64,000 bases of DNA from Desulfobulbaceae bacterium. GTDB taxonomy: Bacteria > Desulfobacterota > Desulfobulbia > Desulfobulbales > Desulfobulbaceae. Below are positions 1 to 64,000 of this stretch, one piece after another. Below the pieces are notes generated by a model that was not told where the DNA came from, did not search any database, and saw only the letters and a list, made by a program, of their open reading frames with translations. The stretch is taken from NCBI GenBank assembly GCA_011391865.1, contig JAABPV010000011.1, positions 1 through 64,000 of the forward strand. Direction: 5' to 3'. The translations under genes were made by a program, and so were the position numbers. Numbering within the stretch: the stretch's first letter is position 1; each line of letters opens with the position of its first letter.

Positions 1-212
1 CTCCAAGACCTTCCGACGAAAATCTATTGAGTATGCCATACACACAGTGTAGTCATTTTATACTGCTTTGGCTATATTTATTCTGCTACTGCAAATGAGA
101 ATTACTCTTTACTTGAGGAAACTGAGTATTTTTTACCCAGTTTGTACTTTGAACTATGCAATTTTTACGCAGAACCACAATGAGGGAGCAAAGCAACTGC
201 TTGCCATGACGT
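1..212. other. AT-rich non-coding stretch, nothing recognised
   Basis: This stretch lies downstream of cheR and is visibly richer in A and T than the coding DNA that follows. I see no convincing gene, RNA gene or strong terminator in it. Short open frames here have no ribosome binding site and no recognisable product. Confidence 0.5.
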
Positions 213-1070
213 TCACAAAGCCCCTTCGTCGTCCCCGTTGTCCCGGATCCGCTTGCGGTAGATCTTGTTCCGGCTGTCAATCTCATTCCAGCCGCCGGGG
301 CCGAGAATTGAGAACAGGAGGCTTTCTTTTGTCCCCAGACAAAGGAAGCCGCCACGGATTAGGCTGTTGCTGAGAAGCCCCAGTACTTGGTTTTTCAGAT
401 CCTGATTGAAGTAGATCATCACGTTGCGGCAGAGAATGAGGTGCATTTCAGCGAAGACCTGATCAGCAGCCAAGTTGTGATTGGCAAAGGTGATCCTTTT
501 CTTCAGGTCTCTGTTCATGATGATGTGGTCATGCGAGGCGTGGCTGTAGCTGCTGAAGGTGTCTTGCGGGCCGCTCTTTTGATAATTCTGGCTGTACTCC
601 CGCACATGCCGGAGCGGATAGATGCCTGCTTTGGCCGCCGCAAGGTTGCGGTCGCTGATGTCGGTGGCGTAGATGGTGCTCTTGGCCAGCAGCCCTTCCT
701 CTTTGAAGAGGATGGCTAAGGAGTAGGCTTCCTCGCCACAGGCGCAGCCAGCCACCCAGGCGCGAACGTGAGGATAGGTTTGCAGCAAAGGTATTACGTT
801 CTCCCGCAGCGAACACCAGAAATCGGGGTCGCGAAACATAGCGGAGACTGTGACGGAAAAGGCAGCCAGCAGTTCATGCAGGAAGACCGGCTCATGCAGG
901 AGCTTGGGAATCAGCGCGCTGGCATGGTCGATACCCTTCTGCTCCATCAGCTGGCGCAGCCGCCGCGTCACACTGGCACGCGCGTAGCTGCGGAAGTCGT
1001 AGCCAGAGCGGCGGCAGAGCGCTTCCAGCACCAGCTCGATCTCGACTGCCTCCAGCTCGGCTTGGGTCAT
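213..1070 (-). CDS. cheR: CheR-type protein-glutamate O-methyltransferase
   Basis: CheR enzymes methylate glutamates of chemoreceptors with S-adenosylmethionine in the cytoplasm. The 285-residue protein has the usual family length, with a small helical N-terminal domain (about residues 5-70) and a Rossmann methyltransferase domain (about 75-275). Visible family motifs are the FRDP turn near residue 79, the SAM loop AGCACGEEAYS near 107, an ATD strand end near 135 and LCRNVMIYF near 212. It starts 8 bases after the stop of the triple-receiver kinase gene, so the two are very likely co-transcribed. No cheB is present in the window and no receptor gene lies beside it, so the substrate is unknown. 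It may act in an alternative signalling module rather than in classical chemotaxis. Confidence 0.9.
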   Translation of the reverse strand: MTQAELEAVEIELVLEALCRRSGYDFRSYARASVTRRLRQLMEQKGIDHASALIPKLLHEPVFLHELLAAFSVTVSAMFRDPDFWCSLRENVIPLLQTYPHVRAWVAGCACGEEAYSLAILFKEEGLLAKSTIYATDISDRNLAAAKAGIYPLRHVREYSQNYQKSGPQDTFSSYSHASHDHIIMNRDLKKRITFANHNLAADQVFAEMHLILCRNVMIYFNQDLKNQVLGLLSNSLIRGGFLCLGTKESLLFSILGPGGWNEIDSRNKIYRKRIRDNGDDEGAL

Positions 1071-1078
1071 TGGCCCGC

Positions 1079-4000
1079 TTATTTGTACAGCCAGACGCGC
1101 ATCATTGATAGCAGGCGCTCAAGGTCGACTGGTTTAGCCAGATAGTCGCTGGCTCCGGCCTCAAGGCACTTTGTCCGATCCTCTTTCATCGCCTTGGCCG
1201 TGAGGGCGATCACCGGCAGGTCACTGAATTCCGGCTGCTCCCGTATCCTGCGGGTAGTCTCGTAGCCGTCCATTTCCGGCATCATGATGTCCATCAACAC
1301 CAAGTCCACCGATCCGGCCTCGGCCAGTGCCTTCAGGGCTTTCTTGCCGTCTTCAGCAACAAGCACCTGCAAGCCCTTGCCTTCGAGTATGCCGGACAGG
1401 GCGAAGATGTTGCGCATGTCGTCGTCCACCACCAGCACCCGCTTGCCTAAAAAGATACCTTCTTGGTCATACAGACCTGCCGCATCGCCTCCCTGTGGGC
1501 TGCTCGGCAGTCGCCGCGACCGGTTGAGGATGAGCGAGATTTCATCAAGGAGACGATCTTTGGAACGGGCATTCTTGATGATGATGGATTCCGCATACTT
1601 TCTCAGCTCCTGCTCATCCTCGCGGTTCAATTCTTTGTCAGAATAAATGATCACCGGCGGCACATTGAGGTTCTTCTCAGTGGCCAACCGCCGCAGCAGC
1701 TCAAGACCACTGCAATCAGGCAGTCCTAAATCTAATACCATGCAGTCAAAGCGCTGGCCGCGCAGCAGAGAATGAACCTCCTCGCCGGTCTTTGCCGCCT
1801 TAGCCACAGTGTCCTCGCTGCGGACAAGCTCAAGCAAAGCAGCCCGCAGCACGTCGTCATCCTCCACCACAAGCAGCCGCTTAATCCGGCTGGCGATGAC
1901 GGTCTCGAAATGGTTCAAGGCCTCGTCCAGCAAGGCCGGATCTTCTGGATTGACCAACACGCCTGCGGCTCCATGCCGCATCACCTCGGCGCAGTCCTCT
2001 GCCGGAGCAATGACATAGACCGGAATGCGCCTGGTTTTAGGATGAACTTTCAGATGCGTCAGGGCAGCCCACGCATCCATGGTTGGCAGGCGCATGTCCA
2101 GCATGATGCCCATCGGCTGATGCAGCTCGGCCAGCTCCAATCCCCGTTCTCCACTGGCAGCGGCCAGCAGCTTGAAGCCGCGCTCACGGCATTGCTCAAT
2201 CAGAAGCAAGGAAAGTTCAGGATCGTCCTCAATGATCAGCATCAGCCGCTCCATTTCGTTCGATGTCGCGTTCTCGCTCCTGACTGTCGGTACGGGCTGT
2301 GCCTGCGGCTCGGCTATAGGAGCAGTGCTTGCCGCGTCGTCCGACAGCAGCGCGTCCTTGTCCCGCAGTGGCAGATAGAGGGTGAAGACCGCGCCCTGTC
2401 CCGGCTCGCTGCGCAGATGAATCTCGCCGCCAAGCAACGTGGCCAGCTCTCTGGAAATCGACAGCCCTAAGCCTGTGCCGCCGTATTTGCGGGCGGTGGA
2501 GCCGTCTGCCTGCTGGAACGCCTCAAAGATGATGTCCTGCTTGTCCGGCGGAATGCCAATGCCGGTGTCGGCAACGCTGATTGCGATGCTCTCTTCAGGG
2601 ACAAGGCCCTTGGTGCGCAGCTCCGTGCCTGTGGGCGTTCTGGCGAAAGAAAGGGTGATGCTGCCCTGCTCGGTGAACTTGAGGCTGTTGCTGATGAAAT
2701 TCTTGATGATCTGCTCTAGCCGGGCGCGGTCGGAAGCAATGCTGGCTGGCAGTTCATGGGCAACAGAGACCTCGAATTGCAGCCCTTTGGCCGCCGCCAT
2801 GTGACGGAACATGGCTTTGGCGTTGTCGGCTACGTCGGCCAGCACCACTTCGGCCACATGCTTTGTCACCCGCCCGGCCTCAATTTTGGCTAAATCAAGA
2901 ATCTCGTCGATGAGGTTCAGCAATTCTTCGCCGGACTCGACAATGATGCCTGCCGCCTCCTGCTGGTTTTTGCTCAGATTGCCCTCTCGGTTACTGCTCA
3001 ACGAGCGGGCGAGCAGAAGCAGGCTGTTCATCGGTGTGCGCAGCTCATGGCTCATGTTGGCCAAGAACTCAGACTTGTATTTCGAGGCCAAAGACAAGGC
3101 CTTGGAGCGTTTCTCCAGCTCTTCCCGCACCTTGAGTAGCTCGGCGTTGCGCTGCTCTAACTGCTGCTTCTGCCCGGTCAGATCTTCGGATCTCCGCTCA
3201 AGAGAGGCATTGCTGATCTCCAGCTCGGCCTGCATCACTTGCAGCTCTTCGGCCTGCGACTCCAGCTTCTCGTTGTTGGTGCGCAGCTCCTCGGCCTGCC
3301 GCTGCGTCTCTTCCAGTAGCTCCTGCACTTGACGGCTCTGGGCTGTGGCAAAGGCAACAGCGACGCTCTCCAGCACATCGTCAAGAAAAGAAATTGCCGC
3401 GCCGGAAAAAGTCCGCAGCGAGGAGAACTCCAGCACCCCGGCGAGCTTGCCCTCATAGGTGAAGGGCGCGGCTAAAACGCAGCGCGGCGCAGTTTCACCT
3501 AAGGCGGAGCTGATTGGGATGTAGTCGTCCGGCAGATCAGACACAGTGATGATGCTCTGCTCGCGGGCCGCCTGTCCGGCAATGCCTTCGCCGAGTTTGA
3601 TCTGCGCGTTGAGCCGCTTGCGCCTGCTGAAGGCGTAGCTGCCGGTCAGAGTAAGATTCTCGCCGCGCTTGTCGGCAAGATAGAGCGCGGCGGCCTGTGC
3701 GCCCAGATGTTTCGACAAGCAGGCGGCGATGCTGTGAGCCAGCTCCTGCATGTCAATTTTGCCGCGCATTTGGCTGGCCAGCTCGGCCACGCCGGTTTTG
3801 TGCCAAAGGCTGACTGAGACCTTCTCCGCCATGTGGTCCAAGGCATCAGCCATCAGACCGATTTCATCCCGTCGCCGCATGTTCAGCCGCTGGCTGAAGT
3901 CGCCGGACGCAATGGCCTCAGCCACCCGCGCCGCGTTTTTGATCGGCCTGCTGATGGACCGGGCGATGTAAGAAGCAATCAAGGCCATCATGGCAATGGT

Positions 4001-5047
4001 GACGAGCAAGGCGGCAGAGCCGCACGTCACCATTTTCATTTCCGCCTCCGAGGTGGTGCCGTCCATCAATCCTCTGTCCTTCATGGCCTCGGCTTCGCCA
4101 ATTTCACAGACCAAGGCCCAGCGGGTATCGAAAACCTCCAGCGGACTCCACGACGACAGCACCCGGTTGCCGAGATAGTCATCAATGATTCCAGCACCGC
4201 TCTTGCCTGCCAAGGCGTTCCGCACAGCCTCGGTCGTCACCTTGTTGCCCTGCATGAAGGAGGCGGCGACGCTGTGATGGTTAGGATTGAGCAGCGAATC
4301 CGAGCGCATGTGGCTGTCCTGGCCGACCACATAAGATTCCAACGAATGCTCTTTCCCTAACGCGGTCTCCATGATACCGTTGATCAAATTCGGCGAAAGC
4401 TGAAAGGCCAAGTAGGCGATCACCATGTCCTTGTCTTTGACGCGGGTGATGAGAAAGGATGCCGGAGCGTTGCGCAGGGGCGGATAGGGGGCGAAATCAC
4501 CGAACTCCGTCTCTACGCCGGGATTGGCCCGCAGTTCGGTGAAAGCCTTGCCGAGCGGACTGCTCCGCAGCGGCTCGCGGTTCAGCGAAAGGCCGAGGTC
4601 AGCCCCTTTGTTCATGCTGTAAACGACATGGCCGGTGGTGCTGATCAAGAACATGTCCTGCCAGTCCAAGCTGAGGCAGACATCCCGAAACAGCGGGTCG
4701 TAGATTTTGGCGGCGTTCTGCCAAGAAACAGAGCTGGCCGAATTGTCGGCGGCGGTGAAGGATTGGTTGAAAGACTTCGCCGCCTCGGTCAGCCAAGGGC
4801 TGCTGTTGACCAAGTGCAGCTGCTTCTCCAAGGCCTTGAACGCGGCAAGCAGCTGTTTCTCCTTGATCGAACACATCATTTCTAGCTGCTCGTAAGCGGC
4901 CCGCTCCACTGCGTCCGCGCCTTGACTGCCCACGTGCCGCAGAGCCTTTGAGGAGATGAACCAAAAAATGCCGCTAATTGACAGCAAGGCTGCGACTCCC
5001 AGAAGTAGATGGGAGGCGATCAGTTTTGCGCTCAGTTTAATATTCAT
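1079..5047 (-). CDS. Hybrid sensor histidine kinase with HAMP, GAF and three receiver domains
   Basis: A 1,322-residue membrane kinase that should autophosphorylate on histidine and pass phosphate to its own receivers. In order it has an N-terminal membrane helix (about 8-30), a large periplasmic sensor region, a second helix (about 340-362), HAMP, a GAF domain (about 430-590), a long Glu/Gln-rich coiled coil, HisKA with the H-box SHELRTP (about 670-690), an HATPase with DTGIGIP and GGTGLGLS, then receivers starting near 935, 1058 and 1203. Each receiver keeps a phospho-acceptor-like Asp: LDMRLP, LDLGLP and MDIMMP. The first receiver lacks the usual Lys-Pro end, so it may be structural. It is followed by cheR and preceded by two REC-GGDEF genes on the same strand. 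The stimulus is not evident. Confidence 0.9.
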   Translation of the reverse strand: MNIKLSAKLIASHLLLGVAALLSISGIFWFISSKALRHVGSQGADAVERAAYEQLEMMCSIKEKQLLAAFKALEKQLHLVNSSPWLTEAAKSFNQSFTAADNSASSVSWQNAAKIYDPLFRDVCLSLDWQDMFLISTTGHVVYSMNKGADLGLSLNREPLRSSPLGKAFTELRANPGVETEFGDFAPYPPLRNAPASFLITRVKDKDMVIAYLAFQLSPNLINGIMETALGKEHSLESYVVGQDSHMRSDSLLNPNHHSVAASFMQGNKVTTEAVRNALAGKSGAGIIDDYLGNRVLSSWSPLEVFDTRWALVCEIGEAEAMKDRGLMDGTTSEAEMKMVTCGSAALLVTIAMMALIASYIARSISRPIKNAARVAEAIASGDFSQRLNMRRRDEIGLMADALDHMAEKVSVSLWHKTGVAELASQMRGKIDMQELAHSIAACLSKHLGAQAAALYLADKRGENLTLTGSYAFSRRKRLNAQIKLGEGIAGQAAREQSIITVSDLPDDYIPISSALGETAPRCVLAAPFTYEGKLAGVLEFSSLRTFSGAAISFLDDVLESVAVAFATAQSRQVQELLEETQRQAEELRTNNEKLESQAEELQVMQAELEISNASLERRSEDLTGQKQQLEQRNAELLKVREELEKRSKALSLASKYKSEFLANMSHELRTPMNSLLLLARSLSSNREGNLSKNQQEAAGIIVESGEELLNLIDEILDLAKIEAGRVTKHVAEVVLADVADNAKAMFRHMAAAKGLQFEVSVAHELPASIASDRARLEQIIKNFISNSLKFTEQGSITLSFARTPTGTELRTKGLVPEESIAISVADTGIGIPPDKQDIIFEAFQQADGSTARKYGGTGLGLSISRELATLLGGEIHLRSEPGQGAVFTLYLPLRDKDALLSDDAASTAPIAEPQAQPVPTVRSENATSNEMERLMLIIEDDPELSLLLIEQCRERGFKLLAAASGERGLELAELHQPMGIMLDMRLPTMDAWAALTHLKVHPKTRRIPVYVIAPAEDCAEVMRHGAAGVLVNPEDPALLDEALNHFETVIASRIKRLLVVEDDDVLRAALLELVRSEDTVAKAAKTGEEVHSLLRGQRFDCMVLDLGLPDCSGLELLRRLATEKNLNVPPVIIYSDKELNREDEQELRKYAESIIIKNARSKDRLLDEISLILNRSRRLPSSPQGGDAAGLYDQEGIFLGKRVLVVDDDMRNIFALSGILEGKGLQVLVAEDGKKALKALAEAGSVDLVLMDIMMPEMDGYETTRRIREQPEFSDLPVIALTAKAMKEDRTKCLEAGASDYLAKPVDLERLLSMMRVWLYK

Positions 5048-5071
5048 GCGAGGAGAGCGGGTCGCCGAATG

Positions 5072-6094
5072 TTATTGTAATGTCATGAGATTCAGCCGCT
5101 TCGCCAAGGCTGACGAGGCCGAGCTGCTGATCACTACCTTGTTTCTGCCGGTTTCCTTGGCATAGCGCAGGGCTTGGTCGGCGGAGTTGAGGATGTCCTC
5201 ACATTTTTTGGGACGATGCTTGATGTACGAGGCGATGCCGACACTGACGGTCACACGGATGGAATGCGACTGATTGATGAAATCTTTGACCAAACACAGC
5301 TTGCGCACTTTCTCCGCCGTGGCTGTCGCCTCGTCGAGATCAGATTTCGGCATCAGCAGAATAAATTTCTTGCAGCCGTAGCGGAAGGCAAAATCAACGC
5401 TCCTGATGCAGGACTGGAGCAGTCTGGCAAACTCCTGAATGACGTAATCGCCGAATTCATAGCCAAAAACATCATTCACGTTTTCAAAGCGGTCAAGATC
5501 AAAGATGACAACGGCAAGATCGCTGTTGGTCTTCCTGCATTTGTCAATCTCCTGCTGAATGATGTTCATCAGCGTCCGCCGGTTGTACAGGCCGGTCAGC
5601 TCGTCATGAACAGCTTGCTTCTCTAAAATTTCGTTCTGCTTCATCACCAACTGCTTGGTCTGCTCCAGCTCGATCACCAGCTCCCGCAGCTTCCGCTGCT
5701 GATGGTGCAGCTCAATGAAAAAATTTATTTTTCCGGCAAGAATGGCAGGCTGAAATGGTTTGGTGATGAAATCGACCGCCCCGGAATTGTAGCCCTTGAA
5801 GACATGATAGTTGTCTGAATATACCGCTGAAAGCAAAATTATCGGCAGTTTCTGGGTCTGCTCCCAGCCCCGGATGAGCTGAGACAGCTCGTAGCCGTCC
5901 ATCTCCGGCATCCGCACGTCCAGAATGGCCAAGGCGAAGTCATTGCCATGCCGCAGAATTTCTTTGAGCGCGTTGTTGCCGCTGGTGGCTTTGACAAATT
6001 CCGCGTCAATGTCCTTGAAAGTGGTTTCCAACGCGAAGAGATTTTTTGGATTGTCATCGACAATAAGTATTTTCGCCTTGTGTTTGCTCATCAT
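5072..6094 (-). CDS. REC-GGDEF protein with degenerate active site and intact c-di-GMP I-site
   Basis: This 340-residue response regulator has a receiver domain (about 7-125, acceptor Asp in LDVRMP near 59), a coiled linker (about 130-165) and a GGDEF domain (about 166-330). The signature that should read GG(D/E)EF is GCKKF (240-244), so catalytic and substrate-contact residues are lost. In the GHxxGD motif His is Tyr. In contrast, the inhibitory-site motif RxxD is present as RSVD (231-234), at the canonical five-residue spacing before the signature. From family knowledge I infer a phosphorylation-controlled c-di-GMP receptor rather than a cyclase. It is 24 bases upstream of the hybrid kinase and downstream of a paralogue with an intact active site. 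I chose the ATG at 6094; a second ATG follows directly. Confidence 0.88.
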   Translation of the reverse strand: MMSKHKAKILIVDDNPKNLFALETTFKDIDAEFVKATSGNNALKEILRHGNDFALAILDVRMPEMDGYELSQLIRGWEQTQKLPIILLSAVYSDNYHVFKGYNSGAVDFITKPFQPAILAGKINFFIELHHQQRKLRELVIELEQTKQLVMKQNEILEKQAVHDELTGLYNRRTLMNIIQQEIDKCRKTNSDLAVVIFDLDRFENVNDVFGYEFGDYVIQEFARLLQSCIRSVDFAFRYGCKKFILLMPKSDLDEATATAEKVRKLCLVKDFINQSHSIRVTVSVGIASYIKHRPKKCEDILNSADQALRYAKETGRNKVVISSSASSALAKRLNLMTLQ

Positions 6095-6237
6095 GCGTGC
6101 CGGATTGGATCAGAGTGGCTTGAGAGAGAAAATGCGCCGCCCGCGCAGCAGGTTGCGATGCTTGCAGCATCTTAGCATGGCAGGCGGTTTTCCGCAAAGC
6201 TGAATTTGCTCCAACTTTGAGCTGTGTCCGGCGCAAA

Positions 6238-7230
6238 TCAAATGGCGAACGAGGCTTCCGGCGCGGAGCCGCTGTAGACCGAGACCCGGTTTTTGCCGTT
6301 GTGCTTGGCGTGATAGAGGGCTGTGTCCGCATGGCGGATCATGTCGCGCTGCCGCCGGGGCGGATCATCTCGGTATGAGGCCACGCCGACGCTGACGGTC
6401 ATACTGATGGCATGAGGCAGGCTTTGGAAGAGCTTTTCCTCGCAGAGCCTGCGGATTTTTTCCGCTGTGGCCACAGCCCCGCGCAGGTCGGTCTGCGGCA
6501 GCAGGACGATGAACTCCTCGCCGCCGAAACGGAAGGCAAAGTCGGAATCGCTGATGCAGGAAAGGATGCGGGCAGCAAATTCTTTGATTACATAATCGCC
6601 GAAATCATGGCCGTAGGTGTCATTCACCTGCTTGAAATGGTCAAGATCGAAAATCAGCAGCGACAGATCGCCGCCGTCCTTGCGGCACCGGTCGGCCTCC
6701 CGCCGCAAGACTTTCGCCAGCTGGCGGCGGTTGTAGAGGCCGGTCAGCATGTCTTGGCTGGCCAGCTCCTCCAGCACCTTGTTCTGCTCCATCACCAAGG
6801 CTTTGGTCCGCTTCAGCTCCTTGATGATCTCTTTCAGTTTGAGCTGCTGATTGTAGATTTTGATGAAAAAGAGAATTTTTCCGGTCAGTGCCTCCGGCAT
6901 GAACGGTTTGGCGAGAAAATCAACTGCCCCGGCGTTGTAGCCCTTGAAAATGTGGTAATTGTCCGAATAGACGGCAGACAGGAAGATGATCGGCAGATCC
7001 TCGCAGCGCCGCTGGCTGCGGATGCGCCGGGCCAGCTCGTAGCCGTCCATTTCCGGCATGTTCACGTCTAAAATGGCGACGGCGAAATCGTGTTTCCGAA
7101 TCGCCTTGAGGGCCTCTTGGCCGCTGCTGGCCTCGACAATTTCGGCATCGATATTTTTGAGAAAAATTCTCAGAATGAACAGATTGCTCGGAACATCGTC
7201 AACTGCCAATATTTTGACTTTCTGCGCCAT
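6238..7230 (-). CDS. REC-GGDEF diguanylate cyclase
   Basis: This 330-residue response regulator should make cyclic di-GMP from two GTP when its receiver is phosphorylated. The receiver spans about residues 5-120 with acceptor Asp55 in LDVNMP and Lys near 108. A helical linker (about 125-158) leads to the GGDEF domain (about 160-325). The active-site signature is intact, GGEEF at 236-240, with FDLDHF and GHDFGD upstream. The inhibitory RxxD position reads SDSD (227-230), so the Arg needed for product inhibition is missing. It is clearly a paralogue of the next gene downstream, sharing the linker and the LSAVYSDNYH receiver segment. The pair and the hybrid kinase probably form one operon. Confidence 0.92.
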   Translation of the reverse strand: MAQKVKILAVDDVPSNLFILRIFLKNIDAEIVEASSGQEALKAIRKHDFAVAILDVNMPEMDGYELARRIRSQRRCEDLPIIFLSAVYSDNYHIFKGYNAGAVDFLAKPFMPEALTGKILFFIKIYNQQLKLKEIIKELKRTKALVMEQNKVLEELASQDMLTGLYNRRQLAKVLRREADRCRKDGGDLSLLIFDLDHFKQVNDTYGHDFGDYVIKEFAARILSCISDSDFAFRFGGEEFIVLLPQTDLRGAVATAEKIRRLCEEKLFQSLPHAISMTVSVGVASYRDDPPRRQRDMIRHADTALYHAKHNGKNRVSVYSGSAPEASFAI

Positions 7231-7328
7231 CTGCGTGCAATCTCCTGAGTTTCATTCAGCGGACTCTCAGTTTTAAGTATAGCACGTCCACAGCTAGCGT
7301 AGGTTCTGAATTTTCACTTGTGCGCGGC

Positions 7329-8342
7329 TCACCGGTCCCGGCTGAGGACATAGCCCGCCAAGCTGCGGAGCACTGTCACGCCGTCCTGCTGCCAGTCCTG
7401 ATCAAAGCAGGACAAGGCGGCCAACCCAGCCGCCATTTCCTCCTCCGCCCGCTGGCGGCTGTACGTGAAACTGCCCAGCCGCTCCATCAGCTGCCGCACA
7501 TAGGAGCAAGACGCGCTCAGACTGCGGCCCTCCTGCACGATCAGGAAAAGTTGGTCGTGTTCTTGATGGCCCGCCCTGCTCAGGGCGTGAATCAGGGGCA
7601 GGGTCATCTTGCCTTCAAGCAGGTCGTTGCAGGTCTTTTTACCGGTGGCCAGCTCGTCGCCGAGATAGTCGAGCAGGTCGTCGGCGATCTGAAAAGCCTG
7701 CCCGATTTTTTCGCCGTAGAGCACCAAGGCCGCAACATGATCCGGGCCGCCTTGGCCGTGCAGTGCGCCGACCGCGCAGGCCGCCCGGATCAGTCCTGCG
7801 GTTTTCTTGTCGACAATATCAAAATACTGCGCCTCTGTCACTGCCGGATTGGCGACGCGGCGCATCTGGAGGAATTCGCCGTCCGCCATGCCTGCCGCCG
7901 CCTCGCTGAAGATTTCCAAAGCCTGCGGCCCGGCCAGCGAGCCGATCAGGCGCATGGAGCGGGCGTGCAGCCAGTCGCCGGTGAGAATCGCCGCTGGCAG
8001 ACCGTAACGGCTGACCACCGATTCCTTGCCCCGGCGGCTGTCGGCGTGGTCAAGCACGTCGTCGTGAATCAGCGTGGCGGTGTGCAGATATTCAAAAGCG
8101 GCGGCGATCTGGCCGAGCGTCCGCTCCTCGCCCTTGCCGCAAAGCCGCGAGCAGAGGACGGTCAACAGAGGCCGCAGCCGCTTGCCGCCGGAAAGCAGGG
8201 CGTAACGCAGCACCTCGGCTAAAAGCGGGTCGCAGCCGCGCAGGATATCGGCAAGATCAGCGCGGATGACGGTCTCAATTTCGGCGGCGTTCTGGGCGAT
8301 CAGGGCAAACAGGGCGGCGGTTTCCGCTGCGGAGGGCTTCAT
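7329..8342 (-). CDS. ispB: Trans-polyprenyl diphosphate synthase (octaprenyl type)
   Basis: This 337-residue enzyme is a trans-isoprenyl diphosphate synthase, which condenses isopentenyl diphosphate onto an allylic diphosphate to make the side chain of respiratory quinones. The first aspartate-rich motif is DDVLD (94-98) after a conserved His, the second is DDLLD about 120 residues later, and the substrate motif GGKRLRP lies near 52. Length and motifs fit the IspB/HepT long-chain group better than FPP synthase, but chain length cannot be read with certainty. In a sulfate-reducer-like organism the product would serve menaquinone. It stands alone between the signalling block and the AT-rich island. 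Confidence 0.85.
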   Translation of the reverse strand: MKPSAAETAALFALIAQNAAEIETVIRADLADILRGCDPLLAEVLRYALLSGGKRLRPLLTVLCSRLCGKGEERTLGQIAAAFEYLHTATLIHDDVLDHADSRRGKESVVSRYGLPAAILTGDWLHARSMRLIGSLAGPQALEIFSEAAAGMADGEFLQMRRVANPAVTEAQYFDIVDKKTAGLIRAACAVGALHGQGGPDHVAALVLYGEKIGQAFQIADDLLDYLGDELATGKKTCNDLLEGKMTLPLIHALSRAGHQEHDQLFLIVQEGRSLSASCSYVRQLMERLGSFTYSRQRAEEEMAAGLAALSCFDQDWQQDGVTVLRSLAGYVLSRDR

Positions 8343-8426
8343 CTTTTATTTTCTGGCAATGTTGAAATTAAGCAGAATATTCATGAGCAAACCTGAATAG
8401 ATAAACTTTTGATATATTGAGAATAG

Positions 8427-8536
8427 GACTTACGCAGTTGAAACGAGAAATTCAACTATTACAGCAAGTTGTCTTTTTGCCGCATAAATCATCAGTTGAA
8501 TAAAATCAACGGGTTGGCAATCGAACTGCGTAACTC
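8427..8536. mobile_element. MITE-like element, 110 bp, with terminal inverted repeats and 4-bp target duplication
   Basis: The left end GACTTACGCAGTT (8427-8439) and the right end AACTGCGTAACTC (8524-8536) are inverted repeats matching at 12 of 13 positions. The element is flanked on both sides by ATAG (8423-8426 and 8537-8540), a perfect 4-bp direct repeat as expected for a target-site duplication. It has no coding capacity, so any movement would need a transposase from elsewhere. It ends 12 bases short of the stop codon of the SNF2-type helicase gene, at the border of the AT-rich island. Confidence 0.75.
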
Positions 8537-8548
8537 ATAGAGAATTGT

Positions 8549-11374
8549 TTAATTTGAACCTGAACAGTCAGAATACGCTGCGCCAATAAGTTGAAAATTG
8601 TCAGGATGTAAATCTATATTAGACACTTCGGATAATCTATTATTTATTTCCTTCTCAAGGAGAGAAAAATATTTTTGCGCTGTCTCTCTATCAAAAGAAA
8701 CTTTTCCGTCTTTAGCTGATATTTGCAGCCATTTTGAAAAAATATCTGCATTTGTCTCGACCACTCCATTTTTATCCGCAAGGAAAGAGAAATATTCCTG
8801 CCGCATACGGATTCCTTGATCATTCTGCCAGTACAAGATAGCTGTCAGCACCGCTGAAGAAAGTCCCTGCAACTTTGCCACTCGCCCGTCAAATTCATAT
8901 TTTTTTACATGATCGAGCATGTATCTAAAAAGATGAAAATTCATGTCCATCATATAGATATCCTTCCGCCTTGACGCTATACCACGATCTAATGTGATTT
9001 TTAGCTGTTGTCCCACTAACTGTAGCTCGTTCGACAGTTCTTGAGGAAGAAGTATCTTTATAACCTTTTCATCATGGCTTGTTTCAATTATTTTAATATC
9101 CAAAACAGGAATCATCCCCATGATAAAGGACTCGACATGACTCAATGCCATAGTTATTTCTCCTTTTGTTTCTTCAGGGAAATATCCTGATGCATATTCT
9201 AAAAGCTCACGTTGTTTTTCAACTGCATTTCGTGCTTTTTGTATGGCCTCATCAATTTCTTCTTTTGTATGCTCTACGGTGCTGTCTATCGATTTTTGCA
9301 AAATATCTTCTATATCAAGAGCGTCAACCAATCCTCCTATAATTTCCTCTTCCAAGCCTGGACGATACTCATCTCCAACAGCAGCCATATCTTTGATAAC
9401 TTGTTCAATACGCTGATATAACACACCAAGAATGTTTCCATCTATTGAATTTGTCACACTGAGATTGAAAACGACAACTTTGTCCTTTTGCCCATATCTG
9501 TAAAGACGGCCAACTCGCTGCACTAAACGCATAGGATTCCAAGGTAGGTCATAGTTGATCATAATATGACACTTTCTCTGGAGGTTTATACCCTCGCCGC
9601 CCGCCTCAGTTGATATAAGAAAACGACCATCTTCTTCAAAATATCGTATAGAATTATCTCTTTCTTGACGTGACATGCTGCCATGCAGCAATGACACAGA
9701 GTTTTCTCCGAATCTATTTTTCAATGCATGAGTAATATAGTCTTGGGTTCCTCTATACTCTGTGAAAATAAGTATTTTTTCCTTTTCATTGCTTTGTATA
9801 ATCTGAGAAATTATTTTATCGATCAATTCTTTCAATTTATTATCATTTTTAATGAGTTGAGCAGACTGCTCGATAAGTTCATCGAGTAGTTCTATTTCTC
9901 CTTCAAAAAATATTCCGGCAGCCTTGCGAGATTCTTCCCATTCTCCGCTAAACCGCTCATCGGCTGCAAGCTTATTTTCATTGAAAAACTTATCTTCTTT
10001 TTCATCATATTTTGTTAAACGATCTTTTCTGTTGACAAGAGAACGGTGAATAGCGGCGATGCTTGATGCGGCGAGCTTTCTGCAGGCAGCCATAACAAAA
10101 CCGATTGCTCTTCCGCGAAAATCACCGCTTGCGTTGCTGGCAGTGTAACCTTTTCGTAGATATTGTTGCAATTTTTTGTCAAAGTCTTTGTCTTCCGCAG
10201 AAGATGCCACCTGAACAGTGCTGGTTATTTTTCCTTGAAAAATAAATTGTCCATCAATATCTGTGACATGCGCTTTATTGTTGCGTATCACCATGTCACG
10301 AAGAATATGAGGATGCGAAGACAACAAGCGGATTTCTTCTTTCAGCTCAGGCCTGATCAATTCAAGCAGAGCCTGAAATTTATCAGGCTTACCTTGGTGC
10401 GGGGTAGCCGTCAGCAAAATCATGGAATCAGTCTTCCTTCGCAATGACGCTGCGAGACGAAATCTTTCTGAACTTTGATATTTCATGCCATACTGAACCC
10501 TGCTCAAGCGATGCGCTTCATCAAAAATAATAATATCCCATCCATCAGCTCTGTGTAGCATCTGCAAATAATGCTCATTTTTCATCCTGTCTATAGAGCC
10601 GATGACAAAATTAAACATTTTCCAGTGTCTTTCTTCGGTTATATGAAAATCATCTCCATATACCTGAAAATCGCTGAGGCCAAATTTATGATGCAGCTCT
10701 TCTTTCCACTGATTGACCAAACCAGCAGGCGTGACAAGCAGAACACGGCGGACTGTTCCACGACGCAAGAGCGCAGACAGAAGCATTCCAACTTCAATAG
10801 TTTTACCGAGACCAACATCATCGGCAATCATCCAATTTAAATTTCCAGAGGCAAGTATATGATGCACTAAATGAATCTGATGCGGCAGCGGATCAATATT
10901 GAGATGAGACAATGCCCCTGTATTTTCATGCCACATCTCAATGGCATAGGCTAAATTTTTCAGCCTGAATTTTTCAGCATTGCCAGCTTCTCCTGTTTGT
11001 TGCAATTCAAAACGAGACCGCACTCCTTTAATTTGTTTTAAATTCTCAAAAGGAAGCCACCAGCGTTCTCCTCGTACCCGAAATTCAACAAGAACCTGAT
11101 CTCTCTTGCCTATTCTTCTGTTTTCAAGCACAACCCCTTCACCAAGAGATGGCCGTATGCGTGATCTTGGAATATCCTGCACCTCCATGCCAATGCGAAA
11201 ACCGCTGCGGAGCAGTTCAATTGAAATATTTTCATACTTATGGCTTTTCAGCCATTCAACCCTGCATCTTTTTATCCCGTTTACAACGGGATGTTCTCTG
11301 ACAATGCCGTATTCGTCATTTCCATCTTTTTTTACCCAGCAGCCGACAACTGGAGTTAACTTGTCGAGTTTCAT
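8549..11374 (-). CDS. SNF2/RapA-like DEAD/DEAH-box helicase
   Basis: A 941-residue superfamily 2 ATPase of the SNF2/HepA type, expected to translocate on double-stranded DNA and remodel bound proteins. An N-terminal region of about 130 residues looks like small beta-barrel repeats. The helicase motifs follow: Walker A DDVGLGKT (185-192), the DEAH box in FDEAHRLS (near 285), TATPHQG, then in the second lobe STEAGGEGINLQ and QRVGRLYRYGQ. These resemble RapA and the DrmD/DpdE-type helicases of defence systems. About 300 C-terminal residues are helical, with no nuclease motif that I recognise. The start is supported by GAGGTG upstream. It lies 12 bases after an unknown 397-aa gene, and both are far more AT-rich than their neighbours, suggesting transfer. 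A role in phage defence is an inference. Confidence 0.85.
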   Translation of the reverse strand: MKLDKLTPVVGCWVKKDGNDEYGIVREHPVVNGIKRCRVEWLKSHKYENISIELLRSGFRIGMEVQDIPRSRIRPSLGEGVVLENRRIGKRDQVLVEFRVRGERWWLPFENLKQIKGVRSRFELQQTGEAGNAEKFRLKNLAYAIEMWHENTGALSHLNIDPLPHQIHLVHHILASGNLNWMIADDVGLGKTIEVGMLLSALLRRGTVRRVLLVTPAGLVNQWKEELHHKFGLSDFQVYGDDFHITEERHWKMFNFVIGSIDRMKNEHYLQMLHRADGWDIIIFDEAHRLSRVQYGMKYQSSERFRLAASLRRKTDSMILLTATPHQGKPDKFQALLELIRPELKEEIRLLSSHPHILRDMVIRNNKAHVTDIDGQFIFQGKITSTVQVASSAEDKDFDKKLQQYLRKGYTASNASGDFRGRAIGFVMAACRKLAASSIAAIHRSLVNRKDRLTKYDEKEDKFFNENKLAADERFSGEWEESRKAAGIFFEGEIELLDELIEQSAQLIKNDNKLKELIDKIISQIIQSNEKEKILIFTEYRGTQDYITHALKNRFGENSVSLLHGSMSRQERDNSIRYFEEDGRFLISTEAGGEGINLQRKCHIMINYDLPWNPMRLVQRVGRLYRYGQKDKVVVFNLSVTNSIDGNILGVLYQRIEQVIKDMAAVGDEYRPGLEEEIIGGLVDALDIEDILQKSIDSTVEHTKEEIDEAIQKARNAVEKQRELLEYASGYFPEETKGEITMALSHVESFIMGMIPVLDIKIIETSHDEKVIKILLPQELSNELQLVGQQLKITLDRGIASRRKDIYMMDMNFHLFRYMLDHVKKYEFDGRVAKLQGLSSAVLTAILYWQNDQGIRMRQEYFSFLADKNGVVETNADIFSKWLQISAKDGKVSFDRETAQKYFSLLEKEINNRLSEVSNIDLHPDNFQLIGAAYSDCSGSN

Positions 11375-11386
11375 CGCAATAGCACC

Positions 11387-12580
11387 TCAGTCGAATAGAT
11401 TTTCTACGGAACGAATGAATTTTAATGTCTTGCCTAAATATTCCTGATGAAAAACTGGAATATCTACAGAGCTTGGAGGGAAAAAATATTCATCTGGCAT
11501 ATCGTGTTGATTGGTCAAAATAGATGCCCAACCAAATTCATTATCCCAGCTATGGAGGCAGGTAATGAAATATTTATTGAAACTGGAGAACACATTTCTC
11601 TGGTAATCGCTGAAATACCAATGCTTATAAAGAGCGATTAAAAAATGTTCAGCTTCTTCCGGGCTTGGACATTCAGAAAATTTCCTTATGAACTTAATAG
11701 CAGTTGGCCAGCTAAGTATTCGATAATTTGATTTCTGTCCGCTATAAAATTCTGAATGTTCTTTCCATATTTCTTTTATATTCGCCGCTGATTCAATTTC
11801 ATAAATTGTTGCACCATTTTCTAATTCTCTGATCAGTGCTTCCTTGCAAGCACCCCATCCGTTGGATATAAAAATTCTTGAAATAATTTCAAGATCACAT
11901 GATTCAAGATCAAGTTTTATAGAAAGTTCAACGGCTTCTTGCGTTGCCCGTTCCTCCCGGCTCATCTTGCCGGAAATATCCACATCTTCGTATTCAGCTT
12001 CATAGTACTGATCATACTCACCAATATCAGCAGATAAACCGATGAAATCATATTCATCGTACGACACTACATCCTTTTCATTTACTTCTGTATATAAAAT
12101 ATAATCAAGATTGTTGTCTTGGCATTCTATTTTTTCAATATCGAGAAAACCACTGCCTTTTTCTGAAATATCTTCTTTTATTTCATCACGAAAATCATAA
12201 CTATCAGATATATCTTTATTTTCTTTTTGAAATATCCATTCTAAATCAATATCTGAAAAATATTTATTTCTCCTGCGTTTTGTATCTAACGTTTCAATGC
12301 AATCATGCCTTTCTGAGTTTAACAATGATAAGTAATTAAAATTAATATATTTTACCGCTTTCGTAGAAGTGGTGTCCGTTTTTTTAGGGCGAGCTAATAT
12401 ATTATTGTTTATATAAGATAAATAATCTGTACAGTTGTTTGGGAAAAATCTGAACGAAACAAATGAGCATAAATTTGAATTTAAAAATATTTTTTGTAGA
12501 TTATTTTTATAATCTTTTTGGTAGAAAGGAAAAACTAAACTGGCTGAATATACCGATAGTATCGTTTTTTGTTCGACCAT
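11387..12580 (-). CDS. Unrecognised 397-aa protein, partner of the SNF2-type helicase
   Basis: I do not recognise this family. The N-terminal 90 residues are rich in Phe, Asn and Ser. The middle (about 110-215) is strongly acidic, with runs of Asp, Glu and Tyr. The C-terminal half (about 215-397) looks like a compact helical domain rich in Trp, Tyr and Cys. No membrane segment, signal peptide or nuclease motif is evident. The acidic centre could mimic DNA or bind a basic partner, but that is speculation. The gene overlaps the 67-aa gene before it by 46 bases and is 12 bases from the helicase, so the three are probably one operon. It is the most AT-rich part of the window; positions 12181-12240 have only 13 G or C. 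Confidence 0.7.
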   Translation of the reverse strand: MVEQKTILSVYSASLVFPFYQKDYKNNLQKIFLNSNLCSFVSFRFFPNNCTDYLSYINNNILARPKKTDTTSTKAVKYINFNYLSLLNSERHDCIETLDTKRRRNKYFSDIDLEWIFQKENKDISDSYDFRDEIKEDISEKGSGFLDIEKIECQDNNLDYILYTEVNEKDVVSYDEYDFIGLSADIGEYDQYYEAEYEDVDISGKMSREERATQEAVELSIKLDLESCDLEIISRIFISNGWGACKEALIRELENGATIYEIESAANIKEIWKEHSEFYSGQKSNYRILSWPTAIKFIRKFSECPSPEEAEHFLIALYKHWYFSDYQRNVFSSFNKYFITCLHSWDNEFGWASILTNQHDMPDEYFFPPSSVDIPVFHQEYLGKTLKFIRSVENLFD

Positions 12581-12738
12581 TTTGATTTTTCTTTAGCTGT
12601 TTCGTTACCGATTTCATCATCGTAAGAAAAATATCGTCTCGCTTTTAGTGCCATCTCTTCAGATGAGATGTAATAATCTAGCTCATCTTTTGTAACGTGT
12701 TCACAATAATCTGTTGTTGCTCTATCAAATGGCTTCAT
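12535..12738 (-). CDS. Small hypothetical protein (67 aa) at the head of the helicase island
   Basis: A 67-residue charged protein of unknown function, rich in Lys, Tyr, Asp and Glu and without a membrane segment. Its ATG at 12738 has only a weak ribosome binding site (AAGGG, about 7 bases upstream). It overlaps the following 397-aa gene by 46 bases in a different frame and shares its AT-rich composition, which supports it as a real, translationally linked first gene. It could be a regulator or a small partner protein, but no motif shows this. Coding status is moderately certain. Confidence 0.5.
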   Translation of the reverse strand: MKPFDRATTDYCEHVTKDELDYYISSEEMALKARRYFSYDDEIGNETAKEKSKWSNKKRYYRYIQPV

Positions 12739-12777
12739 AATTCGCCCTTGGCTGGGTATAATTGAATTTAGCTGAAA

Positions 12778-14721
12778 TCATGGAGCAAAAAAACGCTCCA
12801 CGTCCCGTAAATTCCGGGTCAGAGGCGAGGGCGGCAGATTGGCGATAAACCTGCTGCCGTAAGGTTTGGTGAAGAGGCGCACGTCAAGAACAGCAGCCAC
12901 GCCCCGGTCTCCGGCCCGGCGCATCAGGCGGCCCACGCCCTGCCGCAGACTGAGAATGGCCCTCGGCACCTGAAATTCAAAAAAAGGATTGCCGCCAGCG
13001 ATCTTGATCCGCTCAATCCGGGCCAGCAGCACCGGATCTGTCGGCACCTCGAAAGGCAGTTTGTCAATGATCACCATGCTCAAAGATTCTCCCGGCACAT
13101 CAACGCCTTCCCAGAAGCTGGCCACGGCTAAGAGCACCGAATCGGTCTCCTCGGCGAAACGCTTGAGCAGGAGCTGGCGAGAGGCCGCGCCTTGACGAAG
13201 CAGGGTATAAGGCAGCGCGTCGCGCAGATTGTGCCAAGCCTGCTCAAGGGCCTGAAAGGAGGTGAAAAGCACTAAGGCGCGCCCGCGCGAGCAGATGAGC
13301 AGCTTTCTCAGCTCCTGATGCAGCCGCTCGCGATGGCCAGGGGCGTTGGGTTCAGGAAAACTGCTGTCCGGAACATAAAGCAGCGTCCGGCTTTTATAGT
13401 CAAAAGGTGAAGGAAAAACAAAGGACGGGCTGTCTTCCGGTAGGCCAAGCCGCTGGCGGAAATAGCCCGCGCTCAGGGTCGCCGAGGTGAAGACGCAGTG
13501 CCGCATCTGGGCGAAGAGCGTTTTTTGCAGATCAGCCGCCACATCAATCGGCGTAGCCGCGAGGCTCAAATTTTTCTCGCTCCGCTCAAACCAATGCACG
13601 TGGCTATTTTGCTGAAAGGCAGACTGAATGGTGATTCGCTCCAGACTTTCGCCCAGTTCCTCGCAGCGCGGCAGGAGCTGCTTCCACGGGCCGTCGTCGT
13701 TTTTTGCGCCGGTCAGTTCCAGCTGGTCGGCCAGCGCATGAAACGCAGCCAGCAGCGCGTCGTTGAGCGGCTTGAGCGCAGGAAAAAAATCAATCAGGGG
13801 AAAACGACCTTTGGCGGATGGAAAGAGGCTGAAAAAGCGTTCGCCGATGCCGGTCAGATAGTCAAAGGCGGCGAAAAGTTTTTTATGCTTCCGCTTGCCG
13901 CCGCTGTCCTTCGCGGCTTTTTCGACATCAGCGATCAAATCCAGTAGCTGGTAGCGCGAAAAGGACAGGCCGAAGAACTGGGCGGCAATGTCCTCCAGAT
14001 GATGCGCCTCGTCAAAAATGACGCTCTCGCAGCGGGGCAGCACCTCGCCGAAGCCGCTGCGACGCAGAGCCAGATCAGAAAAAAGCAGGTGATGATTGAC
14101 GACCAATATCTGGCAGGCGGCGGCCTCGCGCCGGACTTTGTTCAGATAGCAGCGGCTGTGGTCAGGGCAGTCTGAGCCGAGGCAGAAATGGGTCTGGCAG
14201 CAAATTTTTTGCCAGAGCGGCGAGCTGCCGGAAAGGCCGGGCAGCTCGGCCCGGTCGGCGAAAACGGTTTTTTTCAGCCAGGCGTGGAGCTTGGCTGTGG
14301 AAACGCCGCCGCTGTCTTCAGCGGAGAACAGCTCCAGTTGGCCGCCTGCGGTGAGCTGATGCCAGCGGTGCAGGCAAAGGTAATTCTGGCGGCCCTTGAC
14401 GCACATTGCCTTCAGCTCTGGGGCGAGGTGCTCGCGGATGAAGGGAATTTCGCGGCTGAGAATCTGATCCTGCAAATTGCGGGTGTTGGTAGAAATCAGC
14501 GTTTTCCGCCCGCTGAAAACCGCCGGAACCAGATAGGCCAGCGTCTTGCCCAAACCGGTCTCGGCCTCCACCAGTAGGCAGGCCGCAGGCGGGCCGTCCT
14601 GCCGCGCCAGCAGCTCCGCCACTGCTTCAGCCATCCGCTGCTGGCCGGGCCGGGCCTCATGTTCCGGCAGGTGCCGGGCCAGCGCGCCCGCTGGGCTAAA
14701 AATGTCGTTCATCTGCTCCAT
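12778..14721 (-). CDS. dinG: DinG/XPD-type iron-sulfur DNA helicase
   Basis: A superfamily 2 helicase of the DinG/YoaA group, which unwinds DNA 5' to 3' and helps resolve R-loops and damaged forks. About 647 residues. Walker A is in EAETGLGKTLAYL, the four-cysteine iron-sulfur patch is made by Cys residues from CVKGRQNYLC through CLGSDCPDHSRC, and the DEAH box is in FDEAHHLED. The C-terminal lobe has FWEGVDVPGE and RQGVGRLMRR. I place the start at 14721 because AAGGAG precedes it by 12 bases and because an upstream ATG at 14754 falls inside the predicted -10 box. An ATG three codons further in is also possible. A 3'-5' exonuclease domain, found in some DinG proteins, is absent. Confidence 0.87.
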   Translation of the reverse strand: MEQMNDIFSPAGALARHLPEHEARPGQQRMAEAVAELLARQDGPPAACLLVEAETGLGKTLAYLVPAVFSGRKTLISTNTRNLQDQILSREIPFIREHLAPELKAMCVKGRQNYLCLHRWHQLTAGGQLELFSAEDSGGVSTAKLHAWLKKTVFADRAELPGLSGSSPLWQKICCQTHFCLGSDCPDHSRCYLNKVRREAAACQILVVNHHLLFSDLALRRSGFGEVLPRCESVIFDEAHHLEDIAAQFFGLSFSRYQLLDLIADVEKAAKDSGGKRKHKKLFAAFDYLTGIGERFFSLFPSAKGRFPLIDFFPALKPLNDALLAAFHALADQLELTGAKNDDGPWKQLLPRCEELGESLERITIQSAFQQNSHVHWFERSEKNLSLAATPIDVAADLQKTLFAQMRHCVFTSATLSAGYFRQRLGLPEDSPSFVFPSPFDYKSRTLLYVPDSSFPEPNAPGHRERLHQELRKLLICSRGRALVLFTSFQALEQAWHNLRDALPYTLLRQGAASRQLLLKRFAEETDSVLLAVASFWEGVDVPGESLSMVIIDKLPFEVPTDPVLLARIERIKIAGGNPFFEFQVPRAILSLRQGVGRLMRRAGDRGVAAVLDVRLFTKPYGSRFIANLPPSPLTRNLRDVERFFAP

Positions 14722-14749
14722 AGGCTTTTCGCTCTCCTTAAAAGCTGTC

Positions 14750-14779
14750 AGCATAGCGTTGACGTTTTTCGGTTGTCAA
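14750..14779 (-). promoter_or_regulatory. Predicted sigma70 promoter of the dinG-type gene
   Basis: On the minus strand TTGACA (14779-14774) is separated by 18 bases from TATGCT (14755-14750). Its -35 box overlaps the -35 box of the divergent promoter for the kinase gene on the plus strand. Transcription from here would begin downstream of the ATG at 14754, which argues for the shorter protein start. Confidence 0.55.
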
Positions 14780-14801
14780 CAGCAAAGGCATACAGTATTA
14801 C
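14773..14801 (+). promoter_or_regulatory. Predicted sigma70 promoter of the REC-GAF-kinase gene
   Basis: TTGTCA (14773-14778) and TATTAC (14796-14801) are 17 bases apart. RNA would start near 14808, about 54 bases before the ATG at 14862. The -35 box occupies the same bases as the -35 box of the divergent dinG promoter, so the two are likely to compete for polymerase. Confidence 0.55.
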
Positions 14802-14861
14802 TGATTGACTTGGAGCGGCGGCTTCCGCAGCCGCCGCAGAACCTCCAACCGCAAAACGGCC

Positions 14862-16688
14862 ATGTGCGATCCCGACTCTCTCAAATCCGCCGGTGTCTTG
14901 GATGACGATGCGTATCTGGAGGGTGACGAAGTCATCCTTGCTGTGGATGATTTTGTCCAAATCGCCGACATCATCAAGGCCTACCTCCAGCACCGCAGCC
15001 TTAAAACCCTGACCGCTGGCTCCGTCGCCGAGTTCCGCCAAATGCTCAAGCACGAACGGGCGGCCTTGGTGCTCTTGGACATCAATCTGCCCGACGGCAA
15101 CGGGGTGGATTTGATCTCTGAAATCAAGGCCGCCGACCCGGACACGGCGGTGATCATGCTCTCCGGCGTAACCGACCTCCAGACCGCCCTCAAGTGCATC
15201 CGGCGCGGCGCAGATGATTATCTGACCAAGCCGGTGCAGTTCGAGCCGTTCTGGGAGACGGTGCGCAAGGTGCTGGAAAAACGGCGGCTGAAGATCAGCA
15301 ACCGCCGCTATCAGCAGCAGATTGAGCAGGCCAATTTTCGCCTCCGGCTGATGCACGGCTTGGCCATGCGGATGAACACCGCCTACCTCAGCATGACCGC
15401 CTTGGATGAGATTCTGCGGGCCATACTGGTCGGCATCACCGCCAAGGAAGGGCTGGGCTTCAACCGAGCCTTTCTCGCCCTTTTCGACGACTCCGGCCAG
15501 ACGCTGGAGGGACGGCTGGCCATTGGGCCGAGCTGCCGCGAGGACGCAGGCCGCATCTGGCAGGAGATCAGCAGCCGGGAGCTGGGCTTTCAGGATTTGA
15601 TCGAATCCATCCGCAGGCACGGCTTCCATGAGGACAGCGAGGTGAACCGGATTGTCCGCGCCCTGCGCGTCAGCGCGGCGGACACCGAACACCTGCTCAT
15701 CCGCTCGGCAGCCGAACGCCGCTCAGTCAATGTCAGCAAGGGCGCATGCGGCTGCGGCCCTGCGCCGCTGGAGCTGATGGGTCTGCTGGAGGAGGACAGC
15801 TTTGTCGTCGCGCCGCTTTATTCTCAAAACGCCTCGCTGGGCGTGATCATCGCCGACAACTTCGTCACCGAAAAGTTCATTGACGACGAGGCGGTCAAAG
15901 CCTTGGAGAGTTTCGCCAGCCAAGCCAGCTTAGCCATCGAGCACTGGCGCATGTACATGCGGATGGAGCGCAAGATCAAAGAGCTGGAGGCGGTCACCGA
16001 GGAGCTGGAGAAGAACAAAGACCTGCTGGTCGAGGCCGAGCGTTACGCGGCGGTGGGGCAGGTGGCGGCCCAGCTCGCCCACAACATCCGCAACCCGGTC
16101 ACGGCCATCGGCGGCACGGCCCGGCTGCTGACCCGCAAGATCGAAGACGCGCAGCAGCTCAACTTCCTCAGCATGATGGTCAAAGAAGCGGTCAAGATTG
16201 AGCAGACGCTGGAGGATCTGCTTAATTTTGTCGACAAGGTGACTCCGGTCACAGAGACGGTCATGCTCTATCCGCTGCTGATGAAATCCATGATGCTCTT
16301 TTATCCGGCGATGCAGAAGCAGGGCGTGGAATATGAGGTGTTCCTGCCGGATCCGCAGTTCAGCTGCGAAATTGACCCCCGGCAGATGAAGCGGGTTTTT
16401 GTCCATCTGATCCGCAACGCGGTCGAGGCGATGGAGCAGGGCGGCAGGCTGGAGATCAAAGTGACAGCCGAAGGCGGGCTGATGCATGTCGCGGTGCTGG
16501 ACAGCGGCATCGGCATCGCCGAGGCTGACCTCCTGCGGGCCGCTGATCCCTTCTACACCACCAAGACCGCAGGCACCGGCGTAGGACTGGCTTTGGTGGA
16601 GCGGATTGTCCGCGATCACGGCGGCAGCATGATCATCCGCAGGCGGCGCGGCGGCGGCACTGAAGTTATCCTGACTCTGCCGAAATAA
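14862..16688 (+). CDS. Receiver-GAF-histidine kinase hybrid (soluble)
   Basis: A cytoplasmic kinase of about 608 residues with an N-terminal receiver (about 20-140, acceptor Asp in LLDINLPDG, Lys-Pro in LTKPVQ), a GAF domain (about 160-385), a short coiled coil (about 385-405), a HisKA with H-box LAHNIRNPVTAIGG, and an HATPase with DSGIGIAE and GTGVGLALVE. The receiver at the front suggests that another kinase feeds this one. A Cys-rich insert (GACGCG) in the GAF region may bind a ligand or metal, which is speculative. No membrane segment is seen. The start at 14862 is chosen over an upstream in-frame ATG at 14805, which lies at the predicted transcription start. It is the only plus-strand gene between dinG and the aminotransferases. 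Confidence 0.88.
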   Translation: MCDPDSLKSAGVLDDDAYLEGDEVILAVDDFVQIADIIKAYLQHRSLKTLTAGSVAEFRQMLKHERAALVLLDINLPDGNGVDLISEIKAADPDTAVIMLSGVTDLQTALKCIRRGADDYLTKPVQFEPFWETVRKVLEKRRLKISNRRYQQQIEQANFRLRLMHGLAMRMNTAYLSMTALDEILRAILVGITAKEGLGFNRAFLALFDDSGQTLEGRLAIGPSCREDAGRIWQEISSRELGFQDLIESIRRHGFHEDSEVNRIVRALRVSAADTEHLLIRSAAERRSVNVSKGACGCGPAPLELMGLLEEDSFVVAPLYSQNASLGVIIADNFVTEKFIDDEAVKALESFASQASLAIEHWRMYMRMERKIKELEAVTEELEKNKDLLVEAERYAAVGQVAAQLAHNIRNPVTAIGGTARLLTRKIEDAQQLNFLSMMVKEAVKIEQTLEDLLNFVDKVTPVTETVMLYPLLMKSMMLFYPAMQKQGVEYEVFLPDPQFSCEIDPRQMKRVFVHLIRNAVEAMEQGGRLEIKVTAEGGLMHVAVLDSGIGIAEADLLRAADPFYTTKTAGTGVGLALVERIVRDHGGSMIIRRRRGGGTEVILTLPK

Positions 16689-16778
16689 GCGATTGCAGTT
16701 GCCAAAATCAGACGAAATTGATACAGAGGGGATTGCTTTTCCCAACCAATACTTTCTCACCGCATGAAGGAACACATC

Positions 16779-17993
16779 ATGGCCCAAGAATCTCTCATCC
16801 GTCTTGCCGGGCGGGTGCTGCAAGTCCCGCCTTCTCCAACACTCGCTGTCAACGCCAAAGCCAAAGCCCTGAAGGCTGCGGGCGAGAACATCCTTAATTT
16901 CAGCGTCGGCGAGCCGGACTTTGACACGCCGGAGCGTGTCCGCGAAGCAGGCAAAAAGGCGATTGATGACGGCCAGACCCGCTACACCGCCGTGCCGGGC
17001 ATCCCGGAGCTGCGCGAGGCGGTCGCCATGCGCTTCAAGGCCGATCATGGCTGGGATTATCATCCCGATCAGATTCAAATCTGCTGCGGCGGCAAGCACG
17101 GCCTCTACAACATCTTCCAAGCCATGCTCAACCCCGGCGACGAGGTGCTGGTACCTGCGCCGTACTGGGTTTCTTATCCGCCGATGGTGCAGCTTGCGGG
17201 CGGCGTGCCGGTTGAGGTGCCGTTAGACGAGGCGACTGGCTTTGATCTGAATCCGGCCACACTGGCGGCCAAGGCGACGGAGAAAACCCGCGCCATCTTC
17301 CTCAACAGCCCGTCGAATCCTGCTGGCTCAATCTTCTCAGAGAAAGCACTGCGGGCGGTGGCCGACATGGCCCTTGAGCGCGGCTGGCTGGTGGTCAGCG
17401 ACGACATTTACGAGACCATCTGTTATCTCGACGGCAAGCTGCCGCACATTCTTGATGTCGAGCCGCGCTTGAAAGAGCAGACTGTGGTGCTCAACGGCGT
17501 GTCTAAATCCTTCGCCATGACCGGCTGGCGGATCGGCTACTGCGCCGGGCCTCTGCATCTGATCAAGGCAATGAACAAGGTGCAGAGCCATTCCACCTCC
17601 AACCCGTGCAGCCCGGCCCAATACGCCGCTTTGGCCGCCCTGACCGGCCCGCAGGATTTCCCCGGCGAAATGAAAAAAGCCTTCCTGCCGCGCCGCGATT
17701 TCTTTGTCCGCGATCTGGAGTCCATCGCGGGCGTGACCTGCGTCAATCCCAGCGGCGCGTTCTACGTTTTCCCCAACTTCTCCGCCTACTACGGCAAGTC
17801 CTTCAAGGGCAAGGCGATCAAGGATTCCGTGGCAATGGCGGATTACTTCCTTGACGAGGCCAAGGTGGCCTCAGTGCCGGGCGCGGCCTTTGGCGCAGAT
17901 GCCTTTGTCCGCTTCTCCTTTGCCACCTCAATGGCGGTGATTGAAGAAGGCATGGCCCGGATCAAGAAGGCTTTGGCGGCCTTGGAAGGCTGA
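16779..17993 (+). CDS. Class I aminotransferase, aspartate aminotransferase type
   Basis: A pyridoxal-phosphate enzyme of about 404 residues that moves amino groups between amino acids and 2-oxo acids. Fold type I features are GEPDFDTP near the N terminus, a YTAVPGIPELREA segment, NSPSNPAGS, a cofactor-binding DDIYE and the Schiff-base lysine in SKSFAMTGWRIGY. These fit the aspartate/prephenate aminotransferase (AspC/AatA) subgroup; aromatic substrates are possible. The start at 16779 is preferred because AAGGA sits 8 bases upstream, whereas the ATG at 16764 has no ribosome binding site. It is followed after 62 bases by a second, different aminotransferase and then bioC on the same strand. 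Confidence 0.88.
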   Translation: MAQESLIRLAGRVLQVPPSPTLAVNAKAKALKAAGENILNFSVGEPDFDTPERVREAGKKAIDDGQTRYTAVPGIPELREAVAMRFKADHGWDYHPDQIQICCGGKHGLYNIFQAMLNPGDEVLVPAPYWVSYPPMVQLAGGVPVEVPLDEATGFDLNPATLAAKATEKTRAIFLNSPSNPAGSIFSEKALRAVADMALERGWLVVSDDIYETICYLDGKLPHILDVEPRLKEQTVVLNGVSKSFAMTGWRIGYCAGPLHLIKAMNKVQSHSTSNPCSPAQYAALAALTGPQDFPGEMKKAFLPRRDFFVRDLESIAGVTCVNPSGAFYVFPNFSAYYGKSFKGKAIKDSVAMADYFLDEAKVASVPGAAFGADAFVRFSFATSMAVIEEGMARIKKALAALEG

Positions 17994-18055
17994 AGCAGCG
18001 GAGGCGGAGCGTTTTCCGCCTCCTTTTTTCTCCCCGCACTCACAGTTCAGCAGGA

Positions 18056-19222
18056 ATGACTCCCTCCCAGAAAATGCTCGCCTTTGCTGGCACCTCCTCG
18101 TGGATTCGCAAAATGTTCGAGGAAGGCAGCCGGATGAAGGCGCAGTTCGGCGCAGAAAACGTCTTTGACTTCAGTCTCGGCAACCCGGACTTGCCGCCGC
18201 CGCCGCAGTTCGCGCAGGTGCTGGCCGATTTGGCGCAGAACGAGCGGCCCGGCTGCCATGCCTACATGCCCAACAGCGGCTGGCCTGAAGTGCGCACGGC
18301 GGTTGCTGCCCGGCTGGCGCAGGAGCAGGGCGCACCGGTCACGGCAGGCGACATCCTGATGACCTGCGGCGCGGCAGGTGCACTCAATGTGGTGATGAAG
18401 GCTCTGCTCGACCCCGGCGACGAGGTGATCATCATCAGCCCCTATTTTGTCGAGTACACCTTTTACATCGACAATCATGGCGGCATTGCCAAAATCGTGC
18501 CTGCGGACGAGGAATTCAACCTTGATCTGGCGGCGGTTGCCGCAGCCTTGAGCGAAAGAACCAAGGCGGTGCTGATCAACAGCCCGAACAATCCGACCGG
18601 GCAGGTCTATAGCGCGGAGTCGCTGGCCGCGCTGGGCCGACTGCTTGACAGCGCGCCTCGGACTGTCTGCCTGATCGCTGACGAGCCGTACCGCAAGATT
18701 ATCTATGACGGCGCGGAAACGCCCTCGGCAATGGCGGCCACGGTCAATTCCATCGTGGTGTCGTCGTATTCCAAAGACCTGTCTCTGCCCGGTGAGCGCA
18801 TCGGCTATCTTGCTGTGCACCCGGACATGCCGGACAAGGCCGTCCTGCTCAATGCCCTGACCTTGGCCAACCGCATCCTCGGCTTTGTCAATGCGCCTGC
18901 GCTGATGCAACGGGCGGTTGCGCGGCTGCAAAATGTGAGCGTGGACATGTCGATTTATGCCCGACGGCGCGAGCTGTTCTGCCGCGTCCTTGACGAGGCG
19001 GGCTTTGCATACGTCCGGCCCAAAGGCGCGTTCTACCTCTTTCCAAAAACCCCGATTGACGACGTGGAGTTCTGCAAGCTCCTGCTGGAGGAGCGGATAC
19101 TGGCTGTGCCGGGCCGGGGCTTTGGCAGGCCGGGGCATATCCGGCTGGCCTTCTGCGTGGACGAGGCGGTGATTGCCAAGGCAGCGGCTGGCTTCAAGCG
19201 GGTGATGGCGGCCTGCGCCTGA
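18056..19222 (+). CDS. Class I/II pyridoxal-phosphate aminotransferase
   Basis: A 388-residue fold type I aminotransferase, clearly distinct from its neighbour. It has SLGNPDLPPP, YMPNSGWPEVR, NSPNNPTGQVY, a DEPYRKI segment and the cofactor lysine in SYSKDLSLPGERIGYL. These are features of a clade usually annotated only as pyridoxal phosphate-dependent aminotransferase. The amino donor cannot be told from sequence. The stop codon is followed after two bases by the bioC start, so the two are translationally close and probably co-transcribed. A link to biotin synthesis is possible from context but no biotin-specific aminotransferase signature is seen. Confidence 0.85.
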   Translation: MTPSQKMLAFAGTSSWIRKMFEEGSRMKAQFGAENVFDFSLGNPDLPPPPQFAQVLADLAQNERPGCHAYMPNSGWPEVRTAVAARLAQEQGAPVTAGDILMTCGAAGALNVVMKALLDPGDEVIIISPYFVEYTFYIDNHGGIAKIVPADEEFNLDLAAVAAALSERTKAVLINSPNNPTGQVYSAESLAALGRLLDSAPRTVCLIADEPYRKIIYDGAETPSAMAATVNSIVVSSYSKDLSLPGERIGYLAVHPDMPDKAVLLNALTLANRILGFVNAPALMQRAVARLQNVSVDMSIYARRRELFCRVLDEAGFAYVRPKGAFYLFPKTPIDDVEFCKLLLEERILAVPGRGFGRPGHIRLAFCVDEAVIAKAAAGFKRVMAACA

Positions 19223-19224
19223 GG

Positions 19225-19989
19225 ATGCCGCAGCATGTTGACAAAGACCTGCTCCGGCAGCAGTTTCAGCGGGCTGCGGCAAGCTACGAGGCGCAGGCGC
19301 TTGCGCAGCGGCAGGCGGCGGACGAGCTGCTCAGTCTGCTGGCGCTGCATGGCAGAGGGCCGTTCCGGCGGGTGCTGGAGATCGGCTGCGGCTCCGGCCT
19401 GCTCACCCGCAGGCTGCTGGCCCGCGTCAGCAGCATTGAGGAGCTGACCCTCAACGACCTGACTCCGGCCCTGCCCGCCTGCCCGCCTGCCTGCTCCGCC
19501 CGCCTGCGCCTCCTGCCTGGCGACATTGAGACCCTGCCACTGCCCGGCCCCTTCGACCTCATCATCTCCTCCTCGGCCCTGCACTGGCTGCACGATCTGG
19601 ACAGCCTGCTGAAGAAACTTTCTACACACCTCAGTCCCGGCGGCAGCTTGGCCTTTTCCCTCTATGGCCCGGACAACCTGCGCGAGATCAAGGCACTGAC
19701 CGGCCTCGGCCTGCGCTACAGCAGTCTGGCCACAGTTGCGGCCATGCTGCGGGACAGCGGCCTTGCCGTCCTACACAGCAGCGAGGAGGCCGCAGTGCTG
19801 CATTTCGCCAGCCCGCAGGATATCCTCCGCCATCTCCGCCAGACCGGAGTCAACGCCCTCAGCCGCGAGCCGTGGAGCCGCGCCCGGCTGGAGCGCTTCT
19901 GCGCCGAGTACCGCGCCCGCTTCAGCGCAAGCGGCGGGGTCGCCCTCACCTATCATCCCATGTATTGCATAGCCAAGCGTCTGCCCTGA
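19225..19989 (+). CDS. bioC: Malonyl-ACP O-methyltransferase (biotin synthesis)
   Basis: BioC methylates malonyl-ACP so that fatty acid synthesis can build the pimeloyl chain of biotin. The 254-residue protein begins with the typical BioC segment leading to FQRAAASYEAQA, has the SAM-binding loop LEIGCGSGLLTRRLL, and a characteristic SSALHWLHDLDSLL stretch followed by GGSLAFSLYG. Length matches the family. The start ATG at 19225 comes two bases after the stop of the aminotransferase gene. No bioH, bioG or other bio gene is next to it, so the rest of the pathway must lie elsewhere. Confidence 0.87.
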   Translation: MPQHVDKDLLRQQFQRAAASYEAQALAQRQAADELLSLLALHGRGPFRRVLEIGCGSGLLTRRLLARVSSIEELTLNDLTPALPACPPACSARLRLLPGDIETLPLPGPFDLIISSSALHWLHDLDSLLKKLSTHLSPGGSLAFSLYGPDNLREIKALTGLGLRYSSLATVAAMLRDSGLAVLHSSEEAAVLHFASPQDILRHLRQTGVNALSREPWSRARLERFCAEYRARFSASGGVALTYHPMYCIAKRLP

Positions 19990-20058
19990 AAGCAGCGCAG
20001 ACATCGCCCGCGCCGTCCTTGTCCGTGCGCAGGGCGTATGCCATAGGTCTGTCTGGAC

Positions 20059-20222
20059 AAGGAGGCTCCTTGCTGTTTTGCGAGAAGGAGCCTTCTCGTC
20101 TTGCGGCAAGGCGCCTTGCTGTTGTACGAGAAGGCGCCTTGCTGTTTTGCGAGAAGGAACCTTGCTGTTGTACGAGAAGGATCCTTGCTGTTTTGCGAGA
20201 AGGATCCTTGCCGCAAAAAAGG
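20059..20222. repeat. Tandem array of 23-bp units between bioC and dciA
   Basis: Seven consecutive units begin at 20059, 20085, 20108, 20131, 20154, 20177 and 20200. The consensus begins AAGGNNCCTT, a 10-bp palindrome, followed by GCTGTT and then either GTACGAG or TTGCGAG. The first unit has a 3-bp insertion, the second is divergent and the last is partial. Units starting at 20108 and 20154 end GTACGAG and those at 20131 and 20177 end TTGCGAG, giving a 46-bp higher-order period. The array lies between two converging genes. The 23-bp unit is not a multiple of three, so it is not a peptide repeat. Confidence 0.85.
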
Positions 20223-20287
20223 AAGGAGCCTTGGAAAGGTGGACGGACGGAGGCGCTGCGGGTGCGAGCGGCAAAGAGGAGCCGTCT

Positions 20288-20752
20288 TTACCGCATTCCA
20301 GCCATTGACCGCAAGAACCTGATGAACGCGGCCCGCGCAGCCGGGTCGGCGATGGCTTCGGACATGGCTTGAATCTGCGCCTCTTCGGTAGGATCAACCG
20401 GGGCAGGCGGCGGGACGGGCTTCTGTTCGGGCAAGGCAGGGAAATCAGCGGGCTGGAGCGTCCAGCGCAGGTCGATGACCTGCGGGCCGCCGTATTCCTG
20501 GAGGAAGTCGTTGACCTTGATCAGCAGCTCCGGCTTGGCGAAGCCGAGCTGCTGCATCCAGATCGCGTGGGTGGTGTAGATCCACAGCTCGGAGCCGAGG
20601 AAGTAGGCGGGCAGGCTGTTAGCGGCCAGGACCGGGCCGACCATCTTCGGCCAGCGGCGGGTCAGACCGAGCAGGTATTTCTGGTGGCCCCAGTGCTCGG
20701 TCAGACCGCCGAGGCCGTCGGCCAGCGGCTTCAGCTCATCCTGCCCGGCCAC
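20288..20752 (-). CDS. dciA: DciA-like protein (DUF721)
   Basis: A 154-residue protein with the DUF721 fold, which in bacteria lacking DnaC/DnaI helps the replicative helicase onto the chromosome. The N-terminal 100 residues carry the family pattern: a helix, W-x-MVGPVLAANSLPAYF, then an ELWIYTTHAIWMQQL strand-helix and a KPELLIKVNDFL segment. A proline-rich linker (about 105-125) and a short helical tail follow. Its ATG is three bases beyond the rnr stop codon, so it is translated from the rnr message. The C-terminal tail differs from longer DciA proteins, whose extensions are variable. Function is inferred from the family. Confidence 0.75.
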   Translation of the reverse strand: MAGQDELKPLADGLGGLTEHWGHQKYLLGLTRRWPKMVGPVLAANSLPAYFLGSELWIYTTHAIWMQQLGFAKPELLIKVNDFLQEYGGPQVIDLRWTLQPADFPALPEQKPVPPPAPVDPTEEAQIQAMSEAIADPAARAAFIRFLRSMAGMR

Positions 20753-20755
20753 TCT

Positions 20756-22930
20756 TCAGCTCGCCACAGCAAAGGTCAGCTTGCGGCTGAGCGCGTCCAC
20801 CTGCACTAACCGCACCCGGATTGAGTCGCCGAGACGGTAGCGGCGGCCTGTGCGCTCGCCGAGCAGCTGGTGGCCGGTGCTGTCGTGGCGATACCAGTCG
20901 TCCTTCATCTCCTTGACCGGCACTGCGCCGCTGATCAGGCATTCAACCAGCTCGACAAAGAGACCGAAGGAAGTCACGCCGGAGATGACCGCGTCGAACT
21001 CCTCCGTCACCCGCTCCCGCAGGAAGAGCACAGCCAACCGGGCCTGCGCGTCGCGCTCGGTCTCCACCGCTGTCCGCTCCCTGCCGGAGAGAAAGCCGCC
21101 TGCGGCCTCCAGTGTCTCGCCCTCAGACAGCACAGGCGCGGTCTTCTTCTTGGTCAGCAAGTTCTGGAGGACACGGTGGGCGACCAGATCGGGGTAACGG
21201 CGGATGGGCGAGGTGAAGTGGAGGTAGTACTCGGCGGCAAGGCCAAAGTGGCCCAGGTTCTCCGGCGTGTATCTGGCCCGCTGCATGGTGCGCAGGAGCA
21301 AGTTGTTGACCACGTACTCCGCCGGGCTGCCCTTGGTCTTGGCGAGCACCTCGGCGAACCAGGCCGGGCCGATGGAATGCTTGGGCAGTACCACGCCCAT
21401 CGCAGCGGCAGTGGCGATGAAGTCGCGCACCTTCTCCGGGTCGGGATTCTCATGCACGCGGAAGAGCACCGGCAGCTTCGCCTTGTCTAACTCCTCAGCC
21501 ACGGCCTCGTTGGCCGCAAGCATGAACTCCTCCACCAGTAGATGGGCCTGATTGCGCTTCATCCGGCTGACTGAGGCGATCCTGTCGCCGTCAAGGCGTA
21601 TGTCCGCTTCTGGTATGGTGAAGCCGAGCGAGCCGCGTTGGCTGCGCTGTACAGCGAGCAGGGCGGCCAGCTCCTTGGCCTTCTCCAGCATGGGCAGATG
21701 CGCCTTGTGCGTCTGCCGGGCGGCTTTGTCGCGCAGATAGATCAGCTCGTTGACCGTGTCGTAGGTGAAGCGGCAGTGGCTGAGGATCAGGCTCTTGGCG
21801 AACTTCGCCCCTGTCCGGCGGCCTTGCTCATCAAAGTCAAGGATGGCGGTGAAGGCGGGCCGATCCTGATCAGGCACGAGCGAGCAGAGATCATTGGAGA
21901 GCCGCTCCGGCAGCATCGGCAGCACCATGTTGGGCAGATAGACGCTGGTGCCGCGTTGGAACGCCTCGCGGTCAAGAGCAGTGCCGGGCCGGACGTAGTG
22001 GCTGACATCAGCGATGGAGACAAAGAGCCGGTAGCCCTGCTGCGTCTTCTGCACGCAGACCGCGTCGTCAAAGTCCTTGGCTGTGGCCCCGTCTATGGTG
22101 ACATGGCGGAGATGGCGGAGGTCGCGCCTGCCCTTGTCTAATTCGGTCAGCGGCACGAGCGCGGCAACCTCGGCCTCCACCTCCGGCGGGAAGACGCGGG
22201 GCAGGTCAAACTGCTGCACTGCCATGCGCAGCTGCACCGGCACGCTGTCCGGCGGCCCCAGCACTTCCACCACCCGGCCCAGCGGCTGCCGCTGCGGCGT
22301 GCCGTAGTCAAGCACCTCCACCAGCACGGCCATGCCGTCCTCGGCATCCATTGACTCGCTCCTCTTAACACGGACAGTGAAGGGCAGCTTGTCGCTGTCC
22401 GGCGTGACTTCGCCCATGCTGCGGCCGCCCACGTAAATGCCGCAGAGATGGGTGTAGGCGCGCTTCTCAATCTCCACCACCTCGCCTTCAGGCCGCGAGG
22501 ACGACGAGCCGAGCATCCGCACCAGCACGGTGTCGCCGTGGCCCGCGCCGTTCAAGCCTGAGGCAGGGATGAAAACATCCTTCTGCTGCCGGGACACGTT
22601 GCCGTCTAAAACCGCGAAGCCGAAGCCCTTGCTGGTCATTGAGAGCCGTGCCCGGAGCAGATCGCGCTGCGCCGCCGCCTGCCAGCACTGGCCGCTGCGG
22701 CTGACCTGGCCCGCCTTCTCCAGCACGCCGAGGGCCTCCTTGACCAAGTTCCGCTCCTGCTCCGGCAGGCCGAGGCCGCCGCAGACAGCGGCCAGCGTCA
22801 GCGGCTCCTGCTGGCGGCTGAGGAAGGCGAGCAGCCGCTCGCTCAGAGGAATGTCCTGCTCATGCCGTTTTCTGCGGGGGTGGTGATGATGGTCCTGCCG
22901 CCGCTTGTCTTTTTGTCGTTTTGGTGCCAT
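20756..22930 (-). CDS. rnr: Ribonuclease R
   Basis: RNase R degrades structured RNA 3' to 5' as a processive hydrolytic exonuclease. From the chosen start it has about 724 residues: a basic His/Lys/Arg-rich N-terminus, a winged-helix domain (about 25-90), cold-shock domains, the catalytic RNB domain beginning near 265 with the DGATAKDFDDAV motif that carries the metal-binding aspartates, and a C-terminal S1 domain. The usual long Lys-rich C-terminal tail of enterobacterial RNase R is missing. The start at 22930 has AAGGAG four bases upstream; an in-frame ATG 15 codons earlier lacks one. It is followed directly by dciA and is divergent from the RelA/SpoT homologue. Confidence 0.9.
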   Translation of the reverse strand: MAPKRQKDKRRQDHHHHPRRKRHEQDIPLSERLLAFLSRQQEPLTLAAVCGGLGLPEQERNLVKEALGVLEKAGQVSRSGQCWQAAAQRDLLRARLSMTSKGFGFAVLDGNVSRQQKDVFIPASGLNGAGHGDTVLVRMLGSSSSRPEGEVVEIEKRAYTHLCGIYVGGRSMGEVTPDSDKLPFTVRVKRSESMDAEDGMAVLVEVLDYGTPQRQPLGRVVEVLGPPDSVPVQLRMAVQQFDLPRVFPPEVEAEVAALVPLTELDKGRRDLRHLRHVTIDGATAKDFDDAVCVQKTQQGYRLFVSIADVSHYVRPGTALDREAFQRGTSVYLPNMVLPMLPERLSNDLCSLVPDQDRPAFTAILDFDEQGRRTGAKFAKSLILSHCRFTYDTVNELIYLRDKAARQTHKAHLPMLEKAKELAALLAVQRSQRGSLGFTIPEADIRLDGDRIASVSRMKRNQAHLLVEEFMLAANEAVAEELDKAKLPVLFRVHENPDPEKVRDFIATAAAMGVVLPKHSIGPAWFAEVLAKTKGSPAEYVVNNLLLRTMQRARYTPENLGHFGLAAEYYLHFTSPIRRYPDLVAHRVLQNLLTKKKTAPVLSEGETLEAAGGFLSGRERTAVETERDAQARLAVLFLRERVTEEFDAVISGVTSFGLFVELVECLISGAVPVKEMKDDWYRHDSTGHQLLGERTGRRYRLGDSIRVRLVQVDALSRKLTFAVAS

Positions 22931-22957
22931 GCCGCTCCTTTTATGACGGAACACTGT

Positions 22958-22986
22958 TTGCTTATCTAAGAGCATCAGTGTACACT
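22958..22986 (+). promoter_or_regulatory. Predicted sigma70 promoter of the RelA/SpoT homologue
   Basis: TTGCTT (22958-22963) and TACACT (22981-22986) are 17 bases apart and precede the start codon at 23025 by about 39 bases. The -10 region overlaps the 8-bp palindrome GTGTACAC, a possible operator. Confidence 0.5.
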
Positions 22987-23024
22987 ACAAAGCCGCAAAG
23001 AGGAAGCCCGCAAAGGACGGAAGC

Positions 23025-25136
23025 ATGGACCCGAAACGATTTGACTTGGAACAGTACCGCCGCGAGATGGAGGCCCTGATCGGCAGCGGCCCGGCAGCGC
23101 GGCTTTTCTACGAGGCGCTGGACTTCGCCGTGGCCGCCCATGAGGGGCAGATGCGGCGCTCCGGCGACCCCTACATCATCCATCCCTGCTCCACCGCCCG
23201 CATTCTCGCTGAGGAGCTGGACATTAAGAATGCCGAGATCCTCGCCGCCGCCCTGCTCCACGACACCATTGAGGACGTGGAGGAGATTGTTCCGGCCCTG
23301 ATCCGGGAGAAGTTCGGCCCGACGGTCGAGGCCATAGTTGTCGGCTGCACCAAGGTCAAGCACCACAGCGGCGACAAACAGGCCCTGAAAAAACTGGTGC
23401 ACCGCCAGCTCTTCACTGGCGCGGCGGCGCGGCCTGAGGTGATGATCGTCAAAATCGCCGACCGCCTGCACAACCTGCGCACTCTCGACTCGATGCCCCG
23501 CCACAAGCGGCAGCGCATCGCCGACGAGACGCTGGACTTCTACGCGCCGTTAGCCACCATTCTTGGTCTGTTCGCGGTCAAGCGGGAGCTGTACAACCGC
23601 GCCCTGCGCAACAAATTCCCCAAGCAGGGGCACAAGCTCCAGCAGCATATCGGCAGATTAGAGAGCAACCCGGCCCTCGCCGCCTTGACCGCGAAGATTG
23701 AAAACGCCCTGAAAGCGGCGGGCATCGCGGCCAGCGTGGTCATCCGCACCAAGGGCCTCTGGGGCTATTACGATCCGAAGAACCATCTTCTGCGCACAGA
23801 GATTGACATCCCGCAGGAAATCCTGATCACCACCGGCGAGCGGATCAGCTGCTATCAGATCCTCGGCATCCTCAACGAGATCTTCCCGCCAGTACCGCGC
23901 ACCATCCGCGACTTCATCGCCAATCCCAAGCCCACTGGCTATCAGGGCCTGCACGCCAAGGCGATCATTGACAGCGGCAAGTATCTCTTCAAGATACGCA
24001 CTGAGGAGATGGCCCGTAGCGCCCATTGCGGATTGGTCAAAGACTGGAACCCCAGCGACCGCAAGTTAGACCGTTTCCTCAGCGAACTGAAGGAGATGTT
24101 CGACATCCTCGGCAGCGACGACGCGGTTTCCTACCGGGACATGATCGCGGCCAGCGGGCGCAAGGAGATTTATACCTACACGCCAGACGGCGATCTCATC
24201 TGCCTGCCTGTGCATTCAGCGGTTTTAGACTTCGCCTTTCACATCCACACCGACATCGGCCACAGCTGCGTCGGGGCGATGATCGGCAAGCAGCGGGCCG
24301 AGCCGGGCGACATGCTCCAGGACGGCAGCGTGGTACGCATCATCCGCCACAACACGCCGGTTGATTTTGATCTGGAAATGCAGGTCAAATGCCAGACCCC
24401 CCGCGCCCGCAGCGAGCTGGCCAAAGCCTTCCGCGAGCGGATCAAGCACGTGGCGGTCAGCACCGGGCAGGCGGTTCTGGAGCAGGAGATGCGCCGCTAC
24501 GGCCTGCCCTTTGACCTGATTGAGCATCCGGGCATGGAGCATATTCTGCTTTATTTCAACATTTCCTCCAACGAGGAGTTGCTCCAGCGGGTCGGGCAAG
24601 GCCGCATTCACATGCGCGAGCTGATTTATGAAATCAGCAGCGGCCTGCTCCAGAACCGGGACATGGTGCTGCATCAGCCCACCGGCATTCTCAACCGCAT
24701 CGAGCTGACCACTATTGACCCGGTGGTGGTAAAATCCTCGGCCTGCTGCCGCCCAACGCCCTTGGACCGGGGGTTAGTCGGCCTGCTCAGTCTGCGCGGC
24801 ATCTCCCTCCACTGCAAGGACTGCTTCCAGCTGAAAAAAATGAAATTTCAGCGCGAAGACGCGGTGGAGGTGCGCTGGCGGCAGAGCAGCACGCTGGTGC
24901 CCAAGCCGCAGAAATTCATTGTCGCCGAGATTACGTCCAAATACCTCTTCAGCCGCTTGGCAGAGGGGCCGGAAGAGCTGCGGGTGACGCAGGTCAGCCG
25001 CCTGAGCGGCAGTCCAGTCGCGGCGGTCAGCACTTGGGAGGTGCAGTTCAGCGTGGCCAACCTGCTCGGCCTGAAACGGGTCATCCGCCACCTCGACCGC
25101 TCCTTTCTCACCTACAAGTTTGATTTCCGGCAGTAA
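23025..25136 (+). CDS. RelA/SpoT-family protein with intact hydrolase and degenerate synthetase domain
   Basis: Long RSH proteins make and break the alarmone (p)ppGpp. This 703-residue protein has an N-terminal HD hydrolase domain with all expected residues: His53, HD at 79-80, ED at 83-84, and RLHNLRTL near 150. The synthetase domain that follows (about 230-340) keeps the fold-like CYQILG, IANPKPTGYQGLH and KIRT segments but lacks the catalytic Glu before QIRT (here LFKIRT) and the conserved Arg of DLxAxR (here DIPQEI). A TGS domain follows (IYTYTPDGD, HTDIGHSCVGA), then a helical region, a Cys-containing zinc-finger-like segment (SACCRP and HCKDC) and an ACT-like end. I infer a hydrolase with a regulatory pseudo-synthetase. 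Confidence 0.85.
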   Translation: MDPKRFDLEQYRREMEALIGSGPAARLFYEALDFAVAAHEGQMRRSGDPYIIHPCSTARILAEELDIKNAEILAAALLHDTIEDVEEIVPALIREKFGPTVEAIVVGCTKVKHHSGDKQALKKLVHRQLFTGAAARPEVMIVKIADRLHNLRTLDSMPRHKRQRIADETLDFYAPLATILGLFAVKRELYNRALRNKFPKQGHKLQQHIGRLESNPALAALTAKIENALKAAGIAASVVIRTKGLWGYYDPKNHLLRTEIDIPQEILITTGERISCYQILGILNEIFPPVPRTIRDFIANPKPTGYQGLHAKAIIDSGKYLFKIRTEEMARSAHCGLVKDWNPSDRKLDRFLSELKEMFDILGSDDAVSYRDMIAASGRKEIYTYTPDGDLICLPVHSAVLDFAFHIHTDIGHSCVGAMIGKQRAEPGDMLQDGSVVRIIRHNTPVDFDLEMQVKCQTPRARSELAKAFRERIKHVAVSTGQAVLEQEMRRYGLPFDLIEHPGMEHILLYFNISSNEELLQRVGQGRIHMRELIYEISSGLLQNRDMVLHQPTGILNRIELTTIDPVVVKSSACCRPTPLDRGLVGLLSLRGISLHCKDCFQLKKMKFQREDAVEVRWRQSSTLVPKPQKFIVAEITSKYLFSRLAEGPEELRVTQVSRLSGSPVAAVSTWEVQFSVANLLGLKRVIRHLDRSFLTYKFDFRQ

Positions 25137-25230
25137 GCGCAAAAAACTTGCGCAATTGCCGCAAATATGGTTCTGATACGGGTGCGGCATCCGCCGCTGT
25201 CCATCCAACCCACTCCCTGCGAGGTCTGTC

Positions 25231-25758
25231 ATGGAAGAAACAAGCTGGCTTGCTGAACTGCTCGCCAACAACTTTGCGCGCGGGCTGGCGGTCGGCCTGC
25301 TGATCGCCTTCGCCTTCTGGCTGCGCTCGGTCATCAAGGTGCGGACGCTGCACGGTGACATCCGCAAGCTGCGCGGGCACTTGCAAACAAAGTTTGAGAT
25401 TGAGTCAACGGAAAACGAGCGGCGCAAGGAGGAACTGAATCAGCTCCGTCAAGAGCGCGACAATCTCCGCAACATGATTCAAGTGCTGAACCAGAAGCCG
25501 GGCAAGCAGGAAATCCGCCAGGCGCAGGTCTATCAGAAGACGGCGGAGATCATGTTTGAAAAATCGCCCGGCTTTGCTCCGGTGTGGCAGATCACCCTGC
25601 GCGAGGCTGAAGAGGAGATGCGCAACGCCGAGAAGGGCCTGATTCCCTTCTTCAAGCGGATCACCTCTAGCAGCCCGGCAGCTGCGCCCGCCGCTGAATC
25701 TAAAATGCCCCAGCATGGCAAGCACCGTCTTGAGCTGGACGACCCGGCCAACCTCTGA
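25231..25758 (+). CDS. Membrane-anchored coiled-coil protein of unknown function
   Basis: A 175-residue protein that I do not recognise. One hydrophobic helix near the N terminus (about 15-30, ARGLAVGLLIAFAFWL) is followed by a basic stretch and a long charged coiled coil (about 45-90, rich in Glu, Arg and Gln). A second helical segment (about 95-145) and an Ala/Pro/Ser-rich tail complete it. The protein would sit in the inner membrane with the coiled coil in the cytoplasm, judging by the positive residues after the helix. The start has GAGG 15 bases upstream, which is weak. It ends 12 bases before the trmJ-like gene and is probably in that operon. Confidence 0.7.
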   Translation: MEETSWLAELLANNFARGLAVGLLIAFAFWLRSVIKVRTLHGDIRKLRGHLQTKFEIESTENERRKEELNQLRQERDNLRNMIQVLNQKPGKQEIRQAQVYQKTAEIMFEKSPGFAPVWQITLREAEEEMRNAEKGLIPFFKRITSSSPAAAPAAESKMPQHGKHRLELDDPANL

Positions 25759-25770
25759 TTTTTCCCCAGA

Positions 25771-26571
25771 ATGTCTGAGATGCTGTCTGAACCGCAGGCT
25801 GCGGTCATGCCCGGCTGCGGCCTGATTTTAGTCCGGCCCAAATACCCGGAGAACATCGGCGCGGCGGCCCGCATCGCCTGCAATTTCGGCCTCGGCCATC
25901 TGACTGTGGTGGCCGACGAGCCGCCGGATCAAGAGCGGATGCTGAAAATGGCCACGCACAAGGCCGCCCATCTGATTGAAAATTTGCAGCTCGTCAGCAG
26001 TACCCGCGAGGCCGCCGCGCCGTATCAGTTCATCGTCGGCACCACGGCCCGGCAGGGCAAATACCGGACAGTTGAGGTCAGGCAGCCCCGCGAGGTCATG
26101 GCCGAGCTGGCTCCGCTCATCGCTGACGGCAGCCGGGCGGCCCTGATGTTCGGCCCGGAAAGCAGCGGCCTGAGCAATGAAGACCTTGACCTCTGCCAGT
26201 TCGCCCTGACCATTTCCACAGCAGATTTTTCCTCGCTCAATTTGGCCCAAGCCGTGGCAATCTGCGCCTATGAGCTGCATCTGGCCGCCGGGAATGCCAT
26301 GCTACAAAGCGGCGGGAGCAGCTACGCCAATTCCCACGAGCTGGAGGGCATGTACGAACATATTGACCAAGCCCTGAGCCGCATCGGCTTCCTCCACGAC
26401 ACCAGCCGCAGCTACTGGATGCGCAACATCCGCCAGTTCCTCAGCCGCACCAAGGTGAAAAAGAAGGAAGCCAGTCTGATCCGGGGCGTGTGCCGGAAAT
26501 TCCTCTGGCACAGCGGCGGCCAAGGCTGGGTGCCGCCGGAGCGGAAAAAAGGAAGCACTGAAGAACAATGA
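25771..26571 (+). CDS. trmJ: SPOUT-family tRNA/rRNA methyltransferase, TrmJ-like
   Basis: TrmJ-type enzymes add a 2'-O-methyl group to the ribose at position 32 of certain tRNAs, using SAM. The 266-residue protein has the SPOUT knot motifs: an N-terminal VRPKYPENIGAAARIACNF segment, FGPESSGLSN, and SSLNLAQAVAICAYEL at the SAM-binding knot. The C-terminal portion is helical (about 195-250), as in TrmJ. Length fits TrmJ. Substrate assignment rests on the family only; other TrmH-like enzymes share the knot. Its stop overlaps the start of the ElyC-like gene by four bases. Confidence 0.83.
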   Translation: MSEMLSEPQAAVMPGCGLILVRPKYPENIGAAARIACNFGLGHLTVVADEPPDQERMLKMATHKAAHLIENLQLVSSTREAAAPYQFIVGTTARQGKYRTVEVRQPREVMAELAPLIADGSRAALMFGPESSGLSNEDLDLCQFALTISTADFSSLNLAQAVAICAYELHLAAGNAMLQSGGSSYANSHELEGMYEHIDQALSRIGFLHDTSRSYWMRNIRQFLSRTKVKKKEASLIRGVCRKFLWHSGGQGWVPPERKKGSTEEQ

Positions 26572-27338
26572 TCGCTATTGCCCGTTTTTTCACCCCTTTT
26601 CTCATGCCGCTGCCTCTTGGGATACTGTTCATCCTGCTCGGCCTGCTCTTTGTCCTGCTCACACTGCGGAGACCGGCTGTCATCGCCCTTCTGTGCAGCT
26701 TGTTGATCTTTCTATTCTTCGGCTACGGCCTGCCCGCCCGCAGCAGGCTGCGCGACATAGAGCGGCAGTATCCGCCCCTTCAGCTGACGCAGCTGCCGGA
26801 TGAGCAACGGCAGCAGATCAAGTTTGTGGTGGTTTTAGGCAGCGGCCATGTCAGCGACCCAACGGTGCCGGAAACCGGCCAGCTCGGCACGGCCTCGCTT
26901 TACCGCCTTTTTGAGGGCATCCGTCTGCATCGCGAGCTGCCGGAATCCTGGCTGGTGGTCAGCGGCGGCGCGAGCCAGGAAGATCCGCTGGCCAACGCAG
27001 CGGTGGTGGGCCGGACAGCGCAGCAGCTCGGTGTGGACGGAGGCAGGCTGGTGATTGAGGACCGGTCCCGCGACACGGTGGAGGAGGCGCACCTGCTCGC
27101 ACCGCTGCTGAAGGACGCGCCGTTCATCCTCGTCACCTCGGCGGCGCACATGGGCCGGGCCATGAAAATATTTCAGGCTGAAGGGCTGCGACCGCTGGCC
27201 GCGCCGACTGATTTCATTCTCAAAGACCGGCAGCGGCTCTCCTCTGCCAGCCTGCTGCCATCCAGCTTTAATCTGGGACTGTCCGAGCAGGTTGTTTACG
27301 AATGGCTGGGCAGTGCCTGGAGCACTGTTTCACAATAA
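26568..27338 (+). CDS. ElyC/YdcF-type inner membrane protein (DUF218)
   Basis: A 256-residue protein with two N-terminal membrane helices (about 12-32 and 38-54) and a DUF218 domain (about 80-235). The ElyC branch of this family is linked to envelope biogenesis and peptidoglycan lipid carrier use. Family motifs seen are VVVLGSGH, the LVVSGGAS segment, EDRSRDTVEEA and VTSAAHMGRA. ElyC-like length and topology fit better than short YdcF. The start ATG overlaps the trmJ-like stop (ATGA). The enzymatic activity of the domain is unproven in general, so no reaction is assigned. Confidence 0.78.
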   Translation: MIAIARFFTPFLMPLPLGILFILLGLLFVLLTLRRPAVIALLCSLLIFLFFGYGLPARSRLRDIERQYPPLQLTQLPDEQRQQIKFVVVLGSGHVSDPTVPETGQLGTASLYRLFEGIRLHRELPESWLVVSGGASQEDPLANAAVVGRTAQQLGVDGGRLVIEDRSRDTVEEAHLLAPLLKDAPFILVTSAAHMGRAMKIFQAEGLRPLAAPTDFILKDRQRLSSASLLPSSFNLGLSEQVVYEWLGSAWSTVSQ

Positions 27339-27386
27339 CCGCAGCGGACTGAACCCGCCGCATTTTCCACAACTCGACAGAGTAAG

Positions 27387-28283
27387 ATGAAAAAAGTCCG
27401 CAAAGCCGTCATCCCGGTCGCCGGTCTCGGCACCCGTTTTCTGCCCGCGACCAAGGCCATTCCCAAGGAGATGCTGACCATAATCGACCGGCCCACGATT
27501 CAGTATATTGTGGAAGAAGTTGTCGCCTCCGGCATTGAAGAGGTCATCCTGATCACCTCGGACGGCAAGTCGGCGATTGAGAAACATTTTGACTATGATT
27601 ATGAGCTGGACAACGTTCTTAGGCAGAAAAACAAGCAGGAGCTGCTGGCCGAGCTGGATCATATCTCCAATCTGATTGAGGTGGTTTCCGTGCGGCAGAA
27701 AAAACCGCTCGGCTTGGGCCACGCCATCTGGATGGCCCGCAAGGTGGTGGGCGACGAGCCGTTTCTGGTGCTGCTCGGCGACGACCTTGTCCGCAGCGAG
27801 ACACCCTGCTGCCGCCAGATGCTGGATCTTTATGAGCAGGTTGGTGAATCCATTGTCGCTGTCCAGCGAGTGCCGATGGAGCAGACAAGCAGCTACGGCA
27901 TAGTTGAGGGCGAGGCGACCGAGCAGGAGCGCACCTATAAAATCAGCCGGATGGTGGAGAAGCCCGCGCCGGGCATGTCGCCTTCCAACATGGCTATCAT
28001 TGGCCGCTATTTGCTAATGCCGGAGATTTTTGATATTCTCGGCACCACCACGCCCGGCCACGGCGGTGAAATTCAGCTCACCGACGCGCTCCAAGCCCTT
28101 TCCAACCGGCGCGGCATGTACGCCTATGAATTTCAGGGTCGCCGCTACGATGCGGGCGACAAGCTGGGCTATCTGAAAGCGATTGTTGACGTGGCCATGA
28201 GTCATCCTACACTTGGCGAGGCGTTTAAAGAACATCTTAGATCGGTCTGCCCCTGTGCATGCAAAACAACATGCCGTCCTTGA
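27387..28283 (+). CDS. galU: UTP-glucose-1-phosphate uridylyltransferase
   Basis: GalU makes UDP-glucose from UTP and glucose 1-phosphate, a precursor for surface polysaccharides. The 298-residue length is typical. The nucleotide-binding start PVAGLGTRFLPATKAIPKEM is present, as are LGLGHAIWMAR, a sugar-binding LLGDDL and, near the end, RRYDAGDKLGY. The final 15 residues carry several Cys residues, which is unusual but may be a local tail. It lies 48 bases after the ElyC-like gene and 27 bases before priA, on the same strand. Confidence 0.92.
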   Translation: MKKVRKAVIPVAGLGTRFLPATKAIPKEMLTIIDRPTIQYIVEEVVASGIEEVILITSDGKSAIEKHFDYDYELDNVLRQKNKQELLAELDHISNLIEVVSVRQKKPLGLGHAIWMARKVVGDEPFLVLLGDDLVRSETPCCRQMLDLYEQVGESIVAVQRVPMEQTSSYGIVEGEATEQERTYKISRMVEKPAPGMSPSNMAIIGRYLLMPEIFDILGTTTPGHGGEIQLTDALQALSNRRGMYAYEFQGRRYDAGDKLGYLKAIVDVAMSHPTLGEAFKEHLRSVCPCACKTTCRP

Positions 28284-28310
28284 TTCGATCTGGCGGCGTT
28301 TTTGCTCCGC

Positions 28311-30545
28311 ATGAAGCTGCACGAAATCGCTGTCGCCGCGCCGGTTCCCGGCTCACTGACCTACAGTTTTCCTGCCGCGCTTCAGCCCGGCATCCGGGTG
28401 CTGGTGCCGCTTGGCAGCCGCCTTATTGTCGGCTACGTGCTGGCGCAGCTGCCGGACAACGAGCAACTGTTAGTTGAAATCGAAATCAAGGCGGTCGCCG
28501 ACTGCCTTGATGCCTACCCCGTTTTCCCTGCCCAGCTTATTCCTTTTTTCCGCTGGATGGCGGAGTACTATCATCATCCGATTGGCGAGGTCATCCGCAC
28601 CGCTTTGCCTGCCGGGCTGTCCGGCACTTCCAGCGGCGCGGCGGCCAAGGCCAAGACGGAAACCGTTGTTCGCCTCTGCGCCCCGCTGTCCGATCAGCCT
28701 GCCGCCGCGCTGAAGAAATCTGAGCAGAAGACCTTGGAACTGTTTTATCAGCACTGCGGCGGCAGTCCGGTCATGCCGCGCCGCGAGCTGACCAAACTGT
28801 ATTCCGGCGCGGGCAAGGCTCTGAAGGGATTAGCAGAATCCGGCCTGATCACGCTGGAAGGGCGGCATGTCTATCGAGATCCTTTTGGTGAGCTGCTGCC
28901 GTATTCCGACCGACCGGCGGAGCTGACTACGGAGCAGACGGCGGCGGTCAGTGCGCTCACCGCCGCGATTGACGCAGGCGCATTTCAGACCTTCCTCCTC
29001 CACGGCGTGACTGGCAGCGGCAAGACAGAGGTTTACCTGCGGGCGGCGGAACACTGCTTGGCGCAAAAAAAAAATGTGCTGGTGCTCGTGCCAGAGCTGG
29101 CCTTGGCTTCGCAGATGGAAGGCCAATTTTATTCCCGCTTCGGCGAGCGGCTGGCCGTGCTGCACAGCGGCTTGTCTGACGGCGAGCGTTTTGACCAGTG
29201 GCAGCGGATTCTGCGGGGCGAAGCGAAAGTCGTGGTCGGGGCGCGGTCAGCGGTGTTCGCCCCGTTCCCCGATCTGGGTTTGGTCATCGTGGACGAGGAG
29301 CACGAGGCGGCTTACAAACAGGACGACGGCCTGCGCTACAATGGCCGCGACATGGCTGTGCTGCGGGCGCGTTTCGCCTCCTGCCCGGTGCTGCTCGGCT
29401 CGGCCACGCCTTCGGTGGGCAGCCTGTATCACGCCGAGCAGGGCAAATACCGCCTGCTCATCCTGCCCAAGCGCATCGGCGGCCAAGTCATGCCGAATGT
29501 GGAATTAGTTGATTTAAGAAAGGAAAAACGCGGGCGGAAGGACTGGTTTTTCTCTGACCGGCTGCTGGCCGCGCTGAAGGAAAATCTGGCTGCCAATCTG
29601 CAAAGCCTGCTCTTTGTCAACCGCCGGGGCTACGCCGCCTTCATGCTCTGCCGGGACTGCGGCGCGGTGGCGCGCTGCCGCAACTGCCGGGTTTCCCTGA
29701 CCTTGCACCGGGGCCGCAACCAGCTGATCTGCCACTACTGCGGCTACACGCTCAGGCCGGACATCATCTGCCCGGACTGCGGCTCAGGCGATGTGGTCGG
29801 CCTCGGACTTGGCTCGGAGCGGGTGGAGGCGGAGGTGCGGCGGCTTTTTCCTGAAGCCAGAGTGGCTCGTTTGGACAGCGACGCGACCGCAGACCGGCGG
29901 GCGCAGATCAGTCTGCTGCGGCAGGTGCGCGAGCAGGAAATTGACATTCTGGTCGGCACGCAGATGGTGGCCAAGGGGCTGCATTTTCCAAAAGTGACCT
30001 TAGTCGGGGTGGTCTGGGCGGACAGCGGCCTCAGCCTGCCTGACTACAAGGCAGCGGAGCGCACCTTTCAGCTGCTCGCACAGGTGACAGGCAGGGCGGG
30101 ACGGGGCGAGCTGGCGGGCAAGGTCATCATCCAGACGCATCAGCCGGGGCATTATGTGCTGACCGCAGCCCGCGCTCACGACTGCCGCGCTGTCTATGAG
30201 CAGGAAATCGCTCTGCGCTCCATGCTCGGTTATCCACCCTTTGGCAGGCTGATCAACCTTCGCTTCAGCGGGGAAAATGAATCGCAGGTTGAGGCAGCGG
30301 CCAAAACAGCGGCGGCACTGCTGCGGGCGGTCATCTTACAAAACAGCCTGCCTGCGGACATCCTTGGCCCGGCCCCGGCCCCGCTCTCGCTGATCAAGAA
30401 TCGCTTCCGCTGGCAGCTCCTGCTGAAAGGAACGCGGCCGGAAATTCTGCACTGGCTCTGTGATCAATTGCTGCGGGAAAAAGGAAAAATCTGCGGGAAA
30501 AAGGTACGGCTGACGGTCGACGTGGACCCGGAGAACATGATGTGA
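28311..30545 (+). CDS. priA: Primosomal replication restart helicase
   Basis: PriA recognises stalled forks, unwinds DNA 3' to 5' and starts primosome assembly. The protein of about 744 residues has the N-terminal DNA-binding domain (starting MKLHEIAVAAPVPG), a helicase domain with Walker A HGVTGSGKTEVYL and the Asp-Glu-Glu-His box in VDEEHE, a cysteine cluster that binds two zinc ions (CRDCG, CRNC, CHYCG, CPDCG) and the second helicase lobe with GTQMVAKGLHFP and VTGRAGRG. I start it at ATG 28311 rather than at the in-frame TTG nine bases earlier. Length is normal. It ends just before the first GGAGGAG-loop hairpin. Confidence 0.93.
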   Translation: MKLHEIAVAAPVPGSLTYSFPAALQPGIRVLVPLGSRLIVGYVLAQLPDNEQLLVEIEIKAVADCLDAYPVFPAQLIPFFRWMAEYYHHPIGEVIRTALPAGLSGTSSGAAAKAKTETVVRLCAPLSDQPAAALKKSEQKTLELFYQHCGGSPVMPRRELTKLYSGAGKALKGLAESGLITLEGRHVYRDPFGELLPYSDRPAELTTEQTAAVSALTAAIDAGAFQTFLLHGVTGSGKTEVYLRAAEHCLAQKKNVLVLVPELALASQMEGQFYSRFGERLAVLHSGLSDGERFDQWQRILRGEAKVVVGARSAVFAPFPDLGLVIVDEEHEAAYKQDDGLRYNGRDMAVLRARFASCPVLLGSATPSVGSLYHAEQGKYRLLILPKRIGGQVMPNVELVDLRKEKRGRKDWFFSDRLLAALKENLAANLQSLLFVNRRGYAAFMLCRDCGAVARCRNCRVSLTLHRGRNQLICHYCGYTLRPDIICPDCGSGDVVGLGLGSERVEAEVRRLFPEARVARLDSDATADRRAQISLLRQVREQEIDILVGTQMVAKGLHFPKVTLVGVVWADSGLSLPDYKAAERTFQLLAQVTGRAGRGELAGKVIIQTHQPGHYVLTAARAHDCRAVYEQEIALRSMLGYPPFGRLINLRFSGENESQVEAAAKTAAALLRAVILQNSLPADILGPAPAPLSLIKNRFRWQLLLKGTRPEILHWLCDQLLREKGKICGKKVRLTVDVDPENMM

Positions 30546-30554
30546 GGGCAAAAA

Positions 30555-30599
30555 ATACCCCGGCAGGAAAAAAAAGGAGGAGTAAACCTGCCGGGGTAT
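30555..30599. repeat. GGAGGAG-loop hairpin, copy 1
   Basis: A perfect 13-bp stem (ATACCCCGGCAGG, 30555-30567, and its complement, 30587-30599) closes a 19-base loop of eight A, then GGAGGAG and TAAA. It is followed by CGGGTTGAGC, as in the other two copies. On the minus strand the stem is followed by a run of T, like an intrinsic terminator. On the plus strand the loop shows GGA motifs. Confidence 0.85.
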
Positions 30600-30664
30600 C
30601 GGGTTGAGCGTGGTTGGCACTGCTTTGCTCCGAAACAACTGGAGTTTTTCTATCGGCGGAAAAA

Positions 30665-30706
30665 TGCCCCGGCAGGAAAAAAAGGAGGAGTAAACCTGCC
30701 GGGCCA
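30665..30706. repeat. GGAGGAG-loop hairpin, copy 2
   Basis: The same element with a 12-bp stem containing one mismatch (TGCCCCGGCAGG, 30665-30676, pairing with 30695-30706). The loop again is a run of A followed by GGAGGAG and TAAA. The conserved flank GGGTTGAGCGT follows. Sequence between the copies is not conserved. Confidence 0.83.
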
Positions 30707-30806
30707 TCTGGGTTGAGCGTGTCAGTTGCGCCGCATCACTCTGCATTGACAGAGTTTGTTGCACAGCAGTCTTGCCGTGAGGCGGCACGGCCCGCTGCTG
30801 AAAAAA

Positions 30807-30851
30807 ATACCCCGGCAGGAAAAAAAAGGAGGAGTAAACCTGCCGGGGTAT
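30807..30851. repeat. GGAGGAG-loop hairpin, copy 3 (also likely terminator of the minus-strand gene)
   Basis: Perfect 13-bp stem (30807-30819 with 30839-30851) and a 19-base loop identical in plan to copy 1. It lies directly after the stop of the minus-strand secreted protein gene (30875), and on that strand the stem is followed by seven T, so it probably terminates that gene as well. The 30546-30874 gap contains only these three repeats and unremarkable spacers. Confidence 0.8.
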
Positions 30852-30874
30852 CGGGTTGAGCTTGTTATGCTGAA

Positions 30875-31354
30875 TCAGGAACCCTGCGCTGCGGCAAGAA
30901 CCCCTTTCCGATACGGGATGCCATGCTTGCGGAGCAGATTCCCGTAGTCGCCGCAGAGCTGATTCCAGTCCTTCTTCAGTCCGCAGCTGCCCATGAACTC
31001 CATGACGATGCCGGGCAGCTGGAGAAGGAGTCCGGTTTCATGCGCTTTGAGAACAACCTGATCACGCAGACTGAACAGCCCTCCGGCCAGCTTGGCGGAC
31101 AATGTAAGACCGCTTCCTGCTTCGCCCGCCAAGGAGCAGGCTGCCGCCTGCCTTGACACCATATTTTTCAAAGCGGCTTTTTTAGTTTCAAAAAGCATCG
31201 CTTCCCGTTCCGCCGACATTTTTTGGGGAAGCGGACAGAACCGTGATGCTGCATCGCAGGGCTGCGATTCCGCAGCGTACAGGCTGGCCGCTCCTGCTGC
31301 GCTGACTGCGATGGCTGCGGCAATGATAACTTTTCTCATCTTTATAGTGCTCAT
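30875..31354 (-). CDS. Secreted hypothetical protein
   Basis: A protein of about 159 residues that I do not recognise. A signal peptide is clear: basic MRK, a hydrophobic Ala/Ile/Val stretch and a probable cleavage site after SLYAA. The mature part is mainly helical and contains six cysteines, suggesting disulfides in the periplasm. No domain motif is evident. Two ATG codons at 31354 and 31339 are possible, and a GTG lies at 31363; I prefer 31354, which has GAGG ten bases upstream. It stands alone on its strand, with a promoter containing a palindromic -10 region and a hairpin terminator. Confidence 0.68.
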   Translation of the reverse strand: MSTIKMRKVIIAAAIAVSAAGAASLYAAESQPCDAASRFCPLPQKMSAEREAMLFETKKAALKNMVSRQAAACSLAGEAGSGLTLSAKLAGGLFSLRDQVVLKAHETGLLLQLPGIVMEFMGSCGLKKDWNQLCGDYGNLLRKHGIPYRKGVLAAAQGS

Positions 31355-31413
31355 TCTCCACACGCCTCATTATGTTCGCTTGATCTGAGTAATGCTAAAT
31401 CCGTGCCAGTTTC

Positions 31414-31443
31414 ATTATATAATGAAAAATAGTGGCATGTCAC
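31414..31443 (-). promoter_or_regulatory. Predicted promoter with palindromic -10 region for the secreted protein gene
   Basis: On the minus strand GTGACA (31443-31438) is 18 bases from a perfect TATAAT (31419-31414). The -10 lies in an 18-bp perfect palindrome, TTTCATTATATAATGAAA (31410-31427), which could also be an operator or fire in both directions. Downstream in the gap to parE there is another hairpin, GCGGGTAA with TTACCCGC (31536-31554), of unknown use. Nothing else was recognised in the 31355-31601 gap. Confidence 0.5.
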
Positions 31444-31601
31444 CGGCAAAAAAGATTTTTTTTGTTTCCAGCGTCAGACGGGGCACTTGCCGCATGCTAC
31501 AGTGTGGGTAAGTTTTACACAGATCAGCCTGTGCTGCGGGTAAAAATTACCCGCCTCCGCAAGGCGCGGGTGCCTGTTCTTTCAGCAAAGGCGCATACCT
31601 T

Positions 31602-31630
31602 TTGACGGGCCGCGCCGGAGCGGGTACACT
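31602..31630 (+). promoter_or_regulatory. Predicted sigma70 promoter of the parE-like gene
   Basis: TTGACG (31602-31607) and TACACT (31625-31630) are 17 bases apart. RNA would start near 31637, 41 bases before the GTG at 31678. The position also rules out the in-frame TTG at 31630 as the protein start. Confidence 0.65.
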
Positions 31631-31677
31631 TGCGCTGTTTTCCCGCCCCCCAGAACCCTTGCAAGGCAGACGACGAC

Positions 31678-33534
31678 GTGACTGAACAGCATCAATACGA
31701 CGAATCGAAGATCAAAACCCTCAGTTCTCTTGAGCACATCCGCAAGCGGCCCGGCATGTACATAGGCCGCCTCGGCAGCGGCTCAGACCCGGACGACGGC
31801 ATCTACATCCTGCTGAAAGAGGTGATCGACAACGCGGTGGACGAGTACATCATGGGCTGCGGCAAGCAGATCGAAATCGCCGTGGATGCGGAGGGCCACT
31901 GCCGGGTGCGCGATTATGGCCGAGGTATTCCGCTGGGCAAGGTGGTGGACTGCGTCTCAATGATCAACACCGGCGCGAAATACAACACCGAGGTCTTCCA
32001 GTTCTCGGTTGGCCTGAATGGCGTGGGTACCAAGGCAGTCAACGCCCTGTCCGAGCAATTCATGGTCTGCTCGCACCGCGAAGGCCGGTTCAAAAAAGCG
32101 TTTTTCGCGTATGGCGTGCTGGCGCAGGAAGAAGAGGGGGCTACCGCAGAGCCGGACGGTACGCTGGTCGAATTCCTGCCGGACAGAAAGCTCTTTGCCG
32201 ATTTCACCTTTGATCTCGCCTACGTCGAGCAGCGGCTCTGGCGGTATGCCTATCTCAACGCCGGGCTACGTCTGCGCCTGAGCTGGGCTGATGCAGCCGA
32301 GCGGGAATATCTTTCCCGGCGCGGCCTGCCTGATCTTTTAGCCAAAGAATTGGACGGCGGCGGCATTTATCCGGCCATCGAGCGCAAAGAGCAGGCTCTT
32401 GAATTCGCCTTCACCCACACCGAGGACTACAGCGAGACCTATTACTCCTTTGTCAACGGCACGTACACTTCCGAAGGCGGCACACACCTTTCCGCCTTCC
32501 GCGAAGGCATCCTGAAAGGGGTGAACGAGTTCGCAGGCAAAAAATACACAGGCGAGGATGTGCGCGACGGTCTGGTCGGCATTCTCGCGATCAAGGTGCA
32601 GGAGCCGGTCTTTGAGTCGCAGACCAAGAACAAGCTGGGCAACACCGACATCCGCGCCTGGATTGTCAACGCGGTGCGCGAGGCCGTGGCTGACCATCTT
32701 TACAAGAACCCGGAGACGGCGGAAATCTTTCTTGCCAAAGTGCAGCGCAACGAGCGGATGCGCAAGGAGCTGCAAAGCGTGCGTAAGGAGGCCAAGGCGC
32801 AGGCGAAGAAGGTGGCCTTCAAAATTCCGCAGCTCAAGGACTGCAAGCACCACCCGCAGCCGGGCAAGCCCTCGCGGCCCGGCGAGGAGAACATGATCTT
32901 CATCACCGAAGGCCAGTCTGCCGCCGGCTCAATTGTCTCTTCCCGCGACCCGCTCACGCAGGCGGTCTTCTCGCTCAAAGGCAAGCCCCTCAACGTGCAT
33001 GGTCAGAAGTTGGACATCCTCTACAAGAACGAAGAGATGTACGCACTGATGCAGAGCCTGAATGTGGAAGACTCTGTCACTGGCCTGCGCTTCGACCGGA
33101 TCATTCTTGCCACGGACGCGGACGTGGACGGCCTGCACATCCGCAACCTGCTCCTGACCTTCTTCCTCCATTATTTTGACGCGCTGGTCCGGCAGGGGCA
33201 TGTCTATATCTTAGAAACACCGATCTTCCGGGCGCGGAACAAGAAGCAGACTGTCTATTGCTACTCAGAACGGGAAAAGGACGAGGCGGTGCGCGGCCTC
33301 AAGGCGCAAGCGGCAGGCGGCAATGTGGAGGTGACGCGCTTCAAGGGCTTGGGCGAGATCTCGCCGCCGGAATTCAAGCAGTTCATCGGCCCGGCCATGC
33401 GCCTTCAGCCAGTGCGGATTGACAGCCTGTCTGACGTGCGCCCGGTGCTGGAGTTCTACATGGGCAAAAACACGCCGGGCCGCCGCCAGTACATCATGGA
33501 GCACTTGGTCGTGCAGCCGGAGCAAGGGGCCTGA
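31678..33534 (+). CDS. parE: DNA topoisomerase IV subunit B-like ATPase subunit
   Basis: The ATPase subunit of a type IIA topoisomerase, about 618 residues. It has the GHKL ATPase domain with RKRPGMYIG, an EVIDNAVDEY helix and NGVGTKAVNALS, a transducer domain, and a TOPRIM domain with the metal-binding TDADVDGLH and RFKGLGE. Where most family members have EGDSA, it reads EGQSAAGS, followed by QAVFSLKGKPLN. This form is typical of a ParE branch known outside the proteobacterial gyrase group. I start it at GTG 31678 after an AAGG ribosome site and downstream of a good promoter. No subunit A (parC) follows, which is unusual, so the partner must be encoded elsewhere. The 243-base gap that follows shows nothing convincing. 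Confidence 0.87.
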   Translation: MTEQHQYDESKIKTLSSLEHIRKRPGMYIGRLGSGSDPDDGIYILLKEVIDNAVDEYIMGCGKQIEIAVDAEGHCRVRDYGRGIPLGKVVDCVSMINTGAKYNTEVFQFSVGLNGVGTKAVNALSEQFMVCSHREGRFKKAFFAYGVLAQEEEGATAEPDGTLVEFLPDRKLFADFTFDLAYVEQRLWRYAYLNAGLRLRLSWADAAEREYLSRRGLPDLLAKELDGGGIYPAIERKEQALEFAFTHTEDYSETYYSFVNGTYTSEGGTHLSAFREGILKGVNEFAGKKYTGEDVRDGLVGILAIKVQEPVFESQTKNKLGNTDIRAWIVNAVREAVADHLYKNPETAEIFLAKVQRNERMRKELQSVRKEAKAQAKKVAFKIPQLKDCKHHPQPGKPSRPGEENMIFITEGQSAAGSIVSSRDPLTQAVFSLKGKPLNVHGQKLDILYKNEEMYALMQSLNVEDSVTGLRFDRIILATDADVDGLHIRNLLLTFFLHYFDALVRQGHVYILETPIFRARNKKQTVYCYSEREKDEAVRGLKAQAAGGNVEVTRFKGLGEISPPEFKQFIGPAMRLQPVRIDSLSDVRPVLEFYMGKNTPGRRQYIMEHLVVQPEQGA

Positions 33535-33777
33535 GATGCAGGGGCTGGATGCCAATCGGTCACTGCGCCGAATGTCTTCGGCCCACAGCCTGTCAAATTC
33601 AAAACGCCGCCCAGCGAAAAACGCGCCGCCAGACAGGCGCAGCTAAAAGATTTTCTTGTCCTGCGGCAGTCGGTCTGCTATACCAAGGAGCGCAGAACCT
33701 TCCCGCTGCCGCTGCGCAGACCGCAGCGGCCCCTGAACCATGTCATGTTTTCCTGATGCTGAGGAGGAGTCGAGGCC

Positions 33778-35019
33778 GTGTCCGAAAATATCGCCCTGTC
33801 GCCTGAATCCTACGGGCAGCGCCTGATCGCCCAGAAAAAGAAGCTCCTGCCTGCGCTGACAGCGGCCATTGAAAGCCGCGACGACAGCAGGCGGGAGAAA
33901 TTGCAAATGGCTGTGACCGCCATCACCGAGGCCCTGACCTTTTTCAAGCAGAGCTACCGCAACGAGATGGCCTGCCGCAAGGGCGCGCTGGCCGCACTGG
34001 GCAAATTGCAGAACATGCTCGACAAGGCCGATCACGACATGGCCTGCGTGGGCGTGCAGGCCAACGCCAACACGGCAGAGGCCGAGCAGGTTTTCGACAA
34101 GCTGGTGGGCAAGGGCGGCAAGGTCGCGGCCTTCGCCGCCTTTCACAGCGGCAGGCTGGCTGAATGCCGGATGGATTTCAGCCGGGCCGCTGTCCGCTTT
34201 GACAAGGCTGTCGAGTTAGACAAGAGCAATATTCATTACCTGAAGGCCGCCGGACTGCTGGCCCGCAAGATGTACCAGCACAAGAAGGCGCTGGCCTGCT
34301 TCTCCATGATAGAGAAGCTACTGGTGCAGAAAGGCGAGGATTCGGCGGAGCTGGCCATTGCCCGGCGGGAAATCTGCTGCACCGCCATGCTCTCCGGCCA
34401 GTCTGGCCCGGCCATGGACTACTGCAAGAAGGCGATGAACGGCATTGCCAAGCATCTGGGCAAAAGCCACCCGGAGCTGGGCATCTGCTGGTTCCTGCTC
34501 GGCCAGCTGCAGGAGAGCCAGGGCGAGTACGAGAAGGCCGACGCGCCGTACAAGCAGGCGCTGGCGATCATGGAGAAAACCGACAACGACATGGTGCTGG
34601 CCGGCATCCTCGACAAGCTGGCCCGCCTGCACATGGAGCTGGAGGCCGAGTTCGAGGCTGTGCCCCTGCTGGAGCGGCTGCTGAAGATCAAGATCAAGTC
34701 GCCGCAGCCCGATCTGGCCGGGCTGATCATCATCTACACCCAGCTGGCCGAGGCCAGCCGCATCTGCGGCAACTACGACCGCTCCGAGGAGTTCTACAAG
34801 CAGTCTTTAGCCGTGACGCAGAAGCTGCGCGGCAAGGAGCATCCGGCGGTCGGCAGCATCTATCAGGAGTTAGCCAAGCTCTGCGACCGGCAGCGGAAAA
34901 AGGACGAGGCGAAGCAGTACAATGAGATGGCCGCCGCGATCTTCAAGCGCGTCCTGGAGGCGCAGGAAGCGGCTGCGGCTGCGGCAGGAGGGCAGAGCGA
35001 GGACCGGCTGACGCTGTGA
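33778..35019 (+). CDS. Tetratricopeptide repeat protein
   Basis: A soluble protein of 413 residues made almost entirely of helical repeats. TPR-like pairs are visible from about residue 115 to 390, for example GQLQESQGEYEKADAPYKQA and LAEASRICGNYDRSEEFYKQ, with spacing like the 42-residue kinesin-light-chain type. The first 100 residues are helical and charged, and the tail ends in an alanine-rich stretch. Such proteins are scaffolds for protein complexes, but partners cannot be named. The GTG start at 33778 is supported by GAGGAGG ten bases upstream. It is followed by the 46-bp hairpin array. Confidence 0.8.
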   Translation: MSENIALSPESYGQRLIAQKKKLLPALTAAIESRDDSRREKLQMAVTAITEALTFFKQSYRNEMACRKGALAALGKLQNMLDKADHDMACVGVQANANTAEAEQVFDKLVGKGGKVAAFAAFHSGRLAECRMDFSRAAVRFDKAVELDKSNIHYLKAAGLLARKMYQHKKALACFSMIEKLLVQKGEDSAELAIARREICCTAMLSGQSGPAMDYCKKAMNGIAKHLGKSHPELGICWFLLGQLQESQGEYEKADAPYKQALAIMEKTDNDMVLAGILDKLARLHMELEAEFEAVPLLERLLKIKIKSPQPDLAGLIIIYTQLAEASRICGNYDRSEEFYKQSLAVTQKLRGKEHPAVGSIYQELAKLCDRQRKKDEAKQYNEMAAAIFKRVLEAQEAAAAAAGGQSEDRLTL

Positions 35020-35114
35020 CCCGCCCTGCTGCCGCGCGTCAAGGCGGCGAAGGAGCTTTGGCAGGAGGAACAGTGGCGGGACAGGCTGAAAAACCGCAGG
35101 CGCGGACTCCGGGA

Positions 35115-35252
35115 GATGTGGCAGGCCACATCTGCGGGATCAGGCCTGCCTCGTCTCTGCGATGTGGCCTGCCACATCTATTCGATCAGGCCAGCCACAT
35201 CTCTGCGATGTGGCCTGCCACATCTGTTCGATCAGGCCTGCATGATCTCTAC
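35115..35252. repeat. Three tandem 46-bp units, each with a GATGTGGC hairpin
   Basis: Units begin at 35115, 35161 and 35207, exactly 46 bases apart. Each opens with GATGTGGC, two bases, and GCCACATC, a perfect 8-bp stem (9 bp in the first), then a segment containing GATCAGGCC. The third unit diverges toward its end. The array fills much of the 298-base gap between the TPR gene and the MGS-amidohydrolase gene. 46 is not divisible by three, so a coding role is unlikely. As a transcript it would form three short hairpins. Confidence 0.85.
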
Positions 35253-35317
35253 GGTCACGCAGGCAGGGACGGACGAGGCAACCGCGTAACTCCCATCCAT
35301 TTCCCCATCATTGCGCC

Positions 35318-36748
35318 ATGAACCACTTTGATCAGTCCTTGGAGCTGCTGGCCTTCAACCTCAAGCTCGCCAGCCGCAGCAGCCGCACCCGCATTCTGGT
35401 CAGCTCAGGCAAGGAGGAGGACAAGCAGACCCTGCTGCCGCACATCAAAGAGCTGAAAGCCATCGGCGTGGAGTTCTTCGCCACGCCCGGCACCAGCCGC
35501 TTCCTGCTGGCGAACGGGGTGGAAAACACGGAGCTGCACAAGATCGCCGACAACATTTCCCCAAATATTCTCCCGTATCTGTCGGACAGCAAAGTTGATC
35601 TGGTCATCAACATCCTCACCGGCAACAAGGATTACGACGAATCGTCCGACTCCTCCACCATCCGCTCCCTCTGCATCGAGAACGGCATTCCCATCTTCAC
35701 CAGCGTCAAGCTGGCCGCCATGACCTTGGAGCGGCTGCTCAAGGACAAGAAGGGGAACATCTTCAACTACGCGATCACTGATCCGTCCGCGCCGTGGGAC
35801 ATGAAGAAGCACTTCCTCCAGATGGTGCTGGAGAAAGGCGGCTTCGCCTGCTATCATGCCCACTTCGACAAGTCCTACATCATCTCGCCCGACAACCTCA
35901 AGCTCAGTCAGGCGGACATGCAGAAGAAGTGGGAGCTGTACAGGTACATCAAGGAGAACTACTCGGAAAGCGACCTGACCGAGCGGATGAGCCGCTGCAT
36001 TGAGGTAATGAAAGCTCAGGGCGTGACCCACTGCCGCACCTTCATTGACGCGGACAAGACCGTCAAGCTGCTGCCCATGCAGGTGGCCCTTGCCCTCAAG
36101 GAGAAGCACAAGCGCGAGATCAAGATTGAAATCGCCGTGCAGCCGCTGGAGGGCGTGCTGAACAAGGAGTCGCGGGATTTCTTCGAGCAGGCCTGTGCAC
36201 TGGCTGACGTGGTCGGCGGCCTGCCGTCTAAAGACCGGCCCCTGCCGGAGAAGCATCTCGACATCATCCTCTCCATCGCCAAGAACCTCGGCAAGCCGGT
36301 GGATGTGCATGTGGATCAGGAGAACAACCCGGACGAGAATGAGACCGAGCTGCTGGCGGTGAAGGCCATCGAGCACGGCATGGAAGGCCGGGTGCGGGCG
36401 GTGCACGCGGTCTCGCTGGCTGCCAAAGATCCCAGCGAGCGCAAGCGGATCATGCGCTTGGCCAAGGACGCAGGGCTGTCCTTCATCGTCTGCCCCTCAG
36501 CGGCACTGAGCATGAAACAGCTCCAGAAATACGCGCCGCTGCACAACTCCATCGCCCCGGTGGATGAGCTGGTCGCCAACGAGCTACCTGTCTATCTCGG
36601 CGCGGACAACATCCATGACCTCTTCATGCCTTTAGTCGACGGCGACATGTGGACAGAATGCCGCTTCCTGATGGAAGCCTGCCGCTACTACGAGCTGGAG
36701 ACCGTGGCCGCCATTGCGGCGGACAAGAGCGGTTTCGCCGCCGCCTGA
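35318..36748 (+). CDS. Fusion of an MGS-like domain and a cytosine-deaminase-like amidohydrolase
   Basis: A 476-residue protein with two parts. Residues about 20-150 resemble the methylglyoxal-synthase-like fold found at the C terminus of carbamoyl-phosphate synthetase and in PurH: LKAIGVEFFATPGTSRFL, then DLVINILTG. Residues about 175-470 resemble a TIM-barrel amidohydrolase of the cytosine deaminase group: a metal site HAHFDK, DVHVDQE, VHAVSL and LGADNIHD. The expected metal ligands (two His in HxH, further His and a late Asp) are visible. Such barrels hydrolyse C-N bonds in pyrimidines and related rings, and the MGS-like domain may sense a small phosphorylated ligand. The substrate is unknown. 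It lies 22 bases before the MFS transporter start, suggesting joint uptake and breakdown. Confidence 0.78.
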   Translation: MNHFDQSLELLAFNLKLASRSSRTRILVSSGKEEDKQTLLPHIKELKAIGVEFFATPGTSRFLLANGVENTELHKIADNISPNILPYLSDSKVDLVINILTGNKDYDESSDSSTIRSLCIENGIPIFTSVKLAAMTLERLLKDKKGNIFNYAITDPSAPWDMKKHFLQMVLEKGGFACYHAHFDKSYIISPDNLKLSQADMQKKWELYRYIKENYSESDLTERMSRCIEVMKAQGVTHCRTFIDADKTVKLLPMQVALALKEKHKREIKIEIAVQPLEGVLNKESRDFFEQACALADVVGGLPSKDRPLPEKHLDIILSIAKNLGKPVDVHVDQENNPDENETELLAVKAIEHGMEGRVRAVHAVSLAAKDPSERKRIMRLAKDAGLSFIVCPSAALSMKQLQKYAPLHNSIAPVDELVANELPVYLGADNIHDLFMPLVDGDMWTECRFLMEACRYYELETVAAIAADKSGFAAA

Positions 36749-36770
36749 TCCTTTCAAGGAGAACATCATC

Positions 36771-38075
36771 ATGAACCATGCCGCTGCGGCCCGCCCGCCT
36801 GTCCATGACCGGAAGCAGGTCGTCTCGTGGGCCATGTACGACTGGGCCAACTCCGCCTTCGCCACCACCGTGATGGCCGGCTTTTTCCCGGTCTTCTTCA
36901 AGCAGTACTGGAGCGCGGGCAGCGAGGCGGTGGAAAGCACCTTCCGCCTTGGCGCGGCCAACTCCGTTGCCAGCCTCTTCATCGTCATTGTCGCGCCTGT
37001 GCTCGGCGCGATTGCCGACCGCAGCGGCGCAAAGAAGAAATTCCTCGCCTTCTTCGCCTTCCTCGGCATCTTGATGACCGGCGGCCTCTTCTTTGTCAGC
37101 AAGGGCAGCTGGCAGCTGGCAGCCTGCCTCTACGTCTTCGGCATCATCGGCTTTTCCGGCGGCAACATCTTTTATGACTCACTCTTAGTCTCAGTTGCCG
37201 GGCCAAAGAAGGTGGACACAGTCTCCGCCCTTGGCTTCTCCTTAGGCTATCTCGGCGGCGGCATTCTCTTCGCCTGCAACGTCTTCATGACCTTGAAGCC
37301 GGAACTTTTCGGTTTTGCCGACAAGGCCGAGGCGGTACGCTGGTCCTATCTCACCGTAGCCATCTGGTGGGCGGTTTTCTCTCTGCCTGTGCTGCTCTTT
37401 GTCAAAGAGGAGCGAAGCGCGGACGGCGGACAGATCGGCCTGAACGCGGTCGCGGCAGGCTTCCGCCAGCTGGCGGAGACCTTTGCTGAGATCCGGCGGC
37501 TGAAGGTGGTCTTGCTTTTTCTGGCAGGCTACTGGCTCTACATCGACGGCGTGGACACGATTGTTCGCATGGCGGTTGACTACGGCCTGTCCATCGGCTT
37601 GGAGACCAGCGGGCTGATGACCGCCCTGCTGATCACCCAGTTTGTCGGCTTCCCGGCGGCCATCGCTTTTGGCAAGATCGGCGAGAAGATCGGGGCGAAA
37701 ACTGGCATCCTCATCTGCATCGGCGTGTACATCCTGATCACCATCTGGGCCTACTTCATGAGCAGGCAGGCCGAATTCTACCTGCTCGCCGTCGGCATCG
37801 GCCTGGTGCAGGGCGGTGTGCAGGCCCTCAGCCGCTCGCTCTACACCCGCATCATCCCGCGCAGCAAATCGGCAGAGTTCTTCGGCTTCTACAACATGCT
37901 CGGCAAGTTCGCGGCAGTTGTTGGCCCGCTGATGATGGGCTGGATCGGGGTGCTCTCCGGCAGTCCGCGCACCGGCATCCTCTCGCTTATCCTCCTCTTC
38001 CTCGCTGGCGGCGCGCTGCTGCTTCAGGTCAATGTCGAGGAAGGGACGCGCATGGCGCAGGAGCTGGAAGGTTAG
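36771..38075 (+). CDS. Major facilitator transporter, UMF1 type
   Basis: A membrane transporter of about 434 residues with 12 predicted helices. The N-terminal VVSWAMYDWANSAFATTVMAGFFP is the hallmark of the UMF1 (Atg22-like) family, which is associated with efflux of amino acids or related compounds. Other family segments are LGAIADRSGAKKKFLAFF and GFYNMLGKFAAVVGPL. The start at 36771 is supported by AAGGAG nine bases upstream; a longer frame reaches back into the previous gene and is rejected. It follows the MGS-amidohydrolase gene by 22 bases, so it may move a product or substrate of that enzyme. The substrate cannot be read from sequence. Confidence 0.87.
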   Translation: MNHAAAARPPVHDRKQVVSWAMYDWANSAFATTVMAGFFPVFFKQYWSAGSEAVESTFRLGAANSVASLFIVIVAPVLGAIADRSGAKKKFLAFFAFLGILMTGGLFFVSKGSWQLAACLYVFGIIGFSGGNIFYDSLLVSVAGPKKVDTVSALGFSLGYLGGGILFACNVFMTLKPELFGFADKAEAVRWSYLTVAIWWAVFSLPVLLFVKEERSADGGQIGLNAVAAGFRQLAETFAEIRRLKVVLLFLAGYWLYIDGVDTIVRMAVDYGLSIGLETSGLMTALLITQFVGFPAAIAFGKIGEKIGAKTGILICIGVYILITIWAYFMSRQAEFYLLAVGIGLVQGGVQALSRSLYTRIIPRSKSAEFFGFYNMLGKFAAVVGPLMMGWIGVLSGSPRTGILSLILLFLAGGALLLQVNVEEGTRMAQELEG

Positions 38076-38123
38076 GGCGGCGGAGCCGTTTCTATTGAGA
38101 AGATCGACAAAAGGCAGAGGAAA

Positions 38124-39536
38124 ATGTCCGAAATCACCTTGCTGTGGCATGATTATGAGACTTGGGGGCTGAATCCCCGCAGCGACCGGCCCGCGCAGTT
38201 CGCCGCTGTCCGCACCAATCTTGAGCTGGAGGAAATCGGCGAGCCGCTCGTGCTCTGGTGCCGCCTTGCCAGCGACGCGCTGCCGGACCCACGCGCAGTG
38301 CTGCTCACTGGCATCAGCCCGCAGGAGGCGAGCAAGAAGGGGCTGAACGAGGCCGAGTTCTTCCGCCAGATTGAGGCCGAGCTAGCCCGGCCCGGCACCT
38401 GCGGAGTCGGCTACAACAGCCTCCGTTTCGACGACGAGGTGACGCGCTTCGGCTTCTACCGCAATTTCATCGACCCTTACGCCCGTGAGTGGCAGAACGG
38501 CTGCTCGCGCTGGGACATCATTGATCTGCTCCGCACTGCCCGCGCCCTGCGGCCTGAGGGCATCAATTGGCCGGAGCTGGACGGCTGCGTCAGCTTCCGC
38601 CTCGACCTGCTCGCCGCCGTCAACGGCATTGCGCATGATGCCCACGAGGCCCTGAGCGATGTCCGCGCCACAATCGAGCTGGCCCGCCTGCTCCGGCGGC
38701 TCCAGCCGCGCCTCTATGACTACTGCTTCAATCTCCGCCAGAAGAGCGAGGCGGCCAAGCTGCTTGATCTGAGCAGAAAAGACATCGTCCTCCATGTCAG
38801 CGGCATGTATCCGGCGGCCAAGGGCTGCATCGCCCCGGTCATGCCGCTGCTCCAGCATCCGCGCAACAAGAGCGAGATCATCGTCTATAACCTGCGCCAG
38901 CCGCCGCAGATGCTGCTCTCAATGACCCCGGAGGAGATGGCGGAAAACCTCTACGCCCGCAGCGAGGAGCAGCCGGAGGGCTTTGAGCGGCTGGCTCTGA
39001 AAGGGGCGCATGTCAACAAGTCGCCGGTGCTGGCCCCGCTCAACACCCTGCGCCCGGAGCTGGCCGCGCAGTGGCAGATTGACTTGCCCCAAGCCGAGCG
39101 GCACCGCGAGCAAATTTTAGCAGACAAAACACTGATGCAGCGGCTGACCACGCTCTATCAGAGCAGGCCGGACGTGCCGCCGCCGGACTCGGACGCAGCC
39201 TTGTACGAAGGGATGATCTCTGATGCCGACCGCCGCCTCTGCAACGAGGCACTGACGAAAAGCCCGGCCCAGCTTGCAGCTTGGGAGCCGCCCTTTGTCG
39301 ACGAACGTTTGCGCACTCTTTATTTCCGCTATCGGGCGCGCAACTGGCCGGAGAGCCTGAACGCCAAGGAGCAGGCGCAGTGGCGGCATTTCTGCGAGGC
39401 CCGTCTGCTGGAAGGCCAGTTCGGCAACGAGCTTACCTTCGACCGCTACCGGCAGATCTTGGAAGAGCTGGTCAGCAGCGGCGCGGCGGCGCAGCAGCCG
39501 GAGCTGTTCCGGCTGCTGGCGGAGTGTGAGGGGTGA
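38124..39536 (+). CDS. sbcB: Exodeoxyribonuclease I
   Basis: Exonuclease I digests single-stranded DNA 3' to 5' in mismatch repair and recombination. The 470-residue protein matches the family length. The DEDDh exonuclease motifs are WHDYETWGLNP (first Asp and Glu), GYNSLRFDDEV, and AHDAHEALSDVRAT (His and Asp). The C-terminal SH3-like and extended regions follow, with a GAHVNKSPVLAPLNTL segment typical of SbcB. It follows the MFS gene on the same strand and converges on the type II secretion operon, with 18 bases between stops. Confidence 0.9.
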   Translation: MSEITLLWHDYETWGLNPRSDRPAQFAAVRTNLELEEIGEPLVLWCRLASDALPDPRAVLLTGISPQEASKKGLNEAEFFRQIEAELARPGTCGVGYNSLRFDDEVTRFGFYRNFIDPYAREWQNGCSRWDIIDLLRTARALRPEGINWPELDGCVSFRLDLLAAVNGIAHDAHEALSDVRATIELARLLRRLQPRLYDYCFNLRQKSEAAKLLDLSRKDIVLHVSGMYPAAKGCIAPVMPLLQHPRNKSEIIVYNLRQPPQMLLSMTPEEMAENLYARSEEQPEGFERLALKGAHVNKSPVLAPLNTLRPELAAQWQIDLPQAERHREQILADKTLMQRLTTLYQSRPDVPPPDSDAALYEGMISDADRRLCNEALTKSPAQLAAWEPPFVDERLRTLYFRYRARNWPESLNAKEQAQWRHFCEARLLEGQFGNELTFDRYRQILEELVSSGAAAQQPELFRLLAECEG

Positions 39537-39554
39537 GATTGCGGAGAGGAAGCG

Positions 39555-41246
39555 TCAGGCCGCTACGCGGAAGACTTCCTCCAAGGTGGTCTGGCCTGCC
39601 AGCACTTGGCGCAGGCCGTCCTGGCGGAGGGTGGTCATGGGGCAATCTGTGGCGGCGATGGCGGCCCGCTTGATTTGGCCGGCATCAGAGGTGGTGAGAA
39701 TGAGGCTTTTAATCTGCTCCGAGAAGACCATCAGCTCGTAGATGCCCTGCCGCCCCTGATAGCCGGTGTTCAGGCAGGCATCGCAGCCCCGGCCCCGGTG
39801 CAGGGTCGCTCCTTTGAATTCTGGCGGCAGGCTGAGGCTGTCGATATATTCCGGCGCGGGCGTGTACGCCTCCTTGCACGCCGGGCAGATCCGCCGCACG
39901 AGCCGCTGGGCCATGACCGCGTTGACGGACGAGGAGACAAGGAACGGCTCCACGCCCATGTCGATCAGGCGGGTGACGGCGCTGGCCGCGTCGTTGGTGT
40001 GCAGGGTGGAGAAGACCAAGTGGCCGGTGAGTGCGGCCTGGATCGCCATTTCCGCTGTCTCTAAATCGCGGATCTCGCCGACCAGAATAATGTCCGGGTC
40101 CTGTCGGACTATAGTGCGCAGGCCGTTGGCGAAGGTCAGATCAATCTTGCTGTTGACCTGCATTTGGCTGATGCCGTTGATCTGGTACTCAATCGGATCT
40201 TCAACAGTGATGATGTTGACATCCGGCTGATTGAGCACGGTCAGTGCTGAATAGAGGCTGGTGGTCTTGCCGCTGCCGGTCGGGCCAGTGACAAGGATGA
40301 TGCCGTGCGGTGCCTTGATCAGCTTCATCAGAGTCTCAAGGTCGCGGGGCGACATACCAAGCTGCTCCAGCGAAAGCAGGACGTTGGATTTGTCTAAAAG
40401 GCGCATGACAATGCGCTCGCCAAAAGCTGTCGGCAGGGACGAGACACGCAGGTCGATGTTCTTGTCCGCGACCCGGATTTCTATGCGCCCGTCCTGCGGC
40501 AGCCGCCGCTCGGCGATGTCCATCTTGGCCATGATTTTGATCCTAGAGACCAACTTGGCCTGCACGTGGCGCGGCGGGGTGAGCATGTCGTAGAGGATGC
40601 CGTCCACCCGCTTGCGGATTTTTACCTTGTCCTTGTATGGCTCAATATGGATGTCGCTCGCGCCGTCACGGGCCGCCTGCGAGAGAATCAGGTTGACCAG
40701 TTTAATCACCGGCGCGTCGCTGGTGTCGTCGAGCAGGTCGGCGGTCTCCTCAATCGCGGAAAGGATGGCCTCCGGGTCGTCATCGTCGATGTCTTGCAGT
40801 ACCTGATCCGCCGCGCCTTTGCTGTCCCGCTCATAGGCCATGTTTACCGCCAGCAGGATTTCGTCCGTGGGCGCGAGGCAGGTTTTCATGCCCTCCAAGC
40901 CGAGCAGCCGCTGCATGTCGTCGATCTGCTGGAAATGAAACGGGTCGGATACGGCGATGAAAGAATCTTCGCGGGTCGCCACTGGCATCATTTTGAATTT
41001 GCGCAAGTAGGCGATAGGAATTTTGTCGATGAAGAAAGGGTCGGGATTCGGCGGCAGAAAAAGGCGCAGTTCAAGACCGAACTGAATACTGAGAGCACGC
41101 AGCAGATCCTCCTCTGTGACTTTCTTCTGCTGCACCAGAATGCGGCCAAGCCGTCCGCCCTTTTCTTTCTGGAGCTTGAGGGCCGCAGTGATGACCTCCT
41201 CCTTCATACCGAAGGATTCGATCAGTATTTCTCCGAGATACCTCAT
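39555..41246 (-). CDS. gspE: Type II secretion ATPase GspE
   Basis: The cytoplasmic ATPase that drives pseudopilus assembly, about 563 residues. N1E domains (about 1-150) carry the family NxLGxxL-like start, followed by the ATPase core with GPTGSGKTTSLYSAL, the Asp box EDPIEYQ, the Walker B region ILVGEIRD and a four-cysteine zinc site (CPAC and CDAC). I start it at ATG 41246, which has GAGGAG seven bases upstream. A longer frame back to 41435 encodes only low-complexity Arg/Lys sequence overlapping gspD and is rejected. It is the last gene of the operon, after gspD. Confidence 0.92.
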   Translation of the reverse strand: MRYLGEILIESFGMKEEVITAALKLQKEKGGRLGRILVQQKKVTEEDLLRALSIQFGLELRLFLPPNPDPFFIDKIPIAYLRKFKMMPVATREDSFIAVSDPFHFQQIDDMQRLLGLEGMKTCLAPTDEILLAVNMAYERDSKGAADQVLQDIDDDDPEAILSAIEETADLLDDTSDAPVIKLVNLILSQAARDGASDIHIEPYKDKVKIRKRVDGILYDMLTPPRHVQAKLVSRIKIMAKMDIAERRLPQDGRIEIRVADKNIDLRVSSLPTAFGERIVMRLLDKSNVLLSLEQLGMSPRDLETLMKLIKAPHGIILVTGPTGSGKTTSLYSALTVLNQPDVNIITVEDPIEYQINGISQMQVNSKIDLTFANGLRTIVRQDPDIILVGEIRDLETAEMAIQAALTGHLVFSTLHTNDAASAVTRLIDMGVEPFLVSSSVNAVMAQRLVRRICPACKEAYTPAPEYIDSLSLPPEFKGATLHRGRGCDACLNTGYQGRQGIYELMVFSEQIKSLILTTSDAGQIKRAAIAATDCPMTTLRQDGLRQVLAGQTTLEEVFRVAA

Positions 41247-41256
41247 CGACGGCTCC

Positions 41257-43695
41257 TCAACGTTTCTTTTCCTGCCCGTTCTCCGCTTTGCTGACAGGGG
41301 GTTCCGCCTTCTTTTCTTCCTGCGCCTCTTTCCGCCTCTGCTCCTGCTCGCTGTCCCGCTGCAGCTTCTTGTCCTGCTCGGCCAGCTCCAGCCGCCGGAG
41401 CGCAGCGCGGACTGTGCGCAGCAGCATAGGATCATCCAGCTGGCTTTCCGCGCCGCTACGGGCGGCCAGATTCAGAGCCTGCTGATAAACCTCAACCGCC
41501 TTTTCCCGCTCGCCTTCCTGCGCATGAATGGCCCCCAGATTGACCAAGGCGTAAGGGTTTTCCGGCGCATTTTGAAGTGCCTGCTGAAAATACCTCTTCG
41601 CCTCGCCATGCTCCTTTTCCCGCAGTTTGGCAAAGCCTCGGTCCATCAGGGCGTAGACGTGCTCCACGTTGCCGCTGGGCTTCAGAAGCTGCTCTGGCAC
41701 ATCGCCAGAACCTTCTTTGACCTCCTCCATCTTATCGCGCTTTTTGTAATAGAGGTCAGCCAGCTCCGGCGCACTCTCCACGATGCGGGGGGCGATGAAA
41801 ATGAACATGTTGGTTCGGCGCTTGTTGTTCTCGTGGGTCTTGAACAGCCAGCCCAGCACCGGAATGTCCCCCAGCAACGGCACCTTGTAGTCACCTGAGG
41901 TCGCGTCTTGGCCGATCATCCCGCCGATGACCACAATCTCCTGATTGTGAACGACAACAGTGGTTGTCGCGCTCCGCTTGTAGGTGGTCGGCGTGGCCAC
42001 GCCCGCCTCGCTCTTCAGACGGGTGACCTCCACGCCGATGTCTAACCGGAGCAGGTTGGCCTGATTGATCTGCGGTGTGATCTTCAGCGTGGTGCCCACG
42101 TCCTTGTACTCGTAGTTGGTGTAATCCTGTGTGCTGCCTGTCGAGGAGCTGTTTCGGCTCGTTATGTAGGGCACGTTCTCGCCCACGGTGATGCTGGCCT
42201 CCTTGTTGTCGGTGGTCAGTATCTGCGGGGTGGCGATGATGTTGATGTCCGAGTCCTTCTGGAAAGCGTTTACCACTGCGCCAAGGTCCGGAAAATACGC
42301 GCCGCCGATCTGCACCCCTTTTTTCAGCACGCCCAGCGTGGCCCCAGATGTCATGCCTGCGGTGCCCTTGCTGATGCCGTTCATCAGGCTAAAACTGCCG
42401 CTGGTGAAACCGGCTCCCAATGTGCCGGTCTCGTCCTGAATGCTGCCTGCTCCACCCCATTCTGGCCCGATTTTGAACTGCTTGTCAATGGAAACCTCCA
42501 TGATCAGTGCTTCCAGATAGACCATGCGCCGGGGAATGTCGAGCTTCTTGATCACATCTTGCAGGACAAGGTATTCCTCCTGCGAGGCGGTGATGATTAG
42601 GGCGTTAGTTTCCGGGTCAGCATTGATTTTGATGTCTGACGAGAGCTGGGCTGAGGGAATGGTCAGGCCGCCGACTGCATCAATCCGGGCGGCGGCTTGA
42701 TTCTGCGCCTCTTCAGGGCCTTTCGGCTTTGACACGTTGCGGCTGGCCGCTGGATCTGCGCCCGCGCCGCCCTGTTTGCCGGTCGGCAGGTTGGTCAGTA
42801 CCTTGACTATTTCCTCGGCATTGGCATGCTGGAGATAATATACATGGATATTGCCGCCTTCTCTGGTCACTTCTGAGTCAAGCTGCGCGAGTAGCTGCTG
42901 GATTCTCTCAATCTGCGGTTTTGGCGCGAAGACGATCAGCGAGTTGGTCCGCTCGTAGGGAATGATTTTGATCGTGGTCGGACGGCCTCCTTTCGGAGCG
43001 GCAGACTGGATGAAAAGCGGGCCGATCGCCTTGCTGACGATGTCCACCGAGGCGTATTTGAGAGAAATGATCGCCAATTCTTCCCCCACCGAAGGCACAT
43101 CCACCGCCTTGATGATATCAAGCAGACGGTTGATGTTGGACAGTGCCTCGGTGAGGATCAGCAGGCCGGAATGCTCGTGCGCGATCGCCACGCTGGTCTT
43201 GGACAGCAGCGGGGTGATAAAACGCTTCATCTCTTCGGGATTAGAGTGCGTCAGCGGGATGATCCGGGTGACAACTTTGTCATCATCTCTGACCTGCTCG
43301 CCGTCACGGAGGGTGGGGATGCTCTTGGAGCGGGCCTGCACCGCTGGAATGACCTTGATCATATCGCCGCTGGGCACAGTGGTGAAGCCGTGCACCTCCA
43401 GCACGGATTCGAACACCCGGTACGCCTCGTCAACCGTGAGTTGCTTGGGGGAGATGATGGTGATCTTGCCCCGCACTCCCGGATCGACGATGAAATTTTT
43501 GCCCGTCACCTCGCTGATGTACTGGATGAACTTGGATATTTCAAAATCAGGCAGGTTGAACTGCACGGTCTTCTGCGGACTCTTTTTTTCTTTGTCCTGC
43601 GCCTGACTTTGCGGCGCGACAGCGCAGAGCAGAAGCAGGAGTACAGTCAGCACGAGCGAAGCGGCGGTGAAGCGGAATGAAGCGGAATTTTTCAT
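41257..43695 (-). CDS. gspD: Type II secretion secretin GspD with TPR-containing C-terminal extension
   Basis: The outer-membrane channel of the secretion system, 812 residues. It has a signal peptide ending near SQAQ, N0-N3 ring domains, then the secretin barrel with VPLLGDIPVLGWLF near 600 and MFIFIAPRIV near 630. After the barrel come about 175 more residues: two TPR-like repeats (GFAKLREKEHGEAKRYFQQA and NLGAIHAQEGEREKAVEVY) and a Lys/Glu/Gln-rich tail. Secretins usually end with a short S-domain bound by a pilotin, so the TPR tail is unusual. No pilotin gene is seen. The extension may bind a pilotin-like partner or the peptidoglycan, which is inference. Confidence 0.9.
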   Translation of the reverse strand: MKNSASFRFTAASLVLTVLLLLLCAVAPQSQAQDKEKKSPQKTVQFNLPDFEISKFIQYISEVTGKNFIVDPGVRGKITIISPKQLTVDEAYRVFESVLEVHGFTTVPSGDMIKVIPAVQARSKSIPTLRDGEQVRDDDKVVTRIIPLTHSNPEEMKRFITPLLSKTSVAIAHEHSGLLILTEALSNINRLLDIIKAVDVPSVGEELAIISLKYASVDIVSKAIGPLFIQSAAPKGGRPTTIKIIPYERTNSLIVFAPKPQIERIQQLLAQLDSEVTREGGNIHVYYLQHANAEEIVKVLTNLPTGKQGGAGADPAASRNVSKPKGPEEAQNQAAARIDAVGGLTIPSAQLSSDIKINADPETNALIITASQEEYLVLQDVIKKLDIPRRMVYLEALIMEVSIDKQFKIGPEWGGAGSIQDETGTLGAGFTSGSFSLMNGISKGTAGMTSGATLGVLKKGVQIGGAYFPDLGAVVNAFQKDSDINIIATPQILTTDNKEASITVGENVPYITSRNSSSTGSTQDYTNYEYKDVGTTLKITPQINQANLLRLDIGVEVTRLKSEAGVATPTTYKRSATTTVVVHNQEIVVIGGMIGQDATSGDYKVPLLGDIPVLGWLFKTHENNKRRTNMFIFIAPRIVESAPELADLYYKKRDKMEEVKEGSGDVPEQLLKPSGNVEHVYALMDRGFAKLREKEHGEAKRYFQQALQNAPENPYALVNLGAIHAQEGEREKAVEVYQQALNLAARSGAESQLDDPMLLRTVRAALRRLELAEQDKKLQRDSEQEQRRKEAQEEKKAEPPVSKAENGQEKKR

Positions 43696-43737
43696 GATCA
43701 GTTGCGCATAAATGGCGAATGAACGCTGTGCTGCCGA

Positions 43738-44565
43738 TTACTCCACATCCATCGGTGGCAGCTCAGGAGACGGCTCTTCCTCAGGCGGGAACGGCTGCTC
43801 CTCGATGCCAATTTCAGGCTGTTCAGGAGGCGGCTCGTCCATGTGTGGCTCCTCTATGTGCGGCTCCTCCTCAGGCGGATTTTCATAGTCCAGCGGCAGG
43901 TTGACTCTGCGGTTGGGCCGCGCTGACGGCATCCCCCGCATCGCCTCCATGTCCGGCCCGGCATGGAATGAGGGCGGCGGCTGGAACGGCCTCGTCCCAC
44001 CTGCGCTCGACTGGCCGGGTGCGCCGGGATTGATTTCCGGCATTTTTAGAATTTCCAGCTTGCCGTTCACATCCAAGGTGACGCTGTTCCAATCAATAGC
44101 CTTGATAATCGCGCCCTGCACCCCATCGCCGACGCGGAGCAACAGCTGCTCCTTCTTGCCCGTGTTGTCGATGATGATGGCGCGGGCCGTCTCCTCGGTG
44201 CCGGTGACTGTGCCGGCTAAAACCAGATTGAGGGCGGTGAGCGCGGCCGGCTGCTGCTGCTGTGGTGTCTGCGGCTTCACCGGCGGCGGAGGCGGAGCCT
44301 CCTGTTTGACCTGGAAGATGTTCCGGCGGACAATAACCTGAAAATCTGCCAGCGCGGTGGCATCAGGTGGCGGCGCGTCCTCGGCGTTCACCGCGCCTGC
44401 GCTTTCCGGCACCTCTTGGGGCTGCGCCGCTGTCCCCTCCTCGCCGACAGGCGGCGGCACACAGCTGGCCTTGCCCAGCTCCTCCTCCAGCCGCCGGTAG
44501 CCGAAATGCACTCCGGCAGTCACCACGGCGAAAATGACCGCCAGTTTTGCCGCTGTCCGCATCAT
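43738..44565 (-). CDS. gspC: Type II secretion inner-membrane protein GspC, PDZ-less
   Basis: GspC links the inner-membrane platform to GspD. The 275-residue protein has an N-terminal helix (about 6-22), a Pro/Gln-rich linker, and an HR domain (about 78-180) beginning IVRRNIFQV, with strands such as ALNLVLAGTVTG and ARAIIIDN. There is no PDZ domain after it. Instead the C-terminal third is low-complexity, with acidic and proline-rich repeats of the form EEPH and DEPPP. The gene starts with a four-base overlap with gspN and ends 43 bases before the gspD start. Assignment rests on HR features and operon position. Confidence 0.82.
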   Translation of the reverse strand: MMRTAAKLAVIFAVVTAGVHFGYRRLEEELGKASCVPPPVGEEGTAAQPQEVPESAGAVNAEDAPPPDATALADFQVIVRRNIFQVKQEAPPPPPVKPQTPQQQQPAALTALNLVLAGTVTGTEETARAIIIDNTGKKEQLLLRVGDGVQGAIIKAIDWNSVTLDVNGKLEILKMPEINPGAPGQSSAGGTRPFQPPPSFHAGPDMEAMRGMPSARPNRRVNLPLDYENPPEEEPHIEEPHMDEPPPEQPEIGIEEQPFPPEEEPSPELPPMDVE

Positions 44566-45518
44566 CGCCCGCTGTCTCCGCCGCCAAGCTGGCTGCTGAA
44601 GTCTGCTGGCAGCCCGGCGAAAATGATGCCCGGCTCACTCACTGGGCCGACGAGATCAAAAGGCAGCTTGCCGCCGTCTTGGAGCTGTGTTTTCAGCAGG
44701 CTGGCCGCCAAGGGGCTGCCGAGCGAGGCTAGGAATTCCGAACGGGGCGCGAGCTGGCCGTGCAGCCGGAGCTGCGACAAAGAGAAATCAGCGGTCTGAA
44801 GGCTGACTGTTCCAGAAAAACTGGCCTCCAGCAGGCGGGAGGTCAGTTTGCCCGTCTCCACATGGAGCACCCGGTCGCGGTGATGACGGAGAGCGGCACT
44901 TAGGCTGTCAAAGGCCAGCTCCTTCATGCCCAGCACCGGTTTCTGAAGGCTGACAGTGCCCTTTTTCATGGAAAAGCGGCTCTCAAATTCGGCAAACAAA
45001 CCATTCTGCCCGTCTTGTTTGCCAGAGAAGCTGGCGGAGAGTGTGCCGGTGGCTGTCCGACCCCATGCTGCCAAAATTTTTTGCAAACCAAGGCTGTCCA
45101 GCCGAATGCCGCTCAACTCGCCGCTGTAGTCCAAGCCGCTGCGGTCTTTGCGCAGAGCCGCCCTGCCGCTTGCTGCGCCGCCAAGTGCTTGCAGCCGCCA
45201 CAGTGCCGACCAGCTACGGGTCTTCTGCCAAGCGGCGAAATCTGGCCGCAGTTTGATTGATTCAATCACCAGCAGCGGCTCTTTCCCGTCTTTGCCGCTG
45301 ATCCTGATCTGGCTGAACCGGATGTCCGCAGGCAAAGCCAGTCCGACCGAACCGATTCGCCAGACAAAACCGGGCAGCATCCGGTTCAGCTCGCTCTCAG
45401 CCTTGGCTTTGACCGCCGCTGTGGGAAACTGGAGCCAGAGCATGAGCAGCAGCACAGCGGCGGTGTAGAGAAGATAGCCGAAGAACCCCTTGCCCGGCAG
45501 AAGCCGCTTCATCTGCAT
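44562..45518 (-). CDS. gspN: Type II secretion protein GspN
   Basis: GspN is a less widely conserved periplasmic part of type II secretion with AsmA-like beta sheet structure. The 318-residue protein has one N-terminal membrane helix (about 12-30), followed by a long beta-rich region with SLGLQKILAAWG and a C-terminal segment PFDLVGPVSEPGIIF typical of the family. The position between gspM and gspC, with four-base overlaps and short gaps, supports the call. Function is less certain than for other Gsp proteins. It may be an outer-membrane-directed accessory. Confidence 0.8.
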   Translation of the reverse strand: MQMKRLLPGKGFFGYLLYTAAVLLLMLWLQFPTAAVKAKAESELNRMLPGFVWRIGSVGLALPADIRFSQIRISGKDGKEPLLVIESIKLRPDFAAWQKTRSWSALWRLQALGGAASGRAALRKDRSGLDYSGELSGIRLDSLGLQKILAAWGRTATGTLSASFSGKQDGQNGLFAEFESRFSMKKGTVSLQKPVLGMKELAFDSLSAALRHHRDRVLHVETGKLTSRLLEASFSGTVSLQTADFSLSQLRLHGQLAPRSEFLASLGSPLAASLLKTQLQDGGKLPFDLVGPVSEPGIIFAGLPADFSSQLGGGDSGR

Positions 45519-45521
45519 GGC

Positions 45522-46067
45522 TCAGTCACCGTTTTTTTCAGCCTGTACCAAGCTGATCACCCGCATAATCACATCCAGCGACCCGTCCCGCTCGGCCTTC
45601 CGGCTTGCCTGCACCGTGAGGCGCTCAACCTCGACCACATGATCGGGAGACTCGATCCGCTCCAGCAGATTCACCAGCTCATGGATCTGAATATCTTGCA
45701 GTTTCATCTCCACCGCAGCCTGCTGCAGCTCGCCCTCACCAGTGGGATCAGACGGCTTCATGTATTGGATGTTCTCCTTGAGCTTGCCCTCCACCGCCTG
45801 CTGCTCAAGAAAATTGAAGAGGCTGAAATCAGGCGCACGGCGGGCGACGCGTTCGCCAAGGCTGTTGTTTTGGCGGCTGAACTGACTGATCTCGGCCTGC
45901 GTGGCCCGCATTTCCTCAAGCCCCTGCTCGCGGGCGCGGATGCCCCGCTCCAGCCGCTTCCGCTGTTCCAACAGCGGAAAAAGGACAAACTGTACCGCGC
46001 CGAAGATGAGCAGCACCGCGCCGCAGATAAGCAATGCCCGGCGGTCTTTCTGACTGAGCTGCCGCAT
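45522..46067 (-). CDS. gspM: Type II secretion protein GspM
   Basis: GspM is a bitopic inner-membrane protein that partners GspL. The 181-residue protein has a basic N terminus (QKDRRA), one membrane helix (about 12-30), a coiled segment (about 35-65) and a ferredoxin-like periplasmic end (about 105-175). Its start codon shares a base with the end of the gspL gene. It follows GspL and precedes GspN, the usual position. Sequence conservation in this family is weak, so the call depends partly on context. Confidence 0.8.
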   Translation of the reverse strand: MRQLSQKDRRALLICGAVLLIFGAVQFVLFPLLEQRKRLERGIRAREQGLEEMRATQAEISQFSRQNNSLGERVARRAPDFSLFNFLEQQAVEGKLKENIQYMKPSDPTGEGELQQAAVEMKLQDIQIHELVNLLERIESPDHVVEVERLTVQASRKAERDGSLDVIMRVISLVQAEKNGD

Positions 46068-47593
46068 CAGGAAGCTCCTCCTCCGGCCTTGAGCTGAAGT
46101 CGCAGCTCAAACTGAATGCCCTCATCCTGCTTGCCCTTGGTGGCGGAGACAATCCGCACCTCGCTGTAGCGACTGGACTTGCTGAGGAGGCTCTGCATGG
46201 CGTTCACGTTGTTGAACGCGTCGGTTGTGCCTTTAAGGCTGACCGAGTTCTGGTCAAGCAGAAAGCGATCCACCTGAAGCTGGATTGAGGACGGAATCCG
46301 AGCCGAAATGTCGGCCAGCACGAACAGCGCACGCTTTTCGTCGGTGAAGATGGGCATGACCTCTGCCGACGTGCCGATGCCTCTGCGCAGGGAGCGCATG
46401 TGCATGAGCGGATCCGGCCCCGGCCTGACTCCCGGAAAGCTCTCTTGGAAAATTTTGTTCATTTTGGCGGTCAGGCTGTCCTGCTGCTTCTGCCGCATTC
46501 TGCCGTCCACCAGCAGCCAGCCGCCGCCCGCGAGCAGAAGCAGGCAGGCGGCCGCGCCTAGCGCGATCAGCTGTTTTTTCGAGCCGAACAGGCGGCGCGG
46601 CGGCGCGAACTCGCCCTGACGGAAGTCAAGGCAGGCTTCTTTGGCCCTGCGGCCTGCCTGCAAGGCCAAGGCCAGCGCGCTGTCATGCATCGGGGGCCGC
46701 CAGCTCTCGGCAGGCGCGGAGGCTGCGCCGTCCCGCGTCAGATCGCAGGTTCTGTTAGGCAGATCAAGACCGGTTTCCAGCAGTTCGCGGAAGCCGGAGC
46801 AAACGAGCATCGGGCCGGAAAGGACAAGATACTCAGGCCGAACTGCCGCCATGCCGCTTTGCATGGCAAAGTAGTCCAAACTCCGCCGGACAATGTCGCA
46901 GAGGCTGCTGACCGCCTCTGCCGCCGCCTCCGGTTCCGCTGTGCTGATGCCGCCGTCTTGCTCGTAGCGGAACACCGCGTGGGTGAAGACCTCATCCGGC
47001 CAAGCCAGTCGGCGCATAAAAAGAATTTCGCCTTGACGCACCAAGGCCATCTGCACCGCGCTGACTTCGCCGTGCAGGAGCAAAAAATCGCTGCCGGTGT
47101 GCTCGGTGCGGCAGAGCCGGTCGGTCAGCGCATGCAGGGCGGGGCAGATCCGTTCCGGCTCCAAGCCAGAGGAGCGGAGAGTCGCCAAGAGCTGGCGCAG
47201 AGCGTCTTTTTCAATTGCGGCGGCCAGCAGCGCGGTTTTGTCCGCGCCGCCGGAGGTCAATGTGGTGGCGATGACCTGCGCCTCCATCGGCAGCAGGAGC
47301 TGCTCTTCCAGCTCAAACGGCAGCACCTGACGGATTTTTTTCTCATCCGCAAAGGGCAGCGTGATGTTGCGCAGACTGAGAACAGAGAGGGAAATGCCGA
47401 CAAAACAGCGGTTCAGCGGCTGGCTCAGGCCGAGCCGCTCCATGAGCTGTGGCAGCTCCTCAGCCAGATTGTCCGGCCCCTGACGGAACAGGGAGGCGCA
47501 GGCCGTCACTTGGGCATCCTTGCCCGCGCCAGCCACCACCACCCCGGTCAGCAGATCGTCGCTGATGTCTATGCCTGCCGATACTTGGGCCAT
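46067..47593 (-). CDS. gspL: Type II secretion protein GspL (PilM/PilN-like fusion)
   Basis: GspL connects the ATPase GspE to the membrane platform. The 508-residue protein begins with an actin-like cytoplasmic domain (about 1-330) opening with VSAGIDISDDLLTGVVV and containing an FELEEQLLLP segment as in PilM. One membrane helix (about 345-365, ALGAAACLLLLAGGGWLLV) leads to a periplasmic ferredoxin-like region ending in a PilN-like VSLKGTTDAFNNVN strand-loop. The C-terminal domain should dimerise with GspM. It is flanked by gspK and gspM. Confidence 0.85.
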   Translation of the reverse strand: MAQVSAGIDISDDLLTGVVVAGAGKDAQVTACASLFRQGPDNLAEELPQLMERLGLSQPLNRCFVGISLSVLSLRNITLPFADEKKIRQVLPFELEEQLLLPMEAQVIATTLTSGGADKTALLAAAIEKDALRQLLATLRSSGLEPERICPALHALTDRLCRTEHTGSDFLLLHGEVSAVQMALVRQGEILFMRRLAWPDEVFTHAVFRYEQDGGISTAEPEAAAEAVSSLCDIVRRSLDYFAMQSGMAAVRPEYLVLSGPMLVCSGFRELLETGLDLPNRTCDLTRDGAASAPAESWRPPMHDSALALALQAGRRAKEACLDFRQGEFAPPRRLFGSKKQLIALGAAACLLLLAGGGWLLVDGRMRQKQQDSLTAKMNKIFQESFPGVRPGPDPLMHMRSLRRGIGTSAEVMPIFTDEKRALFVLADISARIPSSIQLQVDRFLLDQNSVSLKGTTDAFNNVNAMQSLLSKSSRYSEVRIVSATKGKQDEGIQFELRLQLKAGGGAS

Positions 47594-47606
47594 ACCTCTC
47601 TGCGGC

Positions 47607-48659
47607 TCACTCCGCCTTCCACCAAAGCAGCTCCTGCTCCTGATTGTCCATCCGATGAATCAGCCCCGCGCCGACGCGCCGCAGCCCCCTGTGCTCCGCC
47701 TGCACTGTCACCTTGAACCAGCTGCTGCCGACCGTGACCAGCTCCTGATCAAAAACTATGTCGCCGGGAAAGCCGGAAACCTGCGAAGGCCAGTCCACCT
47801 GCTCCAGCTTATCCTTGTTCTCTTCCTCTTGGCGGAACTCGATCAGCTTGGCGGCCAGCTCCTCGGTCATCTCCTCATGCAGGGCCAGCAGCATGGCAGC
47901 CGGGGCGGTGTTGATGTTGATCTTGCCTTCGCGGCCTGCGGCGGTGAGGGCGTTGAACGCCTGCTGCCGCCGCGCCTCCTCCTCCTGATCTCCGTTTTTG
48001 CCGCGCAGCAACTCGTTCCAGCCTTTAATCAGAAACAGCTCTTCGGTCAGGAAAACTGGCTTGCCTGCCGGAGCATAAGGCGGCGACTGGCCGGCGTAAT
48101 GCGTCTGCTCTGCCCCGTTCTCGCGTTCCTCGTCGTTCTCATCCAGCCAATCGGCCAAGCTGTTTACCAGACTGTCGACTTCCGTCTCATCGCTGACTCC
48201 GGCGGATTTGGTCAAGAAACGCTGCCACAGCTCACGCTGCTTCTCTTCTTTGTCCAACTGAGGCCCGTCTTTATTCTTTTTATTCTGCTGCTCCTGCTCT
48301 TTTTTCTCCTCCTCTGTCAGCACCAAGGCGTTGACTTGAAGGAGGCCGGAAAGATCCGTGACCTGAATCTCCAGCCTGCCGTCCGGGAAAAGCGCGGACA
48401 ATGTTTCAGGTTTGAAAGAACCCCAGCGGTCAAAGGCGGAGTCATGCTTGTTGTCGTCGCGTTGATCCGCGAGCAGAGCCGCTTGGGCCAGCCGCAGGCC
48501 GGAAAGCAGCATCGCGTCAAGCTGGGCCAAGCTGCCCTGATTGGCGGCGGCCTGCATCTGCCAGCTCACCGAGCTGCCGAGCTGCACTGTCACCGCCACC
48601 ATGAAGCTGACCGCCATCAGTGTCAGCACTAAGGCCATGCCTTTCCGGTCGCGCAGCAC
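47607..48659 (-). CDS. gspK: Minor pseudopilin GspK
   Basis: GspK caps the pseudopilus tip. The 350-residue protein has a short basic leader (MLRDRKG) cleaved before MALVLTLMAV, giving the hydrophobic helix without the Glu at position five that other pseudopilins have, as is usual for GspK. It is much larger than the other pseudopilins and includes a helical insertion (about 110-230, rich in Lys, Gln and Glu) and a helix-hairpin-like motif NINTAPAAMLLAL, a GspK signature. It lies between gspJ and gspL. Confidence 0.9.
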   Translation of the reverse strand: MLRDRKGMALVLTLMAVSFMVAVTVQLGSSVSWQMQAAANQGSLAQLDAMLLSGLRLAQAALLADQRDDNKHDSAFDRWGSFKPETLSALFPDGRLEIQVTDLSGLLQVNALVLTEEEKKEQEQQNKKNKDGPQLDKEEKQRELWQRFLTKSAGVSDETEVDSLVNSLADWLDENDEERENGAEQTHYAGQSPPYAPAGKPVFLTEELFLIKGWNELLRGKNGDQEEEARRQQAFNALTAAGREGKININTAPAAMLLALHEEMTEELAAKLIEFRQEEENKDKLEQVDWPSQVSGFPGDIVFDQELVTVGSSWFKVTVQAEHRGLRRVGAGLIHRMDNQEQELLWWKAE

Positions 48660-48662
48660 AGC

Positions 48663-49349
48663 TCAATCCTCCTTGGGCTGCGGACGAATCAGCCCGGTAG
48701 GCAGCAAAGCCGTGGTCTGAAAGCTGACTGAGGCATCCTGCTCCTCGTCCAGCCAGAATTCCAAGCGGCAGGCAACAGCGGCGGGTAGGCTGCGCTCCTT
48801 CTCCTCCTCGCCCTCCTTCACGGTCGTGTCCCAGCTGTCCTGCTCTTCTCCGTTCCGGTTGAGAAAGGTGAACTTCACCGAACGCAGCCGGTCGGCCAGC
48901 AGAAAGGCTTCAGTTTCGCCGCCGCTCTTTTGCTCTTCGCTAACAGGCCGGTGCAGGCTGTCAGCCCGCAGCAGGAGAAGCTGGCGGGAGCTGCTCTTGT
49001 CCGGTTGGAGCGCATAGCTGATCAGGCCGAGACCGGGCAGACCTTTTTCCGGGTCAAAGGAGATATGGGCGAGCGAGGCGAAACTGAGCAGGCGGCTCTG
49101 CTCAAGGCCGCCCTCCTTGCCGCTGACAAAATTTATGTCTTCTGTCAGCACCGCCGAGGCGAGATCCTCACTGATCCGCTCCAAGGCCACCTGCGCACGG
49201 TAATAGACATCCCCCTGATCCATCGCCCCTTCCATCACCCGGATTGAGCCGGAAAGGGAGACTGAGACCATCGCCACCACCATGCCCAAAATCAGCATGG
49301 CCAGCATGATCTCCAGCAAGGTGAAGCCAGCACGGTCGCCGTCGCTCAT
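48663..49349 (-). CDS. gspJ: Minor pseudopilin GspJ
   Basis: A 228-residue minor pseudopilin. The prepilin leader ends in AG, with the cleaved form starting FTLLEIMLAMLILGM, including Glu at position five. The globular part (about 40-220) has the GspJ pattern with RAQVALERISEDLASAV. It forms the tip complex with GspI, GspK and GspH in known systems. Its start overlaps the end of gspI by four bases. Confidence 0.9.
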   Translation of the reverse strand: MSDGDRAGFTLLEIMLAMLILGMVVAMVSVSLSGSIRVMEGAMDQGDVYYRAQVALERISEDLASAVLTEDINFVSGKEGGLEQSRLLSFASLAHISFDPEKGLPGLGLISYALQPDKSSSRQLLLLRADSLHRPVSEEQKSGGETEAFLLADRLRSVKFTFLNRNGEEQDSWDTTVKEGEEEKERSLPAAVACRLEFWLDEEQDASVSFQTTALLPTGLIRPQPKED

Positions 49350-49756
49350 TCTTCGTCTTCGACCGGCTCGATTTTAACCATGACCAGCGTGCGGACAGCC
49401 AAACTCTCTTTCTCATCCCGGCTCACAATCAGCTCAATCAGCTTGAGCAGCCCTCTGCCGTCCTTGATCCCAGTTTCGTCGTCGTCCAGCTCCTTCACCT
49501 CGGCCCGCCAGCGGTACTCAGAAAACTCATCGTCAAACTGGCCGCTGTCGCTGCTCAGGCTTTCGTAACCGGACAGCTCCAGCTCGGCCAGCTTCTGCCG
49601 AGCCAGCAAAGCAGCGGCGGTCTCGAAACGAGACAAGGAAGCCATAGATAGGCTCTGCGACTGCGAGCTGAGGAGGGCGACGAAGGACATAGAGATCACC
49701 GCCACTGCAACCATCACTTCCAGCAGGGTAAAACCTCCTGTCTCGCGTCGGCTCAT
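49346..49756 (-). CDS. gspI: Minor pseudopilin GspI
   Basis: A 136-residue minor pseudopilin with leader MSRRETGG cleaved before FTLLEVMVAVAVISM, Glu at position five. The globular part is short, with LARQKLAELELSG typical of GspI. It would begin tip assembly with GspJ and GspK. The C-terminal end overlaps the gspJ start, and it begins nine bases after gspH ends. Confidence 0.88.
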   Translation of the reverse strand: MSRRETGGFTLLEVMVAVAVISMSFVALLSSQSQSLSMASLSRFETAAALLARQKLAELELSGYESLSSDSGQFDDEFSEYRWRAEVKELDDDETGIKDGRGLLKLIELIVSRDEKESLAVRTLVMVKIEPVEDEE

Positions 49757-49764
49757 TCTGTTCC

Positions 49765-50301
49765 TTACTGCGCCTGCTGCGTCAGCAGGATGCGATCTTC
49801 CTCCAAGCTGACGCGACCGTCAATAATTTTGGTCAGGCCGAGAAAAGGCGAGAGCATCACTGTCATCTCGTCGCCGTTTTCATGACGGAAACAGACTGCT
49901 GTTTTGTCCACATAGCCGCGCTGGTCAAAAAGGATGCTCATCTCGGCGGCACCGCTGCGGTGGGCGGCGGCAATTTCCGTCACCCGCACTGAGTCGCCAA
50001 GCTGAATTTTCCGCTGCGCTTCGTTGTCCAACCCTTCCTCTGTTTCATCGATTGATGCGGCGATGAAGCTCCGCTGCTCCCGGTCATAGCGGAGGATAAA
50101 GGCTGTCCGCCGCAGCCGGGCTTCTTGGCCGGTCTCGGCGACCAAACCGACAAAACGGCGTACTGCCGAACGCAGCTCGCCGCCGGAGAACGCGGAATAT
50201 ATCTGCGGCAGAACAAATCCCGTGCTCAGGCTGATCAAGGACATGACCACGATCAGCTCCAGCAGGGTGAAGCCGCGCTCACAGCTCCCAGCTGTTGACA
50301 T
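49765..50301 (-). CDS. gspH: Minor pseudopilin GspH
   Basis: A 178-residue pseudopilin with a short leader ending in ERG, followed by [16 protein letters not shown]. The globular domain has the GspH pattern of a beta sandwich with [12 protein letters not shown] and VTEIAAAH. It bridges the tip complex to the main pseudopilin. The start ATG lies 23 bases inside the end of gspG, a translational coupling. Confidence 0.87.
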
Positions 50302-50731
50302 CCGCGCCTTCTCCCTCGCCGCCTGGCTCGCCGTCAGAGCCGTAGGACATCAGGTCAAAATCGCCGTGTAGGCCGGGGCTGATGTAGATGTAGTCGTTGT
50401 CCCAAGGATCCTTAGGCACGGATTTTTTGTCCAAATAGCCGCCGTCCCGCCATTTTTTCGCCAAACTGCCCACCGAGGGCGGCTCTACCAACGCCATCAG
50501 CCCCTGCTCAGTGCTGGGGTACTTGCCGTTGTCTAATTTATAGAGCTTTAGTGCCTGTGCAATGGCCCCGATGTCCACGCCAGCCTTAGTCCGCCGGGCT
50601 TCTTCAGGCCGGTCCATGATCCGGGGCACGATCATGCCCGCGAGAATGCCGAGGATGACGATGACCACCATCAGCTCGATCAGGGTAAAGCCGCGCATGT
50701 CGGCGGCATGACGCATCTGTTTTGCTTTCAT
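50279..50731 (-). CDS. gspG: Major pseudopilin GspG
   Basis: GspG forms the pseudopilus shaft. The 150-residue protein has a leader of 13 residues and a mature start [18 protein letters not shown], the strongest match to the prepilin motif in the window. Family features follow: [24 protein letters not shown] and a C-terminal calcium-site-like DLMSYGSDG segment. It is the first gene of the operon. The prepilin peptidase gene (gspO) needed to process it is not in the window, and neither is gspF. Confidence 0.94.
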
Positions 50732-50849
50732 CGCGAGAACACCTGTTCAGAGTGGACTTTTGCTCCGCTTTATGGCACTAATAGCCTGCTGCCGCAGAGC
50801 GCGGCGGCAGGCCGAGCGTTGTTAACAAGATACCAGCATACCGGAAATT

Positions 50850-51200
50850 ATGAAATCCGAAACAAAGGAAAAAGGCAAAGTGAACCTGCAAGGGAAGCAG
50901 AAACGTTTTCTGCGCAGTCTGGGCCATCATCTTGATCCGGTGGTGCAACTTGGCAAGGAGGGACTGAGCCATAGCCTGACCAAGGCTGCCCTTGATGCCC
51001 TTAAGACCCGCGAGCTGATCAAGGTCAAGTTGGGCCAGAACTGCGCCGTTTCCGCCGAGGAGGCCGCTGCCGCGCTGTCCGGCCAGACCGGCGCGGCGGT
51101 GGTGCAGATCATCGGCAGAACAGTCCTTCTCTACTTGCCGAACAAGAAACTCAAGCCGGAGCAGCGCATCCGGTTGCCTAAGGCCGATACAGAGGAATAA
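50850..51200 (+). CDS. yhbY: YhbY-type RNA-binding protein (CRM domain)
   Basis: A 116-residue cytoplasmic protein with the CRM/YhbY fold, associated with ribosome assembly. It has the conserved LGHHLDPVVQLGKEGLS containing the GKEG loop and a RELIKVKLGQNC strand-helix. The tail is Lys-rich. It stands alone on the plus strand, divergent from the secretion operon and converging on mlaC. The region upstream includes a 10-bp palindrome TTGTTAACAA (50819-50828) and a CTGCCGC/GCGGCAG inverted repeat. Confidence 0.87.
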   Translation: MKSETKEKGKVNLQGKQKRFLRSLGHHLDPVVQLGKEGLSHSLTKAALDALKTRELIKVKLGQNCAVSAEEAAAALSGQTGAAVVQIIGRTVLLYLPNKKLKPEQRIRLPKADTEE

Positions 51201-51239
51201 CGAGAAGCAGTGCCGCTGGCGCAGGCTGCTTCTCGGCAC

Positions 51240-51836
51240 TTACTTTTTCGCCCCAGCCTTCAGTTCTTGCAGCTTTTTGTCCAGCGTGGGAATAAACTGA
51301 TCCTGCGGAATGCCCTTGAACTGCTCCATGTAGTTGCGTACCAAGCTGATGCCCTCGACAAAGACATCGTAGGCCATCCATTTTTCCCCTTTGAGCATCA
51401 TGACATAAGACACCGGGATGCTCTTGGCCGCGTCAACAAACATGGTCTTGACCTCAGCCCGGTCGTTCTCAAGCCGTTCCTTGCCGAACTCAATCTTCAT
51501 CGCCACGTAGGTGTCCACCTTGTCGAGATAGACATGGCCCAGCAGCTTGGCGAAGCGGTCGGCGAACTCCTGCCGCTGCGTCTGCGGCAGACTTTGCCAC
51601 GGCTTCCCCACCACTCGCTTGGACATTTCCTGAAAATCAAAATGCTCGGAAACTAAAGTGACAATCCGGTCAATCCGGTTGTCCACCGTGTCTTGCTTGA
51701 AATCAGAAGCCTTGAGTTGGGCGACCACCCGTTCAATGAAGGGCTTCATCTGCTCGGTGGGATTGGGCGCGGCATAGCCCGTTCCGGCAAGAGCAAGCAG
51801 AAACAAAATCAGCAAACTGCGCAGCACTGTTTTCAT
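51240..51836 (-). CDS. mlaC: Phospholipid transport periplasmic protein MlaC
   Basis: MlaC shuttles phospholipids across the periplasm between the outer membrane MlaA and the inner membrane MlaFEDB. The 198-residue protein has a signal peptide ending near GYA, and the family body with EHFDFQEMSKRVVGKPW, FADRFAKLLGHVYLDKV and a C-terminal helical end. It is the last gene of the mlaE-F-D-A-C cluster. The gap from mlaA is only 15 bases. Confidence 0.9.
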   Translation of the reverse strand: MKTVLRSLLILFLLALAGTGYAAPNPTEQMKPFIERVVAQLKASDFKQDTVDNRIDRIVTLVSEHFDFQEMSKRVVGKPWQSLPQTQRQEFADRFAKLLGHVYLDKVDTYVAMKIEFGKERLENDRAEVKTMFVDAAKSIPVSYVMMLKGEKWMAYDVFVEGISLVRNYMEQFKGIPQDQFIPTLDKKLQELKAGAKK

Positions 51837-51851
51837 CAGATCACCTCATGC

Positions 51852-52601
51852 TTAAAGTTTTTCGTCCACTCTTGGCGTGGAATGATGACGCGACTGTTTG
51901 CGGTATTGGAAATAGCCGTCACGAAATGCCGTGTAAGGATCAATAGTCAGTCCTTTCGCTCCTTCATATTCGCCCAGCCGAAGAGAAATGTTGTTCACCC
52001 TTCTGCCCACGTAGATCAGTATGCTTTCCTGCCATGTGTTCGCGAAGAAATAATAGGGAGTCATGGCCAGTCCGTCAAGCGCGGTGCCAGTCAGCTCGCG
52101 TGTGGTTGTTGCGCCCAGTAGCGGAGCCACCAGATACACGCCGTCCGGCACGCCCCATGTTTCCAATGTCTCGCCAAGGCCAGCCTCAACCCGCTTGAAG
52201 CCAAACTCCCGCCCGGCCACGTCGCCGAGACCGCCCACGCCGCCAATGGTGTTGATGACAAAGCGGGTCAGCACCGTGCCTGCGTCAGCAAAACGCAGCT
52301 GAAGCAGGGTGTTGACAAAGCGCACCGGCTCCTGAAGGTTGTAGCAGAAGTTGTCCACCGCCTGCCGGACATCTTTCGGCAGCGTGTTGCTGTAGGCCGA
52401 TGCCACCGGCTCCATCAGCCACGTGTAGGTGACATCGTTGAATTCAAACACCATCCGGTTGAAATGCTCAAACGGATCAGGCACCGCCTCTTCTGCCGGA
52501 GCGTCTTCATAGAGGGAGTCGTCGAGCAGCACCTCTTCGGCCTGCGCTGCGCCGCACAAGGCAACGCAGATCAATGCGGCCCGAAGCAAAATTGTCTTCA
52601 T
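51852..52601 (-). CDS. mlaA: Outer membrane lipid asymmetry protein MlaA
   Basis: MlaA sits in the outer membrane as a donut-shaped protein that removes misplaced phospholipids. The 249-residue protein has family motifs DPFEHFNRMVFEFND and FVINTIGGVGGLGDVA. Its N-terminal signal peptide looks like a type I signal cut after AAQA; a lipobox with Gly/Ala/Ser before a Cys is not clear (VALC), so it may not be a lipoprotein, unlike enterobacterial MlaA. Operon position beside mlaD and mlaC supports the call. Confidence 0.9.
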   Translation of the reverse strand: MKTILLRAALICVALCGAAQAEEVLLDDSLYEDAPAEEAVPDPFEHFNRMVFEFNDVTYTWLMEPVASAYSNTLPKDVRQAVDNFCYNLQEPVRFVNTLLQLRFADAGTVLTRFVINTIGGVGGLGDVAGREFGFKRVEAGLGETLETWGVPDGVYLVAPLLGATTTRELTGTALDGLAMTPYYFFANTWQESILIYVGRRVNNISLRLGEYEGAKGLTIDPYTAFRDGYFQYRKQSRHHSTPRVDEKL

Positions 52602-52610
52602 GGCAAGGGC

Positions 52611-53063
52611 TTATTTCACGCCACCAAGGGCAAATTTGGAAATCAGGGACTCAATGTCGAGCGAGGATTCGGTGTCAACAATGGTCTCGCCGGGCTGATA
52701 GCTGGCCTCGTCGCCGCCGGGTTGGATGCGGATGAACTTGTCGCCAATGATGCCCTGCGATTTGACCGAAGCCATGGAGTCTTTCGGCACTTGCACACCC
52801 TTGTTCAGCTTGAAGGCGGCCACGGCCCGACCCTCGTCGTTCAGGCGCAGCTCGGCCACGGAACCCACGGCCACGCCGGCAATCTGCACCTCGGAGCCGG
52901 TCCTGATCCCGGCGACATTTTCAAATTCGGCATAGAGAATGTAGGTCTTGCCGCCAGTCAGCCACGAGACCTCACCCAGCCGCAGAGCCAGCCAGCCGAA
53001 GGCCGTCAGGCCAAGGACAAGGAAGAGACCGACCACGATTTCCGCACGGGAATTGCTGTTCAT
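52611..53063 (-). CDS. mlaD: Phospholipid transport MCE-domain protein MlaD
   Basis: MlaD forms a hexameric ring in the periplasm on the MlaFE transporter. The 150-residue protein has one N-terminal membrane helix (about 8-27) and one MCE domain (about 38-120) with ENVAGIRTGSEVQIAGVAVG and SQGIIGDKFIRI. The size is standard. It lies between mlaF and mlaA. Confidence 0.92.
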   Translation of the reverse strand: MNSNSRAEIVVGLFLVLGLTAFGWLALRLGEVSWLTGGKTYILYAEFENVAGIRTGSEVQIAGVAVGSVAELRLNDEGRAVAAFKLNKGVQVPKDSMASVKSQGIIGDKFIRIQPGGDEASYQPGETIVDTESSLDIESLISKFALGGVK

Positions 53064-53089
53064 AAACGCTCCTGGTTGTTCCGCAGGAA

Positions 53090-53863
53090 TCAGATGCCCA
53101 TCGTTTTTTCGGCAAAGTCGCGGATGTGCGGCTTGTCCGACTTGATGATTTCGCTGGCCTCGCTGAAGACATCGGCCTCGCCTTTGTTGATGAGGACGAT
53201 TCGGTCGGCCAGCTCAAAAACCTTGGGGATGTCATGGCTGACTATCACCGCCGTGTAGCCGAGCTGCCGCTGCATCCGCTGGAAAAGGCTGTAAATCTCC
53301 AAGGTCATCAGCGGATCCAGCCCGGTGGTCGGTTCATCGAAAAGGACTATTTCCGGCTTCAATTGCAAGGCGCGGGCAAGCCCGACCCGCTTCTTCATGC
53401 CGCCGCTCAACTGGGCGGGATATTTTTCCTCATGGCCAGCTAGCTCCAAGGTCGCCAGCGTAGCCATGACCTTCGCCCGGATCTCCGCCTCCTTGAGCTT
53501 GGTGCGCTCGCGCAGCGGCAGGGCAATGTTCTCAAACACGGTCAGTGAATCAAAGAGCGCGGCCCCTTGAAAGAGCACGCCGAACTTGGTGCGTAGCTGC
53601 CGGAGCTGGCTCTGGCCCATCTTGACCACATCCTCGCCGTCCACCAGTATCTGGCCGCTGTCCGGCTTGAGCAGGCCGAGTATCAGCTTCAGGGTCACGC
53701 TCTTGCCTTGGCCGCTGCCTCCGGCGATGACCGTGGTCTTGCCTTTTGGCACAGCCCAGTTCACCTCGTTCAGCACCCGGTGCCGCCGCTCGCGGTCGCC
53801 GAAGGTCTTGCTCACCCGGACAAACTCAATCGCCGTGGCTTCGGCGGCTGCACTATACGTCAT
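53090..53863 (-). CDS. mlaF: Phospholipid transport ATP-binding protein MlaF
   Basis: The ATPase of the Mla transporter, 257 residues. Walker A is GGSGQGKS, the signature is [15 protein letters not shown] with the Met-Lys-Lys typical of MlaF, Walker B is [13 protein letters not shown], and the switch His is in [11 protein letters not shown]. It lies 11 bases after mlaE and precedes mlaD. No mlaB (STAS) gene is found in the cluster. Confidence 0.93.
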
Positions 53864-53874
53864 TTCCGCCTCCT

Positions 53875-54747
53875 TTACAACAGCACCGCTGTCAGCAGGT
53901 AATCAAAAATCAGCACGGCAATGGAGGAGAGCACCACGGCCTGGGTTGTCACCTTGCTCACGCTCTCCGCGCCGAAGCCTGCGCCCCGGATGCGGTACAC
54001 GAAATAGCCGCGCCCCGCGCTGATCCAGATCACCAGCAGGGCGAAGACAAAGGACTTGATCAGGCCGATGCGGATTTCATGATTGGTGATGCTCTGGGAC
54101 ATGCTGCTGAAATAGGAGCCGGAATTGGCGCCCATCAGCTGCACTCCGGCCAAGTAGCCGCCCCAGATGCCGACTACGTCAAACATCGCGGTGAGCAAAG
54201 GCACGGAGATGATGGCGGCCAGAAATTTGGGCGAGATCAGGTAGCGGAAGGGATCAACGGCCATGCACTCCAGCGCGTCGATCTGCTCGCTGATGCGCAT
54301 GATGCCAATCTCCGCGCAGATGGCCGAACCGGCCCGGCCCGCGACCATCAGAGCGGTGAGAATCGGCCCCAGCTCCATGATCAAGGTCAGGGAGACCGCC
54401 GATCCGAGCATTCCTTCTGCCCCGAATTTATTCAGGGTGTAGGAGCCTTGTAGGCCCAGCACCATGCCGGAGGAGAGCGCGGTGAAGAAGATCACTGCTA
54501 TCGAGCCTGCGCCGATGAAGCGGAGCTGGCGGACCAGCTCCCGGCCCCGGAAAGGCCGTCGGAACAGCCCGGCCAGCGCGGAGACGAGGAACAGGCCCAT
54601 GCTGCCAAGGTCGGCAAGCAGGGCAAGGCAGTGGTCGCCAAGGTGGTAAAAGGGCGCGGCCCATGTGCTGATCGTGTTGTTCTGCAAGGGATTCTGTCGC
54701 TGTGTTCGTGATGAGGGAATGCCGCCGCAGTTAGGGCAATGTACCAT
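53875..54747 (-). CDS. mlaE: Phospholipid transport permease MlaE
   Basis: The membrane subunit of the Mla transporter. The family core includes [38 protein letters not shown], and the [22 protein letters not shown] segment. The 290-residue frame is about 30 residues longer than E. coli MlaE. The extra N-terminal part (with CPNC) may not be translated and the true start may lie a few codons inside; no good ribosome binding site decides it. It is the first gene of the cluster. Confidence 0.88.
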
Positions 54748-54788
54748 AAACAGAAAAAAAGCCCAATGGTTTTACGCCGTCTCTGTCT

Positions 54789-55325
54789 TTATTTGAGCCG
54801 CAGCGGGATGCCGGAGCAAACGAGATAGACCTCGTCGGCCAAAGCGGCGGTGGCCTGATTGCAGCGTCCGGCTAAGTCGCGGAAACGGCGGGCGGCAGCG
54901 TTGTCTGGGACAATGCCCAGCCCAACCTCATTGGTGACGGCCAGCACCCGGCCCTGATGCCTGCGGGCCGCCGCGCCGAGCTGCGCTGCCAAGCTGGCAA
55001 TCTGTTCCTCGCTGACTGCTCCTCCGGCCTGCTCCGCTTCGTGCATCAGGTTGCTCACCCAGAGGGTCAGGCAGTCGATGAGCACCGTGCTTCCGGCAGG
55101 CATCTGCTCCAGACGCTCAATTATCCGCAGCGGCTCCTCCATCGTCTGCCAGCCGTGTCCTTCTCGTTCGCGGCAGTGTCTGCGGATGCGCTCATCCATT
55201 TCCGGGTCAAGGCGGGGACAGGTGGCGAGAAAAAGCCGGGGCGCGTCAATGTCTTCCGCCAGTTTTTGGGCGAACGCGGATTTGCCCGACCTGCTGCCGC
55301 CGGTGACAAGGGTGAAGCTGTTCAT
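54789..55325 (-). CDS. cobU: Adenosylcobinamide kinase/guanylyltransferase
   Basis: CobU phosphorylates adenosylcobinamide and adds GMP in cobalamin synthesis. From the chosen start it has 178 residues, the normal length. Walker A TGGSRSGKSAFAQ is at the N terminus, followed by LATCPRLDPEM, and DCLTLWVSNLM and VTNEVGLGIVP. I start it at ATG 55325, as longer frames only add unlike sequence. It is isolated, with no other cob genes nearby. A small lipoprotein gene lies upstream on the opposite strand. Confidence 0.87.
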   Translation of the reverse strand: MNSFTLVTGGSRSGKSAFAQKLAEDIDAPRLFLATCPRLDPEMDERIRRHCREREGHGWQTMEEPLRIIERLEQMPAGSTVLIDCLTLWVSNLMHEAEQAGGAVSEEQIASLAAQLGAAARRHQGRVLAVTNEVGLGIVPDNAAARRFRDLAGRCNQATAALADEVYLVCSGIPLRLK

Positions 55326-55480
55326 GGCGGAAAAATGTTCGTTCTTCTTGACAAAAGCTCGGTTCATATCAATGAATGCAGTCACTGTCACGACAACTGT
55401 GGCATAATACAGGAACAGCGCAAGCGCGTCACGGAATTTCGGACAACGGCGCGGAAGCGTTTCACTTCACGGAGGACAAG

Positions 55481-55759
55481 ATGAGAATAAACAGCGACAG
55501 AATGCGCAGCAAAATGCGGAATCGGCAGTTTCTCAAAGCCGCAGCTTGCGGGCTGGCCCTGTTCGGGCTACTGGTCGGCTGCTCGGAAGAGCAGAAGGGC
55601 GAGGAAAAAGGCGTGGTGGAGCGGGCTTCGGACGAAGTGGCGCATAAGGCGGCGGAGCAGCTGACCAAGCCGATCAACAAGGCCAAGGATTCCCAGACGC
55701 TCCAAAACGCCCAAAATCAGCGGCTGGAGGAGATGACCGAGCAGGCGCAGCAGCAGTGA
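55481..55759 (+). CDS. Small lipoprotein of unknown function
   Basis: A 92-residue protein with a lipoprotein signal: basic N terminus, a hydrophobic stretch ACGLALFGLLVG, and lipobox Cys directly after LVG. The mature part of about 60 residues is charged and helical, with Ala/Lys/Gln-rich regions like entericidin or small periplasmic lipoproteins. The start at 55481 is supported by GGAGG a few bases upstream. The stop is directly adjacent to the end of the DUF134 remnant on the other strand. Confidence 0.72.
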   Translation: MRINSDRMRSKMRNRQFLKAAACGLALFGLLVGCSEEQKGEEKGVVERASDEVAHKAAEQLTKPINKAKDSQTLQNAQNQRLEEMTEQAQQQ

Positions 55760-55760
55760 A

Positions 55761-55895
55761 TCACGGCGGGAGCGGCGGCTCGTCCTCCACGCCCGCCAAA
55801 ACCAAAGCCGCGCCGGAAACCAGAGCTTCAGCGGTTTTCCGGCGGGCCGAGGCCAGTAGGCACTGCACGGTGCCGCGCACCCATGTCTCGCAGCC
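55761..55895 (-). pseudogene. DUF134 gene remnant (C-terminal fragment)
   Basis: The minus strand here encodes a segment matching the C-terminal 40 residues of the intact DUF134 protein at 58297-58629, including LLASARRKTAEALVSGAALVL without change. At the DNA level about 100 bases (near 55780-55880) closely match 58344-58445, with scattered changes. The N-terminal metal-binding and DNA-binding parts are missing and replaced by unrelated sequence and a promoter. It looks like a broken duplicate of the regulator gene. It could also be a short translated relic, but no ribosome binding site was seen. Confidence 0.72.
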
Positions 55896-55917
55896 ATTTT
55901 TCTGTCCTTCAAAGGGC

Positions 55918-55946
55918 TTGACAGTCGTCTTGTTGTTGCTTATTAT
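55918..55946 (+). promoter_or_regulatory. Strong sigma70-type promoter of the NifX-MinD-MinD operon
   Basis: TTGACA (55918-55923) and TATTAT (55941-55946) are exactly 17 bases apart. Just downstream is the inverted repeat TGTGC-ATAA-GCACA (55945-55958), a possible operator overlapping the -10 and start point. The first gene begins at 55992 with AGGAGG nearby. A similar GTGCATA follows the promoter at 59109-59137. Confidence 0.72.
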
Positions 55947-55991
55947 GTGCATAAGCACAAAATAAACTCACTTCCATCAGGAGGCGGCATC

Positions 55992-56459
55992 ATGAAACTT
56001 TGCATCACCGCAGCAGGAAACACCTTGTCCGCGCCGACAGACAGTGCCTTTGGCCGCGCGCCGTGGTTCATGCTTGTTGACACTGATTCCGGGGCGGCGG
56101 AAGCCCTTGCCAACAGCTCCGCCGACGCGGTGCAGGGCGCAGGCATCGCAGCGGCCCAGCTCATGGCTGAACACAAGGTCGAAGCCGTTTTGACCGGCAG
56201 GCTGGGGCCGAAGGCGCAGGCCGCGCTTGCCGCCGCAGGCGTCGCCATGCACGAAGGGCTGGGCCGCTGCACCGTCGGCGAAGCCTTGGCGCAGTTCCGC
56301 GCCGGACAGTATTCCGCCGCCGGGGCAGGCCCTGCCGCCGGAGCTGCGGCCTGTGCGGCTCCGGCAGCAGTCGCGGGGCAAGGGCCGGGCAGAGGCATGG
56401 GTGGAGGAGGCCGTGGCCAAGGCTGCGGCAGATGCGGCGGCGGGAGGGGGCGGCGGTGA
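55992..56459 (+). CDS. NifX/orange-protein-like dinitrogenase cofactor-binding protein with Gly/Cys tail
   Basis: A 155-residue protein. The first 105 residues match the dinitrogenase iron-molybdenum cofactor domain (NifX/NifB C-terminal/ORP type), beginning KLCITAAGNTLSAPTDSAFGRA and with VEAVLTGRLGPKAQAAL. Such domains bind metal clusters, including the Mo-Cu cluster of the Desulfovibrio orange protein. A low-complexity tail (about 112-155) is rich in Ala, then Gly, Arg and Cys, and could bind metal. The start at 55992 has AGGAGG eight bases upstream. Its stop overlaps the GTG start of the first MinD gene. Confidence 0.82.
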   Translation: MKLCITAAGNTLSAPTDSAFGRAPWFMLVDTDSGAAEALANSSADAVQGAGIAAAQLMAEHKVEAVLTGRLGPKAQAALAAAGVAMHEGLGRCTVGEALAQFRAGQYSAAGAGPAAGAAACAAPAAVAGQGPGRGMGGGGRGQGCGRCGGGRGRR

Positions 56460-57397
56460 GCGCGAAACTCCGCCCGGAGATCATCCGGGCCTTCCATCAG
56501 ACTCCCTTCGCCGTGCCGGTGATCGGCATCACCGGCGGCAAGGGCGGGGTGGGCAAGACCACGGTGGCGGTCAACTTGGCCGCCGCCTTGGCCGCGCTGG
56601 GCAAGAGAACCGCGCTGATTGACGCTGATGTTGACGCGCCCAACTGCGGCATCCTCCTCAGCCTGCCTTTGACAGAGCCGCTGGATGTTGCTGTGACCCA
56701 GCCGATCTTCGACCAAGAAAAATGCACGGATTGCCAGCAGTGTGTCAGGGTATGCAGCATGAACAGCCTGTTCCGGGCCAAGGAAAAAAGCATCACTCTG
56801 ATAGGCGAATGCAATGGCTGCGAAGCCTGCTTTCTGGTCTGTCCGGCAGAAGCCATTGCCCGAGGTCAGCGGTCTGTAGGCACGACGTACAAAAACAGCC
56901 GGGGCAGGCTGACGCTCTATACCGGCGCGCTGCATCCCGGACTGGCGGAAAGCGCGCATATCGTGACAGCGGTCAAGGAGCGGGCCTTTGCCGAGGCCGG
57001 GCAGTTCGACATCATCTTGGTGGACACCTCGCCCGGCACCCACTGCAATGTGATCGGCGCACTCAAAGGCGCAGCTCATGCGCTGGCCGTGACCGAGCCG
57101 ACCCCGCTGGGCGCGCATGACCTCGGTCTGATCCTCTCCCTGCTGGAGATGTTCGAGGTCAGCCGGAGCGTGGTGATCAACCGGGCAGATCTGCCGGGCA
57201 GATTGGACGATATTCATCAGCTGGCAGCGGCGCATCAGGCCGACATCACTGCCAGCTTGAGCTTGGACAAAGACCTGCTGGCCAGCTATGTCGAAGGGGT
57301 GCCGGTGGTGGAGTTCCGCCCGGACTCCGCTGCGGCCAAAGTCTTCATGGACATGGCGGAAGAGCTGGCGGCCTGCGGCAAGGAGGTGCGGCAATGA
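56456..57397 (+). CDS. MinD-type ATPase with ferredoxin insert (ORP/Mrp-like), first copy
   Basis: A P-loop ATPase of about 313 residues. It has a deviant Walker A GGKGGVGKTTVAVN, then DADVDAPNCG, and a two-cluster 4Fe-4S ferredoxin insert with CTDCQQCVRVC and CNGCEACFLVC, followed by LVDTSPGTHCNV. Such proteins occur in pairs in the ORP clusters of sulfate reducers and may load metal clusters onto target proteins. The GTG start at 56456 overlaps the NifX-like stop. The end overlaps the second MinD gene by four bases. Confidence 0.87.
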   Translation: MSAKLRPEIIRAFHQTPFAVPVIGITGGKGGVGKTTVAVNLAAALAALGKRTALIDADVDAPNCGILLSLPLTEPLDVAVTQPIFDQEKCTDCQQCVRVCSMNSLFRAKEKSITLIGECNGCEACFLVCPAEAIARGQRSVGTTYKNSRGRLTLYTGALHPGLAESAHIVTAVKERAFAEAGQFDIILVDTSPGTHCNVIGALKGAAHALAVTEPTPLGAHDLGLILSLLEMFEVSRSVVINRADLPGRLDDIHQLAAAHQADITASLSLDKDLLASYVEGVPVVEFRPDSAAAKVFMDMAEELAACGKEVRQ

Positions 57398-58284
57398 AGG
57401 AAATTGTAGTGTTGAGCGGCAAAGGCGGCGTGGGCAAATCCTCGCTGACCGCCGCGCTCGGCCATCTGCTGGCCGAAGGCGGCAGACGGATCACCTTGGC
57501 GGACACCGATGTGGACGCGCCCAACCTGCACGTGGTGCTGGGCGCGGCATTCGACAGCAGCAGCGGCATCACTGCCTCCAACAAGGCCGTGATTGATTAC
57601 AGCCGGTGCAGCCGCTGCCTGAAATGCGCGGAAGTCTGCAAGTTCGCCTCAATCATCGGCGACGGGGAGCCGGTGGTGGTCAGTTATTCCTGCGAGGGCT
57701 GCGGCGCATGCGCCATTGTCTGTCCGACTGGCGCGATTGCTGTTCAGCCGGTTGAGAACGGCAGAATCAATCTGGTCCGTCACGGCTCCATCCGGGTGGT
57801 GGCGGGCGAGCTGGGCATTGGCGAATCCAGCTCCGGCCGGCTGGTGGATTTTGTCAAAAAACGGGCCAGACAGGAGGCCGCCCTGAGCGGATGCAGCCTG
57901 CTGCTCACCGACGGCCCGCCCGGCATCGGCTGCCCGGTGATTGCCTCGCTCAAAGGTTCTGACTACGCGGTGTTAGTGACGGAGCCGACTCCTTCCGCCC
58001 TCAGCGATTTGCAGCGGGCGGCGGAAGTGCTGCGCGGCTTCAAGGTGCCTGCGGGCGTGGTCATCAACCGGGCGGACATGCACCAGAAATCAAAGGAAAC
58101 CCTGCTGGCGTGGATGGCCGAGGTCGGCCTGCCGCTGCTGGCGGAAATTCCTTACGATCCGCTGCTGCCCCAAGCCTTGGCCCAAGGCTGTCTCGGCGTG
58201 GTCATCTACCCTGACGCGCCGTCCTCGCTGGCCATCAGGCAGTTGAGCGGCACTGTGGCCGCCATGCTGGACAACGGCCATTGA
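57394..58284 (+). CDS. MinD-type ATPase with ferredoxin insert (ORP/Mrp-like), second copy
   Basis: A 296-residue paralogue of the previous gene. Walker A is SGKGGVGKSSLTAAL, followed by DTDVDAPNLHV, the ferredoxin insert with CSRCLKCAEVC and CEGCGACAIVC, and LTDGPPGIGCPV. The ATG overlaps the previous stop (ATGA). In ORP systems the two ATPases work as a pair, so a heterodimer is plausible. It ends 12 bases before the stop of the converging DUF134 gene. Confidence 0.88.
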   Translation: MKEIVVLSGKGGVGKSSLTAALGHLLAEGGRRITLADTDVDAPNLHVVLGAAFDSSSGITASNKAVIDYSRCSRCLKCAEVCKFASIIGDGEPVVVSYSCEGCGACAIVCPTGAIAVQPVENGRINLVRHGSIRVVAGELGIGESSSGRLVDFVKKRARQEAALSGCSLLLTDGPPGIGCPVIASLKGSDYAVLVTEPTPSALSDLQRAAEVLRGFKVPAGVVINRADMHQKSKETLLAWMAEVGLPLLAEIPYDPLLPQALAQGCLGVVIYPDAPSSLAIRQLSGTVAAMLDNGH

Positions 58285-58296
58285 AGCCGTCCGGGA

Positions 58297-58629
58297 TCAG
58301 GAGGCAGCCACTGTCTCCTGATCCCGGCATTCGACCGTCCCGTCTTCCTCCACGCCCGTCAAAACCAAGGCCGCGCCGGAAACCAATGCTTCAGCGGTTT
58401 TCCGGCGGGCTGAGGCGAGCAGGCGCTGCACTGTGCCGCGCGACACGCCCATCCGCTCTCCCGCCTGCTCCTGAAACAGTCCTTCCAGATCGCAGAGCCG
58501 GAGGGCTTCCAGCTCGTCCCGGAACAGGCTGATCTGCCGAAGATTGCGCATGGGAATGCCGTTCGGCTTGAAAATCTGGCCGGAAAAGCGGCCCTCGCAG
58601 CAGCGCTGTTTTTTCGGGCGCGGTGACAT
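58297..58629 (-). CDS. DUF134 DNA-binding protein
   Basis: A predicted regulator of about 110 residues. It has Cys residues near the N terminus, a LEALRLCDLEGLFQEQAGERM segment, and a helix-turn-helix with GVSRGTVQRLLASARRK. DUF134 genes commonly accompany NifX-like and MinD-type genes in anaerobes and may control them. The start at 58629 is one base from the stop of the preceding NifX-like gene. Its C-terminal 40 codons are duplicated as a remnant at 55761-55895. Confidence 0.83.
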   Translation of the reverse strand: MSPRPKKQRCCEGRFSGQIFKPNGIPMRNLRQISLFRDELEALRLCDLEGLFQEQAGERMGVSRGTVQRLLASARRKTAEALVSGAALVLTGVEEDGTVECRDQETVAAS

Positions 58630-58630
58630 C

Positions 58631-59038
58631 TCAGTGGTGCTGGCAGCTGCCGCCTTCATGCCCTTGGCAGGTCTGCTCTGGCCGCATCTGCGGGAACTTG
58701 CCTGTCAAAAAACCGTCCGCCGCCGTCCCCACATTCTGGAGGGCATTGCGGTCCGCATAATACACCGCAATTCCTGCCTCGGCAAAAGCCTGCATAGGCC
58801 GCGCGCCCATGCCGCCAACCACAATTGCTCCCACGCCCTTGTCCCGCAGCAGGTTGACCGGAGCCAGACAGCCGCCTGCGCTGTGCTCCACATTGGCCAC
58901 AGTGTCAACCGAGGCGATTTTCCCCTCCTGAATATTAATCAGGGTGAAGAGGTCGCAGTGGCCGAAGTGGCCGGAGACCTGTGCGGCAAGACCGCCGGGA
59001 TTGTCTGAGGGAACGGCCAGCAACATTGATGGATTCAT
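58631..59038 (-). CDS. NifX/orange-protein-like metal-cluster protein, second
   Basis: A 135-residue protein with the dinitrogenase cofactor domain: LLAVPSDNPGGLAAQVSGHFGHCD, VANVEHSAGGCLAPVNLL and a conserved IVVGGMGARPM strand-loop. Unlike the first NifX-like protein, it ends in a short His/Cys tail (QTCQGHEGG, CQHH) that may bind metal. The start at 59038 has AGGAG eight bases upstream; a longer frame is not supported. It precedes DUF134 in a two-gene operon converging on the NifX-MinD-MinD operon. Confidence 0.85.
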   Translation of the reverse strand: MNPSMLLAVPSDNPGGLAAQVSGHFGHCDLFTLINIQEGKIASVDTVANVEHSAGGCLAPVNLLRDKGVGAIVVGGMGARPMQAFAEAGIAVYYADRNALQNVGTAADGFLTGKFPQMRPEQTCQGHEGGSCQHH

Positions 59039-59108
59039 GAGTCTGCTCCTGTTGTCGAAAGAAAGAGTTGGATGCGGCAGCCGCATTTCATGATGAACAT
59101 ATGCACAA

Positions 59109-59137
59109 AATCTACTCGTCCCGTCCACGCCTGTCAA
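59109..59137 (-). promoter_or_regulatory. Predicted sigma70 promoter of the NifX-like/DUF134 operon
   Basis: On the minus strand TTGACA (59137-59132) and TAGATT (59114-59109) are 17 bases apart, followed by TTGTGCATATG. The same -35 and a similar GTGCAT sequence occur at the partner operon's promoter near 55918, suggesting shared control, perhaps by DUF134. Confidence 0.6.
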
Positions 59138-59304
59138 GAGGGAACTGCGCACAAAAAAACAGCGGCGGCGCATGGACAAGCGCGGCAAAATAGTGTACTT
59201 TGCCTTATTTCATGCCGTTTCATCATCGGCGGCGGCAACGGCCCGCTGCTGCATCTGACAAATCACGGCAGAGGCGGTTCTGCCGCTCCTGTCATCCTTC
59301 ATTC

Positions 59305-59874
59305 ATGCGCATACGACTTTTTTCTCTGCTGGCCAGTCTGCCGCTGCTTTTTTTTCTGCTGTCCTGGCCCGCTGCGGGCGGCGGCGGCAAGCCGGTCATC
59401 GCCAAGCTCACCCTCACTGGCGCGGACGGCAGGCTGCTGCTCTCCGCAGCTGTCAAAGACTGCTTCACCAAAGAAATGCTGGAAGGAGTGCAGAACGGCA
59501 TTCCTGTCACCTTCCGCTTCAAAATCCGGCTGGAGCGGCTCCGCAGCTGGTGGCTGAACGAGACGGTCAACAGCTTAGGTATCAACCACACCCTGAGCTA
59601 CGATCCCATCCGGCGCGATTACCAAGTGGCCTTCGCTGAATACGACCAGCCCCGTGCCACCCGCTCGCTGTCCGAGGCGCAGCAGATGATGGCCGAGCTG
59701 CGCAGCATCGAGCTGGCGCGGCTGGACAAGCTGATTGCCGGTGAAAAATACGCCCTGCGCATCAAGGCCACGCTGGTGGAGAACACCCTGCCCTTGAGCA
59801 TCCACTCGCTCATTCCCTTTTATTCCATCTGGAACTTTGAGACCGACTGGCGGCTGGTCGAATTTTCCTACTGA
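59305..59874 (+). CDS. DUF4390 secreted/periplasmic protein
   Basis: A 189-residue protein with an N-terminal signal peptide or anchor (LFSLLASLPLLFFLLSWPA) and a beta-rich body that matches DUF4390, a family often found before NtrY/NtrX-type pairs. Visible segments are FRFKIRLERLRSWW and YALRIKATL. Its function is unknown. It is followed after 11 bases by the sensor kinase gene and may be a periplasmic sensor partner. The start ATG at 59305 is chosen for the signal peptide; a longer frame is not supported. Confidence 0.75.
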   Translation: MRIRLFSLLASLPLLFFLLSWPAAGGGGKPVIAKLTLTGADGRLLLSAAVKDCFTKEMLEGVQNGIPVTFRFKIRLERLRSWWLNETVNSLGINHTLSYDPIRRDYQVAFAEYDQPRATRSLSEAQQMMAELRSIELARLDKLIAGEKYALRIKATLVENTLPLSIHSLIPFYSIWNFETDWRLVEFSY

Positions 59875-59885
59875 GGCGGACGATC

Positions 59886-62107
59886 ATGCTCAGTCCTGAG
59901 CAGCGCAAGAAAAAGCAGCGGCTGATCCGCACGGTCATTGTCTCCTGCCTGCTGCTGATCCCCCTGCTGATCTGGCTCCAGCGGCAGCTTTTGCAAGGCG
60001 AGCTGAACCTGCCGGTCTCCAGCACAGTGCTGATCTTCGCCCTGATCAACATCAACGGGCTGCTGCTGCTGCTCATGCTCTACCTGATTCTCCGCAATTT
60101 GGTCGAGCTGCTCTTCGAGCGCCGCAACCGGATCGTCGGGGCGCGGCTGCGGGGCAAATTGGTCGCCGCCTTTGTCTCGCTCTCCATCCTGCCCACCGCT
60201 GTGCTTTTCGTCTTTGCCCTTGGCTCAGTCTCCACCTCGATGGACTACTGGTTCAATACCAATGTCGAGGACTCGCTCGAAGCCTCGCTCAAGCTGGCCC
60301 AAGACATGTTTCAGGAAACCGAGAACCGGGCCGTCAACATGGGCAGACAGTTCAGCCTGCTCTTGGAGAATGTCGATCTCAGTCTGGAGGACAGCGGCGG
60401 CCTTCAGCAGCTCTTCAGCAAGACGCTGGCCATGGCCCCGCCCGGCACGCCGGACGCGCTGATGTTCATTGACCGTCATTTGCAGGTGCGGGCAACGGCC
60501 AAAGGCGAGCGGTTGGCTGCCGCAACTCTGCCGGACATGCCGAGCGAGGCCCTGCGCCGGGCGGCGTTCAGCGGCTCGCCGGAGATCATCACCCGGCAGA
60601 CCAGCAGCGGCGAGCTGGTGCAAGCCATCGTTCCGGTGCGGCTGAAAGACCAGCAGCGGGCCTTTCTTGTCACCAGCCTGCTCATCCCGGCGGAGAAGCT
60701 GGTACTGATGCAGTCGGTCTCGCAGGGCATCACCGGCTACAAGCAGCTCATCCTGCTCAAGGCCCCGATCAAGCTGAGTCTGATCATCATGCTCCTGATC
60801 GTCACTCTGCTGATTCTCTTCGGGGCGATCTGGTTTGGCTTCTATATCGCCCGCTCAATGACCGTCTCGATCAACAAGCTGGCCGAGGCCACGCAGCGGG
60901 TCGCGGGCGGCGACCTGAATTTCACCATTGAGAAAGACTCAGACGACGAGCTAGGCCTGCTGGTGGATTCCTTCAACTCGATGACCGCTGACCTCTTGGC
61001 CAGCAACAGCCAGCTTGCTGAGGCCCACCATGCTTTGCAGGAATCGAACCAAATCTCCGAGCAGCGCCGCCGCTATCTGGAGGCCATCCTCCGTGATGTG
61101 GCCGCCGGGGTCATTGCCATCAACGAGCAGCATCAGGTCACGATCATCAATCCCTTTGCTGAGAAGCTCCTGCGCATAGACCCAGCTATCTTTCTGCAAC
61201 GCGACTTTCATGAGGTGCTGCCGCTCTCGCACGCGGCGGTGCTGGAGCAGTTCTTCAGTGACCTGCGCGAGTCTGGCCAGCGGAGCATTGAGCGGCATCT
61301 CAGTCTGACTGTGCGCAAAGGCGAGACTTACTCGCTCTTGGTCAACATCACCCGCCTGCTTGACGACCGCGAGCGGCCCATTGGCTACGTCATCGTCTTC
61401 GACAATCTGACCAAGCTGGAGAAAGCCCAGCGGCTGGCAGCGTGGCAAGAGGTGGCCCGCCGCATCGCCCACGAGATCAAAAACCCGCTCACGCCGATCC
61501 AGCTCTCGGCCCAGCGGCTGCGCAAGCGCTATCTGGAGAGCATCAGCAAAGACCGTGAGATATTCGATCAATGCACGGCCACTATCATTCAGCAGGTGGA
61601 TGAGATCAAGCGGCTGGTGACCGAGTTCTCTGACTTCGCCCGGATGCCGCGCATCAAGAAGCAGCAGGCGGATTTGGCCGCGCTGGCCGCAGACACGCTG
61701 GTGCTCTACCGCGAGGGCTGCAAGCACGTTGATTTCCAGATAGAGCACGGGCAGATTCCGCCCTTCTCCTTTGATCCAGTGCAGATCCGGCGGGTGCTGA
61801 TCAATCTCTTGGACAACGCGGTCAGCGTCCTCAGCAGCGGCGGCTCCATTAGCATCGCCATCCGCCTTGAGCAAGACCAGCAGACGGTCAGCGTCACGGT
61901 CAGCGACAACGGCCCCGGCATCCCGGAAGAGGTCAAGCGGCGGCTCTTTGAACCCTACTTCTCCACCCGCAAATCCGGCACCGGCCTTGGCTTGGCCATT
62001 GCCAACACCATCGTCTCCGAACACAACGGCTCCATCCGGGTGCAGGACAACGCCCCGACCGGCACGACGGTCATCGTGGAGCTGCCCTTTCTCTGCGATG
62101 AGCCAGC

Positions 62108-62126
<19 letters not shown>
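59886..62126 (+). CDS. NtrY-type membrane sensor histidine kinase
   Basis: A 746-residue kinase of the NtrY group. It has membrane helices near 18-34, 48-75 and 95-118, a long periplasmic part, another helix near 300-323, a HAMP domain (ARSMTVSINKLAEA), a PAS domain (about 395-490), HisKA with RRIAHEIKNPLTPIQLSAQ, and HATPase with DNAVSVLSSGG, DNGPGIPEEV and GTGLGLAIAN. In known systems NtrY signals nitrogen or redox state to NtrX. The NtrX-type gene overlaps its end by 19 bases. Confidence 0.9.
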
Positions 62127-63475
<1,349 letters not shown>

Positions 63476-63524
63476 GGTGCGCTGCCTGACGGGGTGGTAC
63501 GGTCGGAACTGACTAAGGCAAAAA

Positions 63525-63562
63525 AAAGTGGAGATGTGTGCAGAAGCACACATCTCCACTTT
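63525..63562. terminator. Strong bidirectional hairpin terminator
   Basis: AAAGTGGAGATGTGTGC (63525-63541) pairs perfectly over 17 bp with its complement (63546-63562) around a four-base AGAA loop. On the minus strand it is followed by seven T, giving an intrinsic terminator for the peptidoglycan-binding gene. It may also stop the converging ntrX-type transcript. Confidence 0.85.
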
Positions 63563-63589
63563 CAGAGACTTGACACGAGGGGCTGTTCT

Positions 63590-64000
63590 TTACTCGTAGA
63601 TGCCCATTGCCTCAAGCGTCTCGATGGTCAGACCGCCGCCTTCCGGCAGGCCCTTGGAGCGCTGGTAAGCGCGGACTGCCTGCTGGGTCTCGGTGTTGAA
63701 ATTGCCATCGACTGCGCCGCTGTAGAAGCCTTCTTGTGACAGAGACTTCTGCACGCTGATGATCTTGGTGTCTTTGATCTGGTCTTCGCAGAGCACTGAC
63801 CGCCAAACGATCTTGCTGTCGCTGACTTTCACGCGCTTGGTGATGGTCTGGTACTCAGCAGGAACCGGAACCCGGCGCTCGCTGGCCTCCTGAACCACTT
63901 CCTTGACACGGATGGTCTTGTACTCGGCAGGAACCGGAATTTTGCTGGTCTTGGCCGGCTCGACCATGACTTTTTTGCGCACGGTCTGGTACTCGGCGGG
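63590..64000 (-). CDS. Peptidoglycan-binding protein with PAEY repeats (partial, cut by window edge)
   Basis: The gene runs off the right edge, since the frame stays open through base 64000 with PAEYQT before the GTG at 63982. The visible part has three 23-residue repeats starting PAEYQTV, PAEYKTI and PAEYQTI and ending in PV, then a linker with SVLCED and a C-terminal peptidoglycan-binding domain (VQKSLSQEGFYSGAVDGNF, AVRAYQRSKGL). Such repeats probably extend outward in the missing part. It is likely secreted and anchored to the cell wall. Its terminator is the strong hairpin at 63525-63562. Confidence 0.82.
   Translation of the reverse strand, partial: PAEYQTVRKKVMVEPAKTSKIPVPAEYKTIRVKEVVQEASERRVPVPAEYQTITKRVKVSDSKIVWRSVLCEDQIKDTKIISVQKSLSQEGFYSGAVDGNFNTETQQAVRAYQRSKGLPEGGGLTIETLEAMGIYE

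Follow-up and report, generated by a model that had tools for sequence, protein, structure and literature searches.

An obligately paired RapA-type helicase and undescribed partner family resident in bacterial defence islands: a probable two-gene defence module

Introduction

RapA, BrxHII and BR helicases have a common layout (PMC12839542), and RapA-like motors occur in BREX-3, BR/Hma and ARMADA (PMC12839542, PMC12458937). In BREX, DISARM, Hma/BR and ARMADA, RapA-type motors always belong to multi-gene systems with a methyltransferase, so that the role of the motor is hard to isolate. The question raised by the locus studied here is whether an AT-rich island with a helicase gene of this type, in a 64,000-nucleotide stretch of Desulfobulbaceae DNA (hereafter the window), is a self-contained defence module, and how it relates to these systems.

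Results

Island and insertion site

The island (positions 8,549-12,738) had ~32-43% GC vs 51-67% elsewhere in the window (1-kb bins), and no second 1-kb bin of the window was comparably AT-rich. The GC fraction was 0.37-0.43 over the helicase gene and 0.32 over the gene of its 397-aa partner. The preliminary description of this DNA had placed three ORFs on one strand, more AT-rich than their flanks; the coordinates were exact and the GC contrast held across the window. The features were:

8549..11374, minus strand: RapA-type Swi2/Snf2 helicase/translocase ORF, 941 aa (Pfam, nearest structure RapA, full-length relatives)
11387..12580, minus strand: partner (putative adaptor) ORF, 397 aa (followed immediately by the family helicase in all relatives with sequence)
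11432..12019, minus strand: conserved, all-helical C-terminal domain of the partner (profile match, AlphaFold2)
12013..12283, minus strand: acidic linker of the partner (31% D/E in the 80 aa preceding the domain)
12535..12738, minus strand: 67-aa ORF, possibly a displaced N-terminal part of the partner (codon-position GC, weak match to the Nitrosococcus partner)
8343..12777, no strand: inserted stretch (flanking genes near-contiguous in related genomes)
8423..8540, no strand: MITE-like element, 118 bp (further matches in its own genome)

The helicase started 12 nt past the partner stop codon. The flanking genes encoded a polyprenyl synthetase (7329-8342) and a yoaA-type (DinG/YoaA-type) helicase (12778-14754). 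In G003, a genome from the same genus, the site was empty, with 51 bp between the two orthologues; the orthologues were likewise adjacent in the four genomes G005, G009, G011 and G020, which belong to other genera of the family. The 4.4-kb stretch between the flanking genes is therefore an insertion, and the horizontal acquisition of a compact module proposed earlier was borne out by the empty site. The MITE-like element, with terminal inverted repeats TTACGCAGTT...AACTGCGTAA, was at the downstream edge of the insert. Elsewhere in the same genome there were 27 further full or partial matches, of which about 13 spanned nearly the whole element. It is external to the two-gene module, and its place at the insert edge may be incidental. 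Other defence genes were absent beside the window copy of the pair. The minus strand at 1079-7230 encoded a hybrid sensor kinase (1322 aa, several receiver domains), then two paralogous receiver-GGDEF proteins.

Helicase

The 941-aa helicase consisted of an N-terminal part of ~120 aa, a complete SNF2 core (about aa 160-660; Pfam SNF2-rel_dom and Helicase_C) and a RapA-like C-terminal region. RapA was the closest solved structure both by sequence and by fold of the predicted aa 652-941, and was the sole PDB match by fold of this C-terminal region (model of moderate confidence, pTM 0.60). With this core and C-terminal region the protein belonged to the RapA-type Swi2/Snf2 superfamily, and the SNF2/RapA-type assignment of the preliminary description stood. 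Its library matches (DrmD, BrxH and HmaA models) were all far under the scores of true members. The best NCBIfam match was DrmD (E = 1e-100; 338.4 bits vs a curated cutoff of 610), NCBIfam RapA scored 192.8 bits (cutoff 576), and the HmaA model gave 304 bits with the window helicase vs 1379 bits with the true HmaA in locus L058.

When 84,980 genomes were scanned with a helicase segment specific to the family, 48 loci were returned, 46 of them in the helicase family, and a tblastn search of plasmids with the helicase returned three nearly full-length relatives (42-51% identity), all three with the partner upstream. Full-length relatives were 42-65% identical to the window protein. Loci with the pair were from Pseudomonadota, Thermodesulfobacteriota, Deinococcota, Gemmatimonadota and Latescibacterota, and the pair has moved horizontally among distant bacteria. 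Most copies were on chromosomal or unassigned contigs, and no prophage or viral-contig relatives were found. The same two genes were in the same order in about 50 genomes, which excludes the island as a product of chance. At locus L044 (8981-11844) the family helicase was split in two overlapping ORFs (frameshift or assembly error), and a downstream methyltransferase was likewise split.

In a maximum-likelihood tree (quick method; long outgroup branches), 48 family helicases were on one side of a branch (SH-aLRT 100), apart from the BR/Hma, DrmD-like, RapA and BrxHII sequences; the HmaA-type helicases of L019-L021 were also outside the family. Nearest to the window helicase were two deltaproteobacterial sequences. 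Two helicases added after the tree, G114 from the order of the window organism and G076 from its family, were 65% and 60% identical to it. The helicase was thus not the standard RapA in housekeeping contexts that would have spoken against a defence reading (192.8 vs 576 bits; family monophyletic).

Partner protein and obligate pairing

The 397-aa partner had no Pfam, NCBIfam or PADLOC match, and its only PHROG match was at E = 0.14; together with the 31% D/E preceding its conserved domain, this agrees with the earlier account of an acidic protein without a known motif. The 397-aa protein is too variable in sequence for direct scans of the collections, which returned no relatives; the helicase-based route succeeded. 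The conserved C-terminal domain (~160 aa, all-helical) of the window partner matched the family profile at 177 bits (E = 1e-52). Structure prediction gave a confident helical fold (AlphaFold2; 130 residues at pLDDT ≥ 90), and a fold search against PDB and BFVD gave no match below E = 0.2. The few invariant residues of the domain were alanine, tryptophan and phenylalanine, and for this reason its sequence suggests a structural or binding role rather than catalysis.

The N-terminal part of the partner ranged from under 200 to over 1,100 aa among relatives, with a TPR-like unit in 26 of 44 partners and an acidic linker in most (mean 35% D/E). In many partners (L022-L052) the TPR unit was followed by a recurrent short segment, F-[ST]-x-x-D-x-x-[YF]-[ILV] and then an acidic stretch, which may be a binding motif. 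The acidic linker of the window partner contained FSDIDLEWIF...DEI, which resembles an N-terminal segment that recurs in the family.

Pairing was obligate. The partner domain was directly upstream of a family helicase at every locus with enough sequence, the window pair included; loci outside this rule were L064 (contig edge), L037 (truncated helicase), and L068 and L069 (two distant non-family loci). The two genes were -60 to +100 nt apart in 45 of 47 pairs, and overlapped in 21. The domain was absent from the other SNF2 loci examined, including the HmaA-type L019-L021, and from the RapA locus of E. coli. Among 258 genomes of the class it was present in three places, each with the helicase alongside, and it was never found without a family helicase. 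Within-family distances of partner and helicase were correlated (r = 0.84; Mantel p = 0.0005).

The 67-aa ORF

The preliminary description had read the island as a three-gene unit, and in this it did not hold: the conserved unit was the helicase and the 397-aa partner only. The 67-aa protein was rejected as a third conserved component, as it was not conserved as a separate gene in relatives, which encode the partner as one uninterrupted ORF. The 67-aa ORF overlapped the partner ORF by 46 nt in a different frame. Codon-position GC was coding-like in the 67-aa ORF and not in the first ~100 codons of the 397-aa ORF, which are nonetheless open. The 67-aa segment HVTKDELDYY...YFSYDDEI weakly matched aa 87-114 of the Nitrosococcus partner (E = 0.25); similar segments were present after the TPR unit or at the protein start of other partners, a match not significant alone. 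The best window in motif scoring of the 67-aa protein differed from the expected segment, and its match to the partner of G076 (same family) was insignificant. The 67-aa ORF may be a displaced piece of the partner N-terminus, and most likely the partner gene in the window has a broken or misassembled N-terminal end. Any claim of function for the window copy is weaker on this account. Programmed frameshifting at an A6 run in the overlap of the two ORFs was considered and seems less likely than a damaged or misassembled start, as the site is no canonical slippery heptamer.

Genomic neighbourhood

The pair usually resided in defence islands, in line with the candidate defence module of the preliminary description: about 30 of 49 relatives had defence genes (RM, BREX, Gabija, Mza, Hma or similar) within 10 kb, a raw tally that rests partly on cluster membership, one representative per cluster being scanned. 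L061 and L062 (GH32 gene) and L033 (TonB receptor) had non-defence contexts. Type III-like MTase and Res genes were beside 10 loci, co-oriented and close in, for example, L030, L031, L036 and L026. Type I RM was beside five loci, plus G076 of the window organism's own family, and type IIG beside three. BREX genes were present at L028 and L043 only, among the relatives checked. Neighbours at single loci were MzaB/C (L029), HmaA (L058), GajA (L053) and Dsr1 (L016); further single-copy neighbours were an Hhe-like gene, a DruE-like gene, NERD/UvrD and GajB-like genes. Downstream of the module at L024, L041 and L045 was a further pair, made up of a second, DrmD-like SNF2 helicase and a type IIG restriction-methylase. 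Loci L061 and L062 (Latescibacterota and Gemmatimonadota MAGs) were the most alike of the distant copies, with a common GH32 glycosidase neighbourhood; their MAG assignments may be doubtful.

Discussion

Function and proposed mechanism

Read from its genomic context, the pair is probably a horizontally transferred two-gene defence module, possibly accessory to RM or BREX loci. Neither the helicase nor the partner had a recognisable nuclease or methyltransferase domain; in the simplest models, therefore, the pair would displace or remodel proteins on foreign DNA, either unaided or in support of neighbouring nucleases. Physical interaction, DNA translocation, the target and an anti-phage effect are put forward by analogy with RapA-type enzymes and from the gene neighbours. 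The first gene would encode an adaptor that binds the motor through its C-terminal helical domain, and whose TPR or disordered acidic N-terminus may regulate the motor or recruit another factor. The second would encode a RapA-type Swi2/Snf2 dsDNA translocase steered by this dedicated adaptor. The motor would load on invading DNA, translocate, and strip or remodel bound proteins (RNA polymerase, replication or anti-restriction proteins), upon which phage gene expression or replication would fail and neighbouring nucleases would gain access. The neighbouring systems, or the host, would have to provide the cleavage step and the marking of self and non-self.

A wider proposal, made tentatively, is that the pair represents an undescribed and widespread immune system of two components: a dsDNA translocase without a nuclease, guided by a new adaptor family whose N-termini can be exchanged (TPR, coiled-coil or disordered), would strip or remodel protein-DNA complexes, and so stop phages, instead of cutting DNA.

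Alternative explanations

The co-oriented, close type III-like MTase/Res genes in about ten loci, the type I RM adjoining the G076 copy in the host's family and the BREX genes adjoining L028 and L043 would also fit a strict accessory of RM or BREX operons, inert alone, whose motor counters anti-restriction proteins or helps the nuclease. This seems unlikely: the neighbours are of many unrelated kinds, with none at all in the window and at L061 and L062, and a stand-alone unit gathering in islands fits mixed neighbours equally well.

A reading outside defence is less probable still: the helicase would be a diverged, RapA-like protein that remodels RNA polymerase, with the partner as its regulator, in stress or mobile-element transcription. 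The helicase resembles RapA in its whole architecture, and RapA is the one PDB match to its C-terminal region, but the RapA score is far under the curated cutoff, the distribution is sporadic (3 of 258 genomes of the class), the pair resides in defence islands, and RapA is without such a partner gene. A selfish role, or one in plasmid maintenance (replication, partition or addiction), on mobile DNA, which would suit the three plasmid-borne copies, is very improbable, as most copies are chromosomal or unassigned and without conserved replication genes, and neither protein has a toxin-like part.

Comparison with known systems

Assignment to DISARM, BREX, Hma/BR, ARMADA or RapA was rejected in each case (core neighbours missing and/or score under cutoff), as expected from the initial view that no named system is matched. 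The window helicase shares with DrmD of class 1 DISARM the SNF2 core, a similar size and the best NCBIfam match; it differs in scoring under the DrmD cutoff and in having its own dedicated partner, with a domain absent from PADLOC. The DISARM genes DrmA, DrmB, DrmC and DrmMI were absent beside the window pair, and no Drm core match was obtained for the partner or the flanking gene tested.

Likeness to BrxHII of type 3 BREX and to the DUF499-centred BR/Hma helicases is in the homologous core and the RapA-like layout of Tudor, Swi2/Snf2 and alpha+beta C-terminal parts (PMC12839542). BrxHII and the BR/Hma helicases are accompanied by an AAA+ ATPase and an N6-methyltransferase, whereas the window motor is accompanied by a helical putative adaptor and is in a separate clade. 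The type 3 BREX core (BrxC, PglX and PglZ) was absent beside the window pair, and a DUF499 ATPase and N6-MTase were not adjacent to it. RapA (HepA) is the closest solved structure by sequence and by C-terminal-region fold; the window helicase differs in its score under the cutoff and its long separate branch, and RapA has no partner in E. coli. ARMADA has a BrxHII/RapA-like helicase, ArmA (PMC12458937), but its further components, a PglX-like methyltransferase and a YprA-like helicase, are both absent beside the window pair.

The pair was undescribed in the open-licence literature searched (main texts), and may be listed unnamed elsewhere. Pfam, NCBIfam and PADLOC have no entry for the putative adaptor family, which would therefore be missed by annotation pipelines built on them. 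The pair represents a further form of the RapA-type defence helicase theme, combined with this undescribed family. If the proposed function is true, the immune role of the motor could be probed in no smaller setting than these two genes, which encode no nuclease, methyltransferase or AAA+ ATPase.
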